Positions 1-64,000 of a DNA stretch of 64,000 nt are shown one piece after another. Under the pieces are notes generated by a model. It made no database searches. It was not told the DNA's origin and saw nothing but the letters and a program-made list of their open reading frames with translations. Source of the DNA: Xiphophorus maculatus (Eukaryota; Chordata; Actinopteri; Cyprinodontiformes; Poeciliidae). Both the position numbers and the translations under genes were made by a program. The stretch spans positions 18,681,479 to 18,745,478 of the forward strand of contig NC_036450.1 of the NCBI RefSeq assembly GCF_002775205.1, given 5' to 3'. How positions within the stretch are numbered: the first letter of the stretch is position 1; each line of letters opens with the position of its first letter.

Positions 1-1377
1 AAATATCAGTAAACGTGTTCAATACTTCTTCCCTATGTCGTTTCACATTATCACACATAACTTAATTCCTGAACTTATTTGTTTTGGTTTCTTTCTATGT
101 ATGGATTACTTGGCTTGTTACCCACACCTGGTAAACATTTTATGCCAATAGCAACTTTAGAAATATATTTACCATGAAAAATTGCGATGTGTTCAATATT
201 TTTTTATCCGCTGTATAATTGTCACAGTTCAGGTTAAAAAGAAAAAAAAAATGCTAATTCAGTCTGGAAATGTGGTCAAAACAATCTGATAGGCGTTCTT
301 AAGTTTAGTTGACAATAAAATAAATACTACTTGATGCAATTTGTCTAATAAGTTTTGTTGTTGGTTTTTTTGCTATGTAAATGAATAAGAAAATAAAGTG
401 ATTTACTGAATGATGTTTTAATTTATCCAGGGCATAAATTAAACAGATCAGATGCCATTAGAAACATTACAGCTACTGTATGTTCTCTGCAATAAGAAAG
501 TGGAAGCTCCAACAAACAAAGGGATCAGAGACTGTCAGTGCTGCGAAAACCAAATGTGTGAGAACAGCAAACATGATGAGAACAAGATGCATGTGAGCCT
601 TCTCGCCAACCAACAATTACAGTGTCACTCCTGCTTGATGCTTTAAATGGCGTTCATTCCTGTGAGACTGACAGGACACTTTGTGTTTCTGCGAGAAAGA
701 GAGCGAGATTGTGTGAACGTGTTAAAAGGAAGGAAAAAAAAGACAAAAAAAAACAGGCCAAATGCAGCCAAACTGTTCCTGTGGGCTGGGAGAATGAATG
801 TCGCCTGTTGTGATTCACTCCATCCTGCTCGATCTGTGAATAGTATCCAAGAGCTGCTATCTGGCGCATGACGCTCCGGGGTGATCATGTTCAAACCAAA
901 TTTGTCTGCTGCTTCCTGTAAGACGACAGGAGAATCCCCAGGAAACTCCATCTTCCATTGGAGGAAGCTTCTACAGAGGAGGAGGAAGTATTGCCATTTA
1001 TGTACGCTCCCTGAGACTATGCCGCACCGATCCATGACTATGGTACAGTGTGTGTCGTAATCCTGTAGTGTGTGTAGTGTTGCCTCAAATAGAAACGGCA
1101 GACTTCAATGGAAGGAAAATGGCAATAAGGTAGATGCTGCATTTTAGCAATGTGTGACCTTCATCTGCTGGCAATTTTATATTCATAATAAAATGTTCTA
1201 TTCTCTATGAATTAGTTGAATTGCAATTTTTACTTAAGCTTAAGCTACCACTATGATCACATTTTGTATAGTTTTCCCATGTGTGAATGAATGGAAGAGC
1301 AAGAATAAAATTCCTATTCATCAGACAGATTCCAAATTATGGAGGTAAATAAGACCTCTTTATTTTCTGTTACCATG

Positions 1378-1425
1378 AATTATGGGGTCCCTCAGGGTTC
1401 TATGTTAGGTCCGATTCTCTACAGT
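1378..1425 (+). mobile_element. LINE reverse transcriptase relic
   Basis: One frame reads N-Y-G-V-P-Q-G-S-M-L-G-P-I-L-Y-S. This matches the G-V-P-Q-G-S-x-L-G-P box of non-LTR retrotransposon reverse transcriptases (L2/CR1/Rex1-like clades). The frame closes soon after, and no neighbouring RT blocks (such as F-A-D-D) can be read, so this is a small remnant. The clade cannot be decided from so short a piece. Confidence 0.6.
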
Positions 1426-2348
1426 CGAACTAAATTGAATAGGCATGAGAGGTACAGAGGTGTCTGAAACAAGAAACCTTTTTGCTAGAGGTACAAACAC
1501 TTCTGTGGGTTAGAGCTTTTTATGTCAAATGGTTCAAAAATAAAAATAAAAACAAGATGGTGAGACCCCAACAACGTGTTTGTGGACAAGTCAACACATA
1601 CGCAAAATAGAATAAGATATGTAACTTCAGAATTTTTTACATTTTCATTACAACAGGTAATATATAATATTCAACAAAAAAACTAATAAATCTGTGTAAA
1701 AAAAAACAAACTAAAATAAAGCAACTTACTTGATTCAGTTCCAGTGTTGAGTCTTCTTGGGTAGACTAAACACCTTGCATCAATTATGATCTGATAAACC
1801 TGATAAAGAAGAAATAAGGTTCAGTGATCCCAGAAGGATTTTCTTGAGATTTGATTCTTTAACTGAAGCCACTGTTTTGTAGACCGGCTACAAAGGATCA
1901 AAATTTCACTGTGCAAAGGTAACAATCAGGACAAGTACACAAAGAATCCATAGTATTACATGCAAACCGTGGCAACATAGCAAGTCGTTGACGAGAAGTG
2001 AAAATATTAACAGCAATGCCATTACTGAAGTTGGTAATTTCTCAAATACTGGTTAAAAATTCACGGCAGAAATAAGTCACCGGTGGCTGAATAATTTGCA
2101 AAATTTGTACTGGAAAATTGTGTTCTCAAGCTGTCCTGGACGAGATCTGATAAAAAGGTATGAACTCTTATGCAACAAGATTGTCGCAGCTTTTCACATT
2201 TTTTTTATGCTTTTCACTCTAACAAATGTGCTTGTTAAATGTCACAAATTGGATGAGACATTTTGAAATGATTCATCAGTCTCAATTTTTTTACTCCTCC
2301 AAATCTTGACATTTTTTTGTCCATTGTGCTCAGCTTTCCTTAGTTGTA

Positions 2349-2373
2349 ACCCCCCCACACACACACACACACT
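2349..2373. repeat. (CA)n microsatellite
   Basis: A run of C residues is followed by about ten CA units, a simple dinucleotide repeat. Confidence 0.85.
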
Positions 2374-2407
2374 TATATAAGCCACTAATATTCAGTTAAG
2401 TGATTCT

Positions 2408-2470
2408 TAGCCTTAGACTTAGACTTAGACTGACTTTATTGTCATTTTGCATGCACAGGGTGTATACAGA
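2408..2470. mobile_element. Possible non-LTR retrotransposon tail
   Basis: A short ACTTAG tandem (three units) joins a segment reading ACTGACTTTATTGTCATTTT and then a 'gcatgcacaggg' stretch. From memory, this combination recurs at the 3' ends of dispersed fish retroposons. No coding part or target-site duplication is visible, so the call is weak. Confidence 0.3.
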
Positions 2471-3671
2471 TTCTGTGAAAGTTATCCCATAAGATATCAA
2501 ATGTTCCACCAAGTCCTGTGATTGATGAGAGTTTATTAATTGTGCAGACATGCCCTTCTGCTCTTCCTCCTCCCTGACAGTATTAATATCTTCTCATTTT
2601 ACCCTCCACCAGAAGCAGACACATTTAGGCTCTGTTTCTGCCATTCTTTTTGTATTTTTATTTATTTTTTGCTACTTTAACTTGAACTAAAATTGACATA
2701 TATGTCTTCTTATCTTCAAAATCTTCCCATTATCACATCTGGAAAGCGTTTAAATCAGATGGCATCAAACTTGTCAGCGTCTCAAAATTTCACACATCAC
2801 AAAATGTCCACAGTGGCATTGCAGGCTGGGTTCTTTTTTTTTTTTAACACATTGGGTTACATAACATCAGACTGGCTTTTTACTCCCACAGCTGCCTGTT
2901 GTCAAGTGGCCCGTGTGCGTTGCTTTGCCTTCATTTTCATCCAGTAGCACCATTTTTTTTTTTTTTTTTTGCTGGCTCTCGTAGGCGGTGCATTTATATA
3001 AACCCCTGCTTGGTCCATTGCTTTCTACACTCACCTGCAAACTTCAATAGCTAATCTGAGGTGCAGAAAATAGCCTTTCATTGTTGGTCACTGGAACATT
3101 CTAACATTAGAATTCAATTGTGTTCTTTTTTTTTGTCTTTGTGTGTCATGAAGTCCGAGGGATAATATTAGATGTGGTCTGAACTAGAAAATTCAAGACT
3201 TTTCTAACATATTTCGTAAAATAAAAATTTCATAAGGATTGTTGTTGTATTATCTCTCTCTCTTTCTGTTTTACATCTGCTCCTGCACACCTGGCTTAAA
3301 ATGAATGCTCTGTCCTGATGTTATGCTTCAGTAGTTTGTCTAGCAAATGCCTTTTTTTTTTTTTTTACTTTACTAAAACTATTTCTTTAATCAATTTTAA
3401 GCCAGGAGCCTTTGACCAATATTCTTGTGTGTCTAGCAATCATTTTTATTATCATTCAGACAAGAATAAAAAATAAATGATTGCTTTATCTCTTACACTT
3501 TTTTCTTGTGTTTTTCTGCTTGTATAAATGGTGGGCAAAGTACTAGAAATACTGCCTAGATAAAAATTTTAAAAAAGATTTTCCAAGAATATTAAAAAAA
3601 ATCTAGAAGTAATGATCTGGTGTCATATTGGATAGATCGTGTATGTTTTTGGTTTGTAGTTTGATTACTTA

Positions 3672-4100
3672 TGCAATGTCTTGCAAAAGTATTTATTCTC
3701 CTTTTTAGGGTATATATTTTTGACCAACTTCAGATATCCAGAGAACAGCGATTTTGCTAGTGATTCTTTAGAAAATTGCTTAAATTTGGACAGAAAGAAT
3801 CTGCAAACAGCCATTAACAAGTCCTTCTATATTCCATATGTAACTTGTCACACCAATGAGGCATGTGATGAACTACAAAGGAGATATTTACAGTGGTTTT
3901 CAATAGCGACTTGCTTTTTGATATTTTTCCTCATGAGGCAGGTTTTCCTATGGCCAGATTCTCCCACCAGATTGATCCAGTCAATCTCTCCAGCTCTTCC
4001 ACAGTTACCATGAGCCTCTTAGTAGTTTCTCTGATTAACGCTCTCCTCGTCTTAGGTGCCGACGATGTCTTGGCTGGCTTGAATATGGGTCATCCATGAT
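3672..4100 (-). mobile_element. Decayed Tc1/mariner transposon
   Basis: The left edge reads TGCAATGTCTTGCAAAAGTA, a decayed copy of the fish Tc1 terminal sequence (cttgcaaaagtattcac). From about 3930 to 4060 the reverse strand resembles the transposase DNA-binding region: its complement contains GCGTTAATCAGAGAAAC, 'aagaggctcatggtaact' and 'gtgggagaatctg', all familiar from fish Tc1 elements. No open transposase remains, and the right end is not evident. Confidence 0.7.
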
Positions 4101-4433
4101 GGATTGTTTAAAGTTAGAAAGTTTTAACAGCCTAACCTGCTTCATGCTTATCTCCTGCATTTCTCTGTCTTCATGTTGCTGTTTGTTTATGAATATTTTC
4201 AGCTGAAATTATACACAAACTCTATTAACTAATTTAATTACGTCTCACTGCAGCTGGTTGCATTTGGTTTTTAAAGGGATATCTAAGCAAATAGCCCTGC
4301 ATGTAAATTCACATTACTTGTTTTCAAATGTTATAAAAAAATATTGAAAATCATACCTGCATACTTTGTAACTATACTGTACTTGACCATGGTTGTGATG
4401 ATGTGACTAAACGTGAAAAAGGTGCAAGTGTGC

Positions 4434-4620
4434 ATTATTTTTGCAATAATATAAAATAATTATTTTATATTTAATATAATAACTAATAAATATATTGTTA
4501 TTATTTATTAATAATATATTTAACAAATCTATTATTAAATATATTTATTTAACAAATAAATATATTTATTAAATAAATATATTTTATTTAATAAATAAAA
4601 TATATTACTTTTTTATTTTA
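4434..4620. repeat. Almost pure A/T tract
   Basis: Nearly 190 bases are almost free of G and C and are made of interleaved TTATTAATA, AAATAAATATA and TTTATTTAATAAA blocks. They can pair with themselves extensively. It ends directly at the overlapping hairpins at 4629-4677. Confidence 0.8.
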
Positions 4621-4628
4621 GTACCATC

Positions 4629-4677
4629 TTTTGTTAGATGGTACTAAATTGCCATCTAACAAAAGGCAATTTAGTAC
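4629..4677. repeat. Two overlapping perfect hairpins
   Basis: TTTTGTTAGATGG (4629-4641) pairs with CCATCTAACAAAA (4652-4664), and GTACTAAATTGCC (4641-4653) pairs with GGCAATTTAGTAC (4665-4677). Both have 13-bp perfect arms. They interleave, so only one stem can form at a time. Confidence 0.85.
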
Positions 4678-4868
4678 TGCGATGAACTTGCTTGCTTGAC
4701 AAATATATTTGTAAATATTAATAAGAATCTCAGCGGAGGGATTCCATCGTCCAGAGTTGTCTGTGCAGACATAGTTTTTCCTCTCTTTTTTTTTTCTCTC
4801 TCCAGTCTGTTCTATTCAAGGAAAGAGGACTCAGTGTACCCAGTCGTGACAGTCTGCTCCGGTCTGTC

Positions 4869-4876
4869 TTCTAGAA
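4869..4876. promoter_or_regulatory. Heat-shock element core
   Basis: TTCTAGAA is a perfect TTC-nn-GAA dyad, the minimal heat-shock factor binding unit, followed by a degenerate third unit (ctccgg). It lies about 210 bases upstream of the TATA-like box of the HSP40 gene. The position fits, but an 8-bp motif can occur by chance. Confidence 0.5.
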
Positions 4877-5035
4877 CTCCGGAAACAAGCCTCGAGATGG
4901 AAAAGGAGGCTGCAACATCCGCGTGATCATCGCTCGGGCACCAATGGCCTTTCACCGGGTGCGCTGAGCACACCGGCATCCCGTGAGGAAATGGGCGGTC
5001 CCGGGAAAGCTCGACCGGGATGCGTGGGCGGCGAA

Positions 5036-5089
5036 GGGGGGGGGGGGGGGGGGACGGTGAAAAACGGAGCTGCGGCGGCGGTATTTAAG
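5036..5089 (+). promoter_or_regulatory. dnajb5 core promoter: G-run and TATA-like box
   Basis: An uninterrupted run of 18 G (5036-5053) is followed by a TATA-like TATTTAAG at 5082-5089, with the surroundings rich in CpG. The expected start of transcription would be near 5110, leaving a leader of about 120 bases with no other ATG before the start codon at 5229, which sits in the good context atcATGG. Transcription start is inferred. Confidence 0.55.
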
Positions 5090-5228
5090 AGAGCCGAGCA
5101 GAGATCTCAGACAAGACGGAGCTTAGAGAGCCCGGAGCAAAAGCGGAGCGATTTCAGCACCACACATCCAGTGGACAGCGACTTAAAACAGCTCTTAAAA
5201 CAAACGGACCAAAAATCCCCTTCAGATC

Positions 5229-7801
5229 ATGGTTCTCATCTGGACCCAGTTCGGAGTGAAGCAAAAGAATGGAAATGTCAAGTGCAAAGTGCGAGTCATG
5301 CACAGGGGTGACAGCTCCGGATCATCATCGTCAGCTGTAAGTACAGTTTTTTTGTTGGCTTTTTTTTTTTTTTTTTACTAAGGTTTTTCTATGTATTTTA
5401 AAGTTACACGGCATTCCTTGCCCGCGTTTGTACTCCGCCGGCATCTGTAGGAGATGCCGTCATTTTATTCATTCACATGCTAGAAACGCGGATTCCCTAT
5501 CAGCCAATCGTTGCGGAGATTCTCAGTTGTTGGGGGGGGAAAGTCTTTTCACGATCCCTTCACATGGTTTACACCCCCCTCTCTCACGTTGGGTTGAGAT
5601 CAGCCTATAAAATGTATGCATCTGCTCAGCAGCACAGATAAGGGTGTTTCCCCTTAGGGAATTAAAGCTGAAGGTGATTTCTATCTTTGCGGATAGAAAT
5701 CAATCATTTCTATCTTTGTAGCTCATACACTGCTTTTCAGTTTTCATCAGCGATTCTGTTTGGAATTGCACTTTGTGGATAGATATATAATCGACAACTA
5801 GTGTTAAATTAAATGTCACAACATATGTGTCGGCATATAGAAAGTATGACAAAGTGATCTAAAAATCTAAATTGTTGTGTTCCTTCAGGAGAGCACCAAG
5901 TCTGAGCAGGACACGCCCTGCCTCTCCATCAAACCCACAGGCAAGGACTTCTACAAGGTCCTGGGCGTCTTGCCTGAGTCCAATGAAGATGAGATCAAGA
6001 AGGCCTACAGGAAGATGGCCCTCAAGTTCCACCCAGACAAGAACAGTGACCCTGACGCGGAGGAGAAGTTCAAAGAGATCGCAGAAGCTTATGAGATCCT
6101 GACCGACCCCCAGAAGAGAAGCATTTACGACCAGTTTGGAGAAGAAGGTGAGCAGATGTGACTTCATGTATAAACTTTGAATTGCTTCAATCAAAGCTCT
6201 CATGCACAACATTTGCATAGCGACAACTCAAATCTGTCAGGAAATATGTTTTTCGTTTTTTTTTAACAATTTGTCTATTCTCTTTTTAAGGTCTTAAAAA
6301 TGGAATTTCAGCAGGCCAAGGCAACATTTTCCGCCAAAATTTCCAAAACGACCCCCACGCCACCTTCTCCTCCTTCTTCCACAACTCTGACCACTTCGAC
6401 ATCTTCTTCGGCAGCGACCCCGATGCCGACGACGACCTTTTCAACCCCTTCCGGCGATCCACCTTCACTCACCTGGGTGGCTTCGCCGGTTACGAGGCCG
6501 GCCTGCGGAAGGGCGCACGGCACCTGTCTGGCGAGGCCGTGGTGCACGACCTGCCGGTGACCTTGGACGAGGTGATGCATGGCTGCACAAAGCAAATGAA
6601 GATCACACGCAGCCGCCTCAACCCCGACGGCCGAAGCCTGCGAACCGAGGAGAAGGTGCTGAACGTTGTGGTGAAGAAAGGCTGGAAGGCTGGGACCAGG
6701 ATCACCTTCCCCAGGGAGGGGGATGAGACCCTCAACAGCCCTCCTGCAGACATCACCTTCATTCTCAGGGATCAAGACCACCCAGAGTACAAGAGAGATG
6801 GGTCCAACATTGTCTACACAGCCCAGATCACCCTTAAAGAGGTGAGTTTCTTGTTAGTTAGTGTCCACACAATGAACCACATTCTAAAACACTCACCAAT
6901 TCACTCTTTGTTCTAGAAATTCACAAGACAAACCATACATATTCTTAATTCAGTCTTTTAACAGAAAGCTTTGTACCGCTATGGGCAAAAGCCTACCACT
7001 TACAGTCGCCTGACAGACCCCCACAAACCAAATGGCAGCAGTCTGCCAACACCTCCATTACCTCAGCAGCCCCTGCAGAGGGCGAGAGAGAGAGAGAAAA
7101 AAAGAGGCTAAATATAGCCTTGCCTGGTGACTGCACCCACGAATCGCACTTCAGCCTCCCTCTTAGCCACTAGACTCACTGCAGCCTCAACAGGCCAGGC
7201 AGAGAAAGACAGAAAGAGACAGTCCTACTGGTTCGCTCTGTCTCAGCCTCTCAGTTCCTCCAGCCCACGCACAGATTAGCAGAGCAGCAGTCACAGAGAC
7301 TGACATTTCAAATAGCTCCTCCGTCCTCGTTTGGCTCCCTATCAGTCACAGAAACACTTGACTCCCACACACAGGAGCGAAATAGAACGCCGGTTATAAC
7401 ATCTGTACCACTGTTGCATAACTCAGAAAATCTTTTCACAAGAACGCACACATAACATTTAGCAGTTACACAACTGTTCATGCTCCACTTTCCTTCATTG
7501 ATTTTGAAGCCAATATTGACAACAGGCCTCCATGACTAACTTTTCCTCCCTCTTGATTTGTCTCCAGGCTCTCTGTGGATGCACAGTCAATGTCCCAACA
7601 CTGGACAACCGCATGATGCCTTTACCGTGCAGCGACATCATCAAGCCAGGAGAAGTCCGGAGGTTGAGGGGCGAGGGTCTCCCACTGCCCAAGAGCCCGT
7701 CCCAGCGGGGCGACTTGGTGGTGGAGTTCCAGGTGCTCTTCCCCGACAGGATCCCGCCACAGTCCCGCGAGATCATCAAGCACAGCCTGGGACAGTGCTA
7801 G
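5229..7801 (+). CDS. dnajb5: DnaJ homologue subfamily B (DNAJB5-like HSP40)
   Basis: A type II HSP40 co-chaperone that delivers clients to HSP70 and stimulates its ATPase, in the cytosol and nucleus. Coding exons are 5229-5336, 5889-6147, 6291-6841 and 7568-7801; the splice joins keep phase and give 383 aa. Residues 1-36 form a basic/serine tail (starts [12 protein letters not shown]). The J domain spans about 55-120, with the HPD triad at 84-86, followed by a G/F-rich linker with [10 protein letters not shown]. Two C-terminal beta domains follow, with the family markers [11 protein letters not shown] and [11 protein letters not shown]. Among paralogues it best fits DNAJB5 (MKIT-x-RLNPDGR, CSDIIKPG), but DNAJB4 and DNAJB1 are close, so the symbol is less certain than the family. 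The start at exon 1 rather than the usual MGKDYYK start is chosen because the frame is open, joins in phase and has a promoter behind it. An upstream heat-shock element suggests stress induction. Confidence 0.85.
7108..7117. promoter_or_regulatory. MEF2-type site in dnajb5 intron 3
   Basis: CTAAATATAG is a full match to the MEF2 consensus CTA(A/T)4TAG. It lies in the last intron, after a GA-rich run. It is a motif match only; function is not shown. Confidence 0.3.
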
Positions 7802-8464
7802 CCTGCGTCACTTCTACTGGACACAGCATCACCATGTGTCTTTCTCAATTCTGAAACACATCCTTGCCTACGGTGCTAATGTCACAACCAATCACAACCT
7901 CTTATTGTGCTTGGAAAAGGCAAGCAGAGCTGAGTTGGAAGTCAAAATGGACTTTAGAGAGGAGACTTTCTGAACTAGTACAATGCACAACAGCTTTTGG
8001 TGCCATGTGAGTGGTAGCTGTTGGACTAATGGAAGGTTTCTTAGCTGTCTGAGGCAAGCATTCACTCAACAGCCTTCTCCTAGACGAAAAGGTGTACATG
8101 TACTGTTATACTTGCAAGCTTATGGCAGGATATCAGTGTGCTATTTAAGTCTGTACAGACTTACTTAAACCTGAGTGGTAGAAACAAGCGAAGAAAAAAA
8201 AACACCACCTTACTTCTTTTCTTCTTATTATTATTATTCTTATGGTTATATGGTGCTCATATGACTGATCTTTTGCATTGTTTTTTTACAATAGCAAAAA
8301 CTACTTGTGTGCAAAGGTCTACTTTGTGTGCAAAATGAAAAAATGTTGTCTCTAAAAGAGATTCACTTGTCAAATGTTCTATTGAATGACTAGAAAAGTT
8401 TGTATATGATCTACAAAAAGAACTGCTGATGTGTTCCTACTTTATTCTACGGCATGACAATGAA

Positions 8465-8470
8465 AATAAA
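8465..8470 (+). promoter_or_regulatory. dnajb5 polyadenylation signal
   Basis: AATAAA about 665 bases after the stop codon, in an A-rich end that fits the 3' end of the transcript. The 3' UTR would be roughly 7802-8490. Confidence 0.6.
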
Positions 8471-8916
8471 ATAATAATGAAAAAAAACACAAACTTGACT
8501 GCGGTTTTCTATTGATGCATATGTACAAGAACCTCAATTTATAGACATAATTAAGTCATTAGGTCTATAAACAAATGAATAAGCACATCTCCTTCTCTGT
8601 TCACCAAAACACATTTGGTGGTCAATGTTATCAATGATTATGGATTTATAATACAAATATACAGAATCAGTTTTATTGCATTAACATAAAAAACAGAAAT
8701 ACTATTTAGAAGTTACTCAAATTAAAATGTAGAGTGCTTTTTTTCTAGAGCTCCAATGTATTTGAACAAATATTTTATAAATAAACTTTATAAAATTTAG
8801 AAATTTATTATAGATATTTTAACAGAAATTATCTACAAATGCAGTAAATGTGATTTCTTGGTTTTCTATTTTTAATTTGCAAAGTGCTCACATTGTTTCT
8901 CCATCTTATCATAACG

Positions 8917-8944
8917 GGGTTATTTAACCCGTGTTAAATAACCC
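8917..8944. repeat. Perfect 12-bp hairpin
   Basis: GGGTTATTTAAC (8917-8928) is mirrored by GTTAAATAACCC (8933-8944) with a 4-base loop. Confidence 0.85.
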
Positions 8945-9104
8945 TAGAATTTTGAGGAAAGAGGATAAATTCAATACAATTTGGAATAAAGCTGAAACAT
9001 AAAATGTGGAAAAAGTTCATTGCCGCATACTTACTGGATGCAATGTAGATGAGCAAACTGTAATGTGTCAGACAAATAAGAACACACCGTCCCCACAATT
9101 AAGT

Positions 9105-9340
9105 GCGTTGGTGGAGCTGTCTATACTGTGGGGATGCTATTTTATGCAGGGACAGGAAATCCTACCGAGGTACAAAAAGGGAGATGGATGAAGCTCAACA
9201 TTTGAAAGCTATTAGGGGAAAAAAAACATGTCGGAAACTGCAAAAAAACTTGAGACTGGGTTGAAGGTTCACCTTCCAGTAGGACACTAACACTGAAAAT
9301 ACTGTACAGCCAGAGCTACAGTATAGCTTAATGGTTAATA
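9105..9340 (+). mobile_element. Tc1/mariner transposase fragment
   Basis: Strings such as GGTGGAGCTGTCTATACTGTGG, GGGATGCTATTTTATGCAGG, 'cttgagactgggttgaaggttcaccttccag' in part, and 'acagccagagctacagta' match in order the fish Tc1 transposase region that encodes the catalytic core and the QQDN-type motif. The frame is broken and both termini are missing. Confidence 0.7.
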
Positions 9341-9478
9341 CCTGCTGTGCCCACAGTCAGTCCTCAAGCAAAAGTGTTGATTTGACTCCACTTTGAATCA
9401 AAATGATTCCTGGCCTCTGTTGAGGGGTTCATTCAGTTATTTTGAATTAGATATATTGAAGCAAGTACACAGCTAAAA

Positions 9479-9508
9479 CGACTTTGAGCTTAACTATGCT
9501 CAAAGTCG
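9479..9508. repeat. Perfect 11-bp hairpin
   Basis: CGACTTTGAGC (9479-9489) is mirrored by GCTCAAAGTCG (9498-9508) with an 8-base loop. Confidence 0.85.
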
Positions 9509-10512
9509 AGCTTGATTGATGCCATGGGATCATTTTGTTATTTAATTATTTATTCAGCCATCACAATCTTTCACTCGAGTCATAGACAATTTCTAAATTA
9601 AAAACCACATTGTTTTAGATTTATACTTGTAAAACCCTTTGAAAACAAGGTAGCATTTTTCTTCCATTCCATAGCTATCTATTTTTTAATCTGTTTATTG
9701 CATAAATAAACAATTTATGTGTCTGTTTATTGCATAAATTCCGATTAAAATGCATCAAGTTTTTAGTTCCAGTTCATGAACATGTAAGAGGCATGATTAC
9801 TCTTCAAGTCACTGTGGACCTTGTTCTGTTCTCTATTGTATAAAGTCTTGTCTGGGTTTTGTAACTTCGGCAAATTTCCACATTTTATGTCCTTTTATAG
9901 TTTCCCAGATGTTGTCTTCTGTATAACTACAAAACATGTAATCATTAGCTACAAATACTAAATACTAACTAATTTAACCAAAGCACTGTAGACAAAAGAC
10001 AGATTGTTTTTGATTATTCTGGCAGCTTCGATTACTAGGAGATGTTGTTATTCACTGTGACACTCTGAGACAATAGATAACAGCATATATAACCTTTACG
10101 CCTTTTTCTTATGTTTAATACCTCAAATCCGTTTGGCGGAATTACTGCATTGCTGCTGAGCTTCAAATTTGTTGAAATTCAGGAGAAATCCACTGCCATC
10201 TAGCGGCGGGTGATTCCTACAACAGCAAGAATCTTGCAAGAAAAAGAGGGGGAGGGGGAAAGAAACACACCTGTTGAACTGCTGTTTGTTACCGGCTTAA
10301 TCAATGGCCGCGTCCTCACTTTTGCGATATTTACATCAGTAACATTTTTATCCACGGTGATGGAAAAGAATGTGACGAAAAGTAGAACTTGCGTGATTTT
10401 CCAAGATCAAACTTAAAGTAATTACCACTTGATTGGAATATTAAAGCACCTGTGTGAACAGAGACTAGGCTAAGGGCTCACGGAGATTTGCGTTCAAAGA
10501 AATTCACCCGCA

Positions 10513-10566
10513 ATGCGCTTGGAAATGAAATGTCGCAAACACGTCAGACCACCCCACACAATCTGA
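10513..10566 (+). promoter_or_regulatory. Overlapping upstream ORF on hwa
   Basis: An ATG 17 bases before the hwa start is in another frame and opens a 17-codon frame that ends inside the hwa coding region. Both ATGs have a G at -3, so some ribosomes would be expected to start here. Whether the transcript includes this ATG depends on the unknown 5' end. Confidence 0.4.
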
Positions 10567-12841
10567 CTGAAGGCTACCCTGTGGCAAACCTGACCTTAGT
10601 TGTCCTCCTGCTCATCCCCTTTGTGGTCATTCTCCTTCTGCTGAACTGTCTCTTCCTGGGCTACAAGGTCCTGGTTCTGTCAAAGAAGAACAGCAGACCG
10701 AGGCGGGAGGACACCGAGGAGATGCTCCTGCGATCCGCCCTGCCGAGACTCAGAATATCCGACGTGGCCTTTTCCTCTCTGCGGGACGGGAGGACAGCCT
10801 ACATGTCCCTGTCGGAGCCCGTCCTGTCCCACCCGGTCACTTCTTCAAGGGCGTCGTCCAGAGACGGAGCCGGGTCGACTAACAGGATCCGGCTGCTGAG
10901 GCCCGACGGTGCGACTGGCTCCGGGTCTCTGAGGGCGCCGAGCACCATCCGGGCCGCGTCCTCCGCGCAGGGCTTCACTCCGAGGCTCCACATGCCTTCC
11001 AGCTCACCATCTTACAGTGACAGTAAGCCAGGCTGGTGTCGGAGTGCTCCGGTTTTACTGCAGTCCAGCGATTCAGAGGCTAACTCCAGAGTACACCTGG
11101 TTCCACCAAACTCTCCAATGGTGAGCGAGTTCTGTGTATCAGAGGATGACCGTTGCGTAAATGCTAGTTTAGATCCGTTCAGTAAGTGTTAAGGACTTTG
11201 TATGTTTCTCATCAAGGTTTTTACGGTGCTCCAGGTATTGTTACAGACAGAGATGACTTTTACACAACTTATTTCAACCCAAATTAATTCATAATTCACT
11301 TAGATTTTAGAGCAGGGCCTGTCCATCATTTGACATTGTTTGTTGTTGTTTTTTTCCCCCATTAGCAGATTATCATTTTTTACAAAAGGTATTCACTCCT
11401 CACACATGAACTTTAATGAGATCCCAATTTTATTTGTCCATCATCTGTGTTACTCTCACCAAACAGTTTCAATGTGTGTGGGATAATTTCCATCAAAGAT
11501 TGGGAGGATGTCCTCCATTTTCATTATTTCACCCAGTTGGACCAGTACTATTAGCAGGGAAACAGAGCTTCAGCATGATGCTACCACTACCATACTTTAT
11601 GGCTTATTCAATGTTGTTAAGCCCGAGTACCTCACATTGACTTGTACCTATTTTGGAGCTCTTACATTTATTCTTGGGCACTACCCTTTGTTAAGCAAAT
11701 GTCAAATTGGCTTCCATGTCAACCGGAGGATTAGTGTTGCTGGATATTTCTGTTTATGATAAGCTTGAGTCTTCGTGGTTCTTGAACATGCTGACCAATT
11801 TTTTCAAACCCAATCTGAAGGCGACTATGTCAGAAACTGGGACAAATTTGGGAAAATTAAACATTAGGCTACTATTCCTCAACCTTATTGAAAAATTGTG
11901 AATTGTGCTTAAAGAACTTGATCTGTGCATGTAAAATAAACCAATCTATATTTAACCCCTAACTAGAGAAATGGTCAAATATCCATTCCAGAAGTATTTT
12001 GATTATTGCAACAGCATATAGTTTACTTGTAACTTGTTCAGTAAACAGTGCATATTTAAATCAGTTTGTGAAGAGTATATGTATGTCAATTGATACCGTC
12101 AGTCTAAATGATGTTACTGTGGATTCAGGTTTCTTTAAGCATCAGTGGGGGTCAGCACAAGATACTGGATCTCTACCAGCTGAGGACAAATCAAAGGGAC
12201 TGCAACAAGAAGTGGATTTCTGCAGCTTACTGCTGGGGGTTAGGTTTTTAACTCATCTGTCAGCTTAAACATTTATTTTTCCTTGATTCACAGGAGGAAG
12301 CGGAGCATGTGGATCACATTCGTCAGAGCAGTACTTACGAGAAGCTAACGGAAGTGAATGCAGCCGCTCCTGTGCATCCGTACGACAAGCTGTTCATGGA
12401 GTGTGAGCACATGAACTCAACCTCAGAGACATCCAGTCAGAACTCATCTGCTGTGGGTCCTGGGCTGGACAGTGACTTCGGAGCAAGTGCAGGTACAAAA
12501 ATCTCCTCCACCCAGACTGTATTAAATGCAATTGTCAGATCAAAGTTCACGTGACATTAATTTTCCGACTTCTATAACTTGGATAATGTGGATGAGACAA
12601 AATGACATTTTTGTTACTAGCAGTTATTTGCGTCGTTTATAACAAAGCAGAGGTGTGGGTATCGTGTCTTCCAGGTGTCTCCCTTCGCATTTTGTCTGCA
12701 GATAGCGACGGCCTGTCCAACGGACTGCTGTCTTCAGCGCTGGAGTGGGATTATTACGATCCCTGTTATGTCAGACAGAATAATATACCCAAACATAATC
12801 ACCACAGGCCTGTGATCCACACAAAACAGTACTGGGTATAG
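10530..12841 (+). CDS. hwa: Huluwa, maternal dorsal-axis membrane protein
   Basis: Huluwa is a single-pass plasma-membrane protein that drives Axin degradation and stabilises beta-catenin to set the dorsal organiser in fish and frogs. Exons 10530-11120, 12294-12492 and 12675-12841 join in phase (phase 0, then phase 1) to give 318 aa; the zebrafish protein is close to 294 aa. Visible parts are a short outside end with two N-glycosylation sequons (N11, N20), a hydrophobic span at about 21-45, a basic stop-transfer (KKNSRPRR), a long serine-rich tail, the PPNSP motif at 192-196 (reported to bind Axin and resembling the LRP6 PPPSP repeat), SLRILSADSDGL near 266-277, and a tyrosine-rich C-terminus with DYYDPCYVRQNN and HTKQYWV at the end. 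The first in-frame ATG, with G at -3, was chosen as start. Intron 1 contains a Tc1 relic. Read-through past the first donor would end after 220 aa. Identity rests on memory of the motif and architecture. Confidence 0.78.
11381..11880 (-). mobile_element. Tc1 relic in hwa intron 1
   Basis: It begins with ACAAAAGGTATTCACTCCT, a decayed Tc1 end. In the middle is CAGCATGATGCTACCACTACCAT, split from the antisense of the transposase region, and it closes near 'gggacaaatttgggaaaatt', a decayed opposite end. It is an internally shortened copy lying antisense within the first hwa intron. Confidence 0.65.
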
Positions 12842-13204
12842 TTAGCAATTTTCTTAATGTAGATTTTAAATGTTTGTTCCAAATAGCATACCGGTGTGCG
12901 TGTTTTAATATGAGTTTTTGTCTTAAAAGTAATCACTTAATTTATGCACTGTTAAGCATATTTTGTTGTAGAATGCACTGTCCCACTGTTCATAATGTTA
13001 CATTAACACTGAACTGTCACTTCAGTTACTGTTAAATGTTTAATCAGCGTCCTTCACTCAACATTCATAGAGGTTGTCACTATTTTTGTTTTCACTATTT
13101 ATGGTTGATTTGGCTTTAGGCTTCACTATTTCCTCACCTTGATCAAGTTTGTTTCACTGCGTAAGTGGTTGTTATTCACCCAATTAATGAAGGCTTATGA
13201 ATTT

Positions 13205-13210
13205 AATAAA
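13205..13210 (+). promoter_or_regulatory. hwa polyadenylation signal
   Basis: AATAAA about 365 bases after the hwa stop codon, giving a probable 3' UTR of 12842 to about 13230. Confidence 0.6.
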
Positions 13211-13429
13211 GAGTCATATTTTAAGAAATTGAAATAATAGTCTTACATTTTATTAAAAACTGAATCCATGTTGCTTGAACTCCAGCGTAAGGTTTCCACA
13301 GTCTGTAATGATTTAGGGAGTCGTGTCATCTACTGGTGTTGATCCATTGTGTTTTCTTAAGCCCACAGTTAATGTAGACGTCCACCAGGTAACTTTTAGA
13401 GCATTTTATTCTTATTTTTACTGACAGGT

Positions 13430-13545
13430 CTTCTGGACATGCTGATTTTCTTTTCCAGCAGGACAGCTCTGCCAAATGCACCAAAGGGTGGTTCAATGCA
13501 GTGTTTCTTTGCTTGATTGGCCAGCAAACTGGCCATTTAAAATCT
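13430..13545 (+). mobile_element. Fragment of a second Tc1-like family
   Basis: One frame reads F-Q-Q-D-S-S-A-K-C-T-K-G-W-F-N and, a little later, C-L-I-G-Q-Q-T-G, a degraded form of the Tc1 transposase FQQD... and LDWPAxSPDL blocks. It differs from the other Tc1 copies in the window, so it belongs to another family. Confidence 0.6.
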
Positions 13546-13599
13546 TGTCACAGATTCCCATTCACCTTTAAGTGTGCTCTGCATTGATCTAAGATATTA

Positions 13600-14235
13600 G
13601 ATTGTAGTCTATTCCTTAGGTTCCTTAGTTTGCAGCAATGTGAAAACCCTCCCCAGTCTCAAGTGTGTCTCTAGGGCTTCCAGTATTCAGTCAATATCAA
13701 TATTGAATTGTATTTAGCTCTATCAACCTTTACCATCAACTCTAATCTGCTTCCTTGCCAGGTCTCCTCAGAATGATGCTGCAATTACTATATTTAGGAG
13801 TGCAGGTTGTGTGTTCTGAGAGATGTGCAGTGTTTCCCACCACACAACACTTTGCAAGTATGCCAAAAAAAACAATATTTTAGTCTCTGCTGAAGAGAAT
13901 ACCATCTTCCATGTGCTTCCATCTACCCGATATGGCTTGTGGTTCTGCACCCTCCATTTTTAGAGGACTAATTGAGATGTACAAAGCCTGGGATTTTATT
14001 TAGGATTTATTAATTAGATAGCATCTGAAAGCATTTGGTTGCTTTGAATTTTATACCGGGGTTTCAAAGTAAAAGGGAGTTGAGTACAAATGTATGCCAC
14101 ACTTTTCAAATTTGTAAAAAAAGACAAATGGAAACCTGGCATTTCCTTTTACTTAAATTGTACTATCTAAAATTTTGTTGATCCATCATATAAAATTCCA
14201 AGAAAAAATGTGGAATTTCAAAAAGTCAAAATGCT
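13600..14235 (-). mobile_element. Internally deleted Tc1 relic
   Basis: Antisense transposase pieces ('ccccagtctcaagtgtgtct', 'attgtatttagctctatcaa', 'gatgtgcagtgttt') are followed at 14085-14235 by a decayed terminal segment (gtacaaatgtatgccacact, then 'aaatgtggaatttcaaaaag'). The order and strand agree with one shortened element, between hwa and atp5f1a. Confidence 0.65.
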
Positions 14236-14538
14236 TAACAGATATAAATCAAAGGAACTGCAACAAAGAAATTCCTTAATTTATAAGGAAATTTAAAAAA
14301 ATTATTGCTGCTGTTGGCCAGCAGAGGGACCTACAGTTACATTCACACCTTTCACACTGAGCTTTTCATATGAACGTAAAGGTATTTAAACTAGATTTTG
14401 TACTACTTAAAGACTAAAGCTCATTGTTGATAAAATTTTGGTTTCCTTGCCTACAGTGGCACGTATATGATTGTGTACAGCAGAATAACAAGAAAAAGCT
14501 ATTGAGAAAAAGACAGCAATGTCACTTAGTTGGAACAC

Positions 14539-14544
14539 TTTATT
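14539..14544 (-). promoter_or_regulatory. atp5f1a polyadenylation signal
   Basis: AATAAA on the minus strand about 112 bases beyond the stop codon, giving a short 3' UTR. Confidence 0.65.
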
Positions 14545-14655
14545 TAGCTTTAGGAGATATCTGTACATAAAATCCCTTGAATTTTTCTTAAATTCATTGA
14601 AAGCATAATTTGTGCTCTGCTTTGGAAACAAAAACAAGACCAAATGAGTTTCATT

Positions 14656-19301
<4,646 letters not shown>

Positions 19302-19389
19302 GTTTGAGACCTGAAGATACGTCCTGCTCCCGGGGCCGAGAGAGAAGGGTGGCGGAAAGGGCGGCGCTGTGTACTGAGGTCACAGCAAC

Positions 19390-19397
19390 CCGGAAGT
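19390..19397. promoter_or_regulatory. ETS/GABP-type site in the atp5f1a promoter
   Basis: CCGGAAGT, about 90 bases upstream of the atp5f1a start codon, is a full ETS (GABPA/NRF-2) consensus. Such sites are typical of nuclear genes for respiratory-chain subunits. Confidence 0.5.
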
Positions 19398-19511
19398 ACT
19401 TCAAAATAAACGACGGCATTAATTGTCCTTTTTTTCTTTCTTACATCTTTACTGGATATACAAATTTAATTTACCTAATCTTATATGCATAGAAACCCGT
19501 TTCCGCCACTC

Positions 19512-19514
<3 letters not shown>

Positions 19515-19595
<81 letters not shown>
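19515..19595. repeat. (TA)n microsatellite
   Basis: About 40 uninterrupted TA units, likely variable in length between individuals. Confidence 0.95.
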
Positions 19596-19596
<1 letters not shown>

Positions 19597-19599
19597 CTA

Positions 19600-20970
19600 C
19601 ATAAATAAAATATTTCTTGTCAGAAATACAGTATATGCGTACGTTAAAGTTTATTAATCTCATATTATTTTTTTATATTGTACCTCTCTTACAAGAGCAA
19701 CACAACAGACTTTATTATGAAAACCGATTTAAAATGTCAGTACAGTAATCCCATTGATAAAACAAAAACCCAGTTTAAAGTATTTGTCTATAGCCATATC
19801 ATGTCAAACTAAAACCATAAAGCCACTACATACATAATTAAATTAGCAGACTTAAATTTGGAATAAAAAATTTTTTTATTGTTAAAATAGCCAAATACTC
19901 AATTAGAAAGCTCACATAAAAACATTGCCCTCAGGGCTACAGAATGGAGCTGTAATAATAAAATTATGCTTCACAAAGGTATTTTTTTGTGTGTGTGTGA
20001 GTCTGGGTGCAATCCAAAGACCTTTTTCTAAAAATCCAAGCTATCTGGATGCCTTGTACAATTAAAATAATCCTGGTAAATGTGTGGGGTTTATTGCACA
20101 ATAGCCTAATAGTTTGATCAAAAATATCTTAGAAACAGTGCAGACCAGATATAACAAAAATGTCCATTTCCAATAGCATTTTTTTATCATCCTTTACCAA
20201 ACAAAATGAGTTCATTAAATAAATTTTTAATACATACAGGTGTTTAATACATACTTGCAGGGTTACATGTAGCAAAAGAAAACTAAGAATAATGAGATCT
20301 TTTGTCAATTTGTTCTACTTTTCATGACAGACTTGTGCCAGTGTCATTAGTTTTAAAAATGAAACAATATCAAACTCAAAATAACACATATCAGCATCCA
20401 TAGGTAGCCAGCATTAACATAAGGCTATATGTCAAGGGTAGGCAGAAGAACACTGTTTTTTCAGCAATTGCAAATAAAATTATTGAACTGTTTTTAAACA
20501 CGTTCCACAAAGCAAGTTAAGGTGAATTCTTCAGACAAATTTTGCTGTCATTCACCAAGCTCTAGCCATTTACCTAATTTACTAGTTCTTAAATCCAGCC
20601 CTACTTTCATCTGTCATTGCAAGGTCCTTGTCCATTAAAAAATAAATAGAAATACAAATCTTATAGAATATCAGTGCTGTTGACTTTATGAAATTGTTGT
20701 GTAGCTCGCAAATCTGTAACATCAGTAAATGAAGTGTTAAATAGATCTGGTGCATCTGCTAGAACTATACTCCTGTTGTGTACCGATCGATCACAGTTCT
20801 ATGGAAGTGGCTATTTCTTGGGCATTGTGCATTTTTTGAAAGAGTAATTTTGAAATGTTCTCGGAACGTATTTGTTAACCAACAAATCAACCGACCCAAG
20901 GAGTCTACCTGTGACAATCAAGTTGGACATGGCCGGTAATTTCTTTCTTAATGCTTAATTTCGTCATCAT
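19600..20970. other. Intergenic, atp5f1a to kinase
   Basis: AT-rich sequence without a recognisable gene or transposon. The last part may hold the kinase promoter and a noncoding 5' exon (an acceptor-like ttaaattcag ends at 21000), but no clear core promoter can be picked out. Confidence 0.5.
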
Positions 20971-21041
20971 ATTTTGAGTTGTATGTATTTTTAAATTCAG
21001 CATCTGTTTCACTTTATAAGCTATGTGAGACATCATCCACA

Positions 21042-23922
21042 ATGGGGAGCTTTTCTTCTACATCTACACCTGATATACGCTTTGATAGCAATCATCCATT
21101 TCCCCAGCGATTCGAAATCATTAAATTTCTGGGAGAAGGCGGCTCTGCAGTCGTGCTCAAATGCTTTGACACCTTCACACACCAAGATGTTGCCGTGAAG
21201 TTTGCCAAAGGAAAATACAAATTGAAGCACGAGGTAGGACGCCAACCATATGTGATACCGTGAAAAGCTGAGAATATCAGACTCAAGTGACCAAATGTGA
21301 GGTTATTTTATGTTATTTGCAGGCAGAGATGATGAAATATCTCATGAAACACAAGTTGGACCAGCAGAATGTTATAAAGTTTCACCACAGCTTCAGCTCA
21401 AACTCCTGTCTGGTGTTTGAAATGTGTGACATCAATCTAAAGGACTACATTAAACAAAGACACCCACTGAAAATGCAAGAGATTAGAACAGTTATCCAGC
21501 AGGTATGGCAATAATTAAAAAAAGGAATAAATCTGGAAATTTTATGATTTAATGTAGAACACAATTCCATTTGAGTCTCACTTTCTATGTTGTATTATGA
21601 TCATGTTTTCAGTTGGCCACAGCTTTAGAGGGACTGAAGAAAGTTAAAGTCATCCACAGTGACATCAAAACAAACAACATTATGGTGGTGAATCAAAAGA
21701 TAAAACCGTTGCAGGTCAAGCTGATTGACTTTGGCTTGGCTCTCCACAGCAACCAAACTGGTCAACCCATCAATCAATGTCTTTTTTACAAGTAAGAATT
21801 GTAAAAAGAAATGTTTGAGTTGTTTCTAGGCTGCCAATCAAGAAAAACAGGCTTTACACTGATGCAATATTATAAATGTGTTACAGACACTCCTGAATAA
21901 TGACAACTTTCCTTGTTTTAGAGCTCCTGAACTCATTCTCGGGCTCCCATACTCTACAGCTTTGGACATCTGGTCACTGGGGTGTGTAATGGGAAAGATG
22001 CTTTTAAACTGTGTACTTTTCCCGGGGACTAGTGATTATGAAAATGTGAGTAATTTACTGTATTCATACAGTTTTATACTTTGAAACCACTATTGCTGCT
22101 TTTTTATATAAAAGAAATTAAATTAGGTTGTGTGTTAAACTTGTTTTTTTTTTTTGTTTAAATATGGGCATTAATACCGTGATGCTGTTAAAGCAAACTC
22201 AAGGTTATCATAATTCAGAAATCTCATACAGCCTATTCTTAAGTTTGCTACAACTAAAGTACCCAATTTGAAATGACAGAAGTTCTTTCACGCTAATATA
22301 TAAATCCAAAAATGTATATTTGGTTCTCTTTTTTCAGCTGTGCTACTTCACTGATGTTCTGGGACCAGCACCAGACTATCTTGTTGACGCCTGCAACAAA
22401 TCAAAAGGGTTTTTTAAAAAGTCAAACTCTAACCAGTGGATACTGAAGGTACAATGAACAATGTCCTCCATGTATTAAGAATCATGACTTTCAATATAAG
22501 GCAAATGGGTGTCTCTTCTTATTTCTGAGAAATTTGGTTTAAAGTACACAAAAATAGTACAAAAGAAAGACTGCCTAAATCCCTTATATGGAAGCAGTTA
22601 AATATTTTTGAATGTTTCGATGGATGGAAAGTAATATTTTGACATTATTATCTTTGTACTCTAAATTGCATTTTAAAGACAAATCCTTTTACAGTCACCT
22701 GTGGAATACTGGGGAGAGGAACACCATAAACACAAAAGGTGCTTCAACTTTCGTTTTTTGCATCAAGCTAAAATGGTAAGCCATTAATATAATACAGCAT
22801 CAACTGGCACTGAGGTTTGTCTTCATGATCTCTCAGATGATATTGTGCTGTTTTGTAAATAAGAGTCACCTGAAGTATGAAAAACTGGCTGCAACAGAGG
22901 AGAGGAAGGAATGCATAGCGCTGATTAAGGCAATGCTTCAGTGGGATGCAAAGGAGAGGATTACTCCCAAAGGCATCCTGAGACATTCCTTTATTGTCAG
23001 GAAAAGCGACAGTCCTTGCAGCCCTCTCCCTGAATCTAACACTGCATTCAAGCAGGAACCTTGCGCCAGCCAGGTCACGGCTCATCCTAAAATCGCAAGT
23101 CAAAATATGAAAGATGTCAAAGTAAAGAGAAGAACATATGACATGTAAGTACCACTGTAGACTTGTTAATATTATGTACACTCACTGGATCGCAACTCAA
23201 TGCTTTAGGCATCCAGACACAGTGAAGATGACTTGCTGAGTCCATTTAAATGGAGAAGAATCAAGATTTAGGTGACTATGAATAGTGGCATAGTTGTTGC
23301 TGACAGACAGTCTGATCTAAGGATTTCAGAAACTGTTCATTGATTTTCACACAAAAATAGCTCATCGGTTGTACATTTAAAAAAAAAAGAAGAAGAAGAA
23401 AATAGGTACACCTTGATATTTAGTGCTGTTGCTTACAATATCCATCCATTTATTAGCATTTTCTGATGGCTGCTTCCATTCAAGGAATTAATACTCCATG
23501 TCACAAAACTTAAATCCTTGAACATGACCGTGAATTTCAATAATTTTTTTTGTATTAGTTTTTTTTGTTGCTATTTTTGCTCTTGCTATTAATTCTGCGT
23601 GTGTTTATTCTACAGTTCACAGCAGTCAAAAGATTTAGACAAGAAACTGCCTCCACGGCCAAGCATAAACCAGCCATCTTGTGAACAGTTGAGCAAACCT
23701 TCACCTGTAGAAAACAGACTTCTCTCACAGAAGATAGATGGTAAGAGACCAGCAGCGAGCACAACTTTGGAGTCTACCATCAAACAGGAAGAGCCGGACC
23801 CTTCTTCTATTGTTGAATCTACCATAACTAGGGAAACCTGCAGCCAGCTCACTCATCCTCAGAGCAAATCAAAACAGAAGAATTTTTTTGAGAACATATG
23901 TCTTTGTTGGAGACATGGCTAA
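21042..23922 (+). CDS. Fish-type HIPK-like protein kinase
   Basis: A Ser/Thr kinase of the DYRK/HIPK group; its substrates are unknown. Eight exons, 21042-21233, 21323-21502, 21613-21791, 21922-22045, 22338-22448, 22695-22775, 22837-23144 and 23616-23922, join in phase to give 493 aa. Motifs are the glycine loop LGEGGSAVV (30-38), VAVK with the ATP-site lysine K53, catalytic loop HSDIKTNN (139-146), DFG (163-165), and [12 protein letters not shown] in place of the usual RAPE (A185-P186-E187), then DIWSLGCV. All catalytic residues are present, so it is probably active. The DYRK-type activation-loop tyrosine-x-tyrosine is not present in its usual form. The tail after about residue 340 is low-complexity, with two psi-K-x-E SUMO consensus sites (FKQE, K361; IKQE, K448) and a C-terminal CLCWRHG. 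Single-domain HIPK-like genes are numerous in fish; the closest relative cannot be named from sequence alone. AATAAA at 24147 likely ends the mRNA. Confidence 0.85.
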
Positions 23923-24146
23923 AAGCTAATACTGGTTGCTATTTAAAATGTGTGTGGTGATATTAAAAAGCTTAACTGAAAACAACAATGTCCAGACTTA
24001 CTAAACCAACAGGATGTGAGACAAAACACTGCTACAAACAGAAATTGCCAGATTATTTTCAGTACTGATAATGTAATCAAATAGTGTAAAAGTATTTAAA
24101 TTCAAGGTTACAATGTTAATATTTTGTGAGTTTTTCAGTCATTGCA

Positions 24147-24152
24147 AATAAA
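24147..24152 (+). promoter_or_regulatory. Polyadenylation signal of the HIPK-like gene
   Basis: AATAAA 225 bases after the stop codon of the kinase gene. Confidence 0.55.
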
Positions 24153-24627
24153 TCTACAGAGCTGCAGAACTATTAATAATTTCCGCAGATGATCTCTCTG
24201 ATGTGACTTAGCAAAAACAACACTGGCCACATTCATTTTCACCCCTGGGAAAGATGTGTACAAACTCTTAAAAGAAATGCATAATGCAAGATGGCAAACT
24301 GAAAATCCACCCGTTAATTCGGAAAAAATCATTTGGTGTAGAAGAAAATCCAAATAAAAACTAATTTTCCTTAACAAAAATGTACCAAAAATATTAGTGT
24401 CATTTAAAAATATAGATAACTGAAACATTTTTTTATTTGAACGATACTTTTTTGAGCAGATCAGCTCCTACACTCAAGAAGAGCTGAGATTAAAGGTATG
24501 AGTTTCACCATTTTTTTTACTACAATAAAAACATAAATTTATTATGAGGCTGCAAATCAACCTGTATTCAAACAATGTGCTGTGCACTCCACGTTTGCAT
24601 TTTTCATCGACAAGTCCCCTTCCAAGA

Positions 24628-24769
24628 TTTCTTGACTAAATTGTTTTAGTAAAAATCGCAATGTAGTCAAGAAATGTGAGTTCATATGCGCAAACGCGTT
24701 ACATATGTTTGCGCATATGAAGCAAATGAGTTCAGTTATTTTTTTTGTTTTAATAACTGAACTCATTTG
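24628..24769. repeat. Cluster of three perfect hairpins
   Basis: Three stems lie back to back. TTTCTTGACTA (24628-24638) pairs with 24664-24674 (11 bp). TTCATATGCGCAAAC (24681-24695) pairs with 24707-24721 (15 bp). CAAATGAGTTCAGTTATT (24723-24740) pairs with 24752-24769 (18 bp). All arms are free of mismatches and the loops differ in length. No transposon ends or target duplications flank them. Confidence 0.9.
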
Positions 24770-24962
24770 TGTTCTGTTGCATACAAACTTCAAAAGTTCA
24801 CGTACCTTTTCCTGCCTGTAACTCCAGGTTTATTTAGTCCTCAGTTATGCTATCTGCATACCTGAAGCAAAATTTGATGGAGCTCCATGCATGTGTTCAA
24901 ACAGCAATGTTTCCCGTAGTACCTAGTTCCATCCTGAGGTAGGCGCAAGCACGTCGAAGGGA

Positions 24963-25188
24963 CCGGAAGTCGACCACATAGCGATGGAGACATTTTAAAA
25001 TAAACACCAAGCTAACTGCTGATAGAGCTTCGAGCGCACTGCGTCAAAGCACACACAAATATCTTCCATTTATAAAGATTAAGTTGAGTACAGCTCCGTA
25101 CTCTGTTTGCGGTGCAAATAAGAAAAAAACAACCATTTCCGAAAATGACAAAAAGTCTGACGTCGATGTACGAATAACTAACGCCGTG
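24963..25188 (+). promoter_or_regulatory. ark2n: ark2n promoter and noncoding exon 1
   Basis: CCGGAAGT at 24963-24970 is an ETS site, and TGACGTC near 25158 is a CRE-like half palindrome. Exon 1 would end at the strong donor CGTG|GTAAGT after 25188; the next exon starts after TTATTTGCAG at 26131 and carries the start codon at 26206. CpG is denser here than around it. No TATA box is seen, as expected for a broadly expressed gene. Confidence 0.55.
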
Positions 25189-26205
25189 GTAAGTCTAAAC
25201 CAACAGATTGCTATGTGGAGGCTACCACTTTTGGCTGTTAGCATTAGCTGCTGGCTTGACCCTGCAACCTGCCTGGTCACTGTGGCTGGGTAGATACTGT
25301 TTCCATTTATAGGATCTTGCAGTGCAGCTGTCCTGCAACCTGATTTTTTTAACGACTTGCGCTTTTCCAGTCAAGTTTGCGGAGGTTGATCTTTTTAGCC
25401 GACCTTAGCTTCGCTGCGTAGCTAAAAGATTCCGTTAGCCGCTAGTCAAAGACTAAACTGACGGAAGTCATTCTTCAGGTAGAAATACATTTTTATTCTA
25501 AGGAAAACGGACACAGAAGAGTCGAAGTCATTATGTGCTTAAATGTAGGTTAATATTGTGTGATTACTTGTAGGTATGATTATGTAAAAGTAGACTATTG
25601 ATTGGCGCTAACGCTGCATATGAAGGAAAATGTCTGATTTGAGGTGACTGTGATACAATGCTTAAAGGGCATGACAAATGAAAAGGCGGGTAGATTTTTA
25701 CACTTTTCACAACTTCTAAGTTTATATTTTGAAGCAAACTTAAACCGTGTTACTATTGTATTGCTTACACTTAAATTTTGATATGCTCTGTGGAGGATGT
25801 TTCTCAAATCTGCACATTTCCTTTAAAAACCCAAATACGTGCTATATTTACTGTAGAATTAATATAATTGTATCTAATAGAATTATAAAAACAAACAGAA
25901 TAGCAGTAACTTGAATTTATGCTAAAATTTTATATGCAAAAATTTCCATTAGGCTATTTTTTATATAAAAATGCCCAAAATATGTAAAGTAAATAAAAAG
26001 GTTGATTTTTATTTCATGCTAAAACTTTCAGTTTCTTTCCTATTTAAGGATTTCATCTTTATCTTTTTATGTGCAGGGATGAATATAATAAATCTGATCT
26101 CAGAGTCTTTTTCTTTGTTTTTATTTGCAGCTGTTAGCTTCCTGTCCAGGCACATTGGTCCATCTTTCCTGGACCTTTGGGCTCTGGGCTTAACTCTCTC
26201 AAGAA

Positions 26206-29200
26206 ATGGCTGATTCAGAGAAAGCAGAGGAATTTTTGGATGCTGTATGCACCCCCGAGTCTCTCGAAGAAGCACAGACCGCTGCGGCTTCTGCTCAAGG
26301 AGAACAGGATGAACATCTGAAAACGGAGACGACTACTAGTACCAGTTCGCCCCCAAGGGAGAAGGAAGCAGACAGCCCCCTGAATACTGAGGGAGAGCAA
26401 AGTCTTCTCTCCATGCCATTTCTAATGAAGGAGCTTCGCCGGGACTCCCCAGAGTCTCAACATGCCTCCACAGGAAGTGACAAGCCTGTGTCGCGTCACG
26501 TCTACGAAAGCGACTCCTCGAATCCCTGCATGTTGTCTCCTTCTTCCAGTGGCCACCTGGCGGACTCGGACACACTTTCCTCAGGGGAAGAAGGTGCTGC
26601 CCGTCCTGCCGGCGCAGAGGGCAGTATGGAAGCTGCAAACGATCCTGGCCAGTTAGAAAAAAGAGAGACATCTGCCACAGCTTCAGGGGGCAGAAAGTCT
26701 CGCCGGTCGCATTCGGAGAGTGAAATGCTTCCAAACGCGATGGCCGCTAAGAAGAACCGCTGCCAGCCAACCACAGTGGCGCCAGGGCAGGAAAAACAAA
26801 CCAATGGCAAGTTGGGAAAAGTGAAAGGTCACCGGAGTCAGAAACACAAGGAGCGCATGCGTCTGCTGAGGCAGAAGCGAGAGGCGGCAGCTCGGAAGAA
26901 GTATAACCTGCTGCAGGACAGCAGCACCAGTGACAGTGAGCTCACATGTGACTCCAGCACCAGTTCCTCCGACGATGATGACACTTCTGGAGGAAGCAAG
27001 ACAATCAAGACAGATATTCCAGGTAACCTCCATTACCCTGTCCTATTACATGCATATGGCACACTAATACACTTGGTTAATAGGAGCAGATATTCAGATT
27101 TTATGTGTAAAATACTATAATACATTATCAAAGAATATCAGAGCATATAACAAATATAACTGGTCATCAGTCACACGGGTTAACAACAAGGAGTTCCCTG
27201 CATGAATATGAGGTTTTAGGCAAATTGAATAGAAAAGTTTTACATATAATTCATTCTGTCACTGTAATGCAGAGCTTGCTTCTTGTGCTTGTTTTATCAG
27301 TCACACTGTTTTCTTTTCCTAGTGGGTTTTATCTTTTGCCATTCATCATCTAAAGTCATTTGCATTGTCTTTTAAAAGTGTAGTTTATCTAGAGGGCCTA
27401 TGTCCAGTGTCTTATGTACTTTTCATGTTTTCTCTGTTCTGTCTCATCAACGCATGCTGGAAGTGTAGTCTACATTGTTCAACTCACTGAGTGATACTGA
27501 TTTAAAAATGTAGTTGCTTTTTTTTTCATTTTTAACAAATAAGACATCGGTACTTTCACCCTCTGTTCTAAACTGACTCTACCGAAAGTCTTACTGCGTT
27601 AGCTTGAGTTGTTGACTCTTATTTTATTAAGTTTTGCCTCAAAATTCAACTGGTAGTACTTTTACTTACATTTAGGAGTCACTGAATGTCTACATCAGTC
27701 AAAATAGTGTAAGGGGCTAACTCTTTATTTCTAGTAGATAATAATTGATGCAAACATGCAGGTGGAGCTTTTCTGAGCTAAAATAAGGAGTAAAAATTTT
27801 GCACTAATCAAAGGCTGAAGGTAATTAGTAGAAATGCACCAGTCAGAAAATTGTGGCTCATTTTCAATCTCAATTTTTTTGTAAAACTTTAACCTGCCAA
27901 TAGCAATTTTTGACCTATTTCAATTTCTTAAGAAAAGTGATATGGCGTTTTTTCCTTCTAGCTTTCCTTCTGTGACCAGGCAATTATTTTTATTAAGAGC
28001 AGAGGGGAGGTCACACGGCTGTGAGGGGTGAGTGTCTGAAAAATGTAGGTTTAATAACATTTAGGACACAAGACTTACTTTGGAGTTGGTATTTCACAAT
28101 GTTTACGGAATTGTGAAATGTCACAATTCCGTAAATTGTGACAGTATTGTAATATTTCCGAGTAGGTGCCTTAGTTTTGCTAGCATAATCAAAAAAAAGT
28201 CTCAGTGGAAATTATGGAAAACGTAAATCCTCAACATAAATCTAAGGTTTCCAAGAGATTGTCAACCATTTCAAATTCCAGATGTAGCAGACAGGGGTTG
28301 ACAGCTCAAAAAGGTTGAATCTACATTTAGCCTTTGTATTATCTGAATCTCTACCACTCTCTTACAGACTAGATAAAGAGCAGGCGTTGTAGAAAATCCA
28401 GTTTCCTTTTAAAGTAGTTTTGTACATCACTTAGTTACTATGGTCAGAAAAAAAGGTCCAATTTTTGATTTTACAATAGGCCAAGCTGCAAATCAGCCAA
28501 TTCTGGTCACCAGCTGATTTCTCGATGCGTCTCTAGTAAACTCTAAGCCTGGCAGTTATCCTGTTTCTTTAAAATGCTCATGTGTGAGTTGAAGTGTCCA
28601 GAATCACTTGTTGACTACGACTCAGGAACTCTTTCCGTAGGCATTTCTGTCTCCAAAGGTTTGCGAGTATCTCCTTTTAGACGGATGAGTGTACTTCAAA
28701 GACTCACTAGTTGTGTTCCAAACCATAGTCACTGAATGGGTCACCAACACATCCAGTTTTCTTCCTCTCGGTATCTCGTAGTACATGAAACTGTTTCAGC
28801 CATTTTTTTTTCTTTTACATCCCGGATTCCAATTTGAGTGCTTCAACTGCATGATGTAGTCCATCAGCATGAAAAAGAGTCGATCTGCACGTAACCCAAA
28901 ACAGACCTTCATTTTCTCTTTAATACACAAGTCCACCTCCGAAGCATGAAACGTGCCACTGTATTTTCTTATGGCTTGGCCTCAATGTCTTTAAAGCTGG
29001 CTTCAGACGTGCGTCGGAGAGATCCAGAGTGGGAGCCCAGATTCATGGGCTGCTGGACACCAGTTCGTGGGACAGGAACGGCATCGGCAGCGTTCTGGAG
29101 GAGGCCATGACGCGCTTTGCCGTGATGCAGCGCCAGACCGAGGAGCGCTTCCGCATCTGGATGGAAAAGCTGGCCCACCTCGACTCGGACAACGATTCGT

Positions 29201-32200
29201 CCAAGCGCTCGAGCGACGCCCCCGAGGGCCAGCAGGCGGCCCAGCTGTCCCCCCCGAGCTCGTTTTTGCCCTCGTCAGAGTCTGCGGAGACTATGGCCGC
29301 CTACATGCTGGCGCGAGAGAACAACAGCCTTGCTCCCACTCCCATGAACAACAATAACATCCTTCCTGAAGCGGTCGCTCAGAATGGGAATATAGGTAGT
29401 CCAGACCCTGGGCTCATGAATGTTTAGAGTCTACTTCAGGTCCTGTAGTTTTAATCAACAACAACAAAAAAAAGACAAACGAACAAAAAAAAAAATCTAG
29501 AACTAGATGATGCTGAAAGCGTTGCAGTCAGTTGTTACAGCTAAATATGATGGGACGGAGTCTGAGCAAATACACTATTAACAGCTGCCAGACCTGAGCT
29601 GGTCACTGGAACTGGCCTCTGTGCAGACCTTGAGCTCAGAGTTTCTGTTGGCACTGAATCACTGTGAGATTTGACATTCAGAGTTCTCCAACTCGGCCGT
29701 TTGATTTGCTGCTGCTTCTGTGTCACGGACACGGAATCTTTTCCAACACTGATAAATCAATCAGGGCTGTTATTTCAATATGGGTTGTTTGGTTTGTTTG
29801 TTCTTATTTTATCAGTTGTTCAAGCACATACAAAGTATCTAACTCCTACTAAAGTGTGCATTAGGGCACCTGGGCAGAAAAATGATTACAGCGCTAGGTG
29901 GGGTGCTGCTGAGTAATAGCATGTGCCTTGTCATTCTAAAGCATTTTCTAGTGCTGGTTCTGTAGCAATCAGGTTTAACACTCCACGTCATTCATGATTT
30001 CTTGAACTGTTTGCATCAGGCTTGCAAATGGTTCAGGAAGCTCTTGCATCAACTCTTTTTTTAATCTATATTGGTGGCATAGCTTTACTAACAGCAGAAC
30101 ATTTATCATAAATTTGCCTATACATATAAAATGCAATATACTTACTTCTTTTTTTCTCTGCTTTTAAGCTATTACACATGTCTGATGTTGCCTTTCTGTT
30201 ACATTTGTTTCAATTGTTTCTTTTATTTTTTCTAGCAATGTGAAGCTACTGAGGGGGGAAAAGGTTGTTATTTTTCAGCCTTGTTAGACTGTGGACTTCA
30301 GGAAAAGTGCTAGATAAATATGTGGAAGTTGGCTTGGAAGGGCAAGAGTGTCAAATCATAACTGATGTATTTGCCTTGTTGTGTTTTGTTTGCACTGGCT
30401 TTGCCTCCCAGCTTGGCCTTGAGCTCCATGACACAGTGTCTTATTAGCTTAAACGTAAGGATCAACTGAAGTGATTGACCTGCGACATGGAGCATGATGA
30501 TGTTTACAAATTATTCCTAAAAAAGAAAGAAAGGAAGGAAGAACAGACTGATCTGACTTATATCATTGTCTTCTCTGGTTCATCTTATAGAAAACATTCA
30601 TCCTCGAACATCTTCGTACACTAAATGACATACAGTGCCTTGCAAAAGTGTTCAGAACTCATTGACTTCACATTTTCTCATGACTGTAGACCTTATTGTG
30701 TTTTATTTGGATTGATTTTATGATGGACCATCACAAAGCGGTGCGTACATTGGGAAGTGGCAGGGAAATATGTGACTTTATTTTTTTAAATCTTTTAAAT
30801 GTATTCTGTGCATTAATATCAAGCTCGCCTATAAGTTAATGCCTTCCACTGCAATTGCAGCTAAATCTTTTGCAGTGTGTTTCCAACAGATTTACACATC
30901 TAGACAAAAAATCTTCCTGTTGTCTTTTGCACAACATCTCAAGTTGAGGTAGATTTATAACGCTACGAACATTTTTTAAGTCTTTCAACTGAATTTAACT
31001 TTGGTTTTTGAGTAGGCCATTCTAACATGCATTCTTTAAATCCTTCCCAGTCCAACTCTGGCTGTATGAAAAGAAACCCCACAGCATGACACTGCCACTA
31101 CCTTCTCTTGAGGTGGGAATGGTGTGTTCAAGTTGTTACTTTATGCCATATGCCTCAAGTCAGACACGTTTTTATGTGCTGCTGAAGAGGAAGTGCTCCC
31201 CCATCATAACGCTGCCACTACCATGTCTTTTTCTTTTGTTTAAGTCAATGTATCCTTTTCCGTCCACTATTTATTTTCCCCATTTTATTTCACAAGTATG
31301 CACTTCTTTGTGTGTTGGTCGATCGCATAAAATTCCAATACTATACATTAGAATTTGTAGTTGCGTTGAGTAAAACTTTGATAAAGTTTGAAGGAATGCG
31401 AATCCATTTGCAAGCTACTGTATGTGAGGGGCAACATCTGTAACACACAACGCTTCTGACATCCAAACGCATCAGATAGCTGTGAATGGAATCCTTCACT
31501 CATAAACGTTCACAGCCGGGATTCAAAGAAGCGCTCCGTATGTAAATGACTTGACTGTCTGCTTTCCCGGATCTCAAAGCCGAACACATCGTTTCCCCAC
31601 CACCTGTTTGCATGTGATTATATAACCACGTAGTGCAAGGCCAAACTAGTTCTCATCAGCAGCATGTGTTCAAGGTATTTCTGTGCTTGATGCTGATATG
31701 AATGGCGACTGACGGGACGTTTTACCGGTTGTTTTTCCCTTGCCCTGTAGTTTTGTTTCAGGTTTTTCTGAATGTTGTTTTTTAAGGTAAAACATTTTAA
31801 GGGTTTTTTTTTTTTTTTGGTTTGTTTTTTGCTGCTTAGATTTAAATGGATCCAGCATCTTCCTTTTTGGATTTATTCAAACTGAAGTTACCTTTTTAAA
31901 TGAAAAAAAAAAGTAGTAGTATTGCCAACACTATGACGTAAACTTGGTGCATACAATCAAAACGTGCATTGAAAACACTAAGGGACAGTCCATTGTTTAC
32001 CAAAGAGACTCTCCTGGTTTACATTAGTCCTTTTTCTATCATCAAAACGTGACCTTTATATTTGGAGGAGCTCTGTTTCCCTGGTTACCATGGTTGAAGT
32101 ATATCTTAGCTCTGTCAGCTATTCATAAGTTGTCTCATTGTACATGCTGTGCAGACAAACCTGCTGTAACACCTACACAAATGTCTGGATAACAGAGTGT

Positions 32201-33656
32201 GCGTTCACTCTGAGGGACTCTCTTTACAGGGTAGATTAGCCGTGCGCTTCTGCTCTTCCACGATTATTCTTCTGTTGTTTGGCTATTTATCATCTTAACT
32301 GTGTTTAATTCACAGAGCAAGGTTATTTTTAAGTGTTTTGTAAAAACTGTAGTGTAGTTTTTATGTGGATGGCTGTTATTTTAAAAACCAATAAACATAA
32401 AAAAAAAAAACCCCAAAAAAAACAAACAGTTTTTGCAGACCCGTTTTATTTATGCATGCTTTACAGCGTATAGACTCCTTTCCAGCATATGAGGATGATT
32501 TTATTATTTTTTATTATTTTTAATGTCACTTGAGGTTGTGTAGATGCAGCGTCCAGTCCGTTTCCAAGAAGAATGCATCTACTCCCTAAAGGCATGGTTT
32601 GAATAATGAAGTGTTTTCTTTGTCTCCTGCAGACGGGCCTCCGGTAGTGGGTCACTATGATATTTCAGGCACTGATTCTAACCAGGAGAGTTTGAGTGTG
32701 GAGACAGTCCGGCCTACGGTGATAAGGCATGAGCTAAAAACACACAGAGGCCAGGACATGGCAGCACACTCTGGGTGTATAAGAGCTCTGAGCTCAATCT
32801 CAGGTCAGTTACAAACCCGGTGTATCCGATCTGATCGTTTCCTCTCGGTTGAAGTGCGTTGGCTTTGAGAGGGGGGCGGGTGTCTTCCATAAGTAACGGT
32901 GGGGAAGGGGAACTGGGCTTTTTAATCTCAGTGAGAGGCCTTTGAAGTACACTTCATCCCACACACGCACATCCCTGGTTTTCATTTGGTGTTGCTAAAA
33001 AAAAAAAACGTGCCGCTTCTCTAAAGCAGGAAAACGTAGCTGATTCTTTTTTTCTTTGTTTTTTTTTTATAAACACCATGAGAATTAAGTCTGTGATCTG
33101 CTGATTTACTTCCTTTAATCCAATCAGTTTTTGAAATATAACAGTCTCTTCGTTGTCTCTGTCTCTGTCAAAGCAGCTACAGTCTTCGTGTGTCAGCAAG
33201 GCCTGCAGCTCGCTACTGCTTTGATCCTCCTCCTGATGTCTGACTGTCCCTCTTATTTATTTCAGGCCGTGAGGAGGCAGAGCTGCTGCACAAGGAGGGC
33301 TCTCAGCACAAAGGCCAGATTAACATTGCTTCCTCAGACAGTGAGGTGGAAATTGTCGGAGTACAAGAGAACGCACGGTAAAGACGAGTTTGGGGGTTCT
33401 TTTTGTGTTTGTTTAAGCTGCACTTGAAGCAGTCCTGATGTTTGTCGTTTTCTTCTTCATATCCAGATGCTCCCATCCATGTGGAGGGGTGATAAAAAGT
33501 CTGTCTTCCTGGAAGGACAATTCAGTGGAGCAGTTAAACAGCACAAATCAATCACAGCTCTGGACTAATGTTTCCCCTCGCCCAAACTGGGTCTCCCCTC
33601 CCGAAGTGGTGGACCTGACGTTGGACGAGGACGGCGGGCACAAATATCTACTTTAA
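26206..33656 (+). CDS. ark2n: Arkadia N-terminal-like protein (C18orf25 orthologue)
   Basis: ARK2N resembles the N-terminal half of the ubiquitin ligase Arkadia/RNF111, has no RING, and is a reported target of AMPK/PKA signalling in muscle. Core coding exons are 26206-27022, 32633-32803, 33266-33377 and 33467-33656, giving 429 aa; human is 404. A further in-phase exon at 28997-29395 would make 562 aa. Conserved blocks are LRRDSPESQ (RRDS kinase site, S81), YESDSSN[16 protein letters not shown], a basic stretch with [17 protein letters not shown] and [17 protein letters not shown], the acidic STSSSDDDD, then [17 protein letters not shown] and the C-terminal [10 protein letters not shown]. The last two contain SUMO-interacting cores (VEIV, VVDLT) like those of Arkadia. 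The 171-base exon at 32633 is also phase-symmetric and matches the part absent from a shorter human isoform. It lies 7 kb upstream of ark2c on the same strand. Confidence 0.93.
27829..28535. mobile_element. Non-autonomous hAT-like element
   Basis: The left end TAGAAATGCACC and the complement of the right end, TAGAGACGCATC, are decayed versions of one hAT-type terminus (TAGAGATGCACC-like). The region between, with 'ggcgttttttccttctagct' and 'aagagcagaggggaggtcac', looks like a dispersed fish repeat from memory. No transposase is present. Flanking 8-bp duplications are only partly matched (GTAATTAG against GTAAACTC). It lies in ark2n intron 2. Confidence 0.5.
28102..28135. repeat. Perfect 15-bp hairpin
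   Basis: TTTACGGAATTGTGA (28102-28116) is mirrored by TCACAATTCCGTAAA (28121-28135) with a 4-base loop, inside the hAT-like repeat. Confidence 0.85.
28997..29395 (+). CDS. ark2n: Candidate ark2n cassette exon
   Basis: A GC-rich open frame within the large intron has an acceptor (tctttaaag) and a donor (ATAG|GTAGTC) that both fit phase 1, exactly the phase of the flanking ark2n exons, so its 399 bases (133 codons) can be included or skipped without a frame shift. The product includes [18 protein letters not shown], then a charged helical stretch around [14 protein letters not shown], then serine/proline- and asparagine-rich sequence. I do not recognise a domain. Without the donor, the frame stops at 29427, so it could also act as a terminal exon. 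Codon use (third-position G/C) is strongly coding-like against the AT-rich intron. Confidence 0.65.
30633..31390 (-). mobile_element. Internally deleted Tc1 relic
   Basis: It starts at CAGTGCCTTGCAAAAGTG, close to the intact Tc1 end, followed by the subterminal 'attgtgttttatttggattg' and 'accatcacaaagcggtg'. Antisense transposase pieces follow ('ctgcaattgcagctaaatct', 'acagcatgacactgccacta'), and the other subterminal end is at about 31310-31380. Transposase is not readable. It lies in ark2n intron sequence (or the 3' UTR of a short form). Confidence 0.75.
32390..32395 (+). promoter_or_regulatory. Internal polyadenylation signal in ark2n
   Basis: AATAAA followed at once by an A-rich run, after about 100 bases typical of a 3' UTR end. 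It lies 237 bases before the 32633 exon and could terminate a short transcript ending in the 28997 exon (stop at 29427). Confidence 0.4.
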
Positions 33657-35113
33657 AAGCATTCGCACGCCCCGCCTAGTCTGATATAGGCTGCAGCCTA
33701 GCCCTTACCTGCTTCTAAACTCCTTGTTATCTTGGACTCCTATTTTTAACTTCCTTGTTTATTAAAGCCATTCTACTGATGTGATTCCCAAAATCCACGC
33801 TCGGCAACTACGACCTAGCTATAATGAAATGGCGCAGTGCTGTGAGTGCAAAGTAAAACTTAAACAAGAGCAGGTTATCTGTTCACAATAGCAATATCCT
33901 CCCTTCGTTCATTACCTCGGTCACTCCTGCATACCTGAGTTGGGTAGTTTTTTGTTTTTTTTTGTTTCTCATGCTCGCAAGTTAAAGAACGTTGCGCCTG
34001 CTGCTTTAGATTTTGTTACACTGCTGTTGAGCTGCATCTCTGCACACTTTGAGTGGAATGTTTTCGATCAGATTTTTTTGTCTCTCTTTTTCGATAGCAT
34101 TCAAAATCAAGCTGAATCTGGCATGCTTTTTTTCCTCTTTTTTTTTTTTTTTAATACAGCGTAAATATATGACAGCAGTACCTGATCAAAATAAGTTGTG
34201 GAGGGAGTTTAATTTTAGAGGTCTCAACACTGGATGTGCATTCAGATCAGTCGCTATACACGCAGTTCGCTTTGCACAGTGTCCAACACCGGCACCGCCG
34301 CCTGCTCCAGTTTGTTCAGAAAGTGTTTCAGTCACACCTTATGGGAAATGTTACAAAAATTGTTGCGAGTTAAATGAGAGGATTAATAACACCAGTGATG
34401 CTTCAGCTCTGATAGATTTACATCCAAGGGTAGTGTTTTTAAAACTCACTAATCAAGACTTATATCTGGCACACAGGACCTTACTGTCATAATTATATAG
34501 TTTGACACATGACTGATCAGTTTTTTTTTCCATCTAAACTTCTAAGACTGGTTGACATTGGAGTGATTGTCTGCTTCCATTCATATAGAAAAACAAAAGT
34601 CTCTGTTCAGACCTGGTTTAAACATCTGTTCTGGCTGATTCAGATCTATGTAGACGAGTTTAACCAGCATTCACAGCTGAGAGACCTCAATTACCTGCTT
34701 TAAATGTTAGACCAAACGCATCGCCATGTCGCAGAGTGGGCCGTCTGTTGGCGCTTCGCGATAAATACTGTTAATCACATCAGCTACAGTTCATCCAATT
34801 AAAATTAATTTAGCCTCTGAACATCTACATACCTAGATCTAGGTTAAATACGAGAGAAGAATAGGGTAAATAACATCTGAGTCTACAAAAGCCAGCATTT
34901 TAACTACAAATCTGCCAGAGATCGGAATCAGCCTGTTTTCCTTTTAATTGTCTTAAATCGGTGATTTGCAGGTCCAATGCAAGGAATTAAAATTATTTTC
35001 CCCCTATTCATTTAATGCATCAAAGAACTTGAATTCTTTTCGCTTAGATGTATCAACCAGCAACACGTACTTTAAAGCATGTTCGGCTTAAGATCAGATA
35101 ACGGTTAAAGACA

Positions 35114-35463
35114 TACAGCTCTGGAACAAATTAAGAGACCACTTAAAATGATCAGTTTCTCTGATTTTGCTTTTTATAGCTATATGTTTGAGTAAAATGA
35201 ACATTGTTCTTTTATTCTTTGAACTACTGACAACATGTCTCTGAAATTCCAAGCAAAAATCTAGGGTTTATCTGCAGAAAATGAGAAATGGTAAAAATAA
35301 CAAGTGCTGTCAGACCTCAAATAGTGCAAAAAAAAAATAAGTTCATGTTCATTTAGAAACAACAATACTGATGTTTTAACTTAGGAAGAGTTCAGAAATC
35401 AGTATTTGGTGGAATAACCATGGGGCTTTCAATGGGGTTCAGTGAATACTTTCCAGAGCTGTA
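35114..35463. mobile_element. Tc1-type MITE with intact ends
   Basis: The ends are perfect inverted repeats: TACAGCTCTGGAA at 35114-35126 and TTCCAGAGCTGTA at 35451-35463, with the flanking TA target duplication included. The inside ('ttaagagaccactt', 'atcagtttctctgattttgc', 'gaagagttcagaaatcagta') is the terminal region of a common fish Tc1 family distinct from the other copies here. The transposase part is deleted. Confidence 0.85.
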
Positions 35464-36393
35464 TACCTTCGTACATAAGTGATAAAACTAATTACTACCT
35501 GTTCTGCTTTCAAATCTACTACCTCGGTCACTTAAGTTTTTGCTCTTTTTGTCTTTTAATATTTAGGGAAAAAAATGACTGAATAGGTCAAACTCTATAT
35601 TAGAAAACCTGAAATTAGAGTCACCCAGGAAAAGCTTGGTTGATTCATCGTTAATTTTGACCGCTCAAACAACGCCTCGGTGAAACGCCCAACTTCTCAC
35701 CATCATCTGTGAACTGCACACAGTTGTTATCCTACACACAACGCTACTTCAAAATGAATTGTCATCTCACACAGAGACTTAGAATGCAACTTAAGCATTT
35801 ATAAATCAGTTCATTATCCTGTCGAACGGCTTGCTCAGGACAGACGCTGGTGCCAGAAGTGAATGAAGTCGAACTTTTTCCGAAACGTTTTGTTTAAATC
35901 GTGCTTACAGGTTGAGTTTTTACTGTTGCATCAAAGGAAGAGTGCGGCGCTGGCTTTAATTCAACACTAAAACATTTGGCTCATTTCCCTCATGTAAACA
36001 CAAGGCGGAATCTATGAGTTGGCAAATAATTCATTGTTCTAGTTTAAGTTTAGTTTTGAGTGGTGTCAGGATGGAAGCCACGTTTTCATCTGAGAGACTC
36101 TTATCAGTGAATGTATGACCTTGCAGTGCTGGCTCCATTTTTACCGTTTTGCATGCTTGTCTTGAATAGGTGCATACTCCTTTAAAAAAAAAAGAAACTC
36201 TGGGAAACCCTTTTTTTAAAAAAAAAAGAAATGTTTCTTCCCTTAATTACTGCAAAGCAAGATGGTCTGAATGCCTTGGAATGTGCACTATTTGATTTTA
36301 AAAATGTACAAAGCCTGTTATTTTAACTTTACGGAGCAGCAGATTTTGCTGTCTCATCCACAAATATATTTTAATAATGGTTGTGAATTAAGT

Positions 36394-36466
36394 ACATATA
36401 TAAGTATATATATATATATAAACTTTATATATATATATACATATATATACATACATGTATATATAC
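36394..36466. repeat. TA/TACA-rich microsatellite
   Basis: Compound TA repeat with TACA interruptions and a short central AACTTT. Confidence 0.85.
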
Positions 36467-37848
36467 TAAAAAGTAAAAGGGGTGTTGAGTTTGTGCTCAT
36501 GTGTGAGGCATTGTGAGGCATTTAATGTGTGTGGTTTTTTCCCCCGTTCGGTCTCCTCAGGGTCTTCTTGCTTCTTTCCTCCAGTCATACCTTGTCTTCA
36601 TACTGTAGTGGATCCAAGCTGGTGAATTTCTATCAATAGATAACCTTTGCAAACTGCTTTGCTGTTTTTTTGGGGGGTGGGGGGATGGGGTTCTTGTTAA
36701 ACATTGAATAACATTCACTTTCCTATACCATACTTAATAACATAATTTATAAATTAACTTCACCAGATGTCAGAAAGGGAACATTTCAAATTTTAGCAAT
36801 CTATACCAAAGTCTAAATGGAATTTTTGTTCTCAGTTTGTTTCAGTTTTATTGTGTGATCTCGAGTCCCTTTATGCATTTGAGCCTTTGTAAACTTGGAA
36901 ATATGACACAGATTATGTTTTAAAACTCAAAGATGTCAGTATATCTTTGTTTTACTTGGCCAGTTATTTCCACAGTTTGCAGCTTCCACCTTTATTAAAT
37001 CTTTACCACAACATTTCTGCTCGTTGGTGACAACAGTATCAGTAGGCAACGTGGCAGGGATGCCCGACTGGTTTTACATTGCATGTTTAATAGCATTTTT
37101 AAAAAAAAAAAAAAAACCAGGTCAAAAAATGTGCTTATTGAAGCTTTGGTCTTCTGTTGTTCCTATTCAGCTTGATTCTCAGTATTTTTAACAAGCAAAA
37201 AAAAATTTGTTTTTGGTTGGGTTTTTTTTTTTTTTTGTCCTTGTTGCTTCTGCAGGACCCTGACTTCCTTGAAATCATGTATGTAGAACAAAAAGAAACT
37301 ATTTTAAGAGTAAATAAATAGTATTATTTAATGATCTCTTGTACCTGCATTGTTTGCTTTCACAGAACTCGCCCTTCTTCCATTTAAAAAAAATGTCTAG
37401 GACTTCATACAATGGATTAGAATGAATGCAAAAAAAAAAAAAAAAAACTCAATCAAAAATAGGAAGTCAATCTGCTGTTATGTGGCTATTAGTAATTTGA
37501 ACAAATTGCTTGTTTTGCCACTGAAGCATTGCCTGAAAACCGCAAGTTGATGACTGCAACATTCAGGATTTGTTTTCATTCCTTTGGGTCATGTGTTGCA
37601 ACAATTTAGTCAGATGTTTAAAATGTAAGGTTTCTTCTGGGAAAGTATGAACTTATTTTTCAGTTCAGTTCATAAGTAGAGTATGGAAATAATGAGTGTT
37701 GCTTAGTTTGATTCCAACCGTTCTTCCACCAACCCTTCAGTCTGCCTGTCCAGTTATTCATCAGTCATGTTCCCTCTTGTCTGTGGTGTTTTACAGATGC
37801 ATTAAAATCCTGAGGTGTCTGCCTTAGAACTCGAGGTGAAATGGTTTT

Positions 37849-37850
<2 letters not shown>

Positions 37851-37894
<44 letters not shown>

Positions 37895-37902
37895 CATACA
37901 CA
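37851..37902. repeat. (TA)n-(CATA)n microsatellite
   Basis: Twenty TA units followed by three CATA units. Confidence 0.9.
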
Positions 37903-38685
37903 GTATATGTGTGCGTGTATGTATACCATTGAGTCTGAAAAAGTAAAAAGATTTAAAGTTATTGCTCTAAGGTAGAAAGTGATACAGCAGTGGAATTTTG
38001 ATTTGATTGATTGCTTTACTTAACTTACTGTTTCAGCTGAACTTTATCTCAGGTTAATCAGATTCACTATACTTTGTTAGTTTTAGTTTGTTTTTCAGCT
38101 GGAGCGTACAGGATATAGTCCATATTTAAGGTTAAAAAAAAAACAGCAAAATCATTTATCCTGGAATTTTTATCGTTATTCAGGGATATGAACACTTTCC
38201 ATAGCCTCTCCATGAGCGAAAGTATTTCCACCTCCCATCTCAGTGAGATCTCCCCATGCTTTTCTTTTCTCTGCCTAACAGTCTAGACAACTGGGAACAA
38301 TTCAACTTTAGCCTCACCCAGCAATATGGCTTGCTGGGTCAGGGGTCACACTGCAACACCTGCCACTAGGGGGACATATGGAGTTCACATGAAGAGTACA
38401 ATGAGGCAGTGGAGCAACGCAATGCGGTCCGCGGGGCCCTTTTCCATAAACTAAAGCCCCTTTAGCTGGTTTCTTTTCACCCCTGGGGCAGAACTTCAGC
38501 TGTATGCTAATTTATTTCGAGCAAGCAGTGGCCTCACGATGAATGGCTCCTTGCAAGAAACGGTCTTCCTTCCCCTTGCAGATGGCTGAATGACGCCACT
38601 CCAAGTTCTGCTCTGCACATTTTCCCGCAAGTGATTTCTCCGGTTATTCAGAGTGAGAGCTCGTTTGTTTGGCACCGCTCTGCTG

Positions 38686-38698
38686 CCGCCAGAGGGCA
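38686..38698 (+). promoter_or_regulatory. CTCF-like motif
   Basis: CCGCCAGAGGGCA closely matches the CTCF core (CC-x-C/G-C/T-AG-x-x-GGC). It lies between ark2n and ark2c. Motif match only. Confidence 0.35.
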
Positions 38699-39439
38699 AA
38701 AAACCGAAACTGCTTTCTGTACTCCTTGTTGAGCTAGATACTTTTTGCTCTGAAATTGCACTGGTTTCTTACACGGCATCTAAATATTTTGAGAGAATAT
38801 GTCTAAAGAGTGAAATAAATTTAAGAATGATGCAGAGAAACTCTATGTAAACGATATGTTTATGTTAAGAGCACCTGTCAGTTCAAGAACAGGAATTTTC
38901 ACTCCAGTGAACATAAAGCAAAATGAAAGAGCCTTTGTATTTCACCTCCTGCTTGAAACATTTTATGGTGAGACCTGTGGGAGATGGGGAACATATGGAG
39001 CTGAAAGTTTTGTGACCCTCTCAGTCTCCCCATGTCCATCTGTTCCCTCATCCTTCGGGGTTAAAGCTCCAGGCAGGGACTTTTTTCTGGACAGTTTTCT
39101 GCTCCACAGAATTATAGTCCAAATTTGGTGGAGGAGGCTGTTAAAACATAAGTTAAGATGGGAGATATAGATGAAAATGTTTAAATTTCTGAGGTGACCC
39201 TTTAGATTTTGCACATTATTTGTGTTAATAATACAAATAGTTGGAGTCCTGCAGTGTTTAATGTTTAAGGCTCCATAAGGTGCACTGCACATACATATCC
39301 ACAGCAAACAGTGCAGAACTATGAGATAAGTTGTATCACAACAAAAGCATTTAAAGTGGACTGAAAAATGTTTTATGTTACACATAATTCAGACTTGCTT
39401 TGAAAAAACCCTTCTAATCAAATGATGTTTGAGTTAAAT

Positions 39440-40080
39440 GCCTAATGGGGAGAGGAGGAAAAAGTAACCCCAATGATTTTCACGTCCTCCATTAAGTTAA
39501 TAACCTGATGCATCTCATTTGGGATTTTATTTACACAAAGTAGTGTGCAATTGTGAAATACAAGAAAAAAATGTGTTGCTTTCAGAACTTTGTGCATATA
39601 CAAATATAAAAAGTTAGCATTTGTTTTCAGCCCCCTTTGCAATTTGTCAGTTTTTGGTGCCGTTACAGCAGAAAGTCTTTTGAAAGTTTTCTTTGTAATT
39701 AGTTTAAACTCTGTCAGATTAGAGAGAAATTATCTGTGGCCATCAGTTTTCAAATCTTGTCAGACGCTGATTGAGATACTGATTGGACTTGGGCCTGGAC
39801 TTTGACTGGACCAACACATGAACATGTTTTAACCTACAGGATTTCATTGTAACTCTGGTTGTAAGCTTACGTTAACACCGTCGCCATGCTGAAAGATGCA
39901 CCTCTTCACCAAACCTTATATTTACCTCCATTCATCTTCCATACCAGCTTCCCCATTCCCTGGAGAAGGCCATCTCTACAGCATGATGCTACCACCACCA
40001 TGCTTTAGATGGTAGAGGATGGTGCGGTGTTAATTTTCCACTTTGCAGTTATTAACTTCTTAAAGTTTGTCTATCAAATA
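39440..40080 (-). mobile_element. Decayed Tc1 element
   Basis: A decayed terminus and subterminal region ('gggattttatttacacaaag', 'caattgtgaaatacaag', 'tttcagcccccttt') is followed by antisense transposase text ('ggcctggactttgactggac', 'cagcatgatgctaccaccac'). Both decay and internal loss are clear. Confidence 0.75.
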
Positions 40081-40344
40081 AAATCTCATTAAATACATTG
40101 ACTTGTGTTCCTCCTTCATCAAGTAAGCAGTTTTTTTAATGTAGCCCCTTGACTCTAACTATGTTTAAGAAAATTCCATGCAGTCCCAAGTTTTAGACAT
40201 TTAATCTGTGAAAGTACACTTCATTGACACAAAATCATTAAATATTATTGTTTTAATGCTTAATCTACTGCAAAAAGAAAAATAATATACATAGAAAACG
40301 TCAAATTTTTGACTAGTATTGATCTGTGAGACATAATCAATATT

Positions 40345-40594
40345 GAATGGTCCCGTCACGGTGGGGCGGGCTGTCCATAATCAGACATCCCCGCCCAGAC
40401 TCTAATCCCATTGGTGCATCGGGATGCCAAAGCCGTCGGGGTCCAGCTGGAAGGGAGGCGGTGATTGGTCGGGGTGTGCTTACAGCTGAGTCCGTCCGTT
40501 TCACGGTGCTGGAGGACGGAGGGGGGGCTACAGGGGATCATTTCCATGGACCATCTGTCTCGCTGCCTGCGCTCACAACAAAGAAGGACCCAGG
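40345..40594 (+). promoter_or_regulatory. ark2c: ark2c promoter/5' UTR
   Basis: A CpG-richer block begins with TCACGGTGGGGCGGGC (a GC-box) and leads into the first coding exon at 40595. No TATA box is evident. The exact transcription start cannot be placed. Confidence 0.45.
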
Positions 40595-52136
<11,542 letters not shown>

Positions 52137-52979
52137 TGAGATTTGACTCCTTGTGATTCACTCAGTCTTGTGAGATTCCTCTCTCTCTTCCATCTCGGCT
52201 CAGCAGCCTTGCCCCGACCCCCATGCCTCCTTCTCCACTTGGTGGGTGCTTTGCCAAATGTCTCCAGACTTCACGCGACACGAAACCCCCCCTCTAATTA
52301 ATGCTTTATTGAGCCAAGCCAGGACTACACGAGAGGCCACGAAAGACTCTCTTTATATAGAAGCACATCCTCTTGGGACGCAAACGACACTGGAACACAA
52401 AACCACACACTTTCTCATGTACACAGGGTTTACTTGTAGCTTGCTGGTCGTGAGTGGGGTGTTGTTGCAGTTGTGGTGTTGTACTGTAGGTAGCCACGGG
52501 CTGTGTAGCATGTCCTCAAAGCCATGACTTTATGTCTGCAGAGCGGTAAACACGTAACCCACCGAACTCTCTATTTTCTCTAGTTTCTCTGTCTTTTTCT
52601 TACTCTGACATAAACATAAGCTTAACAGCTACTAACCGCTCTGATGCCATGTTTACCTAAAGATCTCTGTGGTCGTAGTAGAGTAGCAGTAACCAATAAG
52701 TGATACTTGGTGGACTCTCGCCTTCTTGGGTCGAAGCACTAGCTAGCTGAGTGTTTTGATTCCGTCATACAGCTTTGACTTTTTGCAATACAGTCGTACT
52801 TTTTGCTCTGGGCGGTGTCACTTGGTTGCCCTCTTGTGCAACCAGAACCCTGGTGACTGAGTGGTGTTGTGTCTAAAATGTTAAAAATAGGCAGAAAGTG
52901 TTTTTTGTTTTTTTTTAGTATTTTTATTTTTTTTACCAAAATGCATTTTATTAAGTTAGCTTGGGTCTGCACACAAGTT

Positions 52980-53019
52980 TTGTGTGTGTGCAGGCGTGTG
53001 GGCGTGTGTGTGTGTGTAA
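52980..53019. repeat. (TG)n-rich repeat
   Basis: TG units interrupted by CAGGCG and GGGC. Confidence 0.8.
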
Positions 53020-55704
53020 CTAAACAAATATGTGTCAGTGGCATGTTGAGTTTGCTTTAAGAGTTAAGAGGTTAAATACTGCAGCCGCCAGAGCTCCTAT
53101 AAGACACAAAACCAAAAAAAAAAAAAAAAAAAGGGATGAAATTACAAGTTCTTATGCAATAGGCATGGGGTGATATGAGATTCTTAAGTTACCATAACTT
53201 TCAGTAAATACACCAGAGGGTCATGGTATTATTGTATTTACACAGTAAATTGTTATAAGAATGTAAAGAATTTATTGTTTTAAGACAGAAAATAAACAAT
53301 TATTCCAAATGCTTCTAAAATATTAGAACATATTGAAAATCAGGCATGCTTTTATGTTTGACAATTGTTTTAGTTATTTCACCTTTGAAGCACTAGGCTT
53401 CCTTTTGCTCAATTTTACACACTTTTGGGCATCTAAATGAAAGGATTGAATGTTCAGCAGTTTTAAAACTGAAAATAATTTTTTTTTTAAAAAACCCTGG
53501 ATACCAGAGACTGGCCCATGCCTCTCATGCACTGCAGATGTAGGTGGGAGGATGTAGTTTTCCTTCTGCCTGCATTTCTTTTTCACCTGGAATTGACCCA
53601 AACGGCAAAACAAAGTGTACTGACTTGCATGTTTCATTGAGGTTTTTAACTGTCAGCTTGGGCAGTGTCACCTTAACTGGGATGGGTGAAAAGATTCCTG
53701 CGCATGACTTAGTTAATCTGAGCTCTGACTATCTTCTCAACACTAACAAAAAGAAAGAAAAAAAAAGGTCAGTCAGCGGCTGCTCCCCTGACTCGTAGCT
53801 TGTGTTCGTCCTGTCCCCCTTCGATGACGACGGGACTCTCTTGATGTTTACCTTATTGCCTATGAAGAGCAAGCACATATGATAATAGTTATAGCAACAA
53901 GCTGTTTTCCTTGAACTTGCATTAGATGTAGATCCATGCAGTGTTTTAGATGGGAGAGGAGCGTTTGTTTTTTTTTTCTACATCCTGATCCCATGTGTTT
54001 GTGTGACAGGCCTCCCTTTGTGGTTGCTTTGCTGGTTGCTACGCTGTACTCCTAGAACACATAGGGCGTGAGGCGACGAAGGCAGCCTCGCTCTTGCAGT
54101 GCACACAGACACAAGACGACGCCACAGCAGGAAAAAACAAAAGAAATCACGTCTTTTTTTTTTCTTTCCTTCAGTCCAACAAAGCCATGTTTTAAAGATC
54201 ACCTTCAGGACCCGCACCATCCAATGCACTGTGATAGCAAAGGATTATTAGACCTTTCAGTTCCTGTCTTGTGCACTGCGAGTGTTGACACTGCCTCCTC
54301 CCATGGTGGAGACATCTGTGATGAAGTTTTCATAGTTTACACAGGGTGTTGTCAGCTGAAATGCCTTAAGTATTTAACAATCATAATTTATTACTAATTG
54401 TAGATATTGTGGGGATGTATTTAATTTCATAGAGTTTTTTTTTTAGAGTGAGAGAAAAAGAGAGAGAGAGCGACTGAATCATAATTTATTTATTTAGAAA
54501 TAACGAAAAGAAATGCTATGAAAAAAACGATTACCTCATTTTTGCATTGTTGGAAATGGGAATGCTTTGCATGCAGTTGTACTTTTTGAACATTTAAAGT
54601 ATATTAAAAAATTTTTTTGAAAAAAATAGCCCTGCTGTTTGATCTCCACAAGCTGGCTATGCGATGTTTACGGCCCCAGACTGAGCTACTGAGCCTGCTC
54701 TCTGTCTGTCTCCCATGTGGTGCTGTGGATCTTAGTTACATTCCATTCAATGCAATCTCTCTGATCCCCCATGCTGTGATGTGGACAAACTGCAATGAAG
54801 TGAACCAGTCTTTTAGTTTGTGTTCTGTTTTGCACTCACCTGTTTGATATACATCGGAACCCTCTCACTGGCAAAAGCAAGCAAACAAAAAAAAAATCTT
54901 TTGCTTAGACAAATTAACTGGCTTTTATTTTGTATGCTCTCCTTCTTACAGCGCACTGTCTTAACGTCTTATTCAAGCATGTTCCTTTTTGGCCACTTTT
55001 GTATTTGTCTTTGTCTTTGATTCTAGCGATCTTGGATTCTGTTTCAAAAAAACAAAAACAAAAAAAAAACTTCGAAGACATAAGCATAACAAGTGCCTCG
55101 CTTTAGGTGTACTGAGATATTTCCATGACACTGAAACCACCAACAACAATCAGTCCATGAAGCCCCCTGCCTTATTGGTTGCATAAATAATTGAAGGAGT
55201 GGAGCTAAGATGCTGAAAGCCATTCTAATTAAAGAGACGGTTCAGATTTTGTTTTTTCGGGTTCTGTGGAGAGATTCAGAGCAGATCTTAACCCTAACCT
55301 TAGCTTAACTAGCACATAATGTTTTGCTCAATGCTAACCTCTATAGGTTAACACAAATATGATGAATAACTGTTTACTTATTTATTAATTGCTCCACAAA
55401 TACCTTTCCTGCAGCCAGCTGCTTAGGAGACATGCCACTCATGGTTTGCTTACTAAACAGTATTACCTTTCGATGCGATGAGTGACAGGAGGCAGCGCTC
55501 CTTTATTTGGCACATCATGGTTGACTTTCACAACTTGGAAAGTTTTCAAAGACACAAATTTGTTTTAGTTGTAAGTCGGGAAATTTACACCATCTGGCTG
55601 TAAATAAGAGAGAAAAACCTATTTAGGGACCTTTTCTAATATCTCATTTGAAAGACTTTCTGAAACCTTGACACCTCATAACTTCTCCAAAGAACTCCAC
55701 TTCT

Positions 55705-55895
55705 TTTTGTAAAGGTTTTATTGGCTCTAGTGGCCTTTATTTGATAGTTAATTGACAGGAAAGTGGGTAATGAGAGAAGGGGAAGACATGCGGCAAAGGT
55801 CGCCAGGTCGGGAATCAAACCTGCGACAGCCGCATTGAGGACTAAGGCCTCCTTTTGTGGGTTGTGCTTAACCCCTGCGCCACCACAGCACATCC
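55705..55895 (-). mobile_element. tRNA-derived SINE with target-site duplication
   Basis: On the minus strand there is an A-box-like TGGCGCAGGGGTTAAGC and a B-box-like CAGGTTTGATTCCC at tRNA spacing, then a body ('ctttcctgtcaattaactat', 'caaataaaggccactagag') and an A-rich end. It is framed by a perfect 15-bp direct repeat, AAGAACTCCACTTCT, at 55690-55704 and 55896-55910. The head looks like a tRNA gene but is a SINE promoter. It is inserted antisense in the presumed ark2c 3' UTR. Confidence 0.9.
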
Positions 55896-56739
55896 AAGAA
55901 CTCCACTTCTAATAAAAATATCAAAACTCTCTTTAAAATTTTTTGAGCAAACTGTTATAAAGGCATACTTTTACAGCATTACTTTTAAAATGTATTTGGA
56001 CTAAGAAGAGGCATGTCTTACTGTTGGGTTTTCTAAAGGCCACAGTTTTGTTTTTTTTAAAGTTTATTTTCCCTTCCTGTATGTTTTCACTGCTCTTGTT
56101 CCTTTTCACTTTCCGTCCCTCTTTTGCTCAATCTGCTCCCTTCCTTCTCACAGTCTAAGCAAACAGACATGAATTACAAAGCACAACTTTTTTCTAAAAA
56201 TGCATGTTTTCTCAGGTGCCAGTACAGTCGCGATGATTTAATAGTACATTGCCAAACTATATACAAAGAATACAAAGGGAAAAAAAATTAATTTCAAATT
56301 TTTAATTTCATTTCATTTTTGTTTTCTTTTCTTTTTTTTCGTTGCTTGATTCTGAAGAACAAACGCAAAGAGAAAATAAGCCAAAATGTGCCAGTGAAAG
56401 GGCTGCCGCCATCCTCGTGTGAAGATCTGCTATCTAGCTGTGACTGCGCAGTGTTTGGGATATTTTATCTGAAAATAGAAGTATTTATCATTAATATTAA
56501 AGCAATAGCGCATTAACAGTGATGAGTGTGCTGATGAAGAAACGAGTGAGAATATTAGAAGTAAATGTTAGATTCACATGTGGTGGGATTTTGTACTTAA
56601 TTTATTATTACTAATAATAATGACATAATGATTTTAAGGTTTTCATTGCTAAGCCCAAACTTTCTTACTTTCTTTTTTTAAATTGTTTCAATTTCATTTC
56701 ATGGCTTGTATATTATCCTTTTTTATGTGCTCTTTTTGT

Positions 56740-56745
56740 AATAAA
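56740..56745 (+). promoter_or_regulatory. Distal polyadenylation signal, ark2c
   Basis: AATAAA following 'ctctttttgt', with TTTTTGTTTTGTG downstream, the arrangement of a strong cleavage site. Confidence 0.5.
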
Positions 56746-57359
56746 CTGGATTAAACTGAAACGTTTTTGTTTTGTGCAGAGTTCTTTCTCACATTTTCTT
56801 CGGCAGCAGCAAAGCTGAAGTAAATATCAGAATATTGTTTGGTGAAAAGTGTTTTATATAATCTCTGCAGTAATTTATTGCATGTCTGTAACATGAACAT
56901 GTAAATCTTCAGCACAACACCGTCCATGTACTTGTGGCTGAAGAAGAAACTTGACATACAATCTGCTTCTAAATTCAATAAGGTGTTGATGGTAGATCTA
57001 ACATTCTGCTTTTAGCTCAGTGGCTTACTGCTCCAGCTGCTTGTTTCTAACTGTGTTGAACAGCCCAATGACGTTCAGTGCCAAACAAACTGTTTTATGC
57101 TCTGGGAGTAGAGCGGAGTTTCAATATTTTTAAGTAAAGAAAAAGAAAATAGAGTGGTTCCCCAACTATTTGTGGTTGAGTATTGGCAGATCTGTTCATT
57201 TGTAAACATTTTAATACATCATATTTAAAACATTTGAACAAAACTGCGACTCAAACACCTTAATGCAACGCTACTTGAGGCGCTATTGGCTGGTGTTTGC
57301 AAAGCAGTCAATCCTGAAGCACTGTGTATTTTCCCTGGTACTGATTGGAGGTAACCCCA

Positions 57360-57478
57360 ACAACAGAAATATGAGAAGGACTCCAGATGTTAGCTTCTGC
57401 GCTAATGCTAAGATTAGCACTTTGAACTGCCTTGTTGCTGAAAATGTGCTATATAAATATATTACCTTACCTTACCTA
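57360..57478 (+). mobile_element. LINE 3' tail
   Basis: The string 'ttgaactgccttgttgctga' then 'tgctatataaatatatta' followed by CTTAC repeats is the usual 3' terminus of a fish LINE family (tail GCTATATAAATAAA plus a short tandem). No coding part is present. Confidence 0.55.
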
Positions 57479-58207
57479 AGATGGTATTCAGTGTTCATAT
57501 TATGTTTGTTGTATGAACTTTTAAAATATGAAGTTAGAGGTGCATTTAAGGGGAATCTCAAATATTTTATTTATTATTGTATGGTTGGAATCCCTAAACC
57601 ATGTGAAAACCCAGAGTTCACTGTAAATATAAAAACAAAGTGTTTTCAAACATTTTTTTCCCTTTTCTACTGCCCCATTCATCCACCTGTCCATCCATCC
57701 TCTAATTAATTTACATATTTAAAGCTTGACCAATGCATAAACATCACATTGAATGTGACTACAGACTCTGCAACAGCTGCTTGACCCTACATCTAGGAAT
57801 ATGAGCAAAACCATCAAAGCAATTTACCTGTAAGATGCTAAAATACTCCCACAAGAACCTAATGATATACTTTATTCATTTGTAGTGGCTATAAAATGTG
57901 TGCAGCTCGGGTTTATGAATCAGCAAGAGATCTAAACAAAATTGAAATTGTGCTTGAGGTGAATACAAAACATTTTAATCTTTTATAAAACATATATTTA
58001 CAAAATGCACAGCACGAAATAAAAATGGCACATTCCGATTTTCCCTGACCAAAGAAAGCAGAACTTTTACTTTTTCATAGTATAATCAAATCTATAAATG
58101 AAAACATCATCCGTTCCTGAGATATAAAATGCACCCGAATGGTTTTGGTAGCTTAATATATAAGGAAGATCCTTCTGCTTTTGGCCCTTCCAGAAATGAT
58201 TTCAGAG

Positions 58208-60884
58208 TCAGTACTTTGGGTAGAGCACCCTGGCAATCTGTCCGTCCGCTCTGTTCGTATCCAGCCACTTCCCACAAAGGAAAATTGTGGTGACGCCATT
58301 GGCTGTGTTGGTGATTTCCACCCTGTCGAGCAACCAGCCAGGGCAGAGTCCTGAGTTGTCGTGCTCCACTCGAACTCTCTGCAGATCGCCCATGTCCAGC
58401 ATTTCCACCACAAAGCGATCAGTCTGCCCCCGTTCAAAGAGGTTACGTAGCCTCTGTCGCAGTTGCCGACTGCCTGAATCTCCGTTGGAGCCATACATTG
58501 TGATGAAAACATTGGCATCTGTTCCCGCTCCCTTCTCGTCGCCTGTGATTATGATGATCTCATACTTGACGGGCACCAGGCTTCGAGCTTTGCTTGCGAA
58601 GCTCTCAACGGTCTTTGTGCACTCAAAGGTCAGGAATTCATCCCTCTTCGGAGACAGAGGGATAAGGGCATTGCAGCGGAAGATGTACCTAGGCAGGGAA
58701 AGAAGAAAACGGGAAGTTTTCAGCTTGCATACAAACAAACAAACCTATGAGTGCTAGTAGAAATCAAATGACTCCTGAAGGAGTTGTAACAGTTCTCTTA
58801 CTTGTTTCCAAGCTCCTTTTCAGTCACAACTACCTCCTCGACATGCCAGTAAGCCTCTCCTTTCACTTTCTTCCCATCTTTGGGCGTGTGGCCCAGGCAG
58901 ATGGCAGCAATATCACCCACATTCTTTGAGGAAAACTCAAATCTGTCAACATTTCCCCTGAAAAGAAAAGAAAATGTAAGAAATTGATTGAAATCTCATA
59001 ATTTATGTTAATGATAAAGTTTTGACATTGTACTATAATGTTATTGTAGTAAACAGTTCAAGTCATTTTTGCAGGTAGGATTAACCTAAGTGCAAGCAGC
59101 ATAACGGAAACAGCTCTACCAGGAAAAATGTCCAAACTAGATGGGGAAATACTTACCTCAAAAACCTCTTCTTCTTTGAAGAGTTCTCCATTACAAGTTC
59201 TTTTGATCTGCACTTCTTCCCCTCCAGTACTATCCAGGCATTCTCCTTGGTTTCGTCTGTGTCTCCAGTTGTGACGCAAATTTCATACTCTTTCAGAGAC
59301 AAAGTCCAGAACAGAGTCACGGTACAATCTTTCCGACATCTTCTAGCAGAAACTTCATTATTTAGCTTTAAGAAACAACACCCTTCACCCTTATTTAATC
59401 CTTGGATAAAAATGTGTAACACAATCAGACTCTGGATCAGAGTTCAGCTTACCCTTCAGGTTTTCTATAGGATTTAGGTTTTGGCACTGAGGGAATTATT
59501 GTATTATTTCTATGTTGATGCACATTATGTTTTCAAACATTACCCTACTGATAGACTTGATGATGACCCATTTTCAGATCAGAGCATCGCATTTTGTAAT
59601 AAAAATTATCCTGGTACTTCAAGTACTTGACAGGGGGAAGTGCTTTTCTATGTTCCTTATGTTTCTATGTTAATCACATTAGACCCATTTACAGTGGCTG
59701 TTGCTATAAGCTCAAACTTAGTTGGGCAAAGCACACAGTTGACGTGTTTATCGAACTGTTTAAATTTGTGATGGCAGAACAGAAAAGTAAACTTTTTTAG
59801 ATGTGTATCCTAAGCAAGAGATGTAAAAAGTAAGTTTTTACTCATCTTTACCAGGGGTGTCATAAAGCATAAAGGGTGTATAATAGCTTACTTGTTTTCT
59901 CGTTGAGGTCTAAATAATCATTGTTTGCACAGGCCAGCTCTCTCATTATCTGTCCATCATCGTCTTTCTTGGAAAGCCAGCGGTCACAAGGAAAACGGAA
60001 GGTTTTGTCCAGGAACTCATCCTTCACATCAATGTGCTCCAAGTGCCAACCTGGAGCAATACCTGCAAAATTAGTGAAAAAGAATAAGGGAGTGACAGCA
60101 GTTCGTCTGATTAACAGAAAATTAATTGACCTGTTCTGAGGTAAACATTGAACTAAGTATTTTTTTTCTTAAATTAGAATAAGGGTTCTTTTCTTTTCTC
60201 CCCATTTCCTTCAATTCTTTTTTAAAAAAACACACCAAATATACAATTTTACTGATTTATAAACCTTTGTTGATCTGGGATTTTTATCCTAGAAAGGTAC
60301 TTTTGGACAATAGTTTCACTCTTTTAAAGGAGGAACTAAAAAGAAATAATACAATTAAATAAACTGTGGAATTACATATGATATACACAATAATTTTAAT
60401 AATGCATGACATTTAATAAATTATGTACATTTTAGCTATTTATTAAATTGTGGTCCTTCACTCCACTAAATTGTAACCTGTTCATAAAGTAAGGCCTCAT
60501 AAAATACAGCTTTTAGTGCTTCACAAAAAAGAAACATGAATTAGAAACAACAGAAATCACTCAAACGAAACATGATCAAAGTCAGAACAATCAGATGGTC
60601 ACTAAATACCAGGCAGTCTGATTTCAGCTAAATCACTGTCATCATTCCTAATTTAATCTTCCCGTTATGCAAAGGGACTATTTATCCGAGCAGCTGACCT
60701 GTGTTGTCGTGCCAAACTCTGACTTTGGAGAGGTCTCCCAGGCTGAGGATATCGGGGAAGCGAAACATGTCCACCTGCTTACGCTCAAACTTGTTGGACT
60801 TCGTGGACTCCTTCAGCGCCAGCCTCCCAGTGTCACCATTCTCTCCGAAAACGATGACCCACACGTTGGCGTCGGTGCCCGCCC
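58208..60884 (-). CDS. loxhd1: Lipoxygenase homology domain protein 1, C-terminal exons
   Basis: LOXHD1 is a large hair-cell stereocilia protein built almost only of PLAT domains and needed for hearing. The last five coding exons, 5' to 3', are 60699-60884, 59892-60062, 59157-59289, 58802-58957 and 58208-58688; splice phases agree throughout. PLAT hallmarks recur: [39 protein letters not shown], then [10 protein letters not shown], and finally [39 protein letters not shown], closing with ARVLYPKY and a stop. So the window holds most of one PLAT, one complete but divergent PLAT (its GAGTDAN loop is replaced by DETKENAW) and the terminal PLAT. The preceding exons lie past 64000. Fish can carry two loxhd1 genes; which one this is cannot be told. 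Confidence 0.92.
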
Positions 60885-63800
60885 CTGGGCGGACAGAAAA
60901 GAAAGATGTATTTAGGAATTAAAGCAGACTAAACTAGCTTTTTCCAAAATCCCACAATTATAAGAACTGCTATACGACTGCAGAGTGGAGTGATTTTGTT
61001 ACAAGTTTTATGGCATTTAAGCTTTGTTGCTTGTTTTCAACATATTTTCTCTCTTTTTCTGCAACATGCTGAGAATGCCATAATATTGAGTAATACAAAA
61101 ACTGTAGAGAATTTAAAACATAGGATTTAGGTAAAGTACTTTAAATTTGTTTTGGATTTTTTCTAATTCGCGAATTGTTATAATTTTACCTACAGATTAA
61201 AATAAAAAGTTGCCTCTTAACCGCATACTTTTTTAAAAAGAAAAAAATCATTAAATTAAAAATGCACTGACTTTGCTTGAAAGCCAAGTTAATGACAGGA
61301 AACCAACCAGTCTAAACCAACATTTCTCATGACAGAATAAATCCAGGAGTTTCTTGATGGTTTTAAAAAGCTTAGAGTGACTGACATTCTTTAAAATATT
61401 ATTATTCATGTATTATTTTGACCAGGTGTTGATTAAAGACTATTCACAATAAATTCAAGCAATATATGCGGAATTTTAATGAAAGTTGTTTGTTATATAT
61501 TAATTCCACCCTGAAAAAGAATCACATTAAGAACTAAAATGAACTTGAAATTTACCTTAGTGAGGAATGTATAAAGACTTTCCCACTTATATGTTATTAT
61601 TCTATATGTGTGTCTAAAATTTAACAAGAAAGCTTGTATTTTCACAGTCCAGTTTGGTTTTAAATACATGGACATGATCGAAGTTGATTATAAGAACTTG
61701 TTTTAAATAAGTTAGGATTTTGTTTTCATAGTTTATGTGCAAATGGCACATCTCAGGGTCCCACAGGCAACCAGAAAACATTTTCTGCATGCATGCTCCA
61801 TTTCACCTCTTGTCATGTCATTTGCATGCATGTGGCTGTGTCTCCATCACACTGGCAGCTTTCTCTTTCCAGAGCCTCAGCATTTGGTGCAGGGCTGCAT
61901 CCTAGTTTCTAGTAACTGCCAGAGGCAAAGAGCGGTCTTTTGAAGTCGGCTCAGACCTCTCGCTACACTATCACATTGATCAGCAGCGCAACTGTGAAAA
62001 TACTGCAGCCAGAAAACATGGCGCAGGAGTGTGAACGACTACTAAACAGGATTTATTTCATCACCATGTGACAATCAAATGAATAATATCCCTTTTCCTG
62101 CAGGAAAACTTCTGGACGAGGACAAGCAGCATGAACACCTAACTTAACCCCGACTTCTGATTGGAACTAAAGGGGACAGAATGAGATGTATTTAACGATT
62201 TGTTAGCAGTGATCACATTTACAATCAGAATATGTTATGCTTGCGGATGAAAGGGGGCTCAAAATCCACCGCTGACAGATGGATCCCTTTGAAAGTGGTG
62301 TGAAAACAAATTGACACACTTGACAGATGAAACGTCCATGTTAACCACAGAGTCCCTTGGGATCTTTCAGGCAGAGCTGGGGGATGCTGCTGATGAAAGA
62401 GTTTGTCTGAGCCGCTCTCCTGAGTTTGAACACCCCGGGACTTCACCTGGCACTGACCCTGAGATGAAAGGCTGGCTGGATGGATGACAGCATGCCTGAT
62501 AGGTAGACCTAAAATGGCCTCATGCGCTGTCTGCCTCTGAATCAAATCAGTTCTTTTTCTCCCCCTCTCATGCGTGCTCAAAATATTAAAATAAAGAATG
62601 CTCCAAACAGATTCGTCTATGGTTTGATTAAAATGGTAAGACCTTCAGATCAGTGGCTTACAACTTGCAGCTTGGTGGTTTTAAAGATGAAGTTTGTTAA
62701 ATTAACAGCAAAATATTCTAAATTATTTGTTCATAGTTCAATACTTTTCCAACAAAGATTATGTTCGATTGAAGTCATCACAATTAGAAAAGCCCAATTT
62801 AAAGGGGCCAGTATCATATCACAAATGGCCAATAGTCATAAAACATAAAAATCACAAAAGTATCAAAAATTAATCACAATCAGCCTTTTTGAGCAAATAA
62901 GTACATTTATTAATTTTTCTGACATCCTACTTAAAATGAAAGTATTAGCGTAGGTCTTACTTGGAACTGAACACGACCGCTTACAGCTGTAAACAGGAAA
63001 TACTTTCCTTGTCAATATAATTTGTTGAATGGATGTGGACAGGACACTTTTGCTTCTCCCAAAGAGCCAATTAAGCAGGAACAATGGTTGAAACTTGTGA
63101 CATCAAAGAATTAAGGAATGGAAAACACTTTGTGCCTCTGAGTTACAACACAATTAGAATCCTGGACTAAAAAGGAGGATGAAGCCTGAGGGTTGAGAAT
63201 CGGACCAAGTTCAAGTCACAATGACAACAATTAGATATAACACCTCGAGAAAAAAAACATCGAGGTGTGTTGCTTCTGTGCATTAAGATTACAAGTTAAG
63301 TCTTGCTTTATTTTGGTTTATACTTTTTGCCTGCTGTTAGTCAATCGAAAACATCTTCAAATCACATTATTAAATTTAATTAATAACTCCTTTCTCCCAC
63401 TTGGATCTTTATTTGGTATAATTAGCTGCAGTAGCAACTGTTTTTCCTCAGTGTTTGACCCAAATCAAAAATGGTTTGTATTTCAGTGTTTACACTTACC
63501 TCTCATTAGTTGGAAGCAAATTACTTAAAGTTTTAGGACAAAGCACTATGTTGTAAGAAAGCTTTGTTAAAGAGTACGAGTTGCACCACAATTGGTGTCC
63601 TCAAAATAAAGTTTGATTGTTGCATAAAGTAGTGCAGTAAAACAATTACAACAAAAAACGAGACCTTCAGCTGTTTTTATTCACTCTTACTCTTAATGTA
63701 CACAGTGACACTCAAATTGGTTAAATTGATAATGCTGGTCAGACTTGGAGTGGAATTGACATCTTTCGAGTCTTGGGTCTAAATGGCCGTTTTGGTCTAA

Positions 63801-64000
63801 TTTTGAATTTACCCTTATATTTTCACCATAAAAACTATTTACCTTACCTTGTTTGGTATCATTATTTTCAGAACATCCTAAACTTTGTGATTTTACAGTG
63901 TTTGTTTCATTTTGACAAAATTTATTATCACATTGGAGCAAAAAACACACACAGAAACATGACGTCATGCCCGTCACAGGGCGGGCGTCGACCTCAAAAT
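60885..64000 (-). other. loxhd1 intron sequence
   Basis: No exon fitting the expected phase or a PLAT motif is seen on the minus strand in these 3.1 kb, so the stretch is taken as intron. It is AT-rich, with a small perfect 9-bp hairpin at 63240-63268 and no recognised transposon. The last 50 bases are GC-richer and might belong to an exon that continues outside. Confidence 0.5.

Follow-up and report, generated by a model that had tools for sequence, protein, structure and literature searches.

A huluwa (hwa) orthologue, intact, coding and apparently single-copy, very probably lies on the plus strand of the window, the whole 64,000-nucleotide stretch of Xiphophorus maculatus DNA analysed here, to judge from its sequence. 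In zebrafish and Xenopus, Hwa acts as a maternal dorsal determinant; it aids the tankyrase-mediated loss of Axin and needs Ser168 within a PPNSP motif (PMC11576741). The identity, proposed earlier in a sequence-only reading of this DNA, is supported by pieces of zebrafish Huluwa that recur in the predicted protein in their expected order, as well as by its architecture and a three-exon structure, both of which match; the gene structure is open, and no second locus was found in the genome search described below. The coding exons give an intact protein of 318 or 309 residues, and a polyadenylation signal follows:

10530..11120, plus strand: coding exon 1, with the outside end, the membrane span, most of the serine-rich tail and PPNSP
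12294..12492, plus strand: coding exon 2; a version cut short at 12402 gets a near-equal score
12675..12841, plus strand: coding exon 3 of the 318-residue model, ending QYWV with stop codon TAG; an alternative acceptor moves its start to 12702 (309 residues)
13205..13210, plus strand: AATAAA polyadenylation signal, 364 bases past the stop; ATTAAA comes next at 13252

The N-terminal part of the protein, including a strong membrane span and a serine-rich tail, is encoded by a plus-strand open frame whose first ATG is at 10530. Splice combinations were scanned within set ranges and above set scores using a rough splice matrix, and 68 open models end at the stop codon at 12839-12841. The spliced 318-residue product previously proposed for 10530-12841 exists as one of these models, with exon 1 ending at 11120, exon 2 covering 12294-12492 and exon 3 starting at 12675; it ranks fourth of the 68, with a score of 14.6. 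The models above it on this rough matrix encode 279 residues (15.8, exon 2 ending at 12402), 309 residues (15.6, acceptor before 12702) and 288 residues (14.8). All of the top four join position 11120 to position 12294 at the first splice, and have exon 1, the RQSST-coding stretch of exon 2 and the last part of exon 3 in common. The score gaps among them are too small for choosing one. Because three rival models outscore that of 318 residues, the matrix leaves doubt over the nine residues GVSLRILSA and over the latter half of exon 2.

The two exon 2 donors (12402 and 12492) and the two exon 3 acceptors (12675 and 12702) have near-equal rough-matrix scores, and the resulting proteins range from 279 to 318 residues. 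The GC content at codon position 3 is 0.658 in the 309-residue model versus 0.373 in intron 1. A short upstream frame at 10513-10566, seen by eye, has ATGs at 10513 and 10525 and overlaps the huluwa start codon out of frame. The miR-430 seed match GCACTT is absent from the 459 bases 3' of the stop.

The predicted product has a short outside end, one strong membrane span, a serine-rich tail, PPNSP and a QYWV end, and hydropathy, composition and translation bear out every one of these elements as they had been described from the letters. That the C-terminus ending QYWV is conserved among Huluwa proteins is a statement of the sequence-only reading. Hydropathy windows of 19 residues exceed 1.6 only where they start at residues 14-34, with a peak of 3.17 at residue 23.

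10587..10673, plus strand: membrane span, about residues 20-48, from hydropathy and a helix at residues 16-54 in single-sequence AlphaFold2

AlphaFold2 was run on exon 1 alone (196 residues) as a single sequence, with a mean pLDDT of 55. It returned one confident helix at residues 16-54, with block means of 93-98 over residues 21-50, a low-confidence helix at residues 62-69 and a remainder without structure. Serine accounts for 17.5% of the residues from 51 onward, and PPNSP occupies residues 192-196. The tankyrase-binding pattern R..[PGAC][DE]G has no match in the 318-residue protein; looser tankyrase-type patterns occur, for example RIRLLRPDG at residues 119-127. Pfam gave no family for exon 1 (E <= 1) or for the 309-residue model (E <= 0.01), and a PDB search returned only two matches to ArsR regulators at E 1.2, neither a meaningful relative. 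With the 196 residues of exon 1 as query, 91 pattern matches in bacterial and archaeal contigs and two in viral contigs were obtained, none of them confirmed; missing relatives of these kinds are expected for a vertebrate gene.

The zebrafish comparison set was taken from PMC11576741 and comprises the MS peptide VNTVPPNSPVLR(V) with Ser168, the RRSST motif and seven hwa primers. The identity test thus used zebrafish pieces of 4 to 13 residues and not full-length Hwa. The primers were read sense-wise in three frames, giving 21 frames, four of which contain stops; two of the 17 scored matched well. The places found along the gene are the following, with shuffles counted when they reach the score of the match:

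10525..10537, plus strand: ATGAAATGTCGCA, including the start codon (10530); 13 bases identical to the reverse complement of the zebrafish tsu01sm common reverse primer
10800..10820, plus strand: YMSLSEP against zebrafish VSVSEP (primer, frame picked post hoc); 20 of 2000 shuffles; two six-frame sites
11103..11117, plus strand: PPNSP motif, its Ser195 corresponding to zebrafish Ser168; for the peptide VNTVPPNSPVLRV, 0 of 2000 shuffles and one six-frame site in the window
12321..12335, plus strand: RQSST, residues 207-211, against zebrafish RRSST; 33 of 2000 shuffles; four six-frame sites
12755..12772, plus strand: YDPCYV against zebrafish YDPSYV (qPCR primer); 0 of 2000 shuffles; one six-frame site of that score

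The five pieces MSQL, VSVSEP, VNTVPPNSPVLRV, RRSST and YDPSYV are collinear along the protein and reach a joint ordered score of 121, three of them coming from primers with the frame picked post hoc and the two printed as protein not so picked. Shuffled sequences score 55.5 +/- 6.2 with a maximum of 78, and 0 of 2000 reach 121. The first piece, MSQL, is what remains of CDEMSQL when it is cut back to the start codon; the uncut CDEMSQL has its best-scoring position at another site in the protein (256 of 2000 shuffles). At the DNA level, the qPCR reverse primer fits best in the window at 12755, where 15 of its 20 bases are identical, and is the one primer of five with its best window place inside the huluwa gene. 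The 13 bases of ATGAAATGTCGCA, from a primer in PMC11576741, match once in the window and in none of 100 shuffles; when the full 23 bases are placed ungapped, 10525-10537 falls outside the window's five best places.

The remaining 15 primer frames are without a convincing match, the best being reached by 133 of 2000 shuffles. Some of the unmatched primers are presumably drawn from outside coding sequence. Both tsu01sm forward primers would have to sit 5' of the start codon, because they give products of 382 and 479 bp with the start-codon reverse primer, and the S168 reverse primer could fall within an intron. For the zebrafish qPCR forward primer, expected to be coding, no frame gives a convincing match (393 to 1690 of 2000 shuffles). 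The YDPSYV, PPNSP-peptide and ordered-piece matches argue for huluwa, and this unmatched primer counts against it. Short motifs recur and serine-rich disordered tails are common, which together with the missing primer match would suit an unrelated single-pass protein that carries PPNSP by chance. That explanation is extremely improbable in the face of five pieces that agree in order and a joint score that none of the 2000 shuffles attains. Several features of the family (a single-pass protein with a disordered inside domain, a PPN(S/T)P motif, an RRSST-like motif downstream and three exons as in zebrafish) are found here.

Just past the switch serine, the huluwa gene in the window differs from that of zebrafish. 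PPNSP is followed in zebrafish by V-L-R, which is not kept here; the corresponding residues are M-E-E, read across the exon boundary (11103-11120 / 12294-12299). The Arg that Hwa has at position +4 after the serine is described as a preference of Cdk16 (PMC11576741). The +4 residue in the window is Glu when exon 1 is spliced at 11120 and Ser if exon 1 is read through; neither is Arg, a zebrafish feature that need not define the family. It is possible, as a tentative reading of these residues, that the Huluwa switch has been rewired, with the PPNSP serine kept and Glu at +4, so that other kinases (Cdk2, GSK3) would set it. Since the residues after the motif span the boundary between exons 1 and 2, a shift of splice site could have changed the choice of kinase with the motif kept. 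The changed residue leads to a simple prediction on which kinase acts.

Copy number was addressed with a six-frame search of the fish's own genome (704 Mb in 101 contigs), with the 309-residue protein as query and five candidates scored. No second huluwa locus appeared in the 704-Mb genome at E <= 0.001, and the gene looks single-copy because only its three exons and one weak further match, on contig C7, were found. This further match has E 0.26 in the genome search and 7e-08 against a 3.4-kb subject with composition adjustment and the low-complexity filter off. It was considered as a degenerate huluwa duplicate and rejected, having two stops, no PPNSP and a likeness that is proline- and serine-rich.

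Teleosts underwent an extra genome duplication, and a diverged duplicate (ohnologue) of the huluwa family with another role, instead of the one-to-one orthologue, could also account for a sequence that departs from zebrafish just past the switch serine. A genome with a single locus at E <= 0.001, where the only other match is interrupted by stops and lacks the motif, makes such a duplicate very unlikely. The one-to-one orthologue is the reading carried forward.

By analogy with zebrafish, maternal expression, phosphorylation and action on tankyrase and Axin can be inferred for this orthologue. Eggs would be supplied with the hwa mRNA, and its product would be a plasma-membrane protein whose short outside end would be dispensable. 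Phosphorylation of the cytoplasmic tail would fall on Ser195 in PPNSP, and the tail would bind tankyrase and promote the loss of Axin. Axin loss would stabilise beta-catenin and start the dorsal organizer without a Wnt ligand.

A fish may also carry an intact hwa orthologue that has lost the role of maternal dorsal determinant, a view that is compatible with orthology and denies only the role. The title of an annual-killifish study reportedly speaks of an "absence of Huluwa prepatterning", which suggests such a fish, and the gene in the window lacks the +4 Arg. Loss of the role is nonetheless unlikely for a gene that keeps an unbroken reading frame together with its start, splice sites, PPNSP and poly-A signal. 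Halibut, for its part, keeps hwa as a maternal gene, with high levels described in unfertilised eggs (PMC12722812).

The genes on either side of huluwa were compared with the earlier placement between dnajb5 and atp5f1a. The upstream neighbour is read from the same strand and carries DnaJ and DnaJ_C domains (Pfam), with its last exon at about 7520-7800. We take this last exon to be most like DNAJB5, and the best PDB matches for two earlier exons are to DNAJB1. A DnaJ-B gene thus stands as the upstream neighbour by its two domains; the choice of dnajb5 over another DNAJB gene does not hold to the same degree, with DNAJB1 as the best PDB match. The downstream assignment to atp5f1a is confirmed by a match to ATP synthase alpha (E 6.5e-27) in a convergent gene on the minus strand, with further exons recognised by eye. 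Beyond it are kinase-like exons at 20955-23145, with two Pkinase matches that are both under the Pfam cut-off, and past these a gene with RNF111_N (59 bits, cut-off 27). PLAT exons at 58211-60168 on the minus strand (one at 78.5 bits and one at 22.9, just below the cut-off of 23) are probably loxhd1. A TA-repeat run at about 19500-19600, appearing as YIYI in translations, lies between atp5f1a and the kinase-like exons. A RING pattern, sought for an ARK2C neighbour, gave no listed match in the window's open frames.

The downstream neighbours presumably fit ATP5F1A, ARK2N and LOXHD1 of human 18q21, and to this extent the description of an 18q21-like block is reasonable. As a guide to where the gene was lost in mammals the block serves only in part, with the upstream flank located elsewhere in human. 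The human DNAJB5 gene maps to 9p and ATP5F1A to 18q, and the huluwa flanks therefore bound no single human interval. A further intact orthologue with its gene neighbours is a data point for tracing the loss in birds and mammals, and leaves what is known of the family unchanged.

Huluwa is described as present in most chordates, birds and mammals excepted (PMC11576741); its absence from mammals, as the sequence-only reading had it, agrees with this account, which adds birds. An hwa gene in a fish is expected and ordinary, because the gene is in the literature for chordates other than birds and mammals and has been named in halibut. The halibut gene is likewise an hwa orthologue in a teleost other than zebrafish, set beside the present one by description and not by sequence (PMC12722812). 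Orthologues in halibut were identified through manual NCBI BLAST and annotation searches (PMC12722812), and it is not certain that gene finders would label such a gene a hypothetical protein, as had been supposed.

Hwa is described with an outside domain that is not essential, a single membrane span and an inside domain that is large and disordered (PMC11576741), and a figure legend gives the zebrafish exons as E1-E3 (PMC12758452). The gene in the window is alike in its three exons, short outside end, single span and disordered tail (the fold being of exon 1 only), the exon match being one of count and not of boundary positions aligned residue by residue. It is also alike in PPNSP, in RQSST for RRSST, in YDPCYV for YDPSYV and in an MSQ start, a likeness that rests on short pieces with most of the tail outside the comparison. 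The two proteins are unlike in the position of the switch serine, which is 195 here and 168 in zebrafish, and in the spacing from this serine to the RRSST-like motif, which is 12 residues here and 18 in zebrafish by the numbers in PMC11576741. The PPP(S/T)P motifs of Lrp5/6 offer a second comparison, as membrane-tethered, proline-rich serine motifs that also raise beta-catenin signalling (PMC11576741). Unlike Lrp5/6, Hwa has a single PPNSP and no large outside domain, and is described as acting independently of Wnt ligand (PMC11576741).
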